In this document: positions 1-64,000 of the stretch, piece after piece
Layout of the letters: every line of letters begins with the position of its first letter
Numbering within the stretch: the stretch's first letter is position 1
Translations under genes and position numbers: made by a program
Notes under the pieces: generated by a model
What the model was told of the DNA's origin: nothing
Database searches by the model: none
What the model saw: the letters and a program-made list of their open reading frames with translations, nothing else
Assembly: GCF_002154335.2 (NCBI RefSeq)
Contig: NZ_MTPX02000075.1
Span: 1-64,000, forward strand
Length of the DNA stretch: 64,000 bases
DNA from: Actinomyces ruminis
GTDB taxonomy: Bacteria; Actinomycetota; Actinomycetes; Actinomycetales; Actinomycetaceae
Direction: 5' to 3'

Positions 1-481
1 GGGCGGTGAAGGCGCGGGCGAGCGCGGCGGCGACCTCCGCGGGCACGAGCGCGGAAACGTCCCCGCCGTGGCGGGCGACGTCCTTGACCAGCGAGGAGGA
101 CACGTGCGCATGCGTGGGGGCGGCAGCCAGGAAGAAGGTCTCGGGGGCGCCCAGCTCCCGGTTGAGCAGGGCCATGGGCACCTCGGCGTCGAAGTCGGTG
201 CCGTTGCGCAGGCCCTTGACGATCGCGTCCGCGCCCCGCCGAGCACAGAAGTCGGCGAGCAGGCCGGGGACCACGGCGACCTCCGCCCCCGGAATGTCCA
301 CCAGGGCGAGGCGGGCCAGGGCGACCCGCTCCTCAATGCTGAACAGGCGGGAGGAGTCCTTGGCGGCGTTATGGGCGATGCCCAGGATGACGCGGTCGAA
401 CACGCTGGCAGCGCGGCGTACCACATCGACGTGCCCGAGGGTGATCGGGTCGAAGGTTCCGGGGTACACGGCGAGCGTCAC
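1..481 (-). CDS. coaD: Phosphopantetheine adenylyltransferase (3' end outside window)
   Basis: CoaD transfers AMP from ATP to 4'-phosphopantetheine, the penultimate step of coenzyme A synthesis in the cytosol. The reverse-strand frame opens with a GTG at 479-481 and reads TLAVYPGTFDPITLGHVDVV, which holds the nucleotidyltransferase signature (PGTFDP and the T/GH motif) at residues 7-17. Downstream the conserved IVKGLRNGTDFD segment and a THAHVSSSLVK segment match the family's phosphopantetheine and ATP-binding regions. About 160 codons are inside the window, close to the usual family length of about 160, so only the extreme C-terminus and stop are missing. No frame disruption is seen. Confidence 0.93.
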   Translation of the reverse strand, partial: MTLAVYPGTFDPITLGHVDVVRRAASVFDRVILGIAHNAAKDSSRLFSIEERVALARLALVDIPGAEVAVVPGLLADFCARRGADAIVKGLRNGTDFDAEVPMALLNRELGAPETFFLAAAPTHAHVSSSLVKDVARHGGDVSALVPAEVAAALARAFTA

Positions 482-552
482 GCTGCGAGGCTAGCGGAAC
501 GGCCCCGGCGGGTGGGGACGCGCGCCGAAGCCGGGGAGTCGGCGCAGGCACC

Positions 553-577
553 CGGCCGGCAGCCAGGAGGCCGGCCG
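553..577. terminator. Possible hairpin between coaD and lacZ
   Basis: An 8-bp perfect stem (CGGCCGGC at 553-560 with its complement at 570-577) and a 9-nt loop lie between the lacZ stop and the coaD start. There is no T tract, so a terminator role is only a guess. Confidence 0.25.
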
Positions 578-603
578 AGGGGGCGGCAACCGGGATTACG
601 GCA

Positions 604-4287
<3,684 letters not shown>

Positions 4288-4300
4288 CTAGGCTCGCCCC

Positions 4301-4896
4301 ATGACCAGGATTGTGGCCGGGAGTGCCGGCGGACGCCGGATCGACGTGCCCGCGGCCGGCACCCGCCCCACCTCCGAACGCGTGCGCGAGGCCCTGTTCG
4401 GCCGGCTGGAGCACTACGGCGTCATCGCCGACGCGCGCGTGCTGGACCTGTGCGCGGGCTCGGGCGCGCTCGGCCTGGAGGCCGCCAGCCGCGGGGCCAC
4501 CGACGTCACCCTGGTGGACGTCTCCCGCCGCGCCACCCGCATCTGCGACGCAACATCCGCGCCCTCGGCCTTGCCGGGGTGCGCAGCGCCACGGCCAAGG
4601 TGGAGGCCTTCCTGGCCGGGCCGGCGGGCGCGCCCGTGGATCTGGTCCTGCTCGACCCGCCCTATGACGTCGACGAGGCCACGCTGGCGGCCATGCTGGC
4701 GCCGCTGTCCCGCCGTCAGGACCCGTGGCTGGCACCGGGCGCGGTGGTGGTGGTCGAGCGCTCCTCGCGCTCCCCCGAGCCGTCCTGGCCGGCGGGCCTG
4801 CGCCGCTTCTCCACGCGCAAGTACGGGGAGACCACGCTCTGGTTCGCCGAGCCCGACGACGACGCCACGTCCGGTGGAGAGCCCGCCAAGCACTGA
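4301..4896 (+). CDS. rsmD: 16S rRNA (guanine966-N2)-methyltransferase (one -1 frameshift)
   Basis: RsmD methylates G966 of 16S rRNA in the assembling 30S subunit using S-adenosylmethionine. From the ATG at 4301 the protein starts MTRIVAGSAGGRRIDVP and shows the SAM motif LDLCAGSGALGLEA near residues 48-61. The frame slips at about 4551 (GACGCAACATC where GACGCCAACATC is expected) and resumes as NIRALGLAG, followed by the catalytic LLDPPYDV motif and the C-terminal KYGETTLWF segment. The corrected length is about 198 residues, normal for RsmD. The last 13 codons are duplicated about 780 bp downstream, beyond the toxin-antitoxin pair. Confidence 0.9.
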
Positions 4897-4906
4897 CCCC
4901 TCCCGA
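4851..4906 (+). repeat. Direct repeat copy 1: 3' end of rsmD
   Basis: The 3'-terminal rsmD sequence, around CGCCACGTCCGGTG and AGCCCGCC and continuing past the stop, recurs imperfectly at 5628-5687. This copy encodes the real RsmD C-terminus. The two copies bracket the YefM/YoeB module. Confidence 0.7.
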
Positions 4907-4965
4907 GACGCGGCGGCTCACGAGGAAACTGCACCCGCCGTCACGTGGCGGCGGGGCAACAAGGG

Positions 4966-5220
4966 TCAGTAATGGTAGCGGGCCTGCAAAATGATGAGGT
5001 CCTCACCGTCGACCAGGTAGACCAGTCGGTGCTCCTCGGTAATCCGCCGGGACCAGGCGCCGGGTGCCCCGTACTTGAGCTGTTCGGGCTTGCCGATACC
5101 GGCGAAGGGTTCGCGCAGGGAGGCGGCGATGAGCGCATTGATGCGCTTTAGCGTACGGCGATCAGCCGTCTGCCAGTAGCAGTAGTCCTCCCAGGCGGAC
5201 GCCTCCCACACGAGCCTCAT
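4966..5220 (-). CDS. yoeB: YoeB/Txe-type endoribonuclease toxin
   Basis: An 84-residue RelE/ParE-superfamily protein of the YoeB (Txe) type, which cleaves mRNA at the ribosomal A site when freed from its antitoxin. Family features visible are the N-terminal VWEASAWEDYCYW segment, LKRINALIAA, the GKPEQLKYG loop, WSRRITEEHRLVY and the C-terminal ILQARYHY, with the terminal His-Tyr typical of the active site. The antitoxin gene lies upstream with a 39-bp gap, the usual antitoxin-first order. The stop is about 70 bp from the convergent rsmD stop. Confidence 0.92.
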   Translation of the reverse strand: MRLVWEASAWEDYCYWQTADRRTLKRINALIAASLREPFAGIGKPEQLKYGAPGAWSRRITEEHRLVYLVDGEDLIILQARYHY

Positions 5221-5259
5221 GAAACCATCACCAAGCGAGCGCAGCCGCGTGGTTCATCT

Positions 5260-5511
5260 TCAGTCGTCGAGGTCGAGCTCGTGGGTCTCGACCCGTCCCG
5301 CGCGGGCACGCTCATAGGAATCCAGCAGGCGGCGGGCGTTCTCGGGTGAGCGGAAGAGGTAGGCGGTCTCCTGCCAGGCCGCGTACTCGTCAGCCGACAT
5401 GAGCACGGCGTTGCCGCGGCGGGAAACGATCTCAACTGCGTCCCGGTCCGCATTGACCCGTTCAATCAGCGGGAAGAGGGCGCGCCGCGCCTCGGTGGCA
5501 CTGATCGACAT
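5260..5511 (-). CDS. yefM: YefM/Phd-family antitoxin
   Basis: An 83-residue antitoxin starting MSISATEARRALFPLIERVN, the classic YefM/Phd DNA-binding N-terminus, followed by VEIVSRRGNAVLMSADEYAAW and an acidic C-terminal tail (ELDLDD) expected to wrap the toxin. The ATG at 5509-5511 is preceded by GGGAGG at good spacing; a longer in-frame start upstream has no such site. By family analogy the protein represses its own promoter together with YoeB. Upstream there is no other gene for about 230 bp, only the duplicated rsmD tail. Confidence 0.92.
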   Translation of the reverse strand: MSISATEARRALFPLIERVNADRDAVEIVSRRGNAVLMSADEYAAWQETAYLFRSPENARRLLDSYERARAGRVETHELDLDD

Positions 5512-5627
5512 GGCAACCTCCCAATGAGCGACGCCGAAACCAAGTGGTACAGGTTTATGGTACCGGCTGGTGGAGCGGGACGGCAATGTCCATTACCAAT
5601 CCCGCCCGCTACGAGCCGCGACACCAG

Positions 5628-5687
5628 GTCCGCCGACGACGGCGCCACGTCCGGTGAAAAGCCCGCCGCACGCTAAACCTTCCTGAG
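5628..5687 (+). repeat. Direct repeat copy 2: remnant of rsmD 3' end
   Basis: Read on the plus strand this segment encodes DDGATSGEKPAAR followed by TAA, clearly related to the RsmD terminus DDDATSGGEPAKH followed by TGA. There is no rsmD body before it. It looks like an old rsmD 3' end left beyond an inserted YefM/YoeB cassette. Confidence 0.65.
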
Positions 5688-5741
5688 CCGGGGCCGGACC
5701 GATCCGGCCCGCTGGCCCCGCACCGGTGCGCGCCCGGCGCG

Positions 5742-8049
5742 TCAGGACCGCTCCAGGTAGGCGCCGGCCTCCTCGTCCAGCCGGTCGGCGATGGCGGCGG
5801 CCAGATCCCGATGCTCGGCCAGCATCGGGTCGGCGGCGATGATCGTCTCCGCCTGCTCCCGCGCCCGGGCGATGAGCGCACCATCACGGCTCACGCGCAG
5901 CAGATCCAGGTCGCTACGCCGCCCCGACTGGGCAGCGCCGAGCACATTGCCCTCGCTGCGCAGCTCCAGGTCGGCCTCCGCCAGTTGAAAGCCGTCGCCG
6001 ATGTCTCCGAAGGCCTTGAGCCGGTGGTAGGCGGGCGATCCGACCTCCACCCCGGTCACCGCCACGCACACGGACTCCCGCTCACCGCGCCCCACACGCC
6101 CACGCAGCTGATGCAGCTGAGACAGGCCGAAGCGGTCGGCATCCAGGATCACCATCATGGAGGCGGCCGGCACATCCACGCCCACCTCCACCACGGTGGT
6201 GCACACCAGCACCGGGGTGCGTCCGGAGATGAAGTCCGCCATGGCGGCATCCTTCTCCGCGGCGCTCATCCTCCCGGACAGAGTGCCGATGCCCAGGCCC
6301 GCGAGCGCCGGCTCGGCGGCCAGCCGCTGCGCCCAGTCGACGACGGCGGCCGGCGGCCGAGCCGGGGGCGCCTCCTGCACCAACTCCCCGCCCTCGTCCA
6401 GCAGCGCGTCCGGGGGCTCCGGCTCCTCCTGGTCGTCCCCGGCGGCGTCGGAGTCGTCGCCGTCGATGCGCGGGCACACCACATACACGCGTCCGCCGGC
6501 GGCCACCTCCTCGGCGGCGCGCCTCCAGATGCGTTCCACCCAGGCTCGCGCGTCCAGGGCACCAGCGTGGTGGTGACCGGCCGGCGGTCGCCGGGCAGCT
6601 CGTCGAGCACGGCCGTGTCCAGGTCCCCGAAGATAGTCATGGCGATGGTGCGTGGAATGGGGGTGGCGGTCATGACCAGCAGGTGTGGGGTGCGCTGGGT
6701 GCCGGTGACCGGGTCGGTGACGCCGCCGCGTTCGCGCAGGGCGTCGCGCTGGGCGACGCCGAAGCGGTGCTGCTCGTCCACCACGACCAGCCCCAGGAAG
6801 GGGATCTGCACGGTCTGGGACAGCAGGGCGTGGGTGCCCACCACGATGGTCGGCTCCCCGGCGGCCAGGTCGGCCAACAGCTGGCGACGCTCAGCGGTCG
6901 AAGTGGATCCGGTCAGCAGGCGGACGCGGGTGGCGCGCGGTGCGCCGTCGAGCATGCCCGCACGCCCGAGCGGCCCCAGCAGGGCCTCCAGTGAGGCGCG
7001 GTGCTGGGCGGCCAGGATCTCGGTGGGTGCTAGCAGGGCGGCCTGCCCACCGGCGTCGACCACCTGCAGCATGGCACGCAGGGCGACCAGGGTCTTGCCG
7101 GATCCGACGTCGCCTTGGAGCAGCAGTTGCATGGGGATGGTGGAGTTCAGGGCCTCGGCGATCTGTCTACCACGCGTGCCTGCCCGGCGGTGAGCGTGTA
7201 CGGCAGGGCGGCGTCCAGGTCGGCCAGCAGGGATTCCTTGCCGGGAAGGGGCCAGGCGACGGCCGTATGCTCGGCGGCGTGCTGAACGCGTCGCTGCACC
7301 AGGGCGGCCTGCAGCACGAAGGCCTCCTCGTGGCGCAGGCGGCGGCGGGCGTCGCGCCACTGGCTGGCGTCCTCGGGGGTGTGCACCCACCGGTAGGCGG
7401 TGTAGGCGTCCACCAGGCGCTCGGCGGTGCGCACCGGCTCGGGCAGCGGCTCGGGGACGTCCGCGGGGCCGATCTGGTCCAGGATGGTGCGCACGGCCCG
7501 CCCCACCAGCCAGGAGGGCAGGGACTCGGTGCCCGGGTAGATGGGCATGGGGCGGGCCAGCAACGCCTCGCGTTCGACGTCGTCGAGCTCGTCGAGTACC
7601 TGGAAGCGGGTGCTGGCCAGTTGCAGGCGACCGTGGTGCAGCCCGACCTTGCCATACAGCAGCACCGTGGTGCCGGGGGCGAGCTGGGCGGCGTGGTGCT
7701 GCATCTGGCCGGGGTTGCCGAACATCACCAGCCCCATGGTGGTTACCCCGTCGGTGACGGTGGCCTCCATCAGGGCCGGCGGCCGGCCGGAGCGGGTGCG
7801 GCGGGCGGCGGCGTGCACGACCTGCGCCTGGATCGTGGCCTGTTCGCCGTGCTTAAGGGTGCGCAGGTCGGTCAGGTCCCCCCAGGTGTCGTAGCGACGT
7901 GGGAACAGGCGCAGCAGCCCCCGTGGGGTGGTGATGCCCTGCTTGGCGAGCTGGGTGGCGGTGGTCTTGCCGATCAGCCGGTCTAGGGGGCGGTCGAGCA
8001 GAGGCACGGCGCCGCGCGGGCGGCGGGCGCGACCGGGGGTGGCGGTCAT
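5742..8049 (-). CDS. recG: ATP-dependent DNA helicase RecG (two -1 frameshifts)
   Basis: RecG remodels stalled replication forks and branch-migrates Holliday junctions. The merged protein is about 769 residues. The ATG at 8047-8049 begins MTATPGRARRPRG, followed by the OB-fold wedge domain, Walker A GDVGSGKT, the DEQHRFGV DExH box, and the helicase C domain (GRTPVLVCTTVVEVGVDVP, LHQLRGRVGRG). The frame slips near 7166 (GACAGATC for GACCAGATC, restoring DQIAEAL) and near 6557 (a C lost from a C run, restoring ARAWVERIW). The start lies 8 nt from the fakA stop, so the two are probably translationally coupled. fakA-recG beside rpmB is a widely conserved order. Confidence 0.93.
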
Positions 8050-8056
8050 GGGCGGC

Positions 8057-9933
8057 TCACCCGATGGCGAGCAGGACGTCGGGGGTCGACTGGGCGCCCG
8101 CGTGGACGACGACCTCAATGCTGTCGGGGAAAAAGCCCTGCCGCTCGGTGTAGCGGGCGACGGCCGCGGCGGCCATGGCGCCGACGTCGGGCAGGGCGTC
8201 ACGGCCGAGGATGACGGTGACCAACTCGTCGTCAGGGCGCAGTGCGGCGGTCAGGGTGGCGGCGACGGCGTCGGCCTCGGCGTCCGGGCCGGTCAGGGCG
8301 GTGGTGCGCACGGCCGCGGCGACGCCGCCCGCCCGCGTAGCCAGCTCGCCGAGTTCGGTGTGCTCTGTCTGCCCGGCCACGGCGACGGCGGCCGCCAGGA
8401 CCCGGGCCTCGTCGTCGGTGTCGCAGACTAGCAGGCGCAGGCCTTCGGGGACGATGCGGGCGGTCTCGCCGTCCCCGGCGCCGCGCACGGAGGAGACGGC
8501 GGAACGGGCGGCGAGGAAGCGGGCCGCCTCGTGCGCGCTGGCGGCTGCCTGCGGGTCGCACGGCAGGACGATGGCCTGGGTGGCGCCGAGGTCGCCGGCG
8601 GCGCGGACGATGCCGTCGCGTTCGGGGTCCAGCACCACGACGGCACCGGTGCGGGCGAACTGCTCAATCAGGCCGGGAGCACGGGTGCAGGCGATGACCC
8701 CGACGCGGTGAGGGGCGGGGCGCGTGACACGGTGCGGGCCGTCGGCGGGTGGCGTGGTGGCGGTATCCGGGTCGCGTTGGGCGCGGCGGGCGGCGAGGCG
8801 CTCGAAGGAGACCACGCGGCCGTCGGCGGGGGCGGAGGTGGGCAGGGGCGGCTCGTCGGCCTCCCAGGCGGGGGCCAGCGCGAGCGCTGTCGGGTGCAGG
8901 TGGTGGATGCAGACTTGGCGGGCGCGGCCGCGGCGGGGCAGGGCGGCCCGGGGGGTGTCGGTGTGGACGTGGACCTGGAACATGCCCACGCCGAGTGCAT
9001 CGGGGGTGCCAACCACACCCACGGAGTCACCGATCGTCTCCAGGTCGCGGCGCAGTTCGGTGGCCTGGGCGGCGGTGGCCTCCAACAGATACATGACCTC
9101 GAACTCGCCGGTGGAGAAGGAATCGGCGTCGTCGCGTGCCCCGGCACCGTGGGCGGCGCCGGCGACCAGATCATCGAGCATCTGCCGGGCCACGTCGGTG
9201 CAGGGCAGCGCGAACGGGACGGACACGGCCGTCGCGCCCGGGGAGGCGGGCCTCGTCCCGGAGACGGCGTCCGCGGGGCCGGCGTCGATGGTGTCGGACA
9301 GGCAGGTGTACATGAGCATGAGGGCGGCCCCGCCGGCGTCGACGGCGCCGTGTCCCAGACCTGCGGTCTCCACCACGGACTCCTGAGCGCCGAAAGCGGC
9401 GGAGGCGGAGACGGTCGATACGCTCGCCGGAGCGGCGGCGGTGGACTCCACAAGGGCGGCGCGGGCGCCGGCGGCGGCGTCCTGAGCGACGGTGAGCAGG
9501 GTGCCCGCCACCGGCCGGGATACGGCGGCCCAGGTGGTGGTGGCGATGCGCTCATAGGCGTGTACCAGCTCGACCGGGCGCAGCACCGTGGGGTCGGGAG
9601 CCTCGGCGCACACGTCCGCCAGGGCGGCCAGCACCTGAGAGATGAGCAGACCGGAGTTGCCGCGGGCGCGCGGACGGCGCCGTCGGCGGCGGCGCGGGCG
9701 GCCTGGGCGAGGTCTGCGCCGGGCGGCAGAAGCGCCAGGGCGTCGCAGGCGGAGCGCACGGTGAGCAGGACATTGGTGCCGGTGTCGGCGTCGGGGACCG
9801 GGAAGACGTTGAGGAAGTTGACCAGCTCGCGGGTGGACTCGGCGACCGACCGGGCCGCGTTCAGCCAGGCATGCAGCAGCGGCGCGGTGATGCCGGATGC
9901 GCCGGCGTCACCGGCACCTGTGCGATCTGCCAC
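8057..9933 (-). CDS. fakA: DAK2/FakA-like fatty acid kinase subunit (one -1 frameshift)
   Basis: A protein of about 625 residues with an N-terminal DhaL (DAK2) domain, a middle domain and a C-terminal DegV-like region, the layout of FakA (formerly YloV), which phosphorylates fatty acids held by a FakB partner. The nucleotide/Mg site NVFPVPDADTGTN is near residues 35-47. The GTG at 9931-9933 has a GGGAAGGAG ribosome site. The frame slips at about 9669 (one G missing, restoring GARGNSGLLISQ, the second conserved DhaL motif). No fakB gene is visible here. Substrate assignment comes from family knowledge only. Confidence 0.82.
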
Positions 9934-10102
9934 GCCACTCCTTCCCTGTGCTCGTTGCCCGCGCAATGCCGAACCGCGTCAACGGCCGGTGCGCCGGGAC
10001 TGGCGCACCGGCGACTGCGGACCTAAGGTCAGATTAGTGGTTAACGGGGCTTTGTGCTGCTGCGGGCGCCGCGGCGTGTGCGCGAGTCCATACCCGCTCC
10101 GC

Positions 10103-10131
10103 TTGGGGCGGCGGGCCGTTTCCGCTAAAGT
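10103..10131 (+). promoter_or_regulatory. Probable promoter of rpmB
   Basis: TTGGGG (10103-10108), a 17-bp spacer and TAAAGT (10126-10131) form a reasonable sigma-70-type promoter about 95 bp before the rpmB start, in the divergent region with fakA. Confidence 0.45.
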
Positions 10132-10226
10132 GCTGGAGTTGCCCGCGACCCGTGTCGCCGGGCGGTAGACCCGGCGCCGGGCAAAAGGCTCGCGCGCTTA
10201 CACCAAGAAGATTCAGGAGTGGAACC

Positions 10227-10418
10227 GTGGCTGCTGTGTGCGACGTCTGCGGCAAGGGCCCCGTCTTCGGCAAGAGCGTCTCGCACTCCCATGTGCGGAC
10301 CAGCCGCCGGTGGAACCCGAACATTCAGCGTGTACGTGCTCTCGTGAACGGCACCCCCAAGCGCCTCAACGTGTGCACGTCCTGCCTCAAGGCCGGCAAG
10401 GTAACGCGCAACATCTGA
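10227..10418 (+). CDS. rpmB: 50S ribosomal protein L28
   Basis: A 63-residue L28 with the zinc-ribbon type Cys pairs CDVCGKGP near the N-terminus and CTSCLKAGK near the C-terminus, and the conserved SHSHVRTSRRWNPNIQ core. The start is a GTG at 10227 (VAAVCDVCG) with CAGGAG upstream at about 8 nt; the longer in-frame start at 10152 has no support. Four zinc-coordinating Cys are present, so this is the C+ (zinc-binding) form. A Zur-regulated C- paralogue could exist elsewhere, but none is in the window. Confidence 0.96.
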   Translation: MAAVCDVCGKGPVFGKSVSHSHVRTSRRWNPNIQRVRALVNGTPKRLNVCTSCLKAGKVTRNI

Positions 10419-10448
10419 GCGCGTGCCGCCCGCTGGCAGGGCACTTGA

Positions 10449-10487
10449 GGCCGCCGTCCCGCACCCGCGGACGGCGGCCTTCTCTTT
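10449..10487 (+). terminator. Rho-independent terminator after rpmB
   Basis: A perfect 11-bp stem (GGCCGCCGTCC at 10449-10459 with its complement at 10469-10479), a 9-nt loop and a T-rich tail TTCTCTTT, 30 bp after the rpmB stop. Confidence 0.85.
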
Positions 10488-10569
10488 CGCCCTACCGACC
10501 TGGGTTATCGGTGCGAGCGTGGTGCTTTAGACCGGCGTGTCGCGGGGATGCCCGCTGCCGACCTCCCCG

Positions 10570-10703
10570 GTTTGGACCGCTTGCCCCTGTTTGGACCGCG
10601 TAAGTCTGTTTGGACCGTCGTTGTGTGCCGCGTGGGCGGTCCAAACCGACGTAAGGGGTCCAAACCGACGTAAGGGGTCCAAACCGACGTAAGGGGTCCA
10701 AAC
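10570..10703. repeat. Inverted array of the word GTTTGGACC, 19-bp period
   Basis: GTTTGGACC occurs at 10570, 10589 and 10608, exactly 19 bp apart. Its complement GGTCCAAAC then occurs at 10638, 10657, 10676 and 10695, again exactly 19 bp apart; the right-hand unit is GGTCCAAACCGACGTAAGG. Three left and four right copies can nest as 9-bp helices separated by symmetric 10-nt internal loops, or act as binding sites on one DNA face. Because 19 is not a multiple of 3, this is not a coding repeat. There are no cas genes nearby and the units are inverted, so it is not a CRISPR. Confidence 0.85.
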
Positions 10704-11083
10704 TCGGGACGGTGCGGCGTCGATGCGCAGTCGATGCAGGCCTGGAAGCAGGCATGGCCGGGAGCGGAGACAGGAGCAGGCGGCCCAGCATCAGGCGACC
10801 CGGCGACCGAGGTTCGGCGGGTGGTGTGTATCCGCCGCTGGGCGTGTAGTGGTGGTGGAGCCGGGCTTCCCCCTCTCATCGGGGTATGGCAGACCGGCCA
10901 GGGCCCTTGCCCGTGTGAGACGGTGTCCTCACCGCCCGGAGCGTGTTTACCCGCGAGAGTCAAGCACCGCCCCGGATTAACCTCCCAGACCACAACCACC
11001 CCGACCCTCCCACACCACACCAACCAAAACCCCGACCCCAAGCAAACCCGCTCACACCGACAACTCGCCACCGGGTCTCGAAG
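10704..11083. other. Intergenic stretch without a recognisable gene
   Basis: Between the GTTTGGACC array and the methyltransferase stop, open frames exist on both strands but none shows family motifs or ribosome sites. A C-rich tract with CCACACCACACCAACC-type sequence occupies about 10980-11060. I see no RNA gene or clear hairpin. Confidence 0.5.
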
Positions 11084-11950
11084 CTATGCCCGCAGTGCCC
11101 AGAAGGCGACGGCGGCGGCCGCCGCCACGTTCAGCGAGTCCACTCCCCCGGCCATGGGAATGCGCACCACCGCATCGGCGGCGGTGATCGTACGGTGACT
11201 GAGTCCGTCGCCCTCGGCTCCCAGCACCACCGCCACCTTTCCCTCCGGATCGGTGCATGCCGGGGCGGCGGCGAAGTCGTCCAGACCTATCGAGTCATCG
11301 CTGAGGGCCAGGGCCGCCACCGTCCAGCCGCCCGCGTGCAGCTCATCCAGGACGGGCCAGCGCTCAATGCGCGTCCACGGCACCTGGAAGACGGTGCCCA
11401 TGGACACGCGCACGCTGCGCCGATACAGCGGGTCCGCGCAGCGCGGGGTGACCAGCACCGCGTCGATCCCCAGCGCGGCGGCGCTGCGGAAGACGGCACC
11501 CACGTTGGTGTGGTCGACCAGATCCTCCAGGATAGCGATGCGCCGCGCCCCCGCCCCGCCACGGGCCCCCGCCAGCAGTTCGGTCACGCCGGCAAGGGCA
11601 GGGCGGTGCATGGCCGCCAGCGCGCCGCGGTGCAGATGGAATCCGGTGAGGGTCTCCAGCGTCTCCTCCGGAGCGATGAAGACCGGCACCTCACCGCCGT
11701 CGTCACGCCCGCCGCAGCCGGCGGCCGCAGCGATCACCGGACGCATCTGCTCCCAGTGCCGCGGCGCCATGAGGAAGGAGCGCGGGGTATGCCCGGCAGC
11801 CACCGCACGGGTGATCACCTTGGTGGACTCGGCCATGTACAGGCCGCGCTCGGTCTCCAGGCGACGCCGCAGCGCCACATCGGTCAGGCGGGTGTAGTCG
11901 GCCAGGCGGGGGTCTGTGGCGTCCTCGAGTACCTCGAGCGGGATGATCAC
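11084..11950 (-). CDS. SpoU/TrmH-family RNA 2'-O-methyltransferase
   Basis: A 288-residue SPOUT-fold methyltransferase. All three SpoU motifs are visible: motif 1 LEDLVDHTNVGAVFRSAAAL near residue 145, motif 2 VVLGAEGDGLS near residue 240 and motif 3 IPMAGGVDSLNVAAAAAV near the end. An N-terminal substrate-binding domain (ETERGLYMAESTKVI) precedes them. The substrate, a 23S rRNA or tRNA ribose, cannot be told. The ATG at 11948-11950 overlaps the stop of the ABC exporter gene as ATGA, so translation is probably coupled although the functions are unrelated. Confidence 0.88.
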   Translation of the reverse strand: MIIPLEVLEDATDPRLADYTRLTDVALRRRLETERGLYMAESTKVITRAVAAGHTPRSFLMAPRHWEQMRPVIAAAAGCGGRDDGGEVPVFIAPEETLETLTGFHLHRGALAAMHRPALAGVTELLAGARGGAGARRIAILEDLVDHTNVGAVFRSAAALGIDAVLVTPRCADPLYRRSVRVSMGTVFQVPWTRIERWPVLDELHAGGWTVAALALSDDSIGLDDFAAAPACTDPEGKVAVVLGAEGDGLSHRTITAADAVVRIPMAGGVDSLNVAAAAAVAFWALRA

Positions 11951-13938
11951 AGGCGGTTGCCCCGTGCGTCTCGGCCCACCGCGGCCAGCAACGGGTCGGC
12001 CTGAACGGCGGGCTCGTCCTCGCCCTCCGGACCGGCGAACTGGCTCTGGTACAGCTCGTAGTAGGCGCCGCGGGCGGCCATGAGGGTCTCGTGGTTGCCC
12101 TGCTCGACGATGTCGCCGTGCTGCATGACCAGGATGGTGTCGGCGTCGCGGATGGTGGACAGGCGGTGGGCGATCACGAAACTGGTACGCCCCTGCCGCA
12201 GCCCGACCATGGCCTTCTGCACCAGCAGCTCGGTGCGGGTGTCCACCGAGGAGGTGGCCTCGTCCAGCACCAGGATCTGCCGGTCGGCGAGGAAGGCGCG
12301 AGCGATGGTGATCAGCTGCTTCTCGCCGGCGGAAACGCCCGCTCCGGAGTCGTCGATGATCGTGTCGTAGCCGTCGGGCAGGGAGCGCACGATGTGGTCG
12401 ACGCTAGCGGCCCGGGCGGCCTCGCGCACCTGCTCGGCAGTGGCGTGGGAGGCGCCGAAGGCGATGTTCTCCCCGATCGTGCCCTCGAACAGCCAGGTGT
12501 CCTGCAGCACCATGCCGATCTGCTCGCGCAACTCGTTGCGAGACAGCTCCCGGGTGTCCACGCCGTCGAGCGTGATTGACCCAGCCTGCGGGTCGTAGAA
12601 GCGCAGCAGCAGGTTCACCAGGGTGGTCTTGCCGGCCCCGGTGGGGCCGACGATGGCGACGGTCTGTCCAGGCTCAACGGTCAGATTCAGGTCGGTGATC
12701 AGTTCCGTGTCCGGGCTGTAGGAGAACTTCACGTGGTCGAAGACGACGCGGCCGGCTACCCGCTCGGGCAGGGCGCGGACGGCGGTGTCGTCCTCCTCGG
12801 GGGCATCCATGATCTCGAACAGCCGCTCGGCGCTGGCGGCCCCGGACTGCAGCAGGTTGGCCATGGAGGCGAGCTGGGTGATCGGCTGGGTGAACTGCTG
12901 GGAGTACTGGATGAAGGCCTGTACGTCGCCCAGCGTCATCTGCCCATTGGTGATCTTGACGCCGCCGATCACGGCGATGATGACGAAGTTCAGGTTGGAG
13001 ACCACGCGCATGGCGGGCTGGATGGTGCCGGAGATCCACTGGGCCTTGTAGGAGCCGTTGTACAGGCGGTTGTTCTCCTGCTCGAACAGGGCGTTGAAGG
13101 TCTCCTCGGAGTTGAACAGGGCGACGGCCTCGTGTCCGGTGAAGGCCTCCTCCACCACGCCGGACACGTCGCCGGTGGCGTCCCACTGCTCGGTGAAGTG
13201 CGGCTGGGCGCGGGAGGCGATCAGCAGCGTGATGATCAGTGCCACCGGCAGGGTGGCCAGGGAGATCAGAGACAGCTGCACGGAGACCGTCAGCATCATG
13301 GTGAACACGCCGATGACGGTGATGATGGAGTTCAGTGCCTGCGAGAGGGTCTGCTGCAGGGTCTGGGTGATGTTGTCGACGTCGTTGGTGACGCGGGAGA
13401 GCATGTCGCCGCGGGAACCATGGTCGATGTAGGACAGCGGCACCCGGTCCAGCTTGGCGGCCACCTCGGCCCGCATGCGTCGTCCGGTGCGCTGGATGAC
13501 GCCGGCCAGGATGTAGCCCTGAGCCCAAATAAACAGAGCGGACAGCAGGTACAGGGTGAGGGTCTGCAGCAGGATCACCATCAGGGCGTGGGTGTCCAGG
13601 CCCTGGCCGACGACCACGTCGTAGGCGGAGAGCATGTCCGCGTAGGTGTCCTGGCCGGCACTGCGCAGCACCTGCGCCAGTTCGTCTCCGGACAGTCCGT
13701 CGGGCAGCCCGAAGTTGGCCAGGAGCTTGCCCAGCACGCCTTCGAAGATGACGTTGGTGGCGCGGGCCATGACCTTGGGGGCGGCGACGTTGAGCACCAC
13801 CGATCCTGCGGTCAGCACTATCACGGCGAGGATACGCAGCCGCTCGGGACGCAGCTCGTGCAGCAGACGACGCCAAGTGCCGCGGAAGTTCTTCGCCTTC
13901 TGGTTGGGGGCCCGCCGGGGCCCAGGTCCGTGGCTCAT
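11947..13938 (-). CDS. ABC exporter, catalytically competent half (TMD-NBD)
   Basis: A 663-residue type IV ABC half-transporter: six TM helices in the first ~380 residues, then an NBD with Walker A GPTGAGKTT, Q-loop VLQDTWLF, signature SAGEKQL (a variant of LSGGQ) and Walker B LVLDEATSSVD with the catalytic Glu. The upstream partner has Asp at that position, so the pair fits the asymmetric heterodimeric exporter class (TM287/288, LmrCD, BmrCD). Start and stop of the pair overlap as ATGA at 13935-13938. Likely a drug or lipid exporter; the substrate is unknown. Confidence 0.88.
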   Translation of the reverse strand: MSHGPGPRRAPNQKAKNFRGTWRRLLHELRPERLRILAVIVLTAGSVVLNVAAPKVMARATNVIFEGVLGKLLANFGLPDGLSGDELAQVLRSAGQDTYADMLSAYDVVVGQGLDTHALMVILLQTLTLYLLSALFIWAQGYILAGVIQRTGRRMRAEVAAKLDRVPLSYIDHGSRGDMLSRVTNDVDNITQTLQQTLSQALNSIITVIGVFTMMLTVSVQLSLISLATLPVALIITLLIASRAQPHFTEQWDATGDVSGVVEEAFTGHEAVALFNSEETFNALFEQENNRLYNGSYKAQWISGTIQPAMRVVSNLNFVIIAVIGGVKITNGQMTLGDVQAFIQYSQQFTQPITQLASMANLLQSGAASAERLFEIMDAPEEDDTAVRALPERVAGRVVFDHVKFSYSPDTELITDLNLTVEPGQTVAIVGPTGAGKTTLVNLLLRFYDPQAGSITLDGVDTRELSRNELREQIGMVLQDTWLFEGTIGENIAFGASHATAEQVREAARAASVDHIVRSLPDGYDTIIDDSGAGVSAGEKQLITIARAFLADRQILVLDEATSSVDTRTELLVQKAMVGLRQGRTSFVIAHRLSTIRDADTILVMQHGDIVEQGNHETLMAARGAYYELYQSQFAGPEGEDEPAVQADPLLAAVGRDARGNRL

Positions 13939-15687
13939 GCGGCCTCCTCGGCGCTGATCTGGGATAGGACGATCTCTGCGTAGGTGGGGCAGGTGTCCAT
14001 GAGTTCGTTGTGGGTGCCGATTCCAACCACGTGGCCCTCGTCGAGGACCACGATCTGGTCGGCGTTGCGCACCGAGGCGACGCGCTGAGCGACGACGACG
14101 ATGGTCGCCCCGCCGGTGGCCTGCGGCAGTCCGGCGCGCAGCCGGGCATCGGTGGCGTAGTCCAGGGCGGAGAAGGAGTCGTCGAAGACGTACACGCCCG
14201 CCCGGCGCACCAGGGCCCGGGCGATGGCGAGGCGCTGACGCTGGCCGCCGGAGAAGTTGACGCCGCCCTGGTCCACCTCGTGGTCCAGGCCGTCGTCGAG
14301 GGCCTGGACGAATCCGGCCGCCTGTGCGGCCTCGAGGGCGTCCCACAGCTCGGCGTCGGTGGCGTCCTGCCGGCCGTGCAGCAGGGTGGAGCGGATGGTG
14401 CCGGAGAACAGGTAGGCCTTCTGGGGGACGGTGGCGACGTTCTCCCGCAGCTCATGCGGGTCCAGGTCGCGCACGTCGACGCCGTCGACGCTCACCGATC
14501 CGTCGGTCACGTCCAGCAGGCGCGGCAGCAGGTTGGCCAGGGTGGTCTTGCCGGAGCCGGTGGAGCCGATGAAGGCGGTGGTGGTGCCGGGAGCCATGTC
14601 GATGTTGATCTCGGCCAGCACGCGGGAGTCGGCACCCGGGTAGCGGAAGGTGACGTTGTCCAGTTTCACGCGGCGGCCCCGGGTACCGGCAGGGCCGCCG
14701 GATGCGGTAGATGGACCGGGTTCGCGGGCGCTTGATGGCGGGATCCACGGCCATGACCTCCTGGAAGCGACCGGCGGCGACCTGGGCGCGCGGCAGGATC
14801 GTCACCAGCATGACGGCGATCATCACGGAGAAGAGGATCTGCATGATGTAGTTGAGGAATGCGGTCAGGTCGCCGACCTCCATCTGCCCGTCGTTGATGC
14901 GCAGCCCGCCGAACCACATCACGCCGATGGAGGCGAGGTTCATGATGACGGTCACCGACGGCATCAGGATGGCGAACAGGCGGCCAATACTCATCGAGGT
15001 ACGCGTCAAGGAGTCATTGGCTTCGGTGAAGACCTGCCTGCGTTCCTTCTGTCGCACGAAGGCCCGGATAACCCGCACGCCCTGAATCTGCTCGCGCATT
15101 ACCAGGTTCACCCGGTCGATGCGGGACTGCATGACCTGGAAGTGCGGTAGCAGGCGGCTCATGAGCGTGCCTACCACCACCAGCAGCAGCGGGATCAGCA
15201 CCAGCAGCAGGGCGGACAGCGGCACGTCCACTCGCAGCGCCATGACGGTGCCGCCGACCAGCATGATCGGCGCCATCAGCATCATGGTGCTGGCCATGAA
15301 CACGACCATCTGCACCTGCTGGATGTCATTGGTGGAGCGGGTGATCAAGGAGGGTGCGCCGAAGCGGGAGACCTCTTCCAGGTTGAAGCGCTGGACATGG
15401 TTGAAGATGTCCCTGCGCATCTCGCGGCCGAGTCCCATGGCCGCCCTGGAGGACAGGTAGGTGCCGATGACGGCAACGATGCCCTGAACCACGGTGATGG
15501 CGAGCATCTGCCCGCCGAGAGACCAGATCTTGTGCGTGTCTCCCGTGACCACGCCGTCGTTGATGATGTCGGCGTTGAGGGTCGGTAGCGATAAAACTGC
15601 GATCGTCTCGATGATCTTCAGCAGGAAGACGATCGCCAAGGAGCCCGCGTAGGGCCTGAGGTAATGACGAAGTGTCTTAAGCAGCAC
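13935..15687 (-). CDS. ABC exporter, degenerate-site half (two -1 frameshifts)
   Basis: Partner half-transporter of about 584 residues, with TM helices in the first ~320 residues, then Walker A GSTGSGKTT, signature FSGGQRQR and Walker B VYVFDDSFSALD, where Asp replaces the catalytic Glu. This marks the non-hydrolysing site of a heterodimeric exporter. The TMD and NBD lie two frames apart. Adding one G at about 14730 (AAGGCG) and one G at about 14669 (GCGGTG) yields a smooth linker (IKAPANPVHLPHPAALPVPG) into KLDNVTFRYPG. The GTG at 15685-15687 starts LLKTLRHYLRPYAGS. First gene of a three-gene overlapping unit ending in the methyltransferase. Confidence 0.87.
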
Positions 15688-15759
15688 CTGGAGAGGCTAC
15701 CGCGCACCGCCCCCGGAGCAGGCGCCTATTTCACTGTCGGCACAGGGTTGGGGCGCGTC

Positions 15760-16860
15760 TCACGCGCCCCGGCCCGACGGCGGCACATCGTCGGACGCCT
15801 CGGCCTCCTGGGAGGCGGAGGCGGCCTCGCCGCGGGCCTGGGCGAGCGCCTCCTCGGGGGCCTGCAGGCTGGTTTCGGCGAGGTCGCCGGCGATGTCAAG
15901 CGTCGTCTCCATGCCGGAGACGTCCACCTTCACGTCTTCGTCGGCGTCGGTGTTGAAGGCGGCCGAGCCGGGTCCGCCGGCGGCCGACTTGCCGCCCAGG
16001 GCGCCGGCAATGCCGTCCAGCGCGGCGGTGAACTCGGTGGGTACGATCCACATCTTTGACGACGACCCGTTGGCGATCTTCGGCAGGGTCTGCAGGTACT
16101 GGTAGGCCAGCAGCTTGGGGTCGGCGTTGCCGCGGTGGATGGCGTCGAACACCTGCAGGATGGCGCGGGACTCACCCTGTGCCTTGAGTATGGCGGACTG
16201 GGCCTGGCCCTCGGCGCGCAGAATCGCGGACTGCTTGTCACCCTCGGCCGTGAGGATCTGGGACTGCTTGACGCCCTCGGCGGTCAGAATGGCGGCGCGA
16301 CGGTCGCGCTCGGCGCGCATCTGCTGCTCCATGGCGCCCTGGATGGAGGCGGGCGGGTCGATGGACTTCAGCTCGACGTTGGACACGCGGATGCCCCAGC
16401 GGCCGGTGGCCTGGTCCAGCACACCCCGCAACTGGCCGTTGATCTGGTCGCGGCTGGTGAGCGTCTGCTCCAGATCCATGGCACCAATGACGTTGCGCAG
16501 GGTGGTGACGGTCAGCTGCTCGATGGCCTGCAGGTAGTTGGCGATCTCGTAGGTGGCGCGCTTGGGGTCGGTGACCTGGTAGTAGATGACCGAGTCGATG
16601 GACACTACCAGGTTGTCGGAGGTAATCACCGGCTGCGGCGGGAAGGAGACGACCTGCTCACGCAGGTCCACGGTGGTGCGCACCCGGTCGATGAAGGGCA
16701 CCAGCAGGTGCATGCCGGCACCGTATTCGGCCTGGAACTTGCCCAGGCGCTCAACGATGATGGCGTAGGACTGCGGGACGATCTGCACCGCCCGGAACAG
16801 GGCGACGATCACCAGGAGCAGTATCAGTACAAGAATGACGAGGATCGCGGTCTCTAGCAC
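15760..16860 (-). CDS. SPFH/Band 7 (stomatin-like) membrane protein
   Basis: A 366-residue stomatin/QmcA-like protein: one N-terminal membrane helix (residues 4-24), then the Band 7 domain (IIVERLGKFQAEYGAGMHLL, VDLREQVVSFPPQPVIT, SIDSVIYYQVTDP) and a long Glu/Gln/Ala-rich coiled coil (RAAILTAEGVKQSQILTAEG). A low-complexity acidic tail follows residue 300. The GTG at 16858-16860 has AAAGG upstream. It is transcribed just after an NfeD gene, and such pairs form membrane scaffolds in many bacteria. The exact role is not known. Confidence 0.9.
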   Translation of the reverse strand: MLETAILVILVLILLLVIVALFRAVQIVPQSYAIIVERLGKFQAEYGAGMHLLVPFIDRVRTTVDLREQVVSFPPQPVITSDNLVVSIDSVIYYQVTDPKRATYEIANYLQAIEQLTVTTLRNVIGAMDLEQTLTSRDQINGQLRGVLDQATGRWGIRVSNVELKSIDPPASIQGAMEQQMRAERDRRAAILTAEGVKQSQILTAEGDKQSAILRAEGQAQSAILKAQGESRAILQVFDAIHRGNADPKLLAYQYLQTLPKIANGSSSKMWIVPTEFTAALDGIAGALGGKSAAGGPGSAAFNTDADEDVKVDVSGMETTLDIAGDLAETSLQAPEEALAQARGEAASASQEAEASDDVPPSGRGA

Positions 16861-16943
16861 CGTTGGGCCTTTCGGTCGGTTGTGATCGGCAGCTTACGCG
16901 AATGTGCGGCAAATCGTTACTGGCCGCGCTGGGTTCGGGACGG

Positions 16944-17399
16944 CTATTGGGGGACGACGACGGCCACGGCCCCGTCAATGGCGACCACGCGTACGCCCGC
17001 CCCGGGGTCAACGTGCCCGGCGGAGTTGGAGCCGTAGGCCTCGGGGGTGTCGGCCAGCCGGGCGCTCCACTCCTCGCCGTCGAGGTTGATGCGGCCGTCG
17101 CGTGCGTCGATCACGGTCAGGGCGGTTGCGGAACGGCCGATGCGGGCCTCGGCGTTGGTGCGCATCTCGGGGGTGGTGGCGGCCAGGTGCCGCTTGGCCC
17201 AGGGACGCACGGCGAGCAATAGCAGTGCCGCCACCACCGCGAAAACGATCGCCTGCACCCACACCTGGGCGCCCAGGGCGGCGGCCAGGGCACCGCCGAG
17301 CGCGCCACCGGCGAGCATGAGGAACGTCAGGTCCGCCGTCGCCGTCTCGATGACGCCGAGCACGAGGGCGGCTCCGATCCACCAAAGCCAAATCATCAT
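16944..17399 (-). CDS. NfeD-like membrane protein
   Basis: A 151-residue protein with two or three N-terminal TM segments (residues 3-65) followed by a soluble OB-fold NfeD domain (ARIGRSATALTVIDARDGRI, ending GVRVVAIDGAVAVVV). The short NfeD type is usually encoded next to a stomatin-like gene, as here, with an 83-bp gap to the SPFH start. Two adjacent ATG codons (17394-17399) share the ribosome site GAGGAG, so the start is uncertain by one residue. Confidence 0.87.
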   Translation of the reverse strand: MMIWLWWIGAALVLGVIETATADLTFLMLAGGALGGALAAALGAQVWVQAIVFAVVAALLLLAVRPWAKRHLAATTPEMRTNAEARIGRSATALTVIDARDGRINLDGEEWSARLADTPEAYGSNSAGHVDPGAGVRVVAIDGAVAVVVPQ

Positions 17400-17459
17400 G
17401 TGCTCCTCTGGTGTGCTTGTAGGTGCGCCCCGGCGGGCCGGGACGGGGCTATGGATAGT

Positions 17460-18242
17460 TCAGGCGCCGCGGGCGGTGTAACGGCCGCGGTCCTTGGTGA
17501 TCTCCAGCGGGAGACCGAAGGTGGCGGTGACGACCTCGCCGGTCAGCACCGCGTCCAGCGGCCCGGCGGCCACGGTCCGGCCGCCCCGCAGGGCGAGCCC
17601 GTGGGTGAAGCCTACGGGGATCTCCTCCAGGTGGTGAGTGACCAGCAGCATCGACGGGGCGCCCGGGGCGGCCAGGATCTCGGCCAGCGCCGCCAGCAGC
17701 TGCTCACGGCCGGCCAGATCCAGGCCGGAAGCCGGTTCATCTAGGATCAGCAGTTCCGGGTCCGGCATGAGGGCACGGGCGAGTTCAATGCGCTTGCGTT
17801 CCCCGGAGGACAGGTTCGCCCAGGTCCGTTCGGCCAGGTGGCCGGCGTCGAGCGCGGTCAGCAATGCCCGGGCGCGCTCAACGTCGAAGTCGTCGTACTC
17901 CTCGCGCCACACGCCGATGCTGCCGTAGGAGGCGGACAACACCACGGAAAGCGCTGTTTCACCGCCCAGGACCCGGCCGGCCAGGGCCGCGGAGGCCAGG
18001 CCTATGCGGGGCCGTAGCTCGGCCACGTCGACGCGCCCCAACCGTTCGCCGAGGATGTCTACCGCGCCCGCGGAGGGGAACAGCCTGGCCGCGGCGATAC
18101 GGGAAATGGTGGTCTTCCCAGCGCCGTTCGGTCCCACCAACACCCAGTGCTGTCCCTCGTCCACGTGCCAGTCCACGTGGGACAGGATCTGGGTGGTGCC
18201 ACGGTGGAGCGAGACGTCGTCAAAACGGAGCACGCTGGTCAT
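17460..18242 (-). CDS. ABC transporter ATP-binding protein
   Basis: A 260-residue stand-alone NBD with Walker A GPNGAGKTT, signature LSSGERKR, Walker B LLILDEPASGLDL and H-loop VTHHLEEIP. The closest resemblance is to ModF/YlmA-type ATPases (GGRTVAAGPLDAVL near the C-terminus), which often have no dedicated permease gene beside them; none is found here. The ATG is at 18240-18242. A conserved-looking divergent gene starts 62 bp away. The transported substrate, if any, is unknown. Confidence 0.85.
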   Translation of the reverse strand: MTSVLRFDDVSLHRGTTQILSHVDWHVDEGQHWVLVGPNGAGKTTISRIAAARLFPSAGAVDILGERLGRVDVAELRPRIGLASAALAGRVLGGETALSVVLSASYGSIGVWREEYDDFDVERARALLTALDAGHLAERTWANLSSGERKRIELARALMPDPELLILDEPASGLDLAGREQLLAALAEILAAPGAPSMLLVTHHLEEIPVGFTHGLALRGGRTVAAGPLDAVLTGEVVTATFGLPLEITKDRGRYTARGA

Positions 18243-18304
18243 GTGCTCACCCTATCCTGCGCGGCACTGCGCGGTCCCACCACTTGGCGCTAAGGTGCGG
18301 CAAC

Positions 18305-19015
18305 GTGGACCCCCTTGCGCTGCCCGTCTCCGTCCTGCTGGCCCTGTGGGCACCGCTGCCCTCCTCCCAGGGGCGGGCCGTGGTACAGGGGCCCGACTCC
18401 GTACACGAGGCGCTCGACGACGCCTCCCCCTGGGGGCTGGGCCGCCTGCCTCTGGAGCAATGGGTGGCCGACTTCGGCCCGCTTGCGCGGGCAAACGCGG
18501 TGCTGCCCTCCCCCGCTGACCCGCTGCCGGGTCTGGCCGCCGCCGTCGAGGTCGGCGAGGGCGTGGTACTCGAGTCGGTCACCGGCAGGCGCGTACTACT
18601 GGTGCCCTGGGCGACCGGCGCGTCGGTGGCCTGGCAGGTGGAAGAAATACCGGCGCCGCTGCCGCCGGCGGACGCCTCCCAAGCGCGGCGCGACGTGCAC
18701 GGCGCCACCGAGGCGGCGATAGACGCGCTGATCCAGTTGGACTTGGCCCGCGATCGGCCCGACCTGGCCGACACGCTCAACGATGTGATCACCGCCGTAC
18801 TCGACCCGCGGCTCCTGCCGCCCAGCCTGGACGCCCGCCGCCGCACCCTGCTGGAGCGCTCCCTGCGGCTGCGCACGATCTGCACCTTGGCCCTACAGGA
18901 CGACGGCGCCGCGGCGACGGCGCTGCAGGCCGAACGGCGTGCCGCCATCCTGCGACCGTTATTGGCCACCGCCCGTCAGGGGGTCGCCGCCGCCACCGAA
19001 TGGTGGGCGCGCTGA
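18305..19015 (+). CDS. Hypothetical protein
   Basis: A 236-residue protein of unknown family. From the GTG at 18305 it begins VDPLALPVSVLLALWAPLPS. The first half is rich in short beta-like stretches (VLESVTGRRVLLVPWATGAS) and the second half is helical and Arg/Leu-rich (LDARRRTLLERSLRLRTI). No signal peptide or TM helix is obvious. Steady third-position GC and an uninterrupted frame support a real gene. It stands alone, convergent with the GH3 gene (16-bp gap) and divergent from the ABC ATPase. No function can be assigned. Confidence 0.65.
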   Translation: MDPLALPVSVLLALWAPLPSSQGRAVVQGPDSVHEALDDASPWGLGRLPLEQWVADFGPLARANAVLPSPADPLPGLAAAVEVGEGVVLESVTGRRVLLVPWATGASVAWQVEEIPAPLPPADASQARRDVHGATEAAIDALIQLDLARDRPDLADTLNDVITAVLDPRLLPPSLDARRRTLLERSLRLRTICTLALQDDGAAATALQAERRAAILRPLLATARQGVAAATEWWAR

Positions 19016-19031
19016 ACCGACCGCCCCGTAA

Positions 19032-21206
19032 TCAGACGGTGAACGTGACGGCATTCGGGTCGTGAGCGTGGAAGGCGACATCGAGCGACACGGGACCGTC
19101 AGCCAGGACGATCCGCTGGGCCTGATGATCCCACGAGCCCAGCTGCATCAGGCGCACCGGTACGTCCACCTCCCGAGTCGTTCCGGCGGGGACCTCCAAC
19201 GTCGCGAAGCCGAGCAGTTGGGTCTCCTCGGCGTGTGCCCCGCCGCGGCCGTATACCTGGACGACCTGGATTCCGTCTTGCGCCCCGGCATTCGTCACGC
19301 GTGCGCGGACGGAGAGTACACGATCGGCACCTTGGCCGGTCGAGGCGGTGACCTCTGCCCCATCCAGACGGTAGGTGGTGTAGGACAGGCCCCAGCCCAG
19401 CGGGTAGGCCGCCTCGACGCCGAGTCGATCGAGCAGGCGCTGCCCGTGCCAGCGGTCGTAAGTCACCGCCGTCCACTCGCGATCGAATGCAGGCAGGTGG
19501 GCCTCGCTGGTGGGGATGGAGAAGGGCAGCCGCCCGGAGGGATTCGCTCGACCGGTGAGCACATCGGCCAGGGCGTGTCCGCCCTCCATGCCGGCGTACC
19601 ACATCATGAGAATCGCTGGGACGCTGTGGCGCCAGTTCTCCATCATGATGGTGCCGGCTCCGACGAGGGCGACGACGGTGCGCGGGTTCACGGCCGTGAC
19701 GGCCTTAATGATCTCCTCGTCGACGTCACGCAGAGTCAGGCGAGAACGGTCGCCCCCGTAGCCGGCGGTCATGATCACGTTGGCCTGCCCCGTCGGCACT
19801 TCGGCGCCATCGGGCAGGGGCGGGAAAAGACTGGTCAGTACCGGGTCGTTCATCGTGTCACCGCCGACCCATTCGCCCTCGTCGTGCTTGTCGAACCCGG
19901 CGACGATGATCGCTACGTCCGCCCGGGCCGCAGCACCGGCGGCAGCGTCCGGGTCGTCGTCCTCCACCAGGAGGATCTCGGCGTCCGGGTAGGCCGCCGT
20001 GATGCCCTCCAGCGGGGTGACGTGGCTGGGCGGACGCACCATTGACGAGCCCGAGTCGCCCATGTTCTCGGCGGTCGCCAGTCTGCCGATGACGGCGATC
20101 GTCCGCAGGCCCGCCCCCAACGGCAAGACCGGGGCGCCGTCTACCTGGTCGTTTTTCAGCAGTGTCATGGCGCGCGTGGCGGCCTCGCGGGCCAGGGCGC
20201 GGTGCTCGGCGCATGCCAGCAGGTCCGCATCCTCGGGGACGTGGTCCCGCGAAGCGTAGGAACGGATCTGGGCGGCCAGCAGCCGCACCCCCGCACGCCG
20301 CACCATCTCCCAACTCGTCTCACCCCTCTCAAGCTGCCGTCTGAGGTCCCGGGCGCGCTGCTGAGCGAAGGGCTCCTCGAGGTCGAGCCCATTGTTGAGC
20401 GAGGAGGCGGCATCCCGCAGCCCCCAGATGAAGTCGGACACCGTGATGCCGTCCCAGCCCCACTGCTCGCGTAGAACCTCGTGAAGCAGGTAGTGGTTCT
20501 GCCCCGCCCACTGTCCGTTGACGGAGTTGTAGGCGCTCATAATGGCGGCCACGCCCTCGTCGACGACCCGTTTGAAGTGGGACAGGTACTGCTCGTGCAG
20601 TGTCGCCTCGTCGATGGTGACGTCCACCTGGAAGCGCTTGTTCTCCATGGAGTTCAGGGCGTAGTGCTTGGCGCAGGCCATGGCATGGCGCTGGACGCCG
20701 CGAGTGAGGGCGGCACTGAACTCGCCCAGCAGGCAGGTGTCCTCGCCGTAGGTCTCCTGAATACGGCCCCAGGCGGGGTGACGGGGCAGGTTGATGCACA
20801 CGCCACCGAAGAAGTTGCCTCCCACGGCACGCACCTCGGTGCCGATCACGCCGCCGATGCGTTCCTCGAGTCCGACGTCCCAGGTGGCGCCGCGAGCCAT
20901 GGACACCGGGAAGGCGGTCCCCCGTCCGGCTACGCAGCCACGTGGACCGTCCACGAAGCGCGTGCCGGGAATGCCGAGACGGTCGACGGCTCCGTGAACA
21001 TAGGGGACGGTGTTGTAGCCGACCTGCATCATCTGGGCCATGCCCTCCCAGAAGGGCTGGTCGCCGTCGAGCAGCCCCAGGCGCTCGTCGTCGGTCAGCA
21101 GATCGTGCAGGGCGGCAGCCTCATCAAAGGGATCGGCCCCGGACTTGACCGCCTCTACCGCCTTGGTGAATTCCGTTGCCGTGGTGGCCTCCGCGGCTGC
21201 CGTCAT
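19032..21206 (-). CDS. Glycoside hydrolase family 3 beta-glucosidase
   Basis: A 724-residue GH3 enzyme expected to release glucose (or xylose) from the non-reducing end of beta-glycosides. It has the GH3 N-domain (FVDGPRGCVAG, ACAKHYALNSME with the substrate-binding KH), the catalytic Asp in ITVSDFIWG, the GH3 C-domain and a C-terminal fibronectin III-like domain (GIQVVQVYGR). The ATG at 21204-21206 has GGAGACG upstream. No signal peptide is present, so it acts in the cytosol on imported oligosaccharides. No dedicated sugar transporter or regulator gene lies beside it. Confidence 0.9.
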   Translation of the reverse strand: MTAAAEATTATEFTKAVEAVKSGADPFDEAAALHDLLTDDERLGLLDGDQPFWEGMAQMMQVGYNTVPYVHGAVDRLGIPGTRFVDGPRGCVAGRGTAFPVSMARGATWDVGLEERIGGVIGTEVRAVGGNFFGGVCINLPRHPAWGRIQETYGEDTCLLGEFSAALTRGVQRHAMACAKHYALNSMENKRFQVDVTIDEATLHEQYLSHFKRVVDEGVAAIMSAYNSVNGQWAGQNHYLLHEVLREQWGWDGITVSDFIWGLRDAASSLNNGLDLEEPFAQQRARDLRRQLERGETSWEMVRRAGVRLLAAQIRSYASRDHVPEDADLLACAEHRALAREAATRAMTLLKNDQVDGAPVLPLGAGLRTIAVIGRLATAENMGDSGSSMVRPPSHVTPLEGITAAYPDAEILLVEDDDPDAAAGAAARADVAIIVAGFDKHDEGEWVGGDTMNDPVLTSLFPPLPDGAEVPTGQANVIMTAGYGGDRSRLTLRDVDEEIIKAVTAVNPRTVVALVGAGTIMMENWRHSVPAILMMWYAGMEGGHALADVLTGRANPSGRLPFSIPTSEAHLPAFDREWTAVTYDRWHGQRLLDRLGVEAAYPLGWGLSYTTYRLDGAEVTASTGQGADRVLSVRARVTNAGAQDGIQVVQVYGRGGAHAEETQLLGFATLEVPAGTTREVDVPVRLMQLGSWDHQAQRIVLADGPVSLDVAFHAHDPNAVTFTV

Positions 21207-21260
21207 AACACGTCTCCATCGCTCCGTCGCGCTTCCGGCTGCTGTGCCGGACGGAGCCAC

Positions 21261-21287
21261 CCTATACGTATTTGTTTAACAGATCAA
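21261..21287 (-). promoter_or_regulatory. Probable promoter/operator of the GH3 gene
   Basis: A rare AT-rich stretch. On the coding strand TTGATC is followed after 15 bp by TATAGG, with a small dyad TGTT-A-AACA between them, a layout common for sugar-responsive LacI-type control. It lies about 55 bp before the GH3 start. Confidence 0.4.
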
Positions 21288-21406
21288 CCATTATGGTCCG
21301 GGGCGCTCATCCGCGCTCCGATGGCACTGAGGGCTCCGCCACCCGTGAACGGCGGCGGAGCCCTCAACATGATGCGACCCCCTGGCGGGCCGTCAAGACG
21401 GCGGCA

Positions 21407-22669
21407 TCAACGCGGGTTGGCCAGCGCCCAGCGGTAGACCTCCATCGTCCGCTCGGCAATCGCGGTCCAGGAGAAGTGCTCCTCCACCCGCTTGCGCGCG
21501 GCCACACCCATCTGCTGAGCCTTGTCCGCGTCCATGACCAGTTCGGTCAGCCGGTCGGCCAGGTCGGTGGCGAACTGCTCGGGGTGGATGGGGGTGCCGG
21601 TGCCGTCTTGCAGCTGCTCGATCGGGACCAGGTAGCCGGTCTCGCCGTCGACGATGACGTCCGGGATGCCGCCGGTGGCCGATCCGACCACGGGCAGCCC
21701 CATGGCCATGGCCTCGAGGTTCACGATACCGAGAGGCTCGTACACCGACGGGCACACGAACACGTCGGATGCGGCCAGCACGGCCTGCAACTCGCGATGC
21801 GGGAGCATCTCCTCGATCATGATCACGCCGGTGCGCTGCCCCTGCAAGGCGGCGACGGCGGCGTCCACCTCGGCCTTGATCTCGGGCGTGTCGGGGGCGC
21901 CGGCGCACAGGATGACCTGGACCTGCTCGGGCAGCTTCTCCACCGCGCGCAGCAGGTGCGGCAAGCCCTTCTGCCGGGTGATGCGGCCGACGAACACAAC
22001 GGTGGGCCGGGAGGTGTCGATGCCGTAGCGGCTGCGCACGTCTGCCGCCAGCGCCTCGAACTCGGCGTCGTCGGGACGGGCCCAGCCGGCCAGGTCGATA
22101 CCGTTGTGGACCACCTTGACGCGCTCGGGGTCGACGTTCGGGTAGGACTTCAGGATGTCGGCGCGCATGCCGTTGGACACGGCGATGATCGCGGAGGCGC
22201 CCTCGTAGGCCTGCTGCTCCGCCCAGGAGGACAGGGCGTAGCCGCCGCCGAGCTGTTCGGCCTTCCAGGGGCGCATGGGCTCCAGGGAGTGAGCGGAAAG
22301 GACATGTGGGATGCCGTAGAGCAGGCCGGCCAGGTGCCCGGCAAGGTTGGCGTACCAGGTGTGAGAGTGGACGATGTCGGCGCCCTCCACCCCGGGAACC
22401 ATCTCCAGGTCCACGCCGAAGGTACGCAGGGCGGCGTTGGCACCCTCGAGCTCGGCCACCTCCGGGTAGCCGGTCACGCCCGCGTCGGCCCCCTCGGTGC
22501 CGGGCTCGCGAGGACCGCCGAAGGCGTGCACGCGCACGTCCGCGAGCGGTCTCAGCACCTTGGCGAGCTCGTTGACGTGTACGCCTGCACCGCCGTAGAT
22601 GAAGGGCGGATATTCCTTGGTCAGTAGGTCGACTCGCAGTCCGTCACTGATGTTAGTGTCTTCGGTCAC
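21407..22669 (-). CDS. glgA: Glycogen synthase, actinobacterial GT4 type
   Basis: A 420-residue GT4 glycosyltransferase of the actinobacterial GlgA/GlgM kind, which uses ADP-glucose to extend alpha-glucan or make maltose-1-phosphate. Seen are the N-terminal LLTKEYPPFIYGGAGVHV, the VFVGRITRQKGLPHLL nucleotide fold and the EX7E motif in SVYEPLGIVNLEAMAMG. The GTG at 22667-22669 (VTEDTNISDGLRV) has AGGAGAG at good spacing; a longer in-frame start exists but is poorly supported. It is divergent from glgC, its substrate supplier, a standard actinobacterial arrangement with a 181-bp control region between. Confidence 0.9.
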   Translation of the reverse strand: MTEDTNISDGLRVDLLTKEYPPFIYGGAGVHVNELAKVLRPLADVRVHAFGGPREPGTEGADAGVTGYPEVAELEGANAALRTFGVDLEMVPGVEGADIVHSHTWYANLAGHLAGLLYGIPHVLSAHSLEPMRPWKAEQLGGGYALSSWAEQQAYEGASAIIAVSNGMRADILKSYPNVDPERVKVVHNGIDLAGWARPDDAEFEALAADVRSRYGIDTSRPTVVFVGRITRQKGLPHLLRAVEKLPEQVQVILCAGAPDTPEIKAEVDAAVAALQGQRTGVIMIEEMLPHRELQAVLAASDVFVCPSVYEPLGIVNLEAMAMGLPVVGSATGGIPDVIVDGETGYLVPIEQLQDGTGTPIHPEQFATDLADRLTELVMDADKAQQMGVAARKRVEEHFSWTAIAERTMEVYRWALANPR

Positions 22670-22850
22670 AGCGCTCTCCTTCTTGGTCGTGCACCCGTGC
22701 ACATCCGGCGGGCCTTGTCGCACGTCACACAGTATCGCCGACCGGGGTTCGCCGCGCAGCTTTTGCGCCACGGGGTGATCGGCCGATTCAATCGCTTTCA
22801 ATCGCTCGAATCCCCTCCCAAGATGACGAAAATCACCGTAAGGTGGCCCC

Positions 22851-24094
22851 ATGGCTTCTCCTCGCGTCCTCGCAATCATCCTCGCCGGCGGTGAAGGCAA
22901 GCGCCTGATGCCGCTGACGGTCGACCGGGCCAAGCCCGCCGTGCCCTTCGGCGGGATCTACCGGCTGATCGATTTCTCGCTGTCCAACATGATCAACTCC
23001 GGCTTCCTGAAGGTGGTCGTACTCACCCAGTACAAGTCGCACTCACTGGACCGGCACATCTCCAAGACCTGGCGCATGTCGGACATGCTGGGCAACTACA
23101 TCGCCCCGGTGCCCGCACAGCAGCGCGTGGGCAAGCACTGGTTCCTAGGCTCGGCGGACGCCATCTACCAGTCGCTGAACCTGGTTGAGGACGAGCGTCC
23201 GGACTACGTGGTCATCACCGGTGCGGACAACATCTATCGCATGGACTTCTCCCAGATGCTGGAGCACCACATCGCCTCCGGCCTGCCGTGCACCGTCGCG
23301 GGCATCCGCCAGCCGCGCGAGCTGGCGGACCAGTTCGGCATCATTGAGTCCGACCCCGACTCTGCCGGCAAGATCAAGGCCTTCGTTGAGAAGCCCAAGG
23401 AGACTCCGGGTCTGCCGGACTCCCCCGACGAGGTGCTGGCCTCGATGGGCAACTACATCATGAACGCCGACGCCCTGACCGAGGCCGTCACCATCGACGC
23501 CGCCGACGAGGCCTCCAAGCACGACATGGGCGGCAACATCGTCCCCTGGTTCGTGAATCAGGCGCCGCCGGCGTTTACGACTTCAAGGACAACGAGGTCC
23601 CCGGGGCCACCGAGCGCGACCGCGACTACTGGCGCGACGTTGGTACCGTTGACGCCTTCTATGAGGCCCACCAGGACCTGATCAGCGTCACCCCCGTGTT
23701 CAACCTGTACAACAGCCGCTGGCCGCTGTTCGCCGGTTACACCAATGCCATGCCGCCGGCCAAGTTCGTCTACGGGCATCACGAGCGCCTGGGCCACGCC
23801 GTCGACTCCATCGTCTCCCCCGGCGTGATTGTCTCCGGCGGTGAGGTCATCTCCTCTGTGCTCTCGCCGGAGGTGCGGGTGAACTCCTGGTCCTCGGTGC
23901 GCGAGTCGGTGCTGATGGACGGAGTGAACGTCGGCCGCAACACGGTGATCAACCGCGCCATCCTGGACAAGAACGTCGTCGTCGAGGAGGGCGCCATGGT
24001 CGGCATCGACCCCGAGCACGACCGTGAGCGCGGCTTCACGGTCACCGAGTCCGGCATCACCGTCGTCGCCAAGGGACAGCGGGTCGTGCGCTGA
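22851..24094 (+). CDS. glgC: Glucose-1-phosphate adenylyltransferase (one -1 frameshift)
   Basis: GlgC makes ADP-glucose from ATP and glucose-1-phosphate, the committed step of glycogen synthesis. Corrected length is about 414 residues. The ATG at 22851 reads [19 protein letters not shown] with the nucleotidyltransferase loop; later come [21 protein letters not shown] and the C-terminal beta-helix ([19 protein letters not shown]). The frame slips at about 23562 (CAGGCGCC for CAGGGCGCC), and restoring G joins FVNQ to [15 protein letters not shown]. The gene is complete apart from this. Confidence 0.93.
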
Positions 24095-24124
24095 CCAGCC
24101 GCGCCGCCGAGACACGCGCACCGT

Positions 24125-24153
24125 CGCCCCGGGATTCTCACGATCCCGGGGCG
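24125..24153 (+). terminator. Possible terminator after glgC
   Basis: An 11-bp perfect stem (CGCCCCGGGAT at 24125-24135 with its complement at 24143-24153) and 7-nt loop, extendable by a few pairs, 30 bp past the glgC stop. No T tract follows, which lowers confidence. Confidence 0.55.
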
Positions 24154-24194
24154 GCGGCGTCTGTGACGGAAGCGCATTGACTAGCATCCTGGCC

Positions 24195-24905
24195 ATGCAC
24201 TCCCCCACGTCCCCGTCCGCCCAGTCGACCGGCCTGCCGCGCGTGTCCGGCGCGCGCGCGAGCGGGGAGCTGGCCGCCCTGGGGCCCGGCCTGCTGGTCA
24301 TGGATGTGGACTCCACCCTGATCGAGCAGGAGGTGATCGAACTGATCGCCGCGCGGGCCGGTACCCGCGAGCGCGTCGCCGAAGTGACCGCGCGGGCGAT
24401 GCGCGGTGAGTTGGACTTCGCCGCCTCTCTGCGGGAGCGCGTTGCAACGCTCGCCGGGGTTCCGGAGACGGTGTTCGCCGAGGTGCTGGAGGAGGTCGAG
24501 CTGACCCCCGGCGCGCGCGAACTCATCGACGCGCTGCATGCGCGCGGCTGCCGGGTCGGGGTGGTCTCGGGCGGATTCGAGGAGGTGGTGTGTCCGCTGG
24601 CGAACAGCCTGGGAATAGACCATGTGGCCGCCAACCGGCTGGAGGTGGCGGACGGGGTGCTCACCGGCCGGGTGCTGGGGCGGATCGTGGACCGGCAGGA
24701 GAAGATTCGCTGCCTACACGCCTGGGCCCAGGCCGACGGCGTGCCCATGACGCGCACCGTGGCGCTGGGTGACGGGGCGAATGACCTGGGCATGATCGCC
24801 GAGGCGGGGCTGGGGGTGGCGTTTTGCGCCAAGCCGGTGGTTACCGAGGCCGCGCCCGCCGCGGTGCACGTACGTGACCTCACGGCGGTGCTGGACCTGC
24901 TCTAG
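24195..24905 (+). CDS. serB: Phosphoserine phosphatase
   Basis: SerB removes phosphate from phosphoserine in the last step of serine synthesis. The 236-residue HAD enzyme shows motif I LVMDVDSTLIEQEV near residue 35, motif II VVSGGFEEV and motif III-IV GDGANDLGMIAEAGLGVAF. The N-terminal ACT-like domain of some SerBs is absent, so this is the short form. The ATG at 24195 (MHSPTSPSAQ) has only a weak ribosome site; no better start is seen. The stop is TAG. Confidence 0.9.
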   Translation: MHSPTSPSAQSTGLPRVSGARASGELAALGPGLLVMDVDSTLIEQEVIELIAARAGTRERVAEVTARAMRGELDFAASLRERVATLAGVPETVFAEVLEEVELTPGARELIDALHARGCRVGVVSGGFEEVVCPLANSLGIDHVAANRLEVADGVLTGRVLGRIVDRQEKIRCLHAWAQADGVPMTRTVALGDGANDLGMIAEAGLGVAFCAKPVVTEAAPAAVHVRDLTAVLDLL

Positions 24906-24924
24906 CGCTCTTGCTCTTCCTGCG

Positions 24925-24958
24925 CCCAGATCGGTAGAAACAGCCGCCGAGGTCGGTT
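24925..24958. repeat. Paired CCSAGRTCGGTWG-like motif, site 1
   Basis: CCCAGATCGGTAG and CCGAGGTCGGTT, 21 bp apart, between the convergent serB and phosphatase genes. The same paired motif recurs at 49779-49822 and 61736-61775. Confidence 0.45.
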
Positions 24959-24988
24959 GATGCAGGGCGGCGGGCCGACCCACCGGGC

Positions 24989-25501
24989 TCAGCGCGGAGC
25001 CGTGACGATTTCGCTCAGGTGTGCGGTCTGGGGGCCGAGCCCCGCCCAGCTGACCGGTATCTGCAGCAGAAGCGCCGTTGCGGTGGGGATACCGAAGGAG
25101 ACCTGGTTGGCCAGGTCGTCGACGGTGTCGTGCAGCATGTGCGCCAGCACCGAGACGGTCGGTTCATGCCCGACGACGAGCACGTGCCGGGTCGTCTCCG
25201 GCAGTGGCTGCAGCAGCCGCAGGATGCCGCCGGGGCCCTGGTGATAGATCTCGGGCTCTACGCGGGTGAGTGCGGGGCTCAGGCGCTCGCGCATGGGGCC
25301 GGCGGTCTGGCGGGCGCGGGCGGCCGGGGATACCAGCAGCAGGTCGAGGCTGGGCACCCGCCGTTCCAGGGCGTGGGCCAGTTCATCGGCGAGCAGACGC
25401 CCACGCGAGGTGAGCGGGCGTTCCAGGTCGGTGGGGGCGTTGTGGGACGCCTTTGAATGCCGGACCAGCACGAGGATCTTGCCGGAGGAGTCAGTCGTCA
25501 C
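24989..25501 (-). CDS. SixA-like histidine phosphatase
   Basis: A 170-residue phosphohistidine phosphatase-like protein of the histidine phosphatase superfamily. It has the N-terminal catalytic RHSKA motif (LVLVRHSKASHN), the SPAARARQTA segment and the second catalytic His in VLVVGHEPTVSVL. The GTG at 25499-25501 is the likely start. By family it removes phosphate from phosphohistidine proteins, but small-molecule substrates are possible. It follows fabI by 4 bp on the same strand, so the two may be co-transcribed. Confidence 0.87.
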   Translation of the reverse strand: MTTDSSGKILVLVRHSKASHNAPTDLERPLTSRGRLLADELAHALERRVPSLDLLLVSPAARARQTAGPMRERLSPALTRVEPEIYHQGPGGILRLLQPLPETTRHVLVVGHEPTVSVLAHMLHDTVDDLANQVSFGIPTATALLLQIPVSWAGLGPQTAHLSEIVTAPR

Positions 25502-25505
25502 GCGG

Positions 25506-26356
25506 CTACCCTACCGTCAGCGGCAGGGTGGCACCGCCGTCGGCGTGAATCACCTGCCCGGTGGTGGCTGGCAGCCAGTCGGAAAGCAGCGCCACAGCCG
25601 TACGGGCGACGGGAGCCGCGTCGTGCCGGTCCCAGCCGAGTGGTGCCGCCGCCTCCCAATGAGCGGCCAGCGTCTCCATTCCCGGGATGGCGGAGGCGGC
25701 GGGGGTTACCAGCGGCCCGGCACTAATCGCGTTCACGCGCACGCCCGCCGAACCGAGTTCCACGGCCAGGGCCCGCACACTCGCCTCCAGCGCAGCCTTA
25801 AGCGGCCCCATCCAGCCATAGCCGGGGTGAACATGCCCGGTGTCGAAGGTGAGAGCCACCACCGCCGCGCGCGGGGCGAGCAGGGGACGCGCCGCGTCAA
25901 TCAGTGCCGGCAGGGAGACGGCCGAGGTGGTGAAGGCCGTCGTTAAGCTCCGCTGTCGCGCGGCCCCTACCGTGGTGGGGGCCGCGTCAGACTCGCCGTC
26001 GGGGCCGGGACGGGCGGCGGGCAGCAGGCCGCCGAGCAGGTCGCGTCGGCATAGGCGATGGCGTGCACGACGCCGTCCAGCCGCTCCACCCCGGCCCGCC
26101 GCAGGCAGGGTGCCAGGTTGGCAAGGCCGGCGGGGTCGGTGACGTCCAGCGGCGCCACGACGTCGATGCCGTGGCGGCGGGCGACCGCCCGGGTGAGCGC
26201 AAGCGTACGCGGGTGACCGGTAAGCACCATGCGCGCCCCCTGTTCCCGGGCGGCGACGGCAATGGCGGTCGCGATGGAGGCGGGACGCAGCACCCCGGTG
26301 ACCAGGACGGTGCGGCCGTCGAGTAGACCCGCGGGCGGGGCCGGTTGCTCGCTCAT
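25506..26356 (-). CDS. fabI: Enoyl-ACP reductase, InhA/FabI type (one -1 frameshift)
   Basis: A short-chain dehydrogenase that reduces enoyl-ACP with NADH in the last step of each fatty-acid elongation cycle. Corrected length is about 283 residues. Seen are LLDGRTVLVTGVLRPASIA at the N-terminus, VHAIAYADRDLLGG in the middle and the YxxMxxxK catalytic signature (YGWMGPLK) with NAISAGP after it, as in InhA/FabI rather than in ketoreductases. The frame slips at about 26045 (GACGCGAC for GACCGCGAC). The ATG at 26354-26356 is 37 bp from the divergent dus gene. Confidence 0.88.
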
Positions 26357-26393
26357 GGCACCAGCCTCGCATGCGGCGGCGCCCACCACCCGG

Positions 26394-27752
26394 ATGTGCC
26401 AGCATGTGCCGGTGAGCGCATCGCCCGAACCGATCCTGCCGCCGACCGACCTGTCCGCTCCGGGGGCGCACTCCCCCGCGGACACCGTCCGCCGCACCGC
26501 CGTCGTGCCGCCGTTGCGCCTCGGCCCACTTCAGATCGACACGCCGGTGGTGCTCGCTCCCATGGCGGGAGTGACCAACGCGTCATTCCGACACCTGTGC
26601 CGCCGCTACGGGGAGAAGGCACTGCCCGCAGCGCTGTGTCCCGCGCTTGAGGGGCCGGTGACCACCGCGGACGGCGGCCTGGCCGCCCCGGCTGGCCTGT
26701 ACGTCACCGAGATGGTGACCACCCGCGCGCTGGTGGAGCGCAACGCCAAGACCCTGGCCATGGTGCGCACGGACCCCACGGAGCGGGTGCGCTCCATCCA
26801 GTTGTACGGGGTGGATCCGGCCACAGTAGCCGCGGCGGTGCACATTCTGGTGGCCGAGGACCTGGCCGACCACATCGATTTGAACTTCGGCTGTCCCGTG
26901 CCCAAGGTGACCCGCAAGGGCGGGGGTGCCGCCCTGCCGTGGAAGCGAGATCTGTTGGCGGCGATCATGCGCGCCGCCGTACAGGCCTCGCAGTCCGCCG
27001 TAGCCGCCGCCCATCGGCCGCGGGAGGTGCCGGTGACGGTGAAGATGCGCCTGGGGATCGACGACGCCCACGAGACCTTCCTGGACGCGGCCCGCCTGGC
27101 CGCGGACGCCGGCATCTCCGCCCTGACGCTGCACGCGCGCACCGCCCGACAGCACTATGCGGGCAAGGCCCGCTGGGACCAGATCGCCCGGCTCAAGGAG
27201 GCCACCAGTCTGCCGGTGCTCGGCAATGGGGACATCTGGAGCGGTGACGACGCTGTGGCCATGTTTCGCGAGACCGGCTGCGACGGGGTCGTGGTGGGGC
27301 GCGGCTGTCAGGGGCGGCCCTGGTTGTTCGCCGACATTGTCTCCGCCATGCACGGGCGGGCCGCGCGCACCCGCCCCGACCTGGACGCGGTGATCGCCGT
27401 GATCAAGGAGCACGGACGACTGCTGGCCTCAGAGCTGGGCGAGGACCGGGGCGTGCGCGATCTGCGCAAGCACATCGGCTGGTATCTGAAGGGTTATCCG
27501 GTCGGGGGCGCGGCGCGCGCCGAGCTCGTGCGCGTGTCCTCACTGGGTGAGCTCGACGCCGCCCTGGCGCGGATGCGGGAGCGGCTGCCCGAGGTGGTGC
27601 CCTACCCGGGGCCGGCTGCGGAGGGCCCACGCGGGCGCGCCGGTAGCCCGCGTTCCCCGCACCTACCCGACGGCTGGTTGGACTCCCCCTACCTGGATGA
27701 GACGGATCGGGCACTGCTGGCCGACGCCGAACTGGACGTCTCCGGCGGCTGA
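26394..27752 (+). CDS. dus: tRNA-dihydrouridine synthase
   Basis: An FMN-dependent enzyme that reduces uridines in the tRNA D loop. The 452-residue protein shows APMAGVTNASFRHLCRRYG, IQLYGVDPATVAAA, the catalytic-Cys loop LNFGCPVPKVTRKGGG, TVKMRLGID and VVVGRGCQGRPWLF. The N-terminal ~45 residues before PLRLGPLQIDTPVV are variable, and the start may be the ATG at 26394 or one of two GTG codons just after it. The enzyme subtype cannot be told from sequence alone. Confidence 0.92.
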   Translation: MCQHVPVSASPEPILPPTDLSAPGAHSPADTVRRTAVVPPLRLGPLQIDTPVVLAPMAGVTNASFRHLCRRYGEKALPAALCPALEGPVTTADGGLAAPAGLYVTEMVTTRALVERNAKTLAMVRTDPTERVRSIQLYGVDPATVAAAVHILVAEDLADHIDLNFGCPVPKVTRKGGGAALPWKRDLLAAIMRAAVQASQSAVAAAHRPREVPVTVKMRLGIDDAHETFLDAARLAADAGISALTLHARTARQHYAGKARWDQIARLKEATSLPVLGNGDIWSGDDAVAMFRETGCDGVVVGRGCQGRPWLFADIVSAMHGRAARTRPDLDAVIAVIKEHGRLLASELGEDRGVRDLRKHIGWYLKGYPVGGAARAELVRVSSLGELDAALARMRERLPEVVPYPGPAAEGPRGRAGSPRSPHLPDGWLDSPYLDETDRALLADAELDVSGG

Positions 27753-27813
27753 GCCGACGCGGTGCGCGCGACCCCCCTCGGTGGCTCGTTACCGCTGCCT
27801 GCGCCGCCGCAAC

Positions 27814-29121
27814 TCAGGCCTCGGCAGGCTCACCGGTGCGGCACAGCACGGCGGCGATCGCCGTCGTCGCCGGGATGGCCAGCACCAGGCCGATGGAGGA
27901 CACCAGGGTGCGTACCACCTCCTCGGCGATCTCGCCCGAAAGCAGGGTGTCGGCCAGCGAGCGGTCGATCAGGGAGGCCGCCAGGATGAGCGGCAGGGCG
28001 GTGCCGGCATAGGCGAAGGCGAGGGTGTAGACGGTCGAGGCGATGTGATCGCGACCGATCCGCATGCCGCCGGTGAACAGACGGGCGCGGCCCAAGGCCG
28101 GGTTGGCGGCGTGCAGCTCCCACACGGCGGAGGCCTGGGTTATGGTGACATCGTTGAGTACGCCCAGGGCCGCCACCACCATCCCGCAGGTGAGCAGCGC
28201 CTGCAGGTTGATGCCGCTCACCATCGAGGTCAGGGTCAGGGCGGTCTCATCGGTGGCGCCGGTCAGGTTGGCGACGTCCACGCCCCACAGGGACAGCAGC
28301 ACGGTGATGACCACGCCGGCGAAGGTTCCCAGCAGCGCAGTGGTGGTGCGCACGGAGATGCCGTGGGCGACGTAGACGGCCAACAGCATCATCGCCGAGG
28401 CCCCCACCAGCGTCACCCACATGGGTGACGCCCGGTCCAGCAGCGCCGGGATCATGAAGCCGAGCAGGACGCCCGTGGCCAGCAGCAGGCCCAGCACGCT
28501 CAGGGCCCCCTTGCGCCCGGCGACGGCGACAACCAGCACCAGGTACACCACCGCCAACGCGGCGACCGGCACCTGGCGAGCGTAATCGATGAACACATAC
28601 GGGGTGCCGGAGGCGAGCGCGGCGGGCGTGTACATCACCTGCAGGCGATCGCCGACGTCGGCCGTGGCCAGGGACTCGGCGGGGATGTGCACCGGCATGA
28701 TCAGGCCGGCACCGTCGCCGGAGGTGATTTCCGCGCAGACGGCGTCGACCAGCAGGGAGTCGTTGGACACGCCCTCCAGCGCGCTGCTGGCATCGGCGCA
28801 GGCGGCGGTGTCCAGGGAGGTGATGGTGGCGGATTCGAGGGTGGCGCCGTCGGCGGTGAAGGGCTGGGAGCCGACCAGGGAGTTGTCACTCGGCCACAGC
28901 ACAATCAGGCCGATAAGCGTGGCCACCACCAGGGGCACGACGATGGCGGCCAGTATCAGGCGCACTCGCCTGATCTCGGCCGTTCCCAGGCTCAGGGGGC
29001 CGGAGTGGCTGTGCAGCGTCCGGGAGGCGTCCGCCTCGTTGGTGGACGTGCTTGCGTGCGCAGTGTCGGTGGACGTGCTTGTGCGGGCCTCGTCGGTGGC
29101 GGCCGGCTTGTCGTCGTTCAC
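27814..29121 (-). CDS. YibE/F-like multi-pass membrane protein
   Basis: A 435-residue integral membrane protein of the YibE/F family. A Thr/Ser-rich cytosolic N-tail (residues 1-50) precedes one TM helix (about 55-77), an extracytoplasmic domain (about 80-180) and seven or so further TM helices (VAALAVVYLVLVVAVAGRKG onward). Family hallmarks include NDVTITQASAVWELHAANP and MRIGRDHIASTVYTLAFAYAG. The function of the family is unproven. The GTG at 29119-29121 is the likely start. Confidence 0.85.
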   Translation of the reverse strand: MNDDKPAATDEARTSTSTDTAHASTSTNEADASRTLHSHSGPLSLGTAEIRRVRLILAAIVVPLVVATLIGLIVLWPSDNSLVGSQPFTADGATLESATITSLDTAACADASSALEGVSNDSLLVDAVCAEITSGDGAGLIMPVHIPAESLATADVGDRLQVMYTPAALASGTPYVFIDYARQVPVAALAVVYLVLVVAVAGRKGALSVLGLLLATGVLLGFMIPALLDRASPMWVTLVGASAMMLLAVYVAHGISVRTTTALLGTFAGVVITVLLSLWGVDVANLTGATDETALTLTSMVSGINLQALLTCGMVVAALGVLNDVTITQASAVWELHAANPALGRARLFTGGMRIGRDHIASTVYTLAFAYAGTALPLILAASLIDRSLADTLLSGEIAEEVVRTLVSSIGLVLAIPATTAIAAVLCRTGEPAEA

Positions 29122-29260
29122 GCCGCCATAATGCCCGCCGGAGGTGTCGAACCGCGGGCACCGCGCGGGTACGTCACCCTAAGGCGGCTGCCCCCGGCAT
29201 GAACCGGTTTGAGACACCTCGGGCGGCACGCGTCTGCCGACCAGCTGCCCGTCGCCGCCC

Positions 29261-29347
29261 AAATACGACCTCGGGCCGCGTTGCACGACCTCGGTGCCTG
29301 TTGCACGACCACCCGGGGGTCGTGGAACACACACCGAGGTCGTGCAG
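29261..29347. repeat. Palindromic array, word TTGCACGACC, left copy
   Basis: TTGCACGACC occurs at 29281 and 29301 with a degenerate copy ending at 29270 (20-bp period), then in inverted orientation as GGTCGTGGAA at 29318 and GGTCGTGCAG at 29338. The stretch of 58 bp beginning GCGTTGCACG at about 29278 is identical to the copy at 30744, on the other side of the DUF559 gene. The rest of the 430-bp gap between YibE/F and that gene shows nothing recognisable. Confidence 0.85.
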
Positions 29348-29552
29348 TGCGAGGCCTGCGGCACCGCAAAACGAGAAGCCAGCGGTCCAGGAGTATGACC
29401 AGGCATGGACCACCGGCACGCTCCCGCGGAGACTGGCCAACCAAAGCGCCAAAACCCACAGGCGCCATTAGCGGCACCCCCGACAACCGCTTGTCCACAG
29501 TCGGCGATGCGAGCAGTAGCCATCGCACTCACCTTGGGCGAATGGTGGAGCC

Positions 29553-30668
29553 ATGCCCACCTCGCCCGACCAAGCTCGCAACCATGATCTGTTTCCCGCA
29601 CTGATTCACACCGGTCGGCATGACCGCGCCGGCGTCGAGGTCCCCCGCTCCGCGCTGCGGCTTACTCCCGGCATTCACTGGGTTCCCGCCCCCGACGCGA
29701 AGCGCTGGCAGCACCGCTACACCCTGTCCCTGGCACGTGCCATAACCGCGCAGACCACGCACCGCTCCGCGCGCTGTCTCACCCACGCATCCGCCGCCCT
29801 TGTACTTGGCCTGCCGATGATGACGCAGGAGCCGGACGTGTACCTGGCGGTTCCCAGTACGCCCAAGCGAGTTGGCACGCCGCTGCCTCTGATCAGAGTG
29901 GCTCCTGCCGGACCACCGCGGTCGAGCAAGCACGAAGACTTCTACTGCCGGCAGGTCATGCTTTGGCGCCGACACCTGGACCTGTCGGAGGAAGACATAA
30001 CCGTGGTCGGCGGCCTGCCGGTCACCACCGTCTTACGTACCGCCTTCGACTGCGCCTTCGATGAGCCCGCACACAACGCCCTAGCCATAGCCGATGCGGC
30101 CCTGCGGCTGTACTGTCGCACGCACCACAACGACCGCAGCCTGGATGCGCAGGCCGAGGCACGTGCCCGCGGCATTTGGCAAGAATGGCTTCAGCAGTCC
30201 GCACGCAGACACGGAGTCGCACAAGCGCGGGCCGTGCTGGGGGCGGCGACGCCATTGGCCGACTCGCCCGGTGAGTCCGTCATGCGCTGGCTGACTCTCG
30301 TGCTCGGACTTAGGCCGCCACAAGTGCAATACCTTGTGGATACCGGAGCGAACCGGTGGTGGCTCGACCTGTGCTGGCCCGAACACGGGATCGTCATCGA
30401 GGTTGACGGCCGGATGAAGTACAACACCCGAGAAGACGCCTGGCAGGAGAAACTGCGTCAGGACTCCATCCAGTCCCTGGGCTGGCGATTCATACGAGTG
30501 ACTTACGGAGAGTTCCGCGATCTGCGCGCGTTGGCAGGCAAGGTGCTCGCGGCCTTCCCGGCCGGGACCGTCGCCTCACTCAGACCCAACCGTGATCTGC
30601 TGTGGCCGGGTACGAGGCTGGAAGCGGGGCTGCACGAAGGCTCCCTGCTAGGAATGCGCCGACGCTAA
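29553..30668 (+). CDS. DUF559 (Vsr-like nuclease) domain protein
   Basis: A 371-residue protein. The N-terminal ~200 residues resemble the AbiEi-like helix-turn-helix region often fused to DUF559 (HASAALVLGLPMM, VGGLPVTTVLRTAFDCA). The C-terminal ~110 residues form the DUF559 restriction-like fold: WLDLCWPEHGIVIEVDGRMKY (acidic catalytic residues), then QDSIQSLGWRFIRVTYGEF. The ATG at 29553 follows a likely GGAGCC ribosome site. Both flanks carry copies of the same palindromic array with a 58-bp identical core, so gene plus arrays may form one cassette of about 1.5 kb. Biochemical activity is not established for this group. Confidence 0.82.
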   Translation: MPTSPDQARNHDLFPALIHTGRHDRAGVEVPRSALRLTPGIHWVPAPDAKRWQHRYTLSLARAITAQTTHRSARCLTHASAALVLGLPMMTQEPDVYLAVPSTPKRVGTPLPLIRVAPAGPPRSSKHEDFYCRQVMLWRRHLDLSEEDITVVGGLPVTTVLRTAFDCAFDEPAHNALAIADAALRLYCRTHHNDRSLDAQAEARARGIWQEWLQQSARRHGVAQARAVLGAATPLADSPGESVMRWLTLVLGLRPPQVQYLVDTGANRWWLDLCWPEHGIVIEVDGRMKYNTREDAWQEKLRQDSIQSLGWRFIRVTYGEFRDLRALAGKVLAAFPAGTVASLRPNRDLLWPGTRLEAGLHEGSLLGMRRR

Positions 30669-30727
30669 ACGCAGTCGCCCCACGCGTGCTCCCCGAGCCG
30701 AGCCGACGCCGGGCACATCTCATGCAC

Positions 30728-30832
30728 AGCACGACCCCCGGCTGCGTTGCACGACCTCGGTGCCTGTTGCACGACCACCCGGGGGTCGTGGAACACACAC
30801 CAGGGTCGTGCAATGTCACAAAGGTCGTGGAA
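30728..30832. repeat. Palindromic array, word TTGCACGACC, right copy
   Basis: GCACGACC at 30729, TTGCACGACC at 30747 and 30767, then inverted GGTCGTGGAA at 30784, GGTCGTGCAA at 30804 and GGTCGTGGAA at 30823, with a 19-20-bp period on both sides. Three copies face three, giving nested 10-bp helices with symmetric internal loops if single-stranded. It lies between the DUF559 stop and the convergent glyS stop and shares a 58-bp identical core with 29278-29335. Confidence 0.85.
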
Positions 30833-30908
30833 CGGCCGCGCTGCCCGGCCAGACGCCAATCAGGCGCCGGCCGGGCAGCCAGCATCTAGTTGGCCAACAG
30901 CGGACTGT

Positions 30909-32302
30909 TCAGCAGCCGACCAGGCGCTCGGCGAGGTAGCGCTCCACACCCTCGAGCGGGATGCGCTCCTGGGCCATGGTGTCGCGCTCGCGCACCGTCA
31001 CCGCACCGTCCTCGGGCGACTCGAAGTCGTAGGTGATGCAGAAGGGGGTGCCGACCTCGTCCTGGCGGCGGTAGCGGCGCCCGACGGCGCCGGCCTCGTC
31101 GTACTCGACGTTCCAGTTGCGGCGCAGCCGGGCGGCGAGCTCGCGGGCCGGGCCGGTCAGTTCCTCCTTGCGGCTCAGCGGCAGCACGGCGGCCTTGACC
31201 GGGGCCAGGCGCGGGTCCAGGCGCAGCAGCACGCGCTTGTCGACGCCGCCCTTGGTGTTGGGCGCCTCGTCCTCGGTGTAGGCCTCCACCAGGAATGCCA
31301 TCAGCGAGCGGGTCAAGCCCGCCGACGGCTCGATCACGTAGGGGGTCCAGCGCTCGTTCTTCCCCTGGTCGAAGTAGGACAGGTCCTTGCCGGAGTGATC
31401 GGCGTGAGTGGACAGGTCGAAGTCGGTGCGGTTGGCAATGCCCTCCAGCTCGCCCCACTCCCCGCCGGCGAAGCCGAAGCGGTACTCCAGGTCGACGGTG
31501 CGCTTGGAGTAGTGGGAGAGCTTCTCCTTGGGGTGCTCGTACAGGCGCAGGTTGTCCTCGCTGATGCCCAGGTCCGTGTACCAGGCCTTGCGGTAGTCGA
31601 TCCAGTACTGGTGCCACTCCTCGTCCGTGCCGGGCTCGACGAAGAACTCCAGCTCCATCTGCTCGAACTCGCGGGTGCGGAAGATGAAGTTGCCGGGCGT
31701 GATCTCGTTGCGGAAGGACTTGCCGACCTGCCCGATGCCGAAGGGCGGCTTCTTGCGGGCGGCGGTCATCACGTTGGTGAAGTTGATGAAGATGCCCTGG
31801 GCGGTCTCGGGGCGCAGGTAGTGCAGGCCGGCCTCGTCATCGACCGGGCCGAGGTAGGTCTTGAGCAGGCCGGAGAAGGCCTTAGGCTCGGTGAAGGCGC
31901 CGCGGGTACCGCAGTTGGGGCACACGAGCTGGTCCAGGGTGACGGTGTCGGGGTTGTCGATGCCGTGCTTGGCGGCGTACGCTCCTGCAGCTCGTCCTCG
32001 CGCAGCCGCTTGTGGCAGGAGGTGCACTCGATCAGCGGGTCGGTGAAGGCGGCGACGTGGCCGGAGGCGACCCAGGTCTCCCGCGGCAGGATGACGGAGG
32101 AGTCCAGGCCGACGACATCGTCACGGGAGCGGACCATGTACTGCCACCATTGACGCTTGATGTTCTCCTTCAGCTCCACACCGAGCGGGCCGTAGTCCCA
32201 GGCCGAGCGGGTGCCGCCGTAGATCTCGCCGCAGGGGAAGACGAAACCACGCCGCTTGGCAAGGTTGATGACGCGGTCGAGCGTTGAGGGAGTTGCTGCC
32301 AC
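30909..32302 (-). CDS. glyS: Glycyl-tRNA synthetase, dimeric type (one -1 frameshift)
   Basis: A class II aminoacyl-tRNA synthetase that charges tRNA-Gly; the alpha2 form found in actinobacteria. Corrected length is about 464 residues. The GTG at 32300-32302 has GGAGAAA upstream. Class II motifs are visible ([49 protein letters not shown]), and a zinc-binding insertion carries ECTSCHKR and VCPNCGTRG. The frame slips at about 31982 (CAGGAGCG for CAGGAGGCG). The gene is essential and no second copy is in the window, which supports a sequencing error. Confidence 0.94.
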
Positions 32303-32433
32303 TGTGTTTCTCCGTAGGTCCTGGTGTGTGCTCTCGTCAGCTGCCGCCCGTGTCCCGCACGCGGTGGCGCGGACGAACGGGCTCAGTCTAAGGGGCGTCG
32401 CGAGTGGGATTTGACGCCCACCCCACGGCTAAC

Positions 32434-32448
32434 TGAGAATGGTTCCCA
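32434..32448 (+). promoter_or_regulatory. Candidate Zur box over the znuA start
   Basis: TGAGAATGGTTCCCA is an imperfect dyad (TGrGAAt/gTTCyCA) close to the actinobacterial Zur consensus TGAAAATGATTTTCA. It touches the znuA start codon, and a Fur-family gene closes the same operon. Zinc-dependent repression is inferred. Confidence 0.6.
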
Positions 32449-33409
32449 TGAACGTTTCTTTGCGCCCGCCCCGCCTCCCACGTACGCGCCGCCCCCTGGC
32501 CGCCCTCACCGCCGCCGCACTCGGACTCGCCGCCCTGTCACTGGCCGCCTGCTCCGCCGATTCCGCCGACGACGGCGCCGCCGGGGACACCCTGTCCGTA
32601 GCCGCCTCCTTCTACCCGATCCAGTACCTCACCGAGGCGATCGGCGGCGAAAACGTGACCGTCACCTCCATCACGCCCACCAATGTGGAGCCGCACGAAT
32701 ACGAGCTCGCCCCCAAGGACGTCACCGCCCTGTCCGGCATGGATCTGGTCACCTACGTCCCCGGCTTCCAACCCTCGCTGGACGACGCCTTGGCGGAGGT
32801 CTCCGGCCCTGCCGTCCTCGACCTGTCCGACGCGGTCGACCTGGTTAGCCACGACGGCGCGGGGCACGACGACGAGGCCGACGACGCCGAGGCCGTATCC
32901 ACCGACCCGCACTTCTGGCTCGACCCGGTGCGCATGCAGTCCGCGGCGCAGGCCATTGAGACCGCCTTGGCCCAGGCGGACCCGGACCATGCGGCGGACT
33001 ACGAGCCAACCTGGCCGAACTCACCGAGGCATTGAGCGCCTTGGACGCGGACTTCTCCGCCGGTCTGGCCCAGTGCGAGCGCACCACCTTCGTGACCGCT
33101 CATGCCGCCTTCGGCTACCTGGCCGATCGTTACGGCCTGACCCAGGCGTCCGTGTCCGGCATCGACCCCGAGTCCGAGCCCAGCCCCGCCGAACTGGCCG
33201 CCGTTAAGCAGATCGTGCAGGAGACCGGGACGACGACGATCTTCACCGAGGAGCTGGTCTCCCCCAAGACCGCCGAGGCACTGGCCGCCGAGACCGGCGC
33301 CACCACTGCCGTGCTCAACCCACTCGAGTCCGCCCCCGAATCCGGGGACTACGCTGAGGCCATGTCTGTCAACCTGCAGGCGCTGCGCACCGCGCTGGCC
33401 TGCGAGTGA
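32448..33409 (+). CDS. znuA: Zinc ABC transporter substrate-binding lipoprotein (one -1 frameshift)
   Basis: The extracellular zinc-binding receptor of a ZnuABC importer, about 320 residues. It has a Sec signal and lipobox (LSLAAC, Cys near residue 35), then cluster A-I metal sites: His in NVEPHEYEL, His in STDPHFWLDP, His in VTAHAAFGYLA and an acidic ligand in SGIDPESEPSP. A short His/Asp/Glu loop (HDGAGHDDEADDAE) precedes the second site. The frame slips at about 33005 (GAGCCAAC for GAGGCCAAC, restoring EANLAEL). Two ATG codons lie close together; 32448 is preferred because the lipobox spacing is normal. Confidence 0.9.
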
Positions 33410-33450
33410 ACACGATTCCCATCATCGTCGTTTTGACCCAAAAGGACCTC

Positions 33451-34309
33451 ATGACCTCCACCCCGGCACCCGCGCGGGCGAGTAGCCTCAAATTGAAGTG
33501 GCCGATGCTCCGTAGTGCTCGGCTCCAACCTGATCCTGGACGCCGTCGACCTGACCGTGCACGGAGGCGAGTCGGTCGCGCTGCTGGGCGCCAATGGATC
33601 GGGCAAGTCCACGCTGGTCAAGACGATCCTGGGCCTGCTGCCGACCCGTGCGGGAACGGTACGGCTGTTCGGCCACGACGTCACCGAGCGCCGCACGGTG
33701 CCCTGGGAGCGGGTCGGGTACGTGCCCCAGCGGGTCGGGGCGGCCTCGGGCGTGCCGGCCACCGCGCTGGAGGTGGTCCGCTCGGGACTGCTGTCCCCCG
33801 GGCGCCCCTTCGCCGACCGCGGCCGAGCCGCCCGACGGCGCGCTTTGGAAGCGCTGGACGCCGTAGGTCTGGCGGACCGGGCCCAGGACCACGTACAGGT
33901 ATTCTCCGGCGGCCAGTCCCAACGCGTGCTCATTGCCCGGGCCCTGGTGCGCTCCCCCGAGCTGCTGCTGCTGGACGAGCCCCTGGCCGGCATCGACCGC
34001 GCCTCCCGCGACTCCCTTGCCGTCACCCTGGCCGAGCTGCGCGGCCGGGGGCTGACGCTGCTGACCGTCCTGCATGAGATGGGCGAGCTGGCCGACGTCG
34101 TCGAGCGCGCCGTCGTCCTGGCCGAGGGACGCGTGGTCTTCGACGGGCCGAAGGGTGAACTCGTGCATGACCACGCCCGCCACGACGAGCTCGGTCACGA
34201 CCATCCTGACAACTGCGAGCACGAGCATGAGCACGGCAGCACCGAGCCGGCCGTCCACCACGCCCCGGTGCTGACCACCTCCGTACGGCAGGCGGGGGGC
34301 GTCAAGTGA
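33451..34309 (+). CDS. znuC: Zinc ABC transporter ATP-binding protein with His-rich tail (two -1 frameshifts)
   Basis: The ATPase of the zinc importer: Walker A GANGSGKST, signature FSGGQSQR, Walker B LLLLDEPLAGID, H-loop VLHEMGEL. The ATG at 33451 has AAAAGGA upstream. Two single G losses (TTGGAA at about 33495, CCGGTA at about 33512) separate it from the main frame; restoring them gives KLEVADAPVVLGSNLILDAV. Without them a GTG at 33515 would be the only usable start. The C-terminal ~45 residues are His/Glu/Asp rich (HDHARHDELGHDHPDN, EHEHEHGS), a probable zinc-binding tail unusual for an ABC ATPase. Confidence 0.9.
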
Positions 34310-35250
34310 ACGACTTAATCACCGCACTCGGCCAGATGCTGGCCAGCCCGCTGATGCAACGGGCCTACCTCGTCGCCGTGCTGGTCGGACTGTCCGCGCC
34401 GGTGGTGGGTACCTATCTGGTGCAGCGGGGCCTGGCACTGCTGGGCGACGGCATCGGCCACATCGCCCTGACCGGCGTGGCACTCGGCTGGATCGCCGGG
34501 GCGGCCGCCAACGTGACGCCGCACGACGCCTGGGCGATACCGGGGGCCATTGTCGCCTCCGTGCTCGGCGCGGTATTGATCGAGGTCATCCGCGCCCGCG
34601 GCCGCACCCGCGGGGACGTGGCCCTGGCGATCCTGTTCTATGGCGGCATCGCCGGTGGCGTGATCCTGATCAAGCTGGCCGGAGGCACGACGACCAACCT
34701 GACCAGTTACCTGTTCGGCTCGATCGCCACCGTGTCCGCCTCCGACACTCGCTTCACGGTGGCGCTCGCCGCCGTGGTGCTGGTGGTAGGGATCGGCCTG
34801 CGCGGGCCGCTGTTCGCCCTGTGCCACGACGAGGAGTTCGCCCGCTCGATCGGACTGCCCACCGGGGCGCTGAACGTGACGGTGGCCGTGGTGGCGGCGC
34901 TGACCGTATCGGTGTCCATGCGCGTGGTCGGGGCACTGCTGGTGTCGGCGGTGATGATCGTGCCGGTAGCGATCGCCCAGCTGGTCTCCTACTCCTTCGG
35001 ACGCACCATGCACCTGGCCATGGCGATCGGCGTAGTCGCCTGCGTGCTCGGACTGACGATCACTTACTTCCTGGCCGCCTCGCCGGGCGCCATGATCGTG
35101 GTGCTACTGGTGTGTACCTATGCCGTCGTCGCCCTGGTCAGTGGCCTGGCGCGTACCCTCCGCGCCGGGCGCAGGCGCCATCCGGGAGTCAGCGACCGCA
35201 GCGGCGGCATCGCTCGACGTGACCACAGTGAACAGGAGGTGACCGCATGA
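34306..35250 (+). CDS. znuB: Zinc ABC transporter permease
   Basis: A 314-residue ABC-3 family permease with about eight TM helices (LVAVLVGLSAPVVGTYLVQR onward) and the family segments GDGIGHIALTGVALG and RVVGALLVSAVMIVPVAIAQ. The GTG at 34306 overlaps the znuC stop by 4 nt (GTGA), and the stop overlaps the zur start as ATGA, so the four genes form a tightly coupled operon. A basic tail (RAGRRRHPGVSDRSGG) is cytosolic. Confidence 0.92.
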   Translation: MNDLITALGQMLASPLMQRAYLVAVLVGLSAPVVGTYLVQRGLALLGDGIGHIALTGVALGWIAGAAANVTPHDAWAIPGAIVASVLGAVLIEVIRARGRTRGDVALAILFYGGIAGGVILIKLAGGTTTNLTSYLFGSIATVSASDTRFTVALAAVVLVVGIGLRGPLFALCHDEEFARSIGLPTGALNVTVAVVAALTVSVSMRVVGALLVSAVMIVPVAIAQLVSYSFGRTMHLAMAIGVVACVLGLTITYFLAASPGAMIVVLLVCTYAVVALVSGLARTLRAGRRRHPGVSDRSGGIARRDHSEQEVTA

Positions 35251-35675
35251 GTCTGAATGCGACCGGAGGTAACTCCACGCGTCACCGCGCCACCTGGCAG
35301 CGGGCCGCCGTGGCCGACATGCTGGCACGCACCGACGAGTTCCGTTCCGCCCAGCAGATTCACGCCGCCCTACAGGCCGAGGGCACCAAGGTGGGGTTGG
35401 CGACCATCTACCGCAACCTGACGGCCATGGCCGAGTCCGGCGAGGTCGACCAGGTCCGCAGTGCCGACGGGGAGATCCTGTATCGGGAATGTGAGCGGCC
35501 CGAGCACCATCACCACATCGTGTGCCGCTCCTGCGGGCGCACCGTGGAGGTGGCCGGCGGCGAGCTGGAGGAGTGGATCCGGCGGGTGTCCGCCGAGCAC
35601 GGCTTCACGGACATGGAGCACACGGTGGAGTTCTTCGGCCTGTGCCCCGCCTGCTCCCGAGACCGACATAAGTGA
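35247..35675 (+). CDS. zur: Fur-family zinc uptake regulator
   Basis: A 142-residue Fur-family repressor with an N-terminal winged helix (FRSAQQIHAALQAEGTKVGL, TIYRNLTAMAESGEV) and a metal-binding dimerisation domain with HHHHIVCRSCG and GLCPACSR Cys pairs. It is the last gene of znuACB-zur and should sense Zn and repress the operon through the box at 32434-32448. The zinc role is inferred from context, since Fur subtypes cannot be told by motif alone. Confidence 0.88.
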   Translation: MSLNATGGNSTRHRATWQRAAVADMLARTDEFRSAQQIHAALQAEGTKVGLATIYRNLTAMAESGEVDQVRSADGEILYRECERPEHHHHIVCRSCGRTVEVAGGELEEWIRRVSAEHGFTDMEHTVEFFGLCPACSRDRHK

Positions 35676-35708
35676 CACACCGAAACCGGTAGCAGTGACG
35701 GCGCGGCG

Positions 35709-36548
35709 TCAGGATTGGGACGGCCGAGCCACCTGGTCGACGGCACCGCCGAAGCGGCGCTCCCGGTGCGCGTAGGCCTCGCAGGCGCGCCACAGCTCGG
35801 TGCGGTCGAACTCGGGCCAGGGCAGGTCGGAGAAGTACAGCTCGGCGTAGGCCGAGGACCACATCAGGAAGTTGCTGGTGCGCTGCTCCCCGCCGGTGCG
35901 GATCAGCAGGTCCACGTCCCGCATGTGCGGGGAGTACAGGTAGCGCTGCACGGTCTTCTCGTTGATCGACGCCGCCCGCAGCCGCCCCGCCTCCACGTCG
36001 CGGGCCATGGCGCGGGCGGCGTCGGCGATCTCGGCCCGGCCGCCGTAGTTCAGGCACATGTTCAGCACCATGGTGTCGTTGCCGGCGGTGATGCGCTCGG
36101 AGCGGCGTACCTCCTTGAGCACCGACTTCCACAGCTTGGGCTCGCGCCCCACCCAGTTCACGCGCACGCCCCACTCCAGCAGGTAGTCGGTCTGGGCGCG
36201 CAGCACCGAGCGGGTGAAGCCCATGAGGAAGCGGACCTCGGCGGGTGAGCGCTTCCAGTTCTCGGTGGAGAAGGCGTAGACGCTCAGCTCCTTGATGCCC
36301 AGCTCGACGGCGCCGGCGATCACGTCCATCATGGTCGACTCCCCCACCCGGTGACCCTCGGTGCGGGGCAGGCCGCGGGCGTTGGCCCAGCGCCCGTTGC
36401 CGTCCATGACGCAGGCGACGTGTGCGGGCACGGCCGCCGGGTTCAGCGCCGGTGGGGTGAGCCCCTCGCGGTGCAGGGGGATGACGTCGAGCGGGCGCGG
36501 GTCCGGGGCCGTGCCCGCAGCAGGGGCGGAGTCCGTGACCTCAGTCAT
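35709..36548 (-). CDS. uppS: Undecaprenyl (isoprenyl) diphosphate synthase
   Basis: A cis-prenyltransferase that makes the C50-C55 carrier lipid for cell-wall synthesis. The 279-residue protein carries VMDGNGRWANARGLPRTEGH near residue 47, SVYAFSTENWKRSP, LNYGGRAEI and DVDLLIRTGGEQRTSNF, the family's conserved regions. An extra ~40-residue N-terminus precedes the core. It follows recO by 1 bp. The product chain length (decaprenyl or undecaprenyl) cannot be read from sequence. Confidence 0.93.
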   Translation of the reverse strand: MTEVTDSAPAAGTAPDPRPLDVIPLHREGLTPPALNPAAVPAHVACVMDGNGRWANARGLPRTEGHRVGESTMMDVIAGAVELGIKELSVYAFSTENWKRSPAEVRFLMGFTRSVLRAQTDYLLEWGVRVNWVGREPKLWKSVLKEVRRSERITAGNDTMVLNMCLNYGGRAEIADAARAMARDVEAGRLRAASINEKTVQRYLYSPHMRDVDLLIRTGGEQRTSNFLMWSSAYAELYFSDLPWPEFDRTELWRACEAYAHRERRFGGAVDQVARPSQS

Positions 36549-36549
36549 G

Positions 36550-37299
36550 TCAGGCCCTTTCTACGAGGGAGAGGGAACGCAGGCGCCGTTCCAGGTGCCA
36601 GGTCAGGTAGGCGGACACGCACCCGGACGCCTGGGCGCGCTCGCGCGAACTCGCGGCGTCGGCCAGCCCCCAGTTACCCGAGAGCAGGGCGCCGAGCAGG
36701 GCCATGGCGCCCGGTTCGACGTCGACGGCGCCGGCGGGCCGACAGGCGGCGCAGACGGCGCCGCCCGCCTGCACGTGGAAGGCGGTGTGGGGCCCGGGGG
36801 CACCGCAGCGGGCGCAGTCGTAGCACGACGGCGCCCAGCCGGCCAGGGCGAGGGCCCGCAACAGGTAGGAGTCGAGCACGAGCCCCGGGGCGTGGCGGCG
36901 GCGTGCCAGGGCGGACAGCGCCCCGTACAGCAGCAGGAACTGCTGAGGGGAGTCGGTCGTGCCCAGGTCGCCGTCGTCGCGGGTGAGGCGCTCGGCGGTC
37001 TCGGCCATGGTCTCGGCACAGGTGAACATGGCGTAGTCGGCGGCGATGGCGCGGCCGAAGGGGTCGATGGTCTCCGCCTGGGTGACCACGTCCAGGTTGC
37101 GTCCGGCATGCAGCTGCACGTCGATCATGGAGAAGGGCTCCAGGCGGGCGCCGAAGCGTGAGGTGGTGCGACGCACGCCCTTGGCGACGGCGCGCACCTG
37201 CCCGTGGGCGCGGGTGAGCATGACGATGATGCGGTCGGCCTCGCCCAACTTGTAGGTGCGCAGGACGATGGCCTCGTCCCGGTAGAGCCTGTTCCCCAA
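36550..37299 (-). CDS. recO: DNA repair protein RecO
   Basis: RecO loads RecA onto SSB-coated DNA in the RecFOR pathway. The 249-residue protein has the N-terminal OB fold ([20 protein letters not shown]), the helical domain and a four-Cys zinc site ([12 protein letters not shown]). The only in-frame start after the leuA stop is a TTG at 37297-37299, since the leuA TGA lies in the same frame 12 bp before. It is therefore probably translated by coupling from leuA. Confidence 0.9.
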
Positions 37300-37311
37300 C
37301 GGCGCCCCCGG

Positions 37312-39090
37312 TCAGCGCATGGCGCGGTTGACGGCGGAGATCACGGCCTTGAAGGAGGCGGTGGTAATGGAGGGGTCGATGCCCACGCCCCACAACACCT
37401 GACCGCCCACCTCACACTCGACGTAGCAGGCGGCGCGGGCGTCGCGGCCCTCGCTGAGGGCGTGCTCGGCGTAGTCGAGGATGCGCACCTGCACGCCGGT
37501 CTGCTCCAGGGCGGTGACGAAGGCGTCCAGCGGACCCGAGCCGGAGGCGGTCAGCAGCTTGCGCTCGTCGCCGTCGGAGATGGTGACCGTCAGGATCGAC
37601 TCGTCGTCACCGACGGCGGTGAGGGTAGCGCCCTTGAGGCTGTAGCGGCCCCAGGCGGGCAGGTCGGCGCCGGGGGCGGCGGCGGCGGGCAGGTACTCGT
37701 CGGCGAAGATCGACCACAGCTCGTCGGCGTCGACCTCGCCGCCGAAGGTGTCGGTGTGGCGCTGGACGATGTTGGAGAACTCGATCTGCAGGCGGCGCGG
37801 CAGGTCGAGGTTGTGGGTGGTGCGCAGCAGGTAGGAGACCCCGCCCTTTCCGGACTGGGAGTTGACGCGCACCACCGCCTCGTAGGAGCGGCCGACGTCG
37901 TGAGGGTCGATGGGCAGGTAGGGCATGGACCAGGGCACGGCCACGTCGGCCTCGGTGTCGGTCATCCCTTCGGCAACCTTGGCGGCGATCTTCTCGGCGC
38001 GGGCGGCGAAGCCCTTCTTGATGGCGTCCTGGTGGGAGCCGGAGAAGGAGGTGTACACGAGCTCACCGACGTAGGGAGTACGCGGGGGCACGTCCATTTG
38101 GGTGGACTGCTCGACGACGCGGCGCACCTCGTCGATGTCGGACAGGTCGAGCATGGGGTCGACGCCCTGGCTGAAGAGGTTGAGGGCGAGGGTGACAAGA
38201 TCGACGTTGCCGGTGCGCTCGCCGTGTCCGAACAGGCAGCCCTCCACCCGGTCGGCGCCGGCGAGCATGCCCAGTTCGGCGGCGGCGATGCCGGATCCGC
38301 GGTCGTTGTGGTTGTGAATGGACAGGCACACGGCGTCGCGGTGGGAGAGGTTGCGGCTCATCCACTCGATCTGGTCGGCGTAGACGTTGGGGGTGGCACG
38401 TTCGACGGTGGCGGGCAGGTTGAGGATGATCTCGCGGTCGCCCTCGGGCTGCCACACGCCCATGACGGCCTCACAGACCTCCAGGGCGTATTCGCGCTCG
38501 GTGTCCACGAAGATCTCCGGGGAGTACTCGTAGCCGAAGATGGTGTCCTCGGTGAGCACCTTCTCCGCCCGGGCCATGACCTGGCGGGTGCCCTCGATGG
38601 CGAGCTCACGGATGTCGTCCTTGTCCATGCGGAAGACGACCTCGCGGAACAGCGGGGACAGGGCGTTGTACAGGTGGACGGTGGCGCGCGGGGCGCCGAC
38701 GCAGGCGTCCAGGGTGCGATCGATCAGGTCCTCGCGGGACTGGGTGAGCACGGAGATGGTGACGTCGGCGGGAATGGCGTCGTCCTCCACCAGGGAGCGC
38801 ACGAAGTCGTAGTCGGTCTGGGAAGCAGCGGGGAAGCCGACCTCGATCTCCTTGAAGCCCATGCGCACCAGCAGGTCGAAGATGGCGCGCTTGGCGGCGG
38901 GGCCCATCGGCTCGATGAGGGACTGGTTGCCGTCGCGCAGGTCGGTGCTCAGCCAGCGGGGGGCGCGGGTAATGCGGTTGTTGGGCCAAGTGCGGTCCGG
39001 CAGGGAGGTCTCGACGGTGTCGAGGAAGGGCCGGTACTTGGCGAAGGGCATGCCGGAGAGCTGCTGGGGTGCGGGGCGAGCGGTACGCAT
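37312..39090 (-). CDS. leuA: 2-isopropylmalate synthase
   Basis: LeuA condenses acetyl-CoA with 2-oxoisovalerate, the first step of leucine synthesis. The 592-residue protein starts at ATG 39088-39090 ([19 protein letters not shown]) with AGGAGA upstream. The DRE-TIM barrel shows [15 protein letters not shown], the metal-binding [15 protein letters not shown] and [14 protein letters not shown]; a C-terminal LeuA_dimer regulatory domain follows from about residue 460. It is preceded by a leucine-rich leader peptide and a stable stem, so attenuation is likely. recO and uppS follow closely. Confidence 0.95.
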
Positions 39091-39171
39091 GGGTATGGAT
39101 TCTCCTGAGCGGGTGTGCTGGTTCCCGGCGCCGATGCCCGGCGCACCGGGTTGGCTGGCTACGCGAAAGGG

Positions 39172-39214
39172 CGCCGCGGTCGGGGTGCCGGCCTGTTCAG
39201 GCCCCGCCGCGGCG
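39172..39214 (-). promoter_or_regulatory. Attenuator-like stem upstream of leuA
   Basis: On the leuA transcript the 13-nt arm at 39214-39202 (CGCCGCGGCGGGG) pairs with 39185-39172 with a single bulge. The 5' arm starts 3 nt after the leucine codons of the leader peptide, so a stalled ribosome could mask it. No strong T tract follows, so it may act through structure switching rather than simple termination. Confidence 0.55.
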
Positions 39215-39256
39215 ACTAAGCAGGAGGTTCCGCTCCCGAACGGAGGTCGCGCGCAC
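39197..39256 (-). CDS. leuL: leuA leader peptide
   Basis: A 19-codon frame from GTG at 39254-39256 to TGA at 39197-39199, reading [19 protein letters not shown], with three adjacent leucine codons CTC CTG CTT (39226-39218). It ends about 105 bp before leuA and overlaps the stem at 39172-39214. Leucine-codon leader peptides ahead of leuA are predicted in several actinobacteria. A ribosome site is not strong. Confidence 0.6.
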
Positions 39257-39352
39257 GGGGACACCGTACCGCGAATCGACGGTCACGCCACGCCGGATCA
39301 CAGTGTGGATGGCGCGACGACGAGCGACTTTCGTAACTCACAACCACAGCAC

Positions 39353-39393
39353 TTGTCATGTATTCACGCAATATGTAGTAGATCTGCTATATT
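39353..39393 (+). promoter_or_regulatory. Promoter region of the ABC/XRE operon with AGATCT dyad
   Basis: An AT-rich stretch with TTGTCA (39353-39358), a 17-bp gap and TAGTAG, and a further TGCTATATT extended -10 candidate. A dyad, TAG-n-AGATCT-n-CTA (39376-39389), overlaps it and may be an operator, perhaps for the XRE protein at 41208. The TSS would fall near 39400. Confidence 0.45.
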
Positions 39394-39423
39394 CAGTAGC
39401 GCGTCTACCAGGAAGGAGTGGAC

Positions 39424-40359
39424 ATGTCCCCCATCCCGCCCGTGATCAGCGCCCGGGGCGTCGACTTCGCCTACGGCAAGAATCCCGTGCTGCACGATCT
39501 CAGCCTCACGGTCCAGTCCGGCGAGGTCGTGTGCCTGCTGGGCCCCAACGGCGTCGGCAAGACCACCCTGGTGGAGAATCTGCTCGGTTCACTGCGGCCG
39601 CACTCGGGCAGCGTCCGCGTGTTTGGCGCCGATCCGCGGCGCGCCGACGCCGCCTTCTGGGCGCGGATTGGGCTGGTGCAGCAGAACTGGTCCGATCACG
39701 CCAAGTGGCGGGTCAAGGATCAGTTGGAGTGGATCCGTTCCATGCAGCTGACGGCATCAGTGCGGGTGGCGGACGTGGCCGAGGTGCTCGACGCCGTCGG
39801 CCTGGCAGACAAGGCAGACTCGCGCCTGTCCCGGCTCTCGGGAGGGCAGCGGCGCACGCTTGACTTCGCGGCGGCGCTGCTGGGCCGCCCGGAGCTGCTG
39901 ATCCTCGACGAGCCGACGACGGGACTGGACCCCGCCTCCAAGGCGCGCCTGCACGACCTGATCATGGACCGCGTCGACGACGACGCCACGGTCCTGATGA
40001 CCACGCATGACCTGTCCGAGGCCGAACGCCTGGCCTCCCGGGTGATCATCATGGCGGCGGGCCGGATCATTGCCGACGGCACCGTGGCTGAGCTGCGCGA
40101 AGGACTCAGCCGCGAGGCGGAGGTGACCTGGGTGCAGGACGGCGAGCACCACGTACACGCAACCGCCGCCCCCGAGCGATTCCTGCAGCAGCTGGACCTG
40201 GACGCGATCAGCGGGTTGACCGTCACCCGCCCCACCCTGGAGGAGGCCTACCTCGCCCTGGTCTCCCAGCCCGCGGAGGCCGAGCAAAACGGCACAGATC
40301 ATCTGACCATCCGGAGAGATCCGGCAACCACCCCCACCGCCAAGGAGCCCAGGACATGA
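39424..40359 (+). CDS. ABC-2 type transporter ATP-binding protein
   Basis: A 311-residue ATPase with Walker A GPNGVGKTT, signature RLSGGQRRT, Walker B LLILDEPTTGLDP and H-loop TTHDLSEAE, plus a C-terminal extension of about 70 residues as in drug-resistance or lantibiotic exporters. The ATG at 39424 has AGGAAGGAG 6-7 nt upstream; a GTG at 39418 is in frame but less well placed. It overlaps the permease start as ATGA. With the permease and the XRE regulator downstream it forms a self-contained export module. Confidence 0.88.
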   Translation: MSPIPPVISARGVDFAYGKNPVLHDLSLTVQSGEVVCLLGPNGVGKTTLVENLLGSLRPHSGSVRVFGADPRRADAAFWARIGLVQQNWSDHAKWRVKDQLEWIRSMQLTASVRVADVAEVLDAVGLADKADSRLSRLSGGQRRTLDFAAALLGRPELLILDEPTTGLDPASKARLHDLIMDRVDDDATVLMTTHDLSEAERLASRVIIMAAGRIIADGTVAELREGLSREAEVTWVQDGEHHVHATAAPERFLQQLDLDAISGLTVTRPTLEEAYLALVSQPAEAEQNGTDHLTIRRDPATTPTAKEPRT

Positions 40360-41206
40360 CCCCCACTCGTTCCCTACCCCTGTCCGTACTGCGCGCGGCG
40401 GCGCGCCAGGCCTATGGCGACCTGCGCCCCAACCTCGGGGGAGCCGGTGCGACGTCCACCCTGTTTTCAGTGGCCGCCGTATTGGTCGTCTCCCGGATAA
40501 GCGATGGGCCACTCCAGGGACTCGACTCTACTAGTGCCTTCGGTACCATGTTCGCGGCCGGCTGCGTAGGAGCTTCGCCAGTCTCATCATGATGCAGGTC
40601 GGAGCGGAGACCTATACCGACCGCATCGGTGGCGCACTGTTGCGGGTGCGCATCCTCCCACACGGACCACTCACCTGGGCGATAGGCAAGACGCTGTCCA
40701 CCGTGGTGCTGCTTTTCATCATGCAGGCGATGATCCTTCTAGGGACTGTCCTTTTCATTGATGTCGCGATGCCCTCTATCGGGACGGCACTGCTCTGCCT
40801 GCTTATTGCCGTGCTGGCCTCGATGGCGTGCGCGCCGCTCGGGTTCTTCCTCAGCGTGTTTATCCGCGGCGTTTACAGTTACATGGTGAACATGGTGGTC
40901 TGCCTCGCGCTGTTCGTGGCCGGTTGCTGCTACCCGACCTCCGCGCTGCCAGGCTGGGTGCAGGGCATCCAGGCATTGCTGCCCACCTACTGGTCCGGAC
41001 ACCTGACCCGCTGGGCGCTCGTGGACGACCCGTCCTGGGAGATCGGCGGCAGCTTCCGTCCGGCACTGGCTGCCGGGGTGCTGCTGGCCTGGGTCGTTGT
41101 CGGCTTCGCGCTGGTGCCGCCGGTGATTCGCCGCAGCTTCCGCAAGGAGACGATCGGCGGGCTGAGCCGCGCACAGTCTAAGCTCCGCTCGCAGAGTGGG
41201 CTGTGA
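40356..41206 (+). CDS. ABC-2 type permease (one -1 frameshift)
   Basis: Membrane partner of the preceding ATPase, about 283 residues when merged. The N-terminal part (MTPTRSLPLSVLRAAARQA, LFSVAAVLVVSR) and C-terminal part (GALLRVRILPHGPLTWAIGK, five TM helices, CCYPTSALPGWVQGIQALLP) lie one frame apart. Adding a G at about 40570 (GTAGGGAGC) gives GCVGSFASLIMMQVGAETY. The layout, with TM1 then a large gap then RxRxLP, is typical of ABC-2 permeases. Confidence 0.85.
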
Positions 41207-41207
41207 A

Positions 41208-41432
41208 ATGTCCGGAGAGGTCGTTCACAACAGGATCGCCGTGCTGCGCGCGGACCGCAAGGTCAGCAGGCGGCAGCTGGCGGAGGCGCTCGGCGTCCAC
41301 TACCAGACGGTCGGCTACCTGGAGCGCGGAGAGTATGCGCCGTCCCTGCACCTGGCGCTGCGCATCGCCCGCTACTTCGACGTGCCCGTGGAGTCGGTCT
41401 TCTCCCTGGAGGAGTTCCCGCCGCTGAGCTGA
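41208..41432 (+). CDS. XRE-family regulator, short (YozG-like)
   Basis: A 74-residue Cro/CI-type HTH protein: VLRADRKVSRRQLAEALGVH, YQTVGYLERGEYAPSLHLAL, then a short tail (VESVFSLEEFPPLS). Such single-domain regulators commonly sit beside ABC-2 exporters. The ATG at 41208 is 1 nt from the permease stop. It may bind the AGATCT dyad in the operon's promoter, which is untested. Confidence 0.85.
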   Translation: MSGEVVHNRIAVLRADRKVSRRQLAEALGVHYQTVGYLERGEYAPSLHLALRIARYFDVPVESVFSLEEFPPLS

Positions 41433-41502
41433 ACACAAAACCAGCACACCGGTTCTACCACCAGACTCCCACCGTTTGGCGACTAGTGGTAGTATGTTGG
41501 GT

Positions 41503-41742
41503 ATGAAAGTGAGTGTGAGTCTGAGTGAGGCGGATCTAGCGCTCCTAGACGAGTACGTAAACCGGGAAGGTCTTCCTTCAAGATCAGCGGGAGTCCAAAC
41601 GGCCATACGTCATCTTCACCGGGAGAACCTGCGTGGGGCCTACATGGAGGCATGGAGGGACTGGGCGGAATCCCCAGACTCATCCGAATGGGACATAACG
41701 GTCGCCGACGGGCTCGACGGGAACGACGATGCTGCGCGGTGA
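41503..41742 (+). CDS. Ribbon-helix-helix antitoxin (MazE-like)
   Basis: A 79-residue RHH protein (MKVSVSLSEADLALLDEYVN, RSAGVQTAIRHLH) with an acidic C-tail (ESPDSSEWDITVADG) expected to inhibit the toxin. An upstream ATG at 41494 is in frame; 41503 is chosen because KVSVSL starts the ribbon strand. The reading frame overlaps the MazF-like gene by 14 bp, the standard antitoxin-toxin layout. Confidence 0.88.
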   Translation: MKVSVSLSEADLALLDEYVNREGLPSRSAGVQTAIRHLHRENLRGAYMEAWRDWAESPDSSEWDITVADGLDGNDDAAR

Positions 41743-42076
41743 GATACGGATTATGAACCTCGATCCCGTGATAGGCAGCGAAGCAGACAAGCGCAGACCT
41801 GCCGTCGTGGTGAGCAACGACGATGCCAACACGGCGGCCGCGGTTCTCGGCCGAGGTGTTGTAACGGTGGTACCAGTCACGAGCTCAACCGAGCGTGTTC
41901 TCCCGTTCCAAGTCCTTCTTCCCGCGGAGTCAACCGGGCTGTCATTGGACTCCAAGGCACAGGCAGAACAGGTACGTTCCGTGGCGGTTCAACGCCTCGG
42001 TCAGGTGGTAGGACACTTGCCGGCAGAGCTCATGACCAAGGTTGATGCCGCATTAAGACTTCACTTAGCCCTGTAG
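41729..42076 (+). CDS. MazF/PemK-family mRNA interferase toxin
   Basis: A 115-residue PemK/MazF-type ribonuclease: MLRGEIRIMNLDPVIGSEAD with RRPAVVVSNDD, then VVTVVPVTSST and the C-terminal AEQVRSVAVQRLGQVVGHL. Conserved Arg and Thr/Ser residues of the active site are present. It is paired with the overlapping RHH antitoxin. Lower GC than its neighbours (around 41740-42060) suggests a separate acquisition. Confidence 0.92.
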   Translation: MLRGEIRIMNLDPVIGSEADKRRPAVVVSNDDANTAAAVLGRGVVTVVPVTSSTERVLPFQVLLPAESTGLSLDSKAQAEQVRSVAVQRLGQVVGHLPAELMTKVDAALRLHLAL

Positions 42077-42113
42077 GTCACCATCCAGAGTGTTACGTCA
42101 ATGCGTGTCCAAC

Positions 42114-42797
42114 TCACTGCCCGAAGACCTCGAGGTAGGCCCGCTCGGCCCCGCCGTTACGCACGTCCACCGTGGCGGCCACCAGCCCGTCCTTGAGCAG
42201 CACCACCCGCTCACAGAGCTCGTCGAGCACGCTGAGGATGTGGCTGGACATCAGGGCCATGCCGCCTCCTGCCAGGTAGTCGGCCAGGGCTCGCCTGAAC
42301 ACCAGCACCCCCTCCACGTCGAGCCCATTGAGTGGCTCGTCGAGCACCACCACTTGTGGGGTGCCGAGGAAGGCGCAGGCGATCCCCAGGCGCCGGGTCA
42401 TTCCCTGGGACAGGTGCCGTACCTCGGTGTCGCGGAAGCCGGCGCAGCCGAAGCGGTCCAGCTGCTCCTCCAGCGCAGTGTCGTCCAGGTCCAGGCGGCG
42501 CATGGCGGCCTCGAAGCGGCACGCCTGCCGGGCGGTGAGCTGCGGGAACAGCCGGCTGTGCTCGGGCAGGAAGCCACAGGCCTCGGCGGGCAGGCGCCGC
42601 CCCAGTTGGCGGCCATCCAGCCGGACGGTACCGGACTGGAATTCGTTCACCCCGCACAGCGCGTCAAAGAGCGTGGTCTTGCCCGCCCCGTTGGGGCCGA
42701 CGACGCCGAGCACCTCTCCGGGCGCCACCCTCAGGTTCACGGGCCCGGTGCCGCGGCCGCCTCGGTAACGGCGCTGAACATCAATGATTTCAAGCAT
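42114..42797 (-). CDS. ABC transporter ATP-binding protein
   Basis: A 227-residue NBD with Walker A GPNGAGKTT, signature HLSQGMTRR (LSQGM variant), Walker B VVVLDEPLNGLD and H-loop MSSHILSVLDEL. It overlaps the downstream end of the membrane-protein gene at 42790-42797. The variant signature is common in ABC-2 and bacteriocin-type exporters. The substrate is unknown. Confidence 0.86.
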   Translation of the reverse strand: MLEIIDVQRRYRGGRGTGPVNLRVAPGEVLGVVGPNGAGKTTLFDALCGVNEFQSGTVRLDGRQLGRRLPAEACGFLPEHSRLFPQLTARQACRFEAAMRRLDLDDTALEEQLDRFGCAGFRDTEVRHLSQGMTRRLGIACAFLGTPQVVVLDEPLNGLDVEGVLVFRRALADYLAGGGMALMSSHILSVLDELCERVVLLKDGLVAATVDVRNGGAERAYLEVFGQ

Positions 42798-43836
42798 GTT
42801 CGCTCCCGCGCAGTAGGTAGGCGGCGGCCGGGAACACCACCAGGGGTAGTACCGGCACCGAGGTGATCAGCAGGCCGCCAAGTTCCGCAGCGGGGAGCAT
42901 CCGGTGCCGCCGGGTGTAGGCGGTGGCGACATCGGCCAGCGCGACTACCAACAGCGCCAGGTATACCAGACAGGCCAGCAGGTGGACGGTGTCGGTACGG
43001 GTACCAGCCGCCACACCGACTGCCCCCGCTGCCAAACATTCGACTATTAGCAGCGGCAGCACCAACGCGAGCTTGGCGCGCCGTAGCTCCGCGTCGGTAA
43101 TGGCGTAGCGGCTCCTGGCATAGCGGGCGGCAGCGGTGTCATCGACCTCGGCGAGAACGCCGATCACCGTCGCAGCCAGGTAGACGCCCGCGACGAACAC
43201 GCCGACGACGGCCGACTGACCGAAGCGTCCCAGTGCATATGCGCTCAGCAGGCCCGTGGCCGCCGCCAAGAGCAACGGCCACCGGGATGCCGAACACAGG
43301 TAGACCACGCACAGCGAAGCGAGACGGTTCCGCGGCCTGGCACCAATCCGCAAAGGCTCCATGGGGATCCCGGGTGCGATGTCGGCACGCCCGATCCGGT
43401 CCGCTGCCGCCGTCACCAGCGCCGTCGCCGCCGTCCACGCCGCCAGCAACAGACCGAAGCGGCTCGCGTCGGACCATTCCGGGAAGCCCAGTGCGAGCAT
43501 TCCACACGCGGCCTCCAGCACCGTCAGGGGCATGGCCGCAGCCGCGTACAGGACGAGGAAGTCCGCCGGCCCGAATCCGTAGTAGCGCAGCGCCCCACGC
43601 CTGAGGGGATCAAGATCCCGCAGCAGCGCCGAGGCGTTCGTCCCCGCGACAACCACGCCGACTCCCGCCACCGTCGCCGCCTGAGCGGCATTGCCGATCA
43701 CCGTGACTGCACCCCGTGTAGCAGCCCAGATCAAGACGCAGACCAGCACCACCTCCAGCGAGCGCACCGCCGGGGTGAAGACCACGCCGGGGCGCCGCAG
43801 CCTACAGGCAGCGCCGATCAGGGTCAGGACTCTCAC
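42790..43836 (-). CDS. Membrane protein, likely partner of the ABC ATPase
   Basis: A 348-residue multi-pass membrane protein with about ten hydrophobic segments (LEVVLVCVLIWAATRGAVTV, LVLYAAAAMPLTVLEAACGM, LLLAAATGLLSAYALG). The only distinct soluble stretch is RYARSRYAITDAELRRAKL. No family motif is recognised. An 8-bp overlap with the ATPase gene supports a permease role. First gene of the two-gene unit. Confidence 0.75.
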   Translation of the reverse strand: MRVLTLIGAACRLRRPGVVFTPAVRSLEVVLVCVLIWAATRGAVTVIGNAAQAATVAGVGVVVAGTNASALLRDLDPLRRGALRYYGFGPADFLVLYAAAAMPLTVLEAACGMLALGFPEWSDASRFGLLLAAWTAATALVTAAADRIGRADIAPGIPMEPLRIGARPRNRLASLCVVYLCSASRWPLLLAAATGLLSAYALGRFGQSAVVGVFVAGVYLAATVIGVLAEVDDTAAARYARSRYAITDAELRRAKLALVLPLLIVECLAAGAVGVAAGTRTDTVHLLACLVYLALLVVALADVATAYTRRHRMLPAAELGGLLITSVPVLPLVVFPAAAYLLRGSEHA

Positions 43837-43864
43837 AGGGGCATCCTTACCGATCCGATGCGCT

Positions 43865-45771
43865 TCACGCCAGCATGGGGAACAGGCCCCAGTAGGCGAT
43901 GGCGACCAGCAACAGCACGGCCCCGATCAGCACCCCAGTGAGCACGGCCGCGGCGGGCACGGTCAGCCAGCGTCCCTTCTCGCCGCGCTCCCGGTTGGCC
44001 TCGTGCGCGGCGGCACGCATGAGCCGAGCCCGATAGGTGAGCTTGACCAAGATGACCACGGCCACAACCGCCACCAGTTGGACCGCCACCCAGCCGCCGT
44101 AGGAGAACCAGTGGTTGGTGCGGTAGCTGGTCGCCAGGGAGGCCACGCCGAGTATGTAGACCACATATAGCGCCCAGGCCACGGTCACGCTCAGACACAG
44201 AGAGACGGACCAGCGGCCAATGGGGTCGGGCAGGTGCAAACCGCGGCGCCCGCGCAGCCGGGGTACCTGCCCGAGGAACCAGCCGATGCCAGAAAGCACC
44301 ATGAGCCCGAAGCCGATGATGAGGGTGGCGAGCATCAGGTCCCCGGAGGCGTACCAACGCGTGGAATCGGGCGTCTGCGCCCAGTAGGCCTGAGTGGGCG
44401 TGGCGCCGGCGACGTGGGGCTCGGCGTCGGCGGTGTCCGGCAGGCCCGCCACCCAGCGGGCCAGGTCGCGGGTCACCCCCGGCGCCAGCGAGCCGTCCGT
44501 GGTAATGCCGAGCTTGAGACCGTGGTTGGCGCCGTCGTAGTAGCGGACGGTGAGCTGGTCATTGCCCGCAGCCTGCAGCGCGTTCCAGACCGTGGTCGGC
44601 CCCTGCACCAGGGGCATGGAGGCATCGGCGGTGCCGTAAAGCATGAGGATGGGGACGGTAATGGTCTCCAGGTAGGCCACGGAGTCGAAGTCGGCGTACT
44701 CGAAGCCGCCTCCGGGGATTTTCGTGGACCCGAGCACTCGCGGTATCAGGGTGAGCATGGCCTCAGGGACACCGACGTTGCGCATGTAGGTGTCGACGGC
44801 GAGCGCGGCCTGCTCGCGCAGCCGCACCACGGGGGCACTGGCGAGGATCAAGAAGGCTACCCGGTCGTCCTCGGCGGTCAGCACCACCCCGGGAATGGCG
44901 CCCTCGGACTCGCCGTAGATGCCGATGGCATCGGGGTCCACACCGTCCAGGGCCAGCAGGTAGTCGAGACTGCGCTGGTAGTCCGCGGCCATGGACAGGT
45001 AGTCGCGTTCGGTCGTGGAGTAGTCCTCCATGGGTTTTGAGGGAACCAGCGTAGTGACGCCGGCGGAGGCCAGCGACTCGGCCTGCTCGGTGAACCCCCA
45101 AATGCTGTGGGTGCCGGCGCCGTGCATGAAGACGACGCCGGGAGTGTCTTCGTCCACACCGATGGGGCGGCGCAGCAGAGCGGGTACCTCCTCGCCGTCG
45201 GCCTGGGTGATGGTGACGGTGGTGGTCTCGACCTCGTAGGTGCCCACGGCGGCAGTGGTGACAGTCCCGCCGATGGTGGTGTCGGTGGTGACCGGGGTGA
45301 GGGAGTCGGTCACTGGCTGGGGGTTCCAGCGCGGCCCGGCGAGGGTGCCGACGAGGCTGAGGCCGAGGACGGTGACCACGACGCCGCCGATGGTGCGGTG
45401 GTCGGTGGATACCGCGAGCACCAGGCGCCCAGGCCGATGGTCAGCATGATTTCCCAGATCTCCCGACGACCGGTTCCGAGCAGTCCCATCAGTGCGGCCA
45501 CGCCGATCGCGGCCGCCAGCACGATCAGGGTGCGGCGCCGCTCGGTGCGCCACAGCCAAGACAGCAGCGTCCAGGCGCGGTGGGGGAATTCGCGCAGCCA
45601 GGCCCAGCCGGAGCGCAATTCGGCCCTGGTAATGCGTGCGGGCTGGGCCTTGGGGCGAGCCCGCCGCGGCGAGACTGGCCTAGTGCGTACGCGCTGCGGT
45701 GACTCGGTCTCAGGGCGCGAGGGTGCGTCCTCGCCGGACCGGTCGTCGGATTGTCGGGAAACCGGGAGCAT
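43865..45771 (-). CDS. Membrane-anchored alpha/beta hydrolase (one -1 frameshift)
   Basis: About 635 residues when merged. An N-terminal cytosolic region and TM helices (LIVLAAAIGVAALMGLL, GVVVTVLGLSLVG) lead to an alpha/beta-hydrolase domain: VVFMHGAGTHSIWG (oxyanion loop), nucleophile IYGESEGAIPG, Asp in LYGTADASMPL and His in DGANHGL. Four or so C-terminal TM helices follow (LATLIIGFGLMVLSGIGWFL). The frame slips at about 45422 (GGCGCCTGGTG for GGCGCCCTGGTG, restoring LGALVLAVS). The gene lies 14 bp after era. The substrate is unknown. Confidence 0.8.
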
Positions 45772-45785
45772 GGGCGGATGGGCCT

Positions 45786-46799
45786 TCAGAATCCGAGTCT
45801 GGCCAGGGCCTTCGGGTCGGACTGCCAGTCCTTGACGGTGCGCACATGCAGGTCGAGGTAGACCTTGCGGCCTAGGAGCTGCTGGATGCCACGGCGGGCC
45901 TCGGTGCCGATGGCCTTGAGGTTGGCGCCGCCCCGGCCGATGACGATGGCCTTCTGCGAGTCGCGTTCGACCAGCAGGCTGACGCGCACCTGCAGACGGT
46001 TGCCGGTGCCCTTGATGCGGCCGGCATTCTCGGTGGTGGCCGGGTCGACGATCTCGTCGACCACGACCGCCAGGGAGTGTGGCAGTTCGTCGCGCAGGCG
46101 CTCAAGGGCGGCCTCGCGTACCAGTTCACCGACCATGACGGCCTGGGGCTCGTCGGTGACGGAGTCGGTGGGGTACAGCGGCGGGGAGGGCGGCAGGTGG
46201 GAGGTTAGGACCTCCTGCAGGACGTCGATCTGCTCCCCCTTGAGGGCGGAGACGGGCACGATGTCCACCCAGTCGCCGAGCTCGGCGACGGCCAGGAGCT
46301 GCTCGACGAGCTTGGGGCGGGAGACGGTGTCGGTCTTGGTGACGACGGCGACGACGGGCTTGCCCAGGTCGGCCAGTTCCCGGGCGATGAGGCGGTCGCC
46401 GGGGCCGATCTTGTCGCCCGCGGGGATGCAGAAGGCAACCACGTCCACGCCCGTGAGTGTTTCGCGCACGAGGTCGTTCAGGCGCTTGCCGAGCAGGGTG
46501 CGGGGACGATGGAAACCGGGGGTATCCACCAGCACCAGTTGGCTTCCCGGCCGGCTGACCACGCCGCGCACGTTGTGACGGGTGGTTTCGGGGCGGCCGG
46601 AGGTGATGGCGATCTTGGTGCCGACCAGCGCATTGGTCAGGGTGGACTTGCCGGTGTTGGGGCGGCCGAGCAGGCAGACGAAGCCGGCGCGGAAGTCCTC
46701 GGGGTAATCGGGCACGGCGATGTGTGCGCGGGTGGGGTCGTCGGCGTCCGGATCTTCGGGCAGAATGGGGAAGCCGTCGGCGTCGGTCATGTTGGTCAT
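45786..46799 (-). CDS. era: GTPase Era
   Basis: Era binds the 3' end of 16S rRNA and is needed for 30S maturation. The 337-residue protein shows G1 GRPNTGKST, switch I PETTRHNVRGVV, G3 VDTPGF, G4 TKTD, G5 SALKG and the C-terminal KH domain (AIVIGRGGANLKAIGTEAR). A longer acidic N-terminus (~35 residues) is present. It is in the phoH-ybeY-corC-era cluster, all on the minus strand. Confidence 0.96.
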   Translation of the reverse strand: MTNMTDADGFPILPEDPDADDPTRAHIAVPDYPEDFRAGFVCLLGRPNTGKSTLTNALVGTKIAITSGRPETTRHNVRGVVSRPGSQLVLVDTPGFHRPRTLLGKRLNDLVRETLTGVDVVAFCIPAGDKIGPGDRLIARELADLGKPVVAVVTKTDTVSRPKLVEQLLAVAELGDWVDIVPVSALKGEQIDVLQEVLTSHLPPSPPLYPTDSVTDEPQAVMVGELVREAALERLRDELPHSLAVVVDEIVDPATTENAGRIKGTGNRLQVRVSLLVERDSQKAIVIGRGGANLKAIGTEARRGIQQLLGRKVYLDLHVRTVKDWQSDPKALARLGF

Positions 46800-46817
46800 C
46801 GCTTGTGCCTCACTCTT

Positions 46818-48137
46818 CTAAGATTCCTCTGAGTCTTCGGTTTGGTCGGGGGCGGCCGGGGCCGGCGCGGCGGGGCCGGCCTCGCTGCGGGAGGCCAGCA
46901 GGGTGGCGACCTGGCGGCGTCGTCCGGTGCCCTCCTCGGCCACCAGGTGGATGCCCTGCACGTCGCCGCTGGCGCCGGGCAGCGGCACCCGGCCGATGGC
47001 CTTGGTGAGCAGCCCGCCGGCGGTGTCGACGTCGTCGTCCTCGATCTCCAGGTCGAATAGTTCGCCGAGCGCGTCCAGCCCCAGGCGGACGGGTACGCGG
47101 AATATGCCCTCCCCCAGGTCCTCGGCCACCGGCTCGGCGTGGTCGTGCTCGTCGGTGAGTTCGCCGACGACCTCCTCCAGCAGGTCCTCCAGTGTGACCA
47201 GGCCGGCAATGCCACCGTACTCATCGACGGCCAGGGCGATGTGGAAGTGTCCCAGCTGCATCTCCCGCAGCAGGTCGTCGGCGAGCTTGGTTTCGGGCAC
47301 GTAGACGGCCTCGCGCACGAAGGAGACCACCGGCCGCTCCTCGTGCTCGGGGTGTTCGGATAGGCGCCGCAGCACGTCCTTGAGATACAGGATGCCGCGC
47401 ACGTCGTCGGCGTCCTCCCCGATCACGGGCACGCGCGAGTAGCCGGAGCGGATGAACAGGCGCATGGCGGCGGAGGCGGGCTTGTGCTCGTCTATGGTGA
47501 CCATGTCGGTGCGAGGCACCATCACCTCACGCACGAGTGTCTGGCCGAGTTCGACCACCGAGCGCATCATCTCGCGGTCCTCGTCCTCGATGGTCTCGGA
47601 GTCGCCGATCTCGTCGATCATCTCGCGCAGGTCCTCGGTGACCTCGGCGCGCGCCTCGGCTTCGGTGCGGGTGGAGGTATGGCCGAAGCGGGACCGAAGC
47701 CAGCGCCAGGGCGCCCCGAGGGCGTCGACCCGCTCCAGCACGCCGGCCAGCGCCAGGAGGGTGCCTTCGGGGTTGCGGCGTCCCGCCGAGCGGGGGGAGG
47801 CACCCACTAGCAGGCCGAGCAGCACCAGGTTCAGGGCGATGGCCACCAGCAGCACCTGCCACCACCGGTCGAAGCGACCGGCCACGCCCAGAGTCACCAG
47901 GATCGCGGCCAGCATGTCAACGCCGGCACGCAGGGCGGCGAGGGTGCCGAGCACCTGGTCGCGCCTCGCGGTCAGGACCACGACCCTCTCGGCACCACGG
48001 CGTCCGGCCTCCACGAGGTCCTCGGCGGCGGCGCGAGTCATGCGGGTCAGGGCCCCCTCCCCCGCCGACAGCACCATCCCGAAGCCGAGGACGACCACCG
48101 CCGCGAGCAGCAGCAGGACGGTGGGCGGGGTGGTCAC
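46818..48137 (-). CDS. CorC/HlyC-family CBS-domain membrane protein
   Basis: A 439-residue DUF21-CBS-CorC_HlyC protein, of a family linked to magnesium or cobalt efflux. N-terminal TM helices ([20 protein letters not shown] onward) precede two CBS domains ([51 protein letters not shown]) and a C-terminal transporter-associated domain. The GTG at 48135-48137 overlaps the ybeY stop by 3 nt. Second-to-last gene of the conserved run before era. Confidence 0.88.
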
Positions 48138-48588
48138 TTGCCCCGCTCCGCCAGGAAGGTAAGCAGCAGGGTGCGCTGGAGGGCGAACATCTCCTGCTTC
48201 TCCTCCGGCTCGACGTGGTCGTAGCCGAGCAGGTGCAGGATGCCGTGGACCGTCAACAGCAGCATCTCCTCCACGGCGCTGTGGCCCGCCTCCAGGGCCT
48301 GCTTCGCGGCCACCTGCGGGCACAGCACCACGTCGCCCAGGGTGCCGGGCGGGGTCTCGTTCTCGGCGGTGCCAGGGCGCAGCTCATCCATGGGGAAGCT
48401 CATCACGTCCGTGGGCCCCTCCAGATCGAGCCAGCGCACGTGCAACTCGGCCATGGGCTCGGGGTCGATGAACAGGATGTTGAGCTCGGCCAAGGGATTC
48501 ACGTGCATGGCGGACAACACGTGGTCGGCCAGGGCGGCGAACTCGGCGGCGTCGATGGACGTGGTGGTCTCGTTGATGACCTCGGTGG

Positions 48589-48592
<4 letters not shown>
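48134..48592 (-). CDS. ybeY: Endoribonuclease YbeY
   Basis: A metal-dependent RNase required for 16S rRNA 3'-end processing. The 152-residue protein has the UPF0054 signature [11 protein letters not shown] (three zinc-binding His) and [10 protein letters not shown]. It overlaps phoH (4 nt) and the CorC gene (3 nt), showing strong translational coupling. The ATG is at 48590-48592. Confidence 0.95.
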
Positions 48593-49757
<1,165 letters not shown>

Positions 49758-49778
49758 GCTACCGGCCAGCCGCAGCTA

Positions 49779-49822
49779 CGTGCCGAGGTCGGTAGACGTT
49801 ACGTGCCCAGGTCGGTACGCTG
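49779..49822. repeat. Paired CCSAGGTCGGTA motif, site 2
   Basis: TACGTGCCGAGGTCGGTAG followed 24 bp later by TACGTGCCCAGGTCGGTAC, upstream of phoH. Two near-identical 18-mers on the same strand suggest paired protein sites or a short repeat. Related pairs are at 24925-24958 and 61736-61775. Confidence 0.55.
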
Positions 49823-49966
49823 CCCAACCGCGGCGCTCCAATCGAGCTAGGGTTGTCCCTTTGTTCAGCGGCAGCGAAGCGCGCGATCGGTAAGTGCGAA
49901 GCGGGTGGTTGCGCGGCGAGACGAGGCCTCCGCGCGCACGAGTATGTGTGGCGCAGGATATAGCCA

Positions 49967-51454
49967 ATGGCTGAGTTCCTTACTCTCGGAACTGAAGGGC
50001 GCGTCGCCATCAACGAGGGCAAGACCCTCGAGCTGAAGCGCGACCTGTTTTCACCCGACGGGCCGCTGCGGGCGATTGTCGCCTTCGCGAACTCGGCGGG
50101 TGGGAGGCTCGTCATCGGTGTTGCGGACGATGGCACGGTGGTGGGCGTCGAAGACCCGCTCGCCAAAAAGGAACGCATGGCCAGCCTCATCGATGACCGG
50201 ATCTCACCCCAGCTGGTCCCGGCGATCGATCTGGTGATCGTCGGCAGACAAGACGGTGCTCGTCGTAGACGTGCCGCTCAGTACCCGTCGGCCTCACCAC
50301 ATCACCAGCCAGGGTGCGGAAGCCGGCGTCTACGTACGCCTCGGTTCCACCACGCGGCAGGCGGACCTGGCGCTGGTGGCCGAACTCGAACGCAACGCCC
50401 GCGGTATCGCCTTCGCAGACCTGCCCGAACCACGCGCCACAGTGGAGGACCTCGATTTGCAGGTCCTTTCCGAGCTGCGCGGACGCACCACGTCTGTCGA
50501 CGACCTTTTGGCACTCGGCCTCGCCGTCAAACAGGGCGAACAGATCGTCCCCACCAGTGCAGGCATTCTCGCCGCCTGCCCCGACCCCACCCGCTTCCTC
50601 CCCTCCGCCTGGGTCCAGTGCGGGCGCCTGCGCGGCCCGCACGGCGCCGACATCTTCGAACAGACCGGGATTCACGGACCCACGCCCCTGGCCATCGACC
50701 TCGCCGTGGAGTTCCTGCTCAAGCACGCCTATAAGACCGCGGCCTTCGGCTAGGTCCGGCGCCGGAATGTTTACTCGATCCCCATCGAGCCGATCCGCTA
50801 GGTGATCGTCAACGCCCTCGTGCACGCCTCCTATGCGGAACGCGGCACGCCCATCCGCATCGGCTTCTACGACGGCCGCATCCAGGTGGATAGTCCGGGA
50901 CTGCTGCTGCCGAACACGACCATCGACGACATGCGGCGCGTCTCCCGCCCGCGCAACCCCACCCTCGCACGTGTCTTCCGCGAAGCCGGGATCATGGAGC
51001 AGTGGGGCACCGGCGTCCAGCGCGTCTTCGAACAGGTGGCCGGGGCCGGCCTGCCCGAGCCCGTGGTCGAAGAGATCCAGGACCGTATGAGGGTCACGAT
51101 CTACGTGCCCAGCCACGACCCGGCCAAGGTCAGTGAGCAAGCAAGCAAATCGGGCGCGGATGGCGGTCTCCCAAGCGAGCGGGTCGAGTCACCAAGTCGG
51201 AGCACCAAGTCACCATGTCGGAGCACCAAGTCACTAAGTCGAGTCACCAAGTCAATCAGACATAGGCCCTTAAGCCTACTCAAATAGGGCTGAGCAACGA
51301 GGCGCGCAATGTGCGTCGTCATCTCGACCCTCTGCTCGGCGCCGGGTTGGTCGAACGCACGATCCCGGACAATCCCCAGAGCCGCCTTCAGCGCTACCGG
51401 ATCACCGACGCCGGCCGCACCTACCTGAGCACCCTCACGGGAGATGCCGAATGA
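49967..51454 (+). pseudogene. AlbA_2 (DUF4062-unrelated) ATP-binding transcriptional regulator-like gene with three in-frame TAG codons
   Basis: Merged, this encodes about 496 residues: an AlbA_2/Schlafen-type domain (NEGKTLELKRDLFSPDGPLR, IVAFANSAGGRLVIGVADDG), a middle region, a GHKL-like HATPase segment (IVNALVHASYAERGTPIRIG, GRIQVDSPGLLLPN, GIMEQWGTGVQRVF), a Gln/His/Val/Thr linker (SEHQVTMSEHQVTKS) and a C-terminal winged helix (LSNEARNVRRHLDPLLGAGL). Frame slips at about 50247 (two bases) and 51185 fit the window's C/G losses, but TAG at 50751, 50799 and 51263 cannot. The second replaces the Glu expected in IRE-VIVNAL. A real pseudogene is most likely. Confidence 0.78.
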
Positions 51455-51969
51455 GGCTCTTCCGGCTTGAGGATGTGGTCGGTGGCGCCAGCCACAGCCG
51501 ACGGCCCACATCGGGGCCGCCGGCGCTTGCGCGCCAAGCTGAGCGACATCAGGCCCGGTCCGATGCTGCACATTGCCCGACGTGGCTGGATCGCCGCAGC
51601 GCGTCCGCACACCGGAGCTGTCCGAGCCAACTTGATTGATACCCGTTTTTCCTTGGAAGCACGCGAAAATCGCTTCTCGTCCCAAATCGGGTGGCGCCGC
51701 TCCCGTGTGCAACCGACTCCTCATTGCACACAGGAGCACTGTCATGACACCAGGTCCCCAGATCAAATCCGCACAGTATCGCGGTTTCATCCTCGGGGCT
51801 CGCTTCTCGAGTGTGCAGACCCACGACAGAAGCGAGGACGACGCCGCCCGGGTAGGCCATTATCGCTACCTCCATCGTCGAGCAGGTACGTGGCAACGCG
51901 AACACACTCCCAATCAGGAGAGCCAATAAGCCCGACCGCCCCAGCTACGCCGCCGCCCGCAGCCGCTTC
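51455..51969. other. 515-bp stretch without a recognisable gene
   Basis: Between the AlbA_2-type gene and the ABC permease. Open frames on both strands have no motifs I recognise, and base composition drops below the flanks. An 8-bp perfect hairpin (GTGTGCAA at 51705-51712 with TTGCACAC at 51724-51731) stands out. It may hold degraded DNA from an earlier insertion. Confidence 0.5.
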
Positions 51970-52716
51970 TTACCGCACCCGCCGCGGCACGGTCAGGGCG
52001 GCCACGGCGAGGATCGCCACTCCCGCCCCGGCAACGAGTCCCAGGTCGGCGGCGAACGCGGCGGTCGGCGCGGTATTCGCGCTCAGCTCGCCGACGGCTT
52101 CGACGGCCCAGCTCATCGGTAGCACATTGCTGCACAGTTCCAGCGCGCGCGGCAGCTGGTCGCGGGCCACCAGCAGCCCGCACAGGAAGATCTGCGGGCC
52201 GATGACCACCGGGAAGAACTGCACGGCCTGGAACTCGCTGCGGGCGAAGGCGGAGACGAACAGCCCCAGCGCCACGCCCAGGAAGCCGACCACCAGCGCG
52301 GCCAGCACCACCCACCTCCAGGAGGCGGCGATCTCCACACCCAGGCACCAGGTCGCCACCGTGCACAGCACCAGGGACTGCCCCGCCGCCGTGGCGGTGA
52401 AGGCGGTGGCGTAGCCGAGCAGCAGGTCGGCGCGGTGCAGCGGCGTGGTCCACAGCCGCTCCAGCGTCCCGAAAGAGCGCTCGCGCAGCATGGCCACACT
52501 CGTGACCAAGAACATCACCAGCATCGGCAGGATCGCCATCATGGCCACCGCGATCCGGTTGAACAGCTGCTCGCCGTGCGGATAGTCGTGGTAGACGAAG
52601 TACAGCAGGGTCAGCAGCGCGGCGGGGACGATCATGATCAGCCCGAGCGTGCGGCGGTCGGCCACCAGCTGTGCCAGCACACGGCGGACGGTGGCGGCGT
52701 AGGTGCGCGCGTTCAC
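51970..52716 (-). CDS. ABC-2 type permease
   Basis: A 248-residue ABC-2 permease with six TM helices (LGLIMIVPAALLTLLYFVYH, LVMFLVTSVAMLRERSFGTL, LVVGFLGVALGLFVSAFARS). The RERSFGTLERLWTTPLHRAD stretch after the second helix is the classic ABC-2 coupling region. The GTG at 52714-52716 overlaps the stop of the ATPase gene by 4 nt. Likely partner of that ATPase in a drug-export system under TetR control. Confidence 0.88.
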   Translation of the reverse strand: MNARTYAATVRRVLAQLVADRRTLGLIMIVPAALLTLLYFVYHDYPHGEQLFNRIAVAMMAILPMLVMFLVTSVAMLRERSFGTLERLWTTPLHRADLLLGYATAFTATAAGQSLVLCTVATWCLGVEIAASWRWVVLAALVVGFLGVALGLFVSAFARSEFQAVQFFPVVIGPQIFLCGLLVARDQLPRALELCSNVLPMSWAVEAVGELSANTAPTAAFAADLGLVAGAGVAILAVAALTVPRRVR

Positions 52717-53546
52717 CGGCGTTCCTCCCCGCTGTGGTCGCCCACCGGGATTGCGCCCGCCTGTGCGCCGGCCGCCATCCGCTCCGCCCGCCGGACCACA
52801 TCGAGGAAGGCGGCGTCGAGCGTGTCGGCGCCGGTGCGCGCCAGGAGCTCGGCGGCAGTAGTCGAGGCCAAGAAGCGCCCCTCCCGCATGAGCAGCACCC
52901 GGTCACAACGGAAGGCCTCGTCCATGACGTGGCTGGAGATCAGGAGGGTCGCGCCCGCGTCGGCCAGGTTCCGGAACACCTTCCACAGCCCCTTCCGGGT
53001 CAGCGGGTCCAGGCCGACGGTCGGCTCGTCAAGCACCAGCAGCTCCGGCCCGGCCACCAGGGCGCAGGCGAGCGAGACTCGGCCGACCTCGCCCCCGGAG
53101 TAGGTGCTCACCCGCCGGTCGGCCAGCGCGGTCAGTCCTACCGCGTCCAGCACCTCCTCGAGGTCGCGGGCGCGCGCTCCTGCAAGTGCGGCGAAGTACC
53201 GCAGGTTCTGGCGGGCGGTCAGGTCCCGGTATACGGCCGCCGCCTGGGTGACGTAGCCGACCCTCCCGCGTGCTGCGGGCGCGCCCGGCCGCTCCCCCAG
53301 GACCCTCGCCTCACCGTCGTAGCGCTGTACCCCGACGAGCACCCGCATCAGCGTGGTCTTGCCGCAGCCCGAGGGGCCGAGCAGGCCGGTGATTGAACCG
53401 GGGCCCAGCTCCAGGTCGAGGCCGTGGAGGATCTCGCGGCCGCCACGTGAGACTCGCAGGCCGCGCACGCGGACGGCGGGCCCAGACGTATAGGCGCCGC
53501 TGGGAGCGGGTCGGCCAGCCGTCGTACCCCACCCGTTTTTCATCAT
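52713..53546 (-). CDS. ABC transporter ATP-binding protein (drug efflux type)
   Basis: A 277-residue NBD with Walker A GPSGCGKTT, signature TYSGGEVGR, Walker B LLVLDEPTVGLDP, H-loop SSHVMDEA and a C-terminal DrrA-like region. The first 25 residues are variable; the start may be the first or second ATG at 53541-53546. A 16-bp palindrome overlaps the start, and a tetR gene precedes it on the same strand. Confidence 0.9.
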   Translation of the reverse strand: MMKNGWGTTAGRPAPSGAYTSGPAVRVRGLRVSRGGREILHGLDLELGPGSITGLLGPSGCGKTTLMRVLVGVQRYDGEARVLGERPGAPAARGRVGYVTQAAAVYRDLTARQNLRYFAALAGARARDLEEVLDAVGLTALADRRVSTYSGGEVGRVSLACALVAGPELLVLDEPTVGLDPLTRKGLWKVFRNLADAGATLLISSHVMDEAFRCDRVLLMREGRFLASTTAAELLARTGADTLDAAFLDVVRRAERMAAGAQAGAIPVGDHSGEERR

Positions 53547-53554
53547 GTGATGAA
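53539..53554. promoter_or_regulatory. Palindromic operator over the ABC start
   Basis: TTCATCATGTGATGAA is a perfect 7-bp inverted repeat around a central TG, spanning the start codon of the ABC ATPase gene. It lies in the 45-bp gap after tetR and is a good candidate operator for that TetR protein. Confidence 0.55.
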
Positions 53555-53591
53555 TATAGAGCGTTCCTCGCCACTGGACAAGGAATAGGGC

Positions 53592-54251
53592 TCACTCCGC
53601 GGGCCGCTCCTGCACCGTGGACTCGTCCACGTCCTCGGCAAAGCCACCACTCGGTTCACCTAGGTCGCCGGTCAGGTAGTGCTGGATCACCGGACCGACG
53701 GCGGCGGCGAGTTCATCCGGTTCCGCGGCGGCGACGGCGTCAAGGCGGGCGATCCAGCGCGTCATGCCCAGCCCGACCAGGTGTCCGGCAATCAGCTGAG
53801 ACCGCAGCCGGACCCGATCGGGCGCCACACGCTCGACCAGCGGAGTCACCAGGGCACCGACCACGAGGTCCCGGATGCGGGCGATCACACCCTCGTTGGT
53901 AAGCGCAGCGCGCACCACTGCGGCGAAACGGTCCGCCCCCATGCGGTCCCACTGGGTCACGAACAGGCGCACCAGTGCGGTTCCCTGCCGGGATGCGGGC
54001 AGGTGGCGCACTTCGTCCAGTACCGCAGGATCCATGGCGGGCCCGTCCGGCCCGTCATAGACGGCCTCCACGAACAGGCGCGAGCGCTCCGGGAAGTAGT
54101 GGTGCACTAGGGCGGGGTCGACGCCGGCCGCGCGGGCGATACCGCGCAGCGAGGCGTTATAGCCGTCGCGGGCGAAGGCGGCGCGGGCGGCACCCAGAAT
54201 TGCCTGCCGGGCATCCGGACTTCCGGCCCGTCTACGACCCCGCGTGCTCAT
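53592..54251 (-). CDS. TetR-family transcriptional regulator
   Basis: A 219-residue regulator with the N-terminal TetR helix-turn-helix (ARQAILGAARAAFARDGYNA, LRGIARAAGVDPALVHHYFP). The C-terminal ligand domain is typical in length and divergent. It sits just upstream of the ABC pair on the same strand, so it probably represses them and itself. The inducer is not predictable. Confidence 0.92.
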   Translation of the reverse strand: MSTRGRRRAGSPDARQAILGAARAAFARDGYNASLRGIARAAGVDPALVHHYFPERSRLFVEAVYDGPDGPAMDPAVLDEVRHLPASRQGTALVRLFVTQWDRMGADRFAAVVRAALTNEGVIARIRDLVVGALVTPLVERVAPDRVRLRSQLIAGHLVGLGMTRWIARLDAVAAAEPDELAAAVGPVIQHYLTGDLGEPSGGFAEDVDESTVQERPAE

Positions 54252-54317
54252 CTCGCCCCTCCTGCACCACTGTTGATGAGTCGAAGGATACGTTCGGGCT
54301 CCTCCTACCGCCGGATT

Positions 54318-55582
54318 TCAAGAGACCGCTGCCACCGCCGACCCGGCGTCGGTTTCCAAAAGTGTCCATCCGCCGCCACTTTCACATGTCGGCGCAGCAG
54401 GCTCTTCGGCAAGAACGGCTCCAGAACAGGGAAAACTGTGAATCGTGTTGTGGACAGTAGCGTAAAAGTGGCGGCGGATGGACACACTTGCACGGGAAAC
54501 GCCCATCCCAGAGTCACAAACCGACTGCCCCGCCACGTCGCACACGAGCTTGCCGGCCTGGTGGCCCTGGGCGAGCCGGGCGTAGGCGGCGGGCACCGCG
54601 CCAAGCGGCACTACCTCGGCCACGCGGGTGTCGAGCCGGCCGGTGGCAGCCAGTTCCAGCAGCTCGGCGAGCATGGCGGCCAGGTCCGCACGGTCACGGG
54701 CGGTGCCGGCGGAGTAGGCGGCGCCCAGGGAGACCTCGTGGATCGAGGGCGAGATCGTGAATCCCGGGACGGCCGACAGATCGGGACGCCCGCCGATGAA
54801 GGCCAGACCGCCGTTGAAGGCGAGCGCACCCAGATTCGCGGTGGCCGAGGCCGAGTCGAGGGTGTCGAGCACCGCGTCCACGCCGCGTCCCTCGGGAGTC
54901 AGCGCGCGAGCGGCCGCGGCGACGGCGTCGGGACCGCCGGCGGCGCGGTAGTCGATGACCTCGTCGGCACCGAGGGCGCGGACTGCCTGCACCTTGGCGG
55001 GCGAGGCGGTGGAGAGCACGCGGGCACCGAGGTGGTGGGCGATCTGCACGGCGTAGCCACCCACTCCCCCGGCTCCGGCGGTGATGAGAATGGTCTGCCC
55101 GGCGGCCAGGCGCAGGCGGCGGGTGAGGGCGTGGTAGGCGGTCATGCCCGCGCAGGGAAGGGCGGCGGCGTCAGTGGTTGGGACCGCGTCCGGCACGTGT
55201 GCCAGGCGAGTGCGTCGACGACGACGTACTGGGCCAGGCCGCCGGGACGCCGCAGGTCGTGGTGCAGGGCGACGCGATCACCGACGGCGAGGTCGGGGCG
55301 CAGCGCGGGGGCGCCGTCCTCGGCAGGGGCGGCGACGCCGGGGCCGAGGGCGTCGACGACTCCGGCCACATCGAGGCCGAGGATGTGCGGCCGGGCCCAG
55401 GCCGGGTTGCCGCCGCGAGCGACCTTCCAGTCCACGGGGTTTAGTCCGCACGCCTCCACGCGCAGCCGGACCTGGCCGGGACCGGGCTCGGGGACGGGCA
55501 GCCGCCCCAGGCGCATGGCTGCGGCGAGCTCGTCGGGCCCGGCCGGACGGTCGAGCAGTAGGGCGGTCATGGTCTCGGGCAT
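54318..55582 (-). CDS. Zinc-type alcohol dehydrogenase/quinone reductase-like protein with abnormal C-terminus (one -1 frameshift)
   Basis: An MDR-superfamily NADP(H)-dependent oxidoreductase, about 421 residues as read. The N-terminal catalytic domain (GLNPVDWKVARGGNP, HILGLDVAGVVDALG) and Rossmann fold (ILITAGAGGVGGYAVQIAHH) are clear. The lack of the Cys/His zinc ligands points to a quinone-oxidoreductase type. The frame slips at about 55203 (CTCGCCTGGCA for CTCGCCCTGGCA). A normal end would be near GKLVCDVAG (about residue 353), but the frame runs about 65 codons further through the inverted-repeat element at 54359-54488. The ATG at 55580-55582 has AGGATAAG upstream. Confidence 0.82.
54359..54488. 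repeat. About 130-bp element with inverted ends
   Basis: A 21-bp perfect inverted repeat (54362-54382 and 54465-54485, core GTCCATCCGCCGCCAC) flanks 82 bp. It lies at the 3' end of the dehydrogenase gene and upstream of tetR. Arm and spacer sizes match the element between lacZ and rsmD, and the arms share a GTGnCCATnnGC pattern. Confidence 0.65.
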
Positions 55583-55823
55583 GGTCTTATCCTGAATGTT
55601 CGGCGGCAAGCAAGGCCAATGTGCGGGCCGTCGGGCGCGCCCGCCCCGCCGCCTGCACGGTACGCCAACATCGTATCGCCGCGCCCGTAGCCCGCTCCCG
55701 GCGCAGGACGTCGATGCACCCGAATTCATGTCAGTGGAGCATGCGACCTTACAGGCATGAATCCTTCGCAAATCAGCAAAACAGGCGCACGACGGCATGC
55801 GCAGTACGCTGCAGCCTTAACCA

Positions 55824-55858
55824 CCCTCATCCGTCAACGTAAGGTTGACGGATGAGGG
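55824..55858. promoter_or_regulatory. Perfect 15-bp hairpin over the BrnT-like start codon
   Basis: CCCTCATCCGTCAAC (55824-55838) and its exact complement (55844-55858) enclose the loop GTAAG. The right arm includes the ATG at 55852. It could be an autoregulatory operator or an mRNA hairpin that blocks translation. Confidence 0.65.
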
Positions 55859-56088
55859 TCACTCGGTCGGTCCTCAAACACGGTGTCTCAGCCGATGACG
55901 TCGTCCACGCCTGGGAGAACGCGCTGCGACTGGCGGAGTACGAGTATGACGGGGAGGAACGATTACTCGTGATTGGTCCCGCAATGGATTCGAGTCTGCT
56001 CGAGTTGGTCGCTGTTTCCTCAGCCGCACCGGCTCGCATAATCCATGCAGACCGTCTACGGCCGAAGTTCTACGACTTTCTGAAGTAA
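55852..56088 (+). CDS. BrnT-like small protein, candidate toxin
   Basis: A 78-residue protein (MRVTRSVLKHGVSADDVVHA, LLVIGPAMDSSLLELVAVSS, IIHADRLRPKFYDFLK) resembling the actinobacterial small-protein group annotated as BrnT-like or DUF4258 toxins. A HGxxxxDVxHA N-terminus and a RxKF/Y C-terminus match. The start is fixed by the hairpin and by the only ATG. An HTH-domain gene follows 5 bp later. Confidence 0.65.
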   Translation: MRVTRSVLKHGVSADDVVHAWENALRLAEYEYDGEERLLVIGPAMDSSLLELVAVSSAAPARIIHADRLRPKFYDFLK

Positions 56089-56093
56089 TTCCC

Positions 56094-56351
56094 ATGCAGC
56101 GAACAACTACGACCAGTTCTCCGGATGCCGGCCTACAGTCTCTCGACCCGGCTGGCACGCCATCACGCGACGCCACGCACTTCCGGCGCATTATCGCCGC
56201 GAAAAAACACGCTATCGATGCGGAACAGGAGCTGGCTCGCGCCGTCGCCGACGCTCGTGCCGCCGGTGAGTCATGGACAGTAATAGGCGCCGCCCTAGGC
56301 GTCTCGAAGCAGGCCGCGCACAAGCGCTTCGGCCACTCGTCCCCCCGCTAG
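56094..56351 (+). CDS. Small HTH protein, candidate antitoxin partner
   Basis: An 85-residue protein. A disordered Thr/Ser-rich start is followed by a helical region (AAKKHAIDAEQELARAVADA) and a helix-turn-helix ending SWTVIGAALGVSKQAAHKRF. This pairing with the preceding small gene is typical of actinobacterial toxin-antitoxin-like modules, but no such activity is proven. The ATG at 56094 follows the toxin-like stop by 5 bp. Confidence 0.65.
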   Translation: MQRTTTTSSPDAGLQSLDPAGTPSRDATHFRRIIAAKKHAIDAEQELARAVADARAAGESWTVIGAALGVSKQAAHKRFGHSSPR

Positions 56352-56360
56352 CGACCCCTC

Positions 56361-57227
56361 TCACCCCCACAGGCCGGCGCGCTGGGCGAGGACCGCGAGC
56401 GCGACCGGCCCGGCCGACGCCGTGCGCAGCACATGCGGCCCCAGGCGCACCATGGTCGCCCCGGCGTCCTCCAGCGCCCCCACCTCCGCGTCGCTGATTC
56501 CGCCCTCGGGCCCGACGACGACTGCGAGCACCGGAGGCTCGCCCGCATGCCCCTGCGGGTCGTCCCCGGCCGCGCCAACCGGTTCCGACGACGCAACGTC
56601 CACTCGTGCTGCCTCCGGCAACACCACCTCACTGATCGGCCGGGTTGCCTCCTCATGCAGGATCAACACCATCCCACCAGCAGCGCGCACCCGGCGCGTC
56701 CAGTCGACCAGTTCGGCGGTGGTGTGCAGCTCCGCGATCTCGGGCACGCGGGCTCGACGCGCCTGCTTGGCGGCCTCCCGCGCGGCGGCCTGCCAACGCT
56801 GACGCCCACGGGCGGCCTTCACGCCGCGCCACACCGCCACGCAGCGCTCGGCCCACCAGGGCACCACCAGTTCCGCACCCACCTCGGTGGCGGTCTCTAT
56901 CGCCTGTTCATCCCGTCCGCCCTTGGCCAGAGCCTGCACCAGCACCAGCGTCAGCCCCGCGTCGGGCTCCTGGACCCGCTCCACCACCTGTACGCCCAGG
57001 CGTTCCCGCCGTCCACCGTCGGCGGCCGTGTCGGTCACCTCACACAGCAGGCGCAGGCCTCGTCCATCCACCAGGTCAACACGTTCCCCCGGACGCAGGC
57101 GCCGCACGGAAACCGCATGATGCGCCTCCGGACCGGTCAGCGTGAGTCGAGCCCCCGACGTGGCGGTGGCAGCCGCCCCGGCGGGTTCGAGTGTTTCGGG
57201 TGTGATGAGGAAGACGGGCGCAGTCAC
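56361..57227 (-). CDS. rsmE: 16S rRNA (uracil1498-N3)-methyltransferase
   Basis: A 288-residue SPOUT methyltransferase that modifies U1498 of 16S rRNA. It has an N-terminal PUA-like domain (PEAHHAVSVRRLRPGERVDL), LVQALAKGGRDEQAIETATE, VVVGPEGGISDAEVGALEDA and the knot LGPHVLRTASAGPVAL. The GTG at 57225-57227 is the probable start. An acidic insertion (SSEPVGAAGDDPQGHAGEPP) sits in the loop before the knot. Convergent with yggS-like gene? No: rsmE and that gene are divergent with 55 bp between starts. Confidence 0.92.
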   Translation of the reverse strand: MTAPVFLITPETLEPAGAAATATSGARLTLTGPEAHHAVSVRRLRPGERVDLVDGRGLRLLCEVTDTAADGGRRERLGVQVVERVQEPDAGLTLVLVQALAKGGRDEQAIETATEVGAELVVPWWAERCVAVWRGVKAARGRQRWQAAAREAAKQARRARVPEIAELHTTAELVDWTRRVRAAGGMVLILHEEATRPISEVVLPEAARVDVASSEPVGAAGDDPQGHAGEPPVLAVVVGPEGGISDAEVGALEDAGATMVRLGPHVLRTASAGPVALAVLAQRAGLWG

Positions 57228-57282
57228 CCTTACAGGGTACGGTTCCCGGCCCATTGGTGCCGCGGTGCTAGCGTCACGGAAC

Positions 57283-58098
57283 ATGACCGATCCATCGTCC
57301 CTCCCGTCCCCCCGGCCGCCCGCCCCAGGATCCGAACCGGCCGTGCAGGCATCAGCCGCCCCCACCGCCACCACCGTGGAAGACTTCCGCCGCAACCTGG
57401 CCGCCGTGCGTGCCCGCATTGACGCCGCCGCCCACGCCGCCGACCGGAACCCCGCCGAGATTCGGCTGCTGCCGGTGTCCAAGACGGTGCCCGAGGAGCG
57501 GCTGCGGGCCGCCCACGCCGCCGGCATCACCCAGATGGGTGAGAACAAGGTGCAGGAGGCCAAGCGCAAGGCCACCAACCTGGCCGACCTGGGCATCCAC
57601 TGGGCGCTGATCGGGCACCTGCAGACCAATAAGGCCAAGGATGTGGCGGCCTTCGCGGACGAGTTCCAGGCGCTGGACTCCCTGCGCCTGGCCGAGGCCC
57701 TGGACCGGCGACTGCAGGCGGCTGGTCGCGGCCTGGACGTGTACGTGCAGGTCAACTCCTCCGGGGAGGCCTCCAAATTCGGCCTGGAGCCGGACGCCGT
57801 GGCGGACTTTCTGGCGGCTTTGCCGGTCTACTCCTCCTTGCGGGTGCGCGGTCTGATGACACTGGCCGCCCACACCGACGATGCCGAACGCGTCCGCGAG
57901 TGCTTCCGCATCATGCGCACCCTGCGCGACGCCGGACTGCAGGCCGGCACCGTCGGCGACGGGCAGCTGTCCATGGGTATGAGTGGCGACTTCGAGCTGG
58001 CCATCGCCGGCGGCTCCACCTGCGTGCGGGTGGGACAGGCGATCTTCGGAGCACGCCCCACCCCAGATTCACTGTACTGGCCCACGAACGGCGCCTGA
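57283..58098 (+). CDS. yggS: YggS/PLPBP-family pyridoxal phosphate homeostasis protein
   Basis: A 271-residue PLP-binding protein of the YggS/YBL036C family, thought to control PLP and amino-acid balance. The PLP Lys is in [11 protein letters not shown]; also seen are [38 protein letters not shown] and [20 protein letters not shown]. An extra N-terminal ~30 residues is Pro/Ala-rich. It is divergent from rsmE and convergent with dnaJ. Confidence 0.92.
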
Positions 58099-58159
58099 CA
58101 GCCCGCTGCGGGCCCTGCCCGGACACGACCGGCTGCGCGGCGCGTCCGTGAGCGGCACC

Positions 58160-59280
58160 TCAGCGACCGGAGAACTTCTCCTTGAGCTTGCCCATGACGG
58201 ACTCGTCCTTGGGCGGTGCGTAGCCGTCCTCCCCGCGCAGGGAGGCCAACTCCGCCAGCAGTCCGCGCTGCCGCTCGTCCAGGCGGGTGGGGGTCTCCAC
58301 CACGATCTGCACGCGCAGGTCACCACGGCCGGGGCGACGCAGCCGCCCCACGCCCAGGCCCGACAGGACGATCTCGTCCCCACCCTGGGTGCCGGCGCGC
58401 ACAGAGACATTGCGTTCGCCGTCGAAGGTCTCCAGCGGAAGGTGGCTCCTAGGGCGGCGGCGGTCATGGGCACGCGCAGCTCGGTGTACAGGTCGTCGCC
58501 CTCGCGGGTGAAGGAGTCATGCTCGTTCTCGTGGATCTCCACGTACAGGTCGCCGTTGGGTCCTCCGGCGGGGCCGGCTTCACCGCGCCCACCCATGCGA
58601 ATGCGAGTACCGGTCGACACCCCGGCGGGGATGTTGATGTCGATCGGGGTACGCACGTGCTTGCGGCCCTCACCGTCGCAGTCCTTACAGGGCGAGGCAA
58701 TGACGGTGCCGTACCCCTGGCAGCGTGGGCAGGGCGTGGACGTGACCACGTTGCCGAGCAGGGAGCGCTGCATGCGCTGGACGGAGCCCTGCCCGTTGCA
58801 CTCCGCGCAGGTCACCGGGGAGGTGCCGGGGCTGCAGCAGGAGCCGTGACAGGTCTCGCAGACGACGTAGGTGTCCATGGTCACGGTCTTGGTGGTCCCG
58901 AAGACGACCTCGGCCAGGTCCACGTCCAAGGCCAGTAGTGAGTCCTGGCCGCGGCGGGTGCGGGAGGCCGGGCCGCGGGTGGCGGCGCCGCCGAAGAAGG
59001 CCTGCTGGAACAGGTCGGAGAAACTGCCGAAGTCTCCGGTGAAGCCGCCGCCGAAGCCGTTGTTGCCGTGCAGGGCGTCCTCGCCGCCCAGGTCATACAT
59101 CTTGCGCTTCTCGGAGTCCGAGAGCACCTCGTAGGCGGTGGAGACCTTCTTGAACTCGTCCTCGTGCCCCGGGCCGGCGACGTCGGGGTGCAACTGGCGG
59201 GCCTTCTTGCGATAGGCCTTCTTGATCTCCTCGGCGGTGGCCTGGCGGGTGACGCCCAGGACGTCGTAGTAGTCGCTCAC
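58160..59280 (-). CDS. dnaJ: Chaperone DnaJ (one -1 frameshift)
   Basis: Co-chaperone of DnaK, about 373 residues. J-domain ([24 protein letters not shown]), a Gly/Phe-rich linker, four CxxCxGxG-type zinc repeats ([32 protein letters not shown]) and the C-terminal peptide-binding domain. The frame slips at about 58437 (TTCCGCTGG for TTCCCGCTGG, restoring FPLETFDGE). Located after hrcA, the order of the actinobacterial hrcA-dnaJ2 operon under CIRCE control. Confidence 0.93.
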
Positions 59281-59333
59281 GCTTGCTGGTGTTCCTTCGT
59301 GGTGGAGTGGTGTCGAATTCTCGGCGGGACGGT

Positions 59334-60397
59334 TCAGTTCGGCATGCTGCTCCCCGCCCCGGTCAGGAACCGGGACAGATAGCGGGCGACGGCGCGTACG
59401 GCCGCCATGGTGGCCGGGTAGTCCATGCGGGTGGGGCCGATAACGCCCAGGTGGGCGACGGCGTCGCCGGGACCGTAGGCGGCGGAGACGACGGAGGCCT
59501 CGGCCAGGGCGTCCTCGTGGGTCTCCGAGCCGATGCGCACGGTGGTCCCCGTGTCGTCGACGTCGTCGCGGTGGGCGGCGTCCTCGGAGGTGAACAGGCG
59601 CAGCAGCACCACTTGTTCCTCAACCGCGTCCAGGAGTGTGCCGATGGCGGTGAAGTCCAGTGAGCGGGCGAGGTTGGCGGTGCCGGCGACGACGATGCGT
59701 TCCTCGGCGTCGGGCCGTAGGGCAGCGACCAGTTCGTCGGTGACGGCGGCCAGGACGGTGCGCTCATCTGCAGGCGCCTGCTCGGCCAGGGCGGCGAGCA
59801 CCGGGACCACCTCGGCAGCGCGGTGCCCGACCAGGGCGGTGTTCAGCCGCAGGCGCAGTCGCTCCAAGACGGCCGGGTCCACCAGTCCGTTCGGGCCGTG
59901 GCCGGACAGGCTCACCGTGCGCTGCTCGACGCGACCGGTGTCGGTGATGATAACCATCAGCAGGCGGGTAGGCCCCAGCGCTACCAGTTCCAGGTGACGC
60001 AGGGTGGTGCGGCGCAGGCTGGGGTACTCGACGACGGCCAGCTGACCGGTCAGTTGGGCCAGTACGCGCACGGTGCGGGCGACCACCTGCTCCAGGTCGA
60101 CGGCCCCGGACAGCAGGGCGTTGATGGCGGCCCGCTCGGGGGCGGACAGGGGCTTGATGCGGGCGACCTCGTCGACGAAGCGGCGGTAGCCTTCTCGGTT
60201 GGGACGCGGCCGGCACTGGTGTGAGGCTGGTGGATGTAGCCCTCGTCCTCCAAAGTGGCCATATCGTTGCGGATGGTGGCGGGAGAAACACCCAGCCGGT
60301 AGCGCTCCACCAGGGCGCGCGAGCCGACCGGCTCGCGGGTGCGCACGTAGTCGGTGACGATGGCGGACAACACCTTCAGCCGGCGATCGTCCGACAT
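59334..60397 (-). CDS. hrcA: Heat-inducible transcription repressor HrcA (one -1 frameshift)
   Basis: HrcA represses class I heat-shock genes by binding CIRCE. About 354 residues: an N-terminal winged helix ([40 protein letters not shown]), [18 protein letters not shown] across the slip, then the GAF-like dimerisation domain. The frame slips at about 60191 (AAGGCTACC for AAGGGCTACC). The ATG at 60395-60397 lies about 85 bp after a CIRCE element. dnaJ follows in the same direction. Confidence 0.92.
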
Positions 60398-60481
60398 GGG
60401 GTTCTCCTTCCTCGTCCGCGGTGGGCGTGCGGGGTGCCGCAGCGCCCGCTGGCTAATGCGCCGTCGGGTTGGCCGGCACCG

Positions 60482-60508
60482 TTAGCACTCCCGGGTCGCG
60501 AGTGCCAT
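60482..60508. promoter_or_regulatory. CIRCE element upstream of hrcA
   Basis: TTAGCACTC, a 9-bp spacer and GAGTGCCAT match the CIRCE consensus TTAGCACTC-N9-GAGTGCTAA except in the last three bases (CAT for TAA has two differences). It lies 85 bp before hrcA, so hrcA-dnaJ should be HrcA-controlled and heat induced. Confidence 0.88.
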
Positions 60509-60571
60509 CCTACGCCGCGCCGCGGCGCGTAATCAGGGCCGAGGGCGTGACCTTCCCCTACCGTGCCCTGA

Positions 60572-61711
60572 GTGAACACGCCCCCGCCCCGCCGTTCCGG
60601 CTCCCAACCCACCTCCGGCACCCGTAGCGGCGTCGTGCCCGGGGCGACGGCGGCACGCCGTCGGGCCCTGCGCGAGCAGGCGGCCCGCCAGCAGGCCGCC
60701 GCGCGTCGTCAAGCCGATCCGGAGGGAAAGGTCGGGGCCGCCGCGTCCCCCGGACGGTCCGCGACGGGCCGTGGCGGCCGGAAGGCTGGCCCCACTCCCC
60801 CGCCCGCGCGCCCTTCGGTGAGCAACCGTTATGGCGGAGATGTGCTGGCGGTCGATCCGCACCGGGTGGGTCCGACGGCGGTGCGACCAGAGTCCGTACA
60901 CGTGGCGGTTACCCGCGGCATGGTCTTGGAAGACCGCCAAACCGGGTTCGTGGGGGCGGCGGTGGCCGTGGAGAAGTCGGGCGGCAAGCATCTGGTGGTG
61001 CTGGAGGACAGACGGGGCGTGCGCCGCGCCTTCCCACTGGGACCGGGCTTCTGGCTGGAGGGTCGGCCCGTGATCGTGGAGGCGCCGGCCCCGCGCAAGC
61101 GTCCTCCCGCCGGGCCGGTCAGCGCCGGCGGGCGCAGGCTCACCGCCTCGGGCTCCTACGTCGTCGAGGGCGAGCGGGCCCGGGTGGCGCGGGCTTCGCG
61201 CATCTGGGTCGAGGGCAAGCACGACGCCGAGCTGGTGGAGAAGGTGTGGGGCGACGACCTGCGTCATGAGGGCGTGGTCGTGCTCATGCTCGATGGGGTC
61301 GACAACCTCGAGGAGGTTATGGCCGAGTTCGGCCCTTCGCCCGAGCGGCGGGCGGGCGTGCTCGTGGATCATCTGGTGCCCGGCTCGAAGGAGTCGCGCA
61401 TCGCCGAGCACGTGCGGGCCATGCCCGGCGGCGAGAACGTACTGATCCTGGGACACCCGTATGTGGACGTATGGCAGGCGGTTAGGCCCGAGCGCGTGGG
61501 TCTGCAGGCCTGGCCGCAGGTTCCCCGCGGCACGGACATTAAGCACGGCACGCTGGAGGCACTGGGGTGGCCGCACGCCAACCAGGCTGACATCGCCCGC
61601 GGCTGGCAGCGGATCCTGACGACGGTGCGCTCCTACAAGGATCTGGAGCCGAGTCTGTTGGGGCGCATGGAAGAGCTGATCGACTTCGTTACCGCCCCCG
61701 GCACCCGCTGA
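60572..61711 (+). CDS. DUF3097 family protein
   Basis: A 379-residue actinobacterial DUF3097 protein. A basic, Ala/Arg-rich, probably disordered N-terminus (~85 residues) is followed by the conserved body: SRIWVEGKHDAELVEKVWGD (Toprim-like acidic motif), VVVLMLDGVDNLEEV, LVDHLVPGSKESRIA and ILGHPYVDVWQAVRPERVG. The start is a GTG at 60572, divergent from hrcA. The function is not established; a nucleic-acid role is suggested by the Toprim-like core. Confidence 0.85.
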   Translation: MNTPPPRRSGSQPTSGTRSGVVPGATAARRRALREQAARQQAAARRQADPEGKVGAAASPGRSATGRGGRKAGPTPPPARPSVSNRYGGDVLAVDPHRVGPTAVRPESVHVAVTRGMVLEDRQTGFVGAAVAVEKSGGKHLVVLEDRRGVRRAFPLGPGFWLEGRPVIVEAPAPRKRPPAGPVSAGGRRLTASGSYVVEGERARVARASRIWVEGKHDAELVEKVWGDDLRHEGVVVLMLDGVDNLEEVMAEFGPSPERRAGVLVDHLVPGSKESRIAEHVRAMPGGENVLILGHPYVDVWQAVRPERVGLQAWPQVPRGTDIKHGTLEALGWPHANQADIARGWQRILTTVRSYKDLEPSLLGRMEELIDFVTAPGTR

Positions 61712-61735
61712 AGGCGCCTGTGCGCGAGTAGGTAG

Positions 61736-61775
61736 AGCTTACGTACCGAAGTCGGTAGAGGTTCCCAGGCCGATC
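61736..61775. repeat. Paired CCGAAGTCGGTAG-type motif, site 3
   Basis: TTACGTACCGAAGTCGGTAG followed by a degenerate CCCAGGCCGATCC about 18 bp on, in the gap after DUF3097. It resembles the pairs at 24925-24958 and 49779-49822. The rest of the 290-bp gap before the esterase shows nothing recognisable. Confidence 0.4.
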
Positions 61776-61999
61776 CGCCAGGGCAACGCAGCGCGGGTGC
61801 GGGCACCTTCCTGGCCGCAGCGCGTTTCTCCCCGGGTTCGGCCGGACCGGCCACGCGCTGCGGCTGTCTATCCCACATAGTCGACGGCGCCGGCACGGCG
61901 CTCTCACAAGCGGTTCACAGCACGGTCTTCAGTTGTCGCACAGGCAGGAACGGTTGCATCCTGTCCGTCACCCTGACGCCTACTGGAAGGAATCCGACG

Positions 62000-63934
62000 A
62001 TGATGCTCTCGCGACGCACACTCATGGGAGCGGTGCCGGTGGCGACACTGCTCGGGGCCGCGGGCCTGGCCGCCTGCTCCGACGACTCGGGAAACTCCGC
62101 CAGCGGCTCGACCGCCGCCACACCGGCAGCGACCACCGACGCCTCTCTCACGCTTGACTCCGCCGCCTGGAACTATGACGCCGACGGTGACGTGTACTAC
62201 CAGCTGGGCCTGTCCTACGTGGCCTCCCCACAGGACACCAGCTACGAGACCCTGGGCGTCTTCGTGCCCGGCGCCTACCTGTCCGCCACCGACAACGGCG
62301 ACGGTACCTTCACCGCCGAAGTCGCCTCCGACGGCGCGGTCGGCGGCTGGACGGCGGCGACGGCGCCGATCGTGCTGCCGGTCAACACCCCCGGCTACGC
62401 GGCCCAGCAGCCGCCCAGCGAGTACTCCTATGACACGGTCTCAGCCTACATGGAGGCCGGCTTCATCTACGTGCAGGCGGGACTGCGCGGCAAGGACTCC
62501 ACCACCGACGCGGCCCCCGGTAACGCACCCTGGGGCGTGACAGACCTGAAGGCGGCGGTGCGCTACCTGCGCTACAACTCCGCCGCCCTGCCCGGCGACC
62601 CGGAACAGATGTACGTGTTCGGCCACTCCGGCGGCGGCGCCCAGTCCGCCGTGATGGGGGCCTCCGGTGACTCCGCCCTGTACACCCCCTACCTGGAGGC
62701 GCTCGGCGCGGCCACCACCGACACCGACGGCGCTGCCCTATCCGATGCGATCGCCGGCGCCATGTGCTGGTGCCCGATCACCAGCCTGGACGCCGCCAAT
62801 GCCGCCTACGAGTGGAACATGGGCCAGTTCGCCACCACCGACACCCGCGCGGAGGGCACCTGGACGCAGGCCTACTCCCAGGATCTGGCTGCCGCCTACG
62901 CCGGCTACCTCAACGGCCTGGGGCTGGTAGACGCCGATGGCAACACCCTGACGCTGGAGGAGTCCGAGGGCGGGCAGTACCTGGCCGGCTCCTACTACGA
63001 CCATATGGTCGCGGTGGTCGAGCAGTCCCTGAACGACTTCCTGGCCAACACCGAGTTCCCTTATACGCCCAACAGCACCGAGATGGCCGGCATGGAGTCC
63101 CAGGGTGGCTCCGGCGCACCCGAGGGCGGTGCCGGCAGCCCCGACGGGGCGGATGGCGACGCCTCTGCGCTCCCCTCCGGGTCCCCTGGAGACGGCGAGG
63201 CCCCCGACGGCGCCCCGACGGACGGCGCGAGCGGCGGTCCTGGGGGCGCCACCTCCGGTGCGGGCGGCCCCGGGGATGGTTCCTCGACGGATTCATCCGA
63301 GTCGGTCACCTATGAGACCGTGGAGGACTACATCGCCGCCTTGAACGAGGACGTTGCCTGGGTCTCCTACGACTCCTCGACCAACACGGCCACGGTCACC
63401 GGGCTGGAGGGCTTCGTCACCAGTCAGAAGACGGCGACCAAGGACGTGGGCGCACTCGACGGCGTCGACCGCGGCCAGACCGAGAACACGGTCCTGGGGG
63501 TTGGAGACACCACGCTACACTTCTCCGAGCTCTCCCGCGACGTTATCTCCGCCAATCAGGACACCTATGCCTCGCTGACCAACTGGTCCGACGACTACGG
63601 CGCGGACGGTTACGACTCCGACTTCGCACAGACCGACGCGCAGGGGATGGACGTGCTCACCCGCGAGCACATGTACAACCCCATGTACTTCCTGTCCAGC
63701 GCCTATGAGGGTGCCGGCACCTCCACGGTGGCGCCCAACTGGCGCATCCGCACCGGCATCACCCAGGGCGACACCGCCAGCACGGTGGAGGTGAACCTGG
63801 CGCTGGCGCTGCAGGCGGCCGGCCAGTCGGTGGACTTCGGGACGATCTGGGGTCAGGGGCACACCATGGCCGAGTTGACCGGCACCGGCGAGGAGAACTT
63901 CATTTCCTGGGTAGCCGAGCGGGCCGCCTCCTGA
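62000..63934 (+). CDS. Tat-exported lipoprotein, subtype B tannase-like esterase
   Basis: A 644-residue lipoprotein. A Tat motif (SRRTLMG) and lipobox (LAAC, Cys near residue 26) precede a long alpha/beta-hydrolase: FIYVQAGLRGKDS, nucleophile elbow VFGHSGGGAQSAVMG, CWCPITSLD, and a probable catalytic His in IWGQGHTMAEL. A low-complexity Gly/Asp/Pro/Ser insertion (about residues 365-430) splits the fold. It resembles bacterial subtype B tannases and feruloyl esterases, but the substrate is unproven. The ATG at 62000 has GGAAGG upstream; a second ATG follows directly. Confidence 0.82.
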   Translation: MMLSRRTLMGAVPVATLLGAAGLAACSDDSGNSASGSTAATPAATTDASLTLDSAAWNYDADGDVYYQLGLSYVASPQDTSYETLGVFVPGAYLSATDNGDGTFTAEVASDGAVGGWTAATAPIVLPVNTPGYAAQQPPSEYSYDTVSAYMEAGFIYVQAGLRGKDSTTDAAPGNAPWGVTDLKAAVRYLRYNSAALPGDPEQMYVFGHSGGGAQSAVMGASGDSALYTPYLEALGAATTDTDGAALSDAIAGAMCWCPITSLDAANAAYEWNMGQFATTDTRAEGTWTQAYSQDLAAAYAGYLNGLGLVDADGNTLTLEESEGGQYLAGSYYDHMVAVVEQSLNDFLANTEFPYTPNSTEMAGMESQGGSGAPEGGAGSPDGADGDASALPSGSPGDGEAPDGAPTDGASGGPGGATSGAGGPGDGSSTDSSESVTYETVEDYIAALNEDVAWVSYDSSTNTATVTGLEGFVTSQKTATKDVGALDGVDRGQTENTVLGVGDTTLHFSELSRDVISANQDTYASLTNWSDDYGADGYDSDFAQTDAQGMDVLTREHMYNPMYFLSSAYEGAGTSTVAPNWRIRTGITQGDTASTVEVNLALALQAAGQSVDFGTIWGQGHTMAELTGTGEENFISWVAERAAS

Positions 63935-63944
63935 CGCAGCAGTG

Positions 63945-63982
63945 GTGCGGGCCCGGGCACCAGAGGGTGCCCGGGCCCGCAC
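63945..63982 (+). terminator. Strong hairpin after the esterase gene
   Basis: A perfect 17-bp stem (GTGCGGGCCCGGGCACC at 63945-63961 with its complement at 63966-63982) and a 4-nt loop, 11 bp past the stop. No T tract follows; still the most likely transcript end. Confidence 0.7.
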
Positions 63983-64000
63983 GTCGTCGGCAGGGTGGCG

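Follow-up and report, generated by a model that had tools for sequence, protein, structure and literature searches.

A Vsr-type nuclease gene between two palindromic arrays: a candidate two-part chromosomal element in Actinomyces and other Actinomycetota

What connects a nuclease gene with the two palindromic arrays that bracket it? The question is raised by a 64,000-nucleotide stretch of the Actinomyces ruminis genome (hereafter the window), in which one open reading frame, taken as the sole gene between the arrays, has a multi-word palindromic array on either side. The features of the locus are collected in Table 1. The downstream neighbor encodes a class II aminoacyl-tRNA synthetase, here called glyS; its frame is split in this assembly into two overlapping frames (30909–32027 and 31769–32302), perhaps by a sequencing error.

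Table 1 Features of the nuclease locus in the window
Feature	Coordinates	Strand	Description
Upstream neighbor	27814..29121	-	yibE/F-like gene; chromosomal site marker
Upstream array	29261..29347	.	decayed word at 29261-29270, TTGCACGACC at 29281 and 29301, inverted words at 29318 and 29338
Nuclease gene	29553..30668	+	371-aa ORF; AbiEi-like N-terminal region and Vsr/I-Bth0305I-type domain
Downstream array	30727..30832	.	TTGCACGACC at 30747 and 30767 after an imperfect word at 30727; inverted words follow at 30784, 30804 and 30823
Downstream neighbor	30909..32302	-	class II aminoacyl-tRNA synthetase gene

The original prediction held that the two arrays share 58 identical bases and a common design, in which a word repeated at 20-bp steps is followed by its complement at 19–20-bp steps. 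Both statements are borne out. The longest exact run common to the arrays is 58 nucleotides (29278–29335 and 30744–30801), the word positions agree, and the arrays are 93% identical over 85 nucleotides. The array unit consists of TTSCACGACC and a 10-base spacer; it recurs at 20 bp and meets its inverted form at the dyad CACGACC-N7-GGTCGTG, the core of which reads CACGACC-ACCCGGG-GGTCGTG in the upstream array. At the center, the starts of the two inverted words are separated by 17 bp; the final step on the right is 19 bp. Within the arrays, TTGCACGACC is exact at 29281, 29301, 30747, and 30767 on the plus strand and at 30804 on the minus strand, and carries one mismatch at 29318, 29338, 30784, and 30823, all on the minus strand. 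At no more than one mismatch the word has 14 matches in the window, nine of them inside the two arrays, while 100 shuffled windows gave a mean of 5.8 and a maximum of 15, one shuffle reaching at least 14. The clustering at regular steps is far from chance; the number of matches is not.

The gene had been described as DUF559 nuclease-like, a description of which the second half stands, while the family label is weak for this protein. The window protein scores weakly against the Pfam models DUF559 (E 0.078) and MTES_1575 (E 1.9e-5), both times below the family cut-off; over 55 homologues, MTES_1575 matches 27 and DUF559 matches 15. An AlphaFold2 model of the protein built from 55 sequences (mean pLDDT 88.9) contains an AbiEi-like region at about residues 12–233 and a nuclease domain at about residues 238–340. 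The nuclease domain comes closest in fold to I-Bth0305I, whose catalytic domain (3r3p_A) aligns at Z 9.2 with an rmsd of 2.4 over 95 residues and scores a TMt of 0.79 in Foldseek (E 0.014); NGO0050 (Z 8.7) and Vsr (Z 6.7) have similar folds. With the model of the whole protein, Foldseek matched nothing at or below E 0.001, and the sequence of the window protein had no match among PDB sequences; a profile of the 55 homologues reached NGO0050 (3hrl) at E 3.8e-4. Five residues, E241, D272, E283, D285, and K289, do not vary among 22 Actinomyces homologues. Across all 55 homologues the four acidic residues are invariant and K289 is nearly so. By analogy with the fold family, these five residues probably form the active site. 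The nuclease assignment stems from the fold and the conserved residues and not from the DUF559 label.

The region that precedes the nuclease domain resembles AbiEi. PADLOC AbiEi models match it in all four proteins scanned, with best E values from 2.5e-7 (the window protein) to 1.2e-12 (the L135 protein). Its match to the AbiEi structure 6y8q_A (Z 7.6, rmsd 6.3) lies under a Z of 8 and is not strong; MenT nucleotidyltransferases score like AbiEi over the same residues, a likeness to the JHP933 nucleotidyltransferase is present as well, and Pfam AbiEi models match at most 4 of the 55 homologues. The Pfam matches of the 55 homologues include no transposase family. AbiEi proteins are reported to bind inverted repeats, and for one of them two repeat sets are described (PMC7319586).

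Bracketing by matching flanks extends well beyond the window. As a threshold we used a segment score of 33. Among 995 control placements within the same loci this score marks the 99th percentile, the median being 18 and the highest value 217 (L135). The threshold was derived from 650-base flanks, and the flanks compared were 730 bases long for Actinomyces loci and 1000 bases for phylum loci. Left and right flanks share a segment scoring above 33 in 30 of 33 Actinomyces loci, drawn in part from 39 other Actinomyces genomes with a protein match, 29 of which yielded new loci. The misses are L012 and L085, both with internal stop codons, and L075 (29). The same holds for 34 of the 39 named loci tested out of 43 (L104, L114, L126, and L136 lie near contig ends and were left out), the misses being L110, L111, L113 (which has a run of N), L124, and L132 (Rhodococcus). 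Because the two sets come partly from the same genomes, these fractions are not independent. When each named locus was held against every one of its own control placements, the count was again 34 of 39, but L135 fails (control 217) and L113 passes. Bracketed loci include those of Skermania, Marmoricola, a Nocardioidaceae MAG, and Nocardioides oceani, whose proteins are 26–30% identical to the window protein.

In a sample of the phylum, a homologue is present in 96 of 396 genomes and 67 of 237 genera. Thirty loci were fetched and 29 used (L149, at a contig edge, was left out; L137 comes from the genome of the window itself, where it is a paralogue), and 22 exceed 33, among them L146 (37), a long weak alignment that may be due to chance. 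None of the phylum loci beats the maximum of a cross-locus null with 1000-base flanks, in which related loci were included (300 pairs; median 17.5, 95th percentile 25, 99th percentile 151, maximum 699). The shared segment is self-complementary (score of at least 20) in 21 of the 22 bracketed loci; random 90-base segments have a 95th percentile of 19 and a 99th of 32, and the segments compared differ in length. The loci below the threshold are L154, L157, L160 (31, palindromic), L161 (25), L163, L164, and L165. Four of these (L157, L163, L164, and L165) belong to family f41, with small genomes, and have no matching flanks within 1 kb; L158, also of f41, has them. The original prediction had named a usual lack of flanking arrays as the outcome that would speak against it; homologous genes usually have them in the named, Actinomyces, and phylum loci.

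Arrays of the window type are also dispersed through the genome. Plain TTGCACGACC has a high background (37 exact words in the window's genome, G000, against 20 for the reversed word), so the evidence rests on paired patterns: G000 contains 29 word pairs at 20-bp steps and 20 strict dyads, and the controls contain none of either. The strict dyad occurs in 7 of 49 Actinomyces genomes, namely G000 (20 copies), G034 (19), G010 (16), G024 (16), G041 (15), G028 (5), and G025 (1). Orthologues of the window protein (79–91% identity) are encoded in G041, G010, G024, G034, and G028; named carriers are A. succiniciruminis, A. glycerinitolerans, and A. ruminicola. Among the 49 genomes, the six with at least five dyads are exactly the six with the gene or a close orthologue. 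Since these six are related, their agreement alone could reflect shared descent. A second motif, that of the A. gerencseriae locus (L087/L112), forms 69 + 67 = 136 word pairs in G009, 1–6 in nine further genomes, and none in 39; the reversed-pattern control gives 0. In Actinomyces, array abundance accompanies the cognate gene (six of 49 genomes; G009), in line with the proposed tie between arrays and DUF559-like genes. Seven of the nine low-copy genomes contain a CGGTCGTAC array with the identical spacer GTAAAACCGCG (L253, L255–L258, and others), probably one old relic.

Two further palindrome families lie outside Actinomyces. In the genus to which G409 belongs, 26 of 31 genomes contain GAGCGTGC palindromes, at 1–26 copies each, a count of the palindromes alone; the reversed control is 0 except for one place in each of two genomes. 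This genus is probably Mycobacterium: the isocitrate lyase of another member, G457, aligns end to end with PDB 5dql, presumably the M. tuberculosis enzyme. The 52-nt palindromes of family f27 number 15 in G102, 8 in G412, and 5 in G190, and two genomes of other families have none. A pair of them brackets the nuclease gene in G102 and G412; the gene in G190 is bracketed by a different palindrome.

Most arrays lie between genes. By crude gene calls, 62 of 70 arrays fall outside predicted genes; of 320 positions drawn at random from the stretches that hold them, 117 do. Fifty-two arrays could be classed by the gap they occupy: 10 divergent, 24 tandem, and 18 convergent, against 19, 46, and 21 of 86 control gaps. 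Since convergent gaps are not clearly enriched by these calls, we set aside the reading of the arrays as terminators; that of a known RNA element was dropped as well, since 12 loci, L193 included, gave no Rfam hit at the gathering score.

Copies elsewhere in the genome also bear on the suggestion that the two flanking arrays of the window arose by recent duplication. They agree at 77 of 91 bases, against 74 in the best comparison with the 18 other copies, and pairs of non-flanking arrays in the same genome reach 86 of 91. In G024, G010, and G034, other copies match better than the two that flank the gene. As the window's flanking arrays barely exceed other copies in similarity, their likeness is that of the whole family and gives no sign of recent duplication, for which we find no support.

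Does the array motif change with the protein? Among the 435 pairs formed by 30 Actinomyces loci, the array is common to all 31 pairs whose proteins are at least 75% identical, to 1 of 10 pairs at 60–75%, to 18 of 136 at 45–60%, to 10 of 212 at 35–45%, and to none of 46 at 25–35%. The Mantel correlation between the motif and protein matrices is 0.45, a value attained in none of 2000 permutations. This correlation would fit co-evolution or plain divergence with time and does not separate the two.

Sites shared between species allow a closer comparison. When the outer flanks of 31 named loci were compared, several species groups proved to carry the gene at the same chromosomal site. At one such site, L102, L105, L107, and L108 (A. 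oris-type and A. johnsonii) have a single array type, with scores of 64–107. In L109 (A. massiliensis) the left and right copies match each other (64) but score 9–10 against the arrays of these four loci, where shuffled arrays reach 14 at the 99th percentile. Judged by these alignments, both arrays differ together between species at this site, the one locus at which the difference is complete and clear. Two other shared sites have arrays that are partly alike, scoring 12–27 (68 for L115/L121; L113 was not usable) and 16–30, and a further site has scores of 26–27 versus 89.

The gene is inverted relative to its outer flanks at three shared sites (L109 versus its four partners, L117/L119 versus L113/L115/L118/L121, and L125 versus L116/L120); the flanks in this comparison start 900 bases from the gene. 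A fourth inversion, between A. bowdenii (L070/L098) and L071, has its breakpoints at the arrays. The outer-flank comparison found no inversion in the window's group and two further groups. A decayed nuclease gene occupies the yibE/F-glyS site of the window in G048 (L085), in opposite orientation and without matching flanks.

The original prediction had raised the question whether empty sites lack the whole 1.5-kb unit. A search for the glyS flank in 49 genomes gave loci from 30; the gene adjoins glyS only in the six clade members, and yibE/F lies within 1.5 kb of glyS in 23 of the 24 gene-less loci, all but that of G037. In G025, the nearest gene-less relative (glyS 93%), the gene is absent but one diverged array is kept between yibE/F and glyS. 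This solo array could be an ancestral target or what was left behind by a loss. At a dispersed site, L184, an array is present in G000, G041, G034, and G028 and the gap is collapsed in G010 and G024, a difference that looks like array loss rather than gain. Site L182 has an array-sized gap in G028. Among the sites compared, no new array insertion with clean junctions and no target-site duplication came to light.

With moderate confidence, we favor a model in which the locus is a two-part chromosomal element: an AbiEi-like/Vsr-type nuclease and a palindromic array that the protein would recognize, with break repair spreading, homogenizing, and recombining the arrays. The AbiEi-like N-terminal region would bind array units as a dimer or oligomer, and the nuclease domain would nick or cut the array or the DNA next to it. 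When such a break is repaired against a second array copy, arrays would spread to new intergenic sites and stay uniform, and DNA lying between two arrays would be inverted, removed, or added. A gene lying between two arrays would be kept with them, as in a REPtron but by a different enzyme. At the level of sequence, the model draws on bracketing, motifs proper to each lineage, dispersal mainly with the cognate gene in the cases tested, joint difference of the two arrays, inversion, and presence or absence at a site. The gene itself was not seen to move. It is single copy in its own genome, where other homologues are at most 41% identical, and it sits at loci shared between species. Searches of plasmids (L148 protein as query, limit 1e-15), phages (L135 protein, limit 1e-10), and viral contigs (query A1) returned no match, and distant copies could escape each of them. 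Inversion, loss, and homogenization at repeats can also come from ordinary recombination without a nuclease, and opposite gene orientation could stem from independent insertion. Ordinary recombination explains the inversions but not the link between gene and motif.

Other explanations deserve consideration. The enzyme might act on a single-stranded or cruciform palindrome and copy or move it directly, a hairpin transposition of the RAYT kind that we regard as unlikely. In its favor, stem positions 13–16 of the f27 palindromes pair far above shuffles (p 0.000 each), as do positions 14, 15, 17, and 18 of the mycobacterial-type palindromes (p 0.006 or less), while the central part shows no such excess in either; because the copies are related, these shuffle values are not probabilities. 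In L069, L090, and L093, moreover, the cores of the two flanking copies are mutually inverted. Against this stands the enzyme, the fold of which is of the PD-(D/E)XK/Vsr type and not HUH, together with the arrays of the window clade. In 70 arrays from four genomes the central CACGACC words are constant because the arrays were picked by them, and the remainder varies; in the 20 arrays of G000, variable positions on the two sides of the dyad do not generally covary (4 of 54 pairs with shuffle p <0.05), which speaks against a hairpin in this clade. The window-clade arrays look instead like protein sites lined up along double-stranded DNA. The family as a whole may use both hairpin and duplex forms, or palindrome correction may itself produce the covariation. 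At positions 11–13 of the mycobacterial-type palindromes the arms pair below shuffles, two unlike arms resembling an internal bulge.

Alternatively, the protein could be an AbiEi-type repressor, with the arrays serving as operators and as a regulon scattered through the genome, while the nuclease domain acts elsewhere. Its AbiEi-like region and the intergenic position of most arrays suit such a role, and AbiEi and Rv2827c are reported to bind inverted repeats in their own promoters (PMC7319586). We nonetheless consider this quite improbable: divergent, promoter-type gaps are not preferred (10 of 52 arrays, against 19 of 86 control gaps), array sites vary between close species, and a pure regulator does not readily explain an array downstream of the gene, gene inversions, or a conserved active site. 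A role in defense, with the nuclease as an effector against phages or plasmids and the arrays as self-marks, decoys, or triggers, can appeal to the PADLOC matches in all four proteins scanned and to a Vsr-like nuclease linked to DNA damage in Caulobacter (PMC12907096). Yet the two neighbors of the window gene encode neither toxin nor methylase, and defense alone leaves the dispersal and joint change of the arrays unexplained, which makes this reading very improbable. That generic intergenic repeats flank the gene by chance or hitchhiking is hardly credible. Although 18 of the 20 strict dyads in G000 do lie away from the gene, separate clades have the gene bracketed by unrelated motifs, and at one locus the two arrays differ jointly; coincidence as the sole explanation is contradicted on both counts.

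How does the two-part element compare with known systems? In the layout, the likeness to RAYT and REP that had been pointed out holds: an enzyme gene lies between palindromes, cognate copies occur genome-wide, and the motif is specific to the lineage. REP/RAYT systems are described in PMC8266576 as an enzyme gene beside palindromes, with cognate palindromes across the genome and co-evolution of enzyme and repeat; the RAYT gene is mostly single copy there, with no evidence of its own mobility. REP palindromes are reported to carry a GTAG or CGTC tag at one end. The REPtron enzyme is an HUH transposase related to IS200/IS605, whereas the enzyme here combines a Vsr-type PD-(D/E)XK domain with an AbiEi-like region. 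The window clade differs further in its multi-word arrays at 20-bp steps without general covariation, in the opposite orientations of the gene, and in the solo array at an empty site.

The nuclease domain shares its Vsr-like catalytic fold with I-Bth0305I. Homing endonucleases of that kind are usually encoded within an intron or intein. No intron or intein was seen here; the window gene is intergenic, between yibE/F and glyS, at an unsplit site with an array on each side. In its N-terminal region, which probably binds DNA, the protein resembles AbiEi, a family that binds inverted repeats, though the structural match is not strong; it carries a fused nuclease domain, its repeats lie on both sides of the gene and are dispersed, and the two window neighbors include no AbiEii (DUF1814) toxin gene of the AbiE type. 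It has the same type of nuclease fold as Vsr, DUF559, and MTES_1575 proteins, but scores below the Pfam cut-offs and has no methylase among its two neighbors. The transposase gene of an insertion sequence, bounded by terminal inverted repeats, typically comes in several copies; the window gene is present in one copy and at the same locus in six species. With no HUH enzyme, no intron or intein setting, and no adjoining toxin, we assign the element to no known system. The openly licensed literature, to which the search was confined, yielded no description of a nuclease-array pairing, and the portions available of openly licensed papers that use the term DUF559 name no flanking repeats.

It is tempting to generalize, and we incline slightly to do so, to a class of self-maintaining elements across much of Actinomycetota. 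In such elements, a nuclease with an AbiEi-like reader would propagate and homogenize its own arrays by break repair; their origin would be independent of RAYT/REP; specificity and arrays would change together; and array-bounded DNA (the element's own gene and occasional passengers) would be prone to inversion, loss, and insertion. If correct, the REP/RAYT arrangement would have been reached a second time with an unrelated enzyme, and the dispersed palindrome families of Actinomyces, of probable mycobacteria, and of further Actinomycetota would be accounted for. Genomes could then be rearranged through inversions and passenger genes between arrays. Homologous nucleases go with different long motifs from one lineage to the next and thereby offer a natural set of candidate nuclease-site pairs, the site being readable from the flanks; the spread and uniformity of the dispersed palindromes can be tested with one protein and one DNA fragment per lineage.

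Several individual loci are of separate interest. In G034, two near-identical arrays surround about 3 kb (L228:1762-4919), where the G000 counterpart, L196, has one array. The open reading frame there, 847 amino acids as listed with its first residues inside an array, ends in a sortase-like LAKTG tail and is surface-protein-like. In the A. bowdenii locus L098 (5128-6523), a peptidase S66 (LD-carboxypeptidase) gene adjoins the nuclease unit, and a third array lies on its far side. Finally, the downstream flanking repeat in G029 (L078:2560-3587) is not a single palindrome; it recurs several times in direct orientation at irregular spacing.
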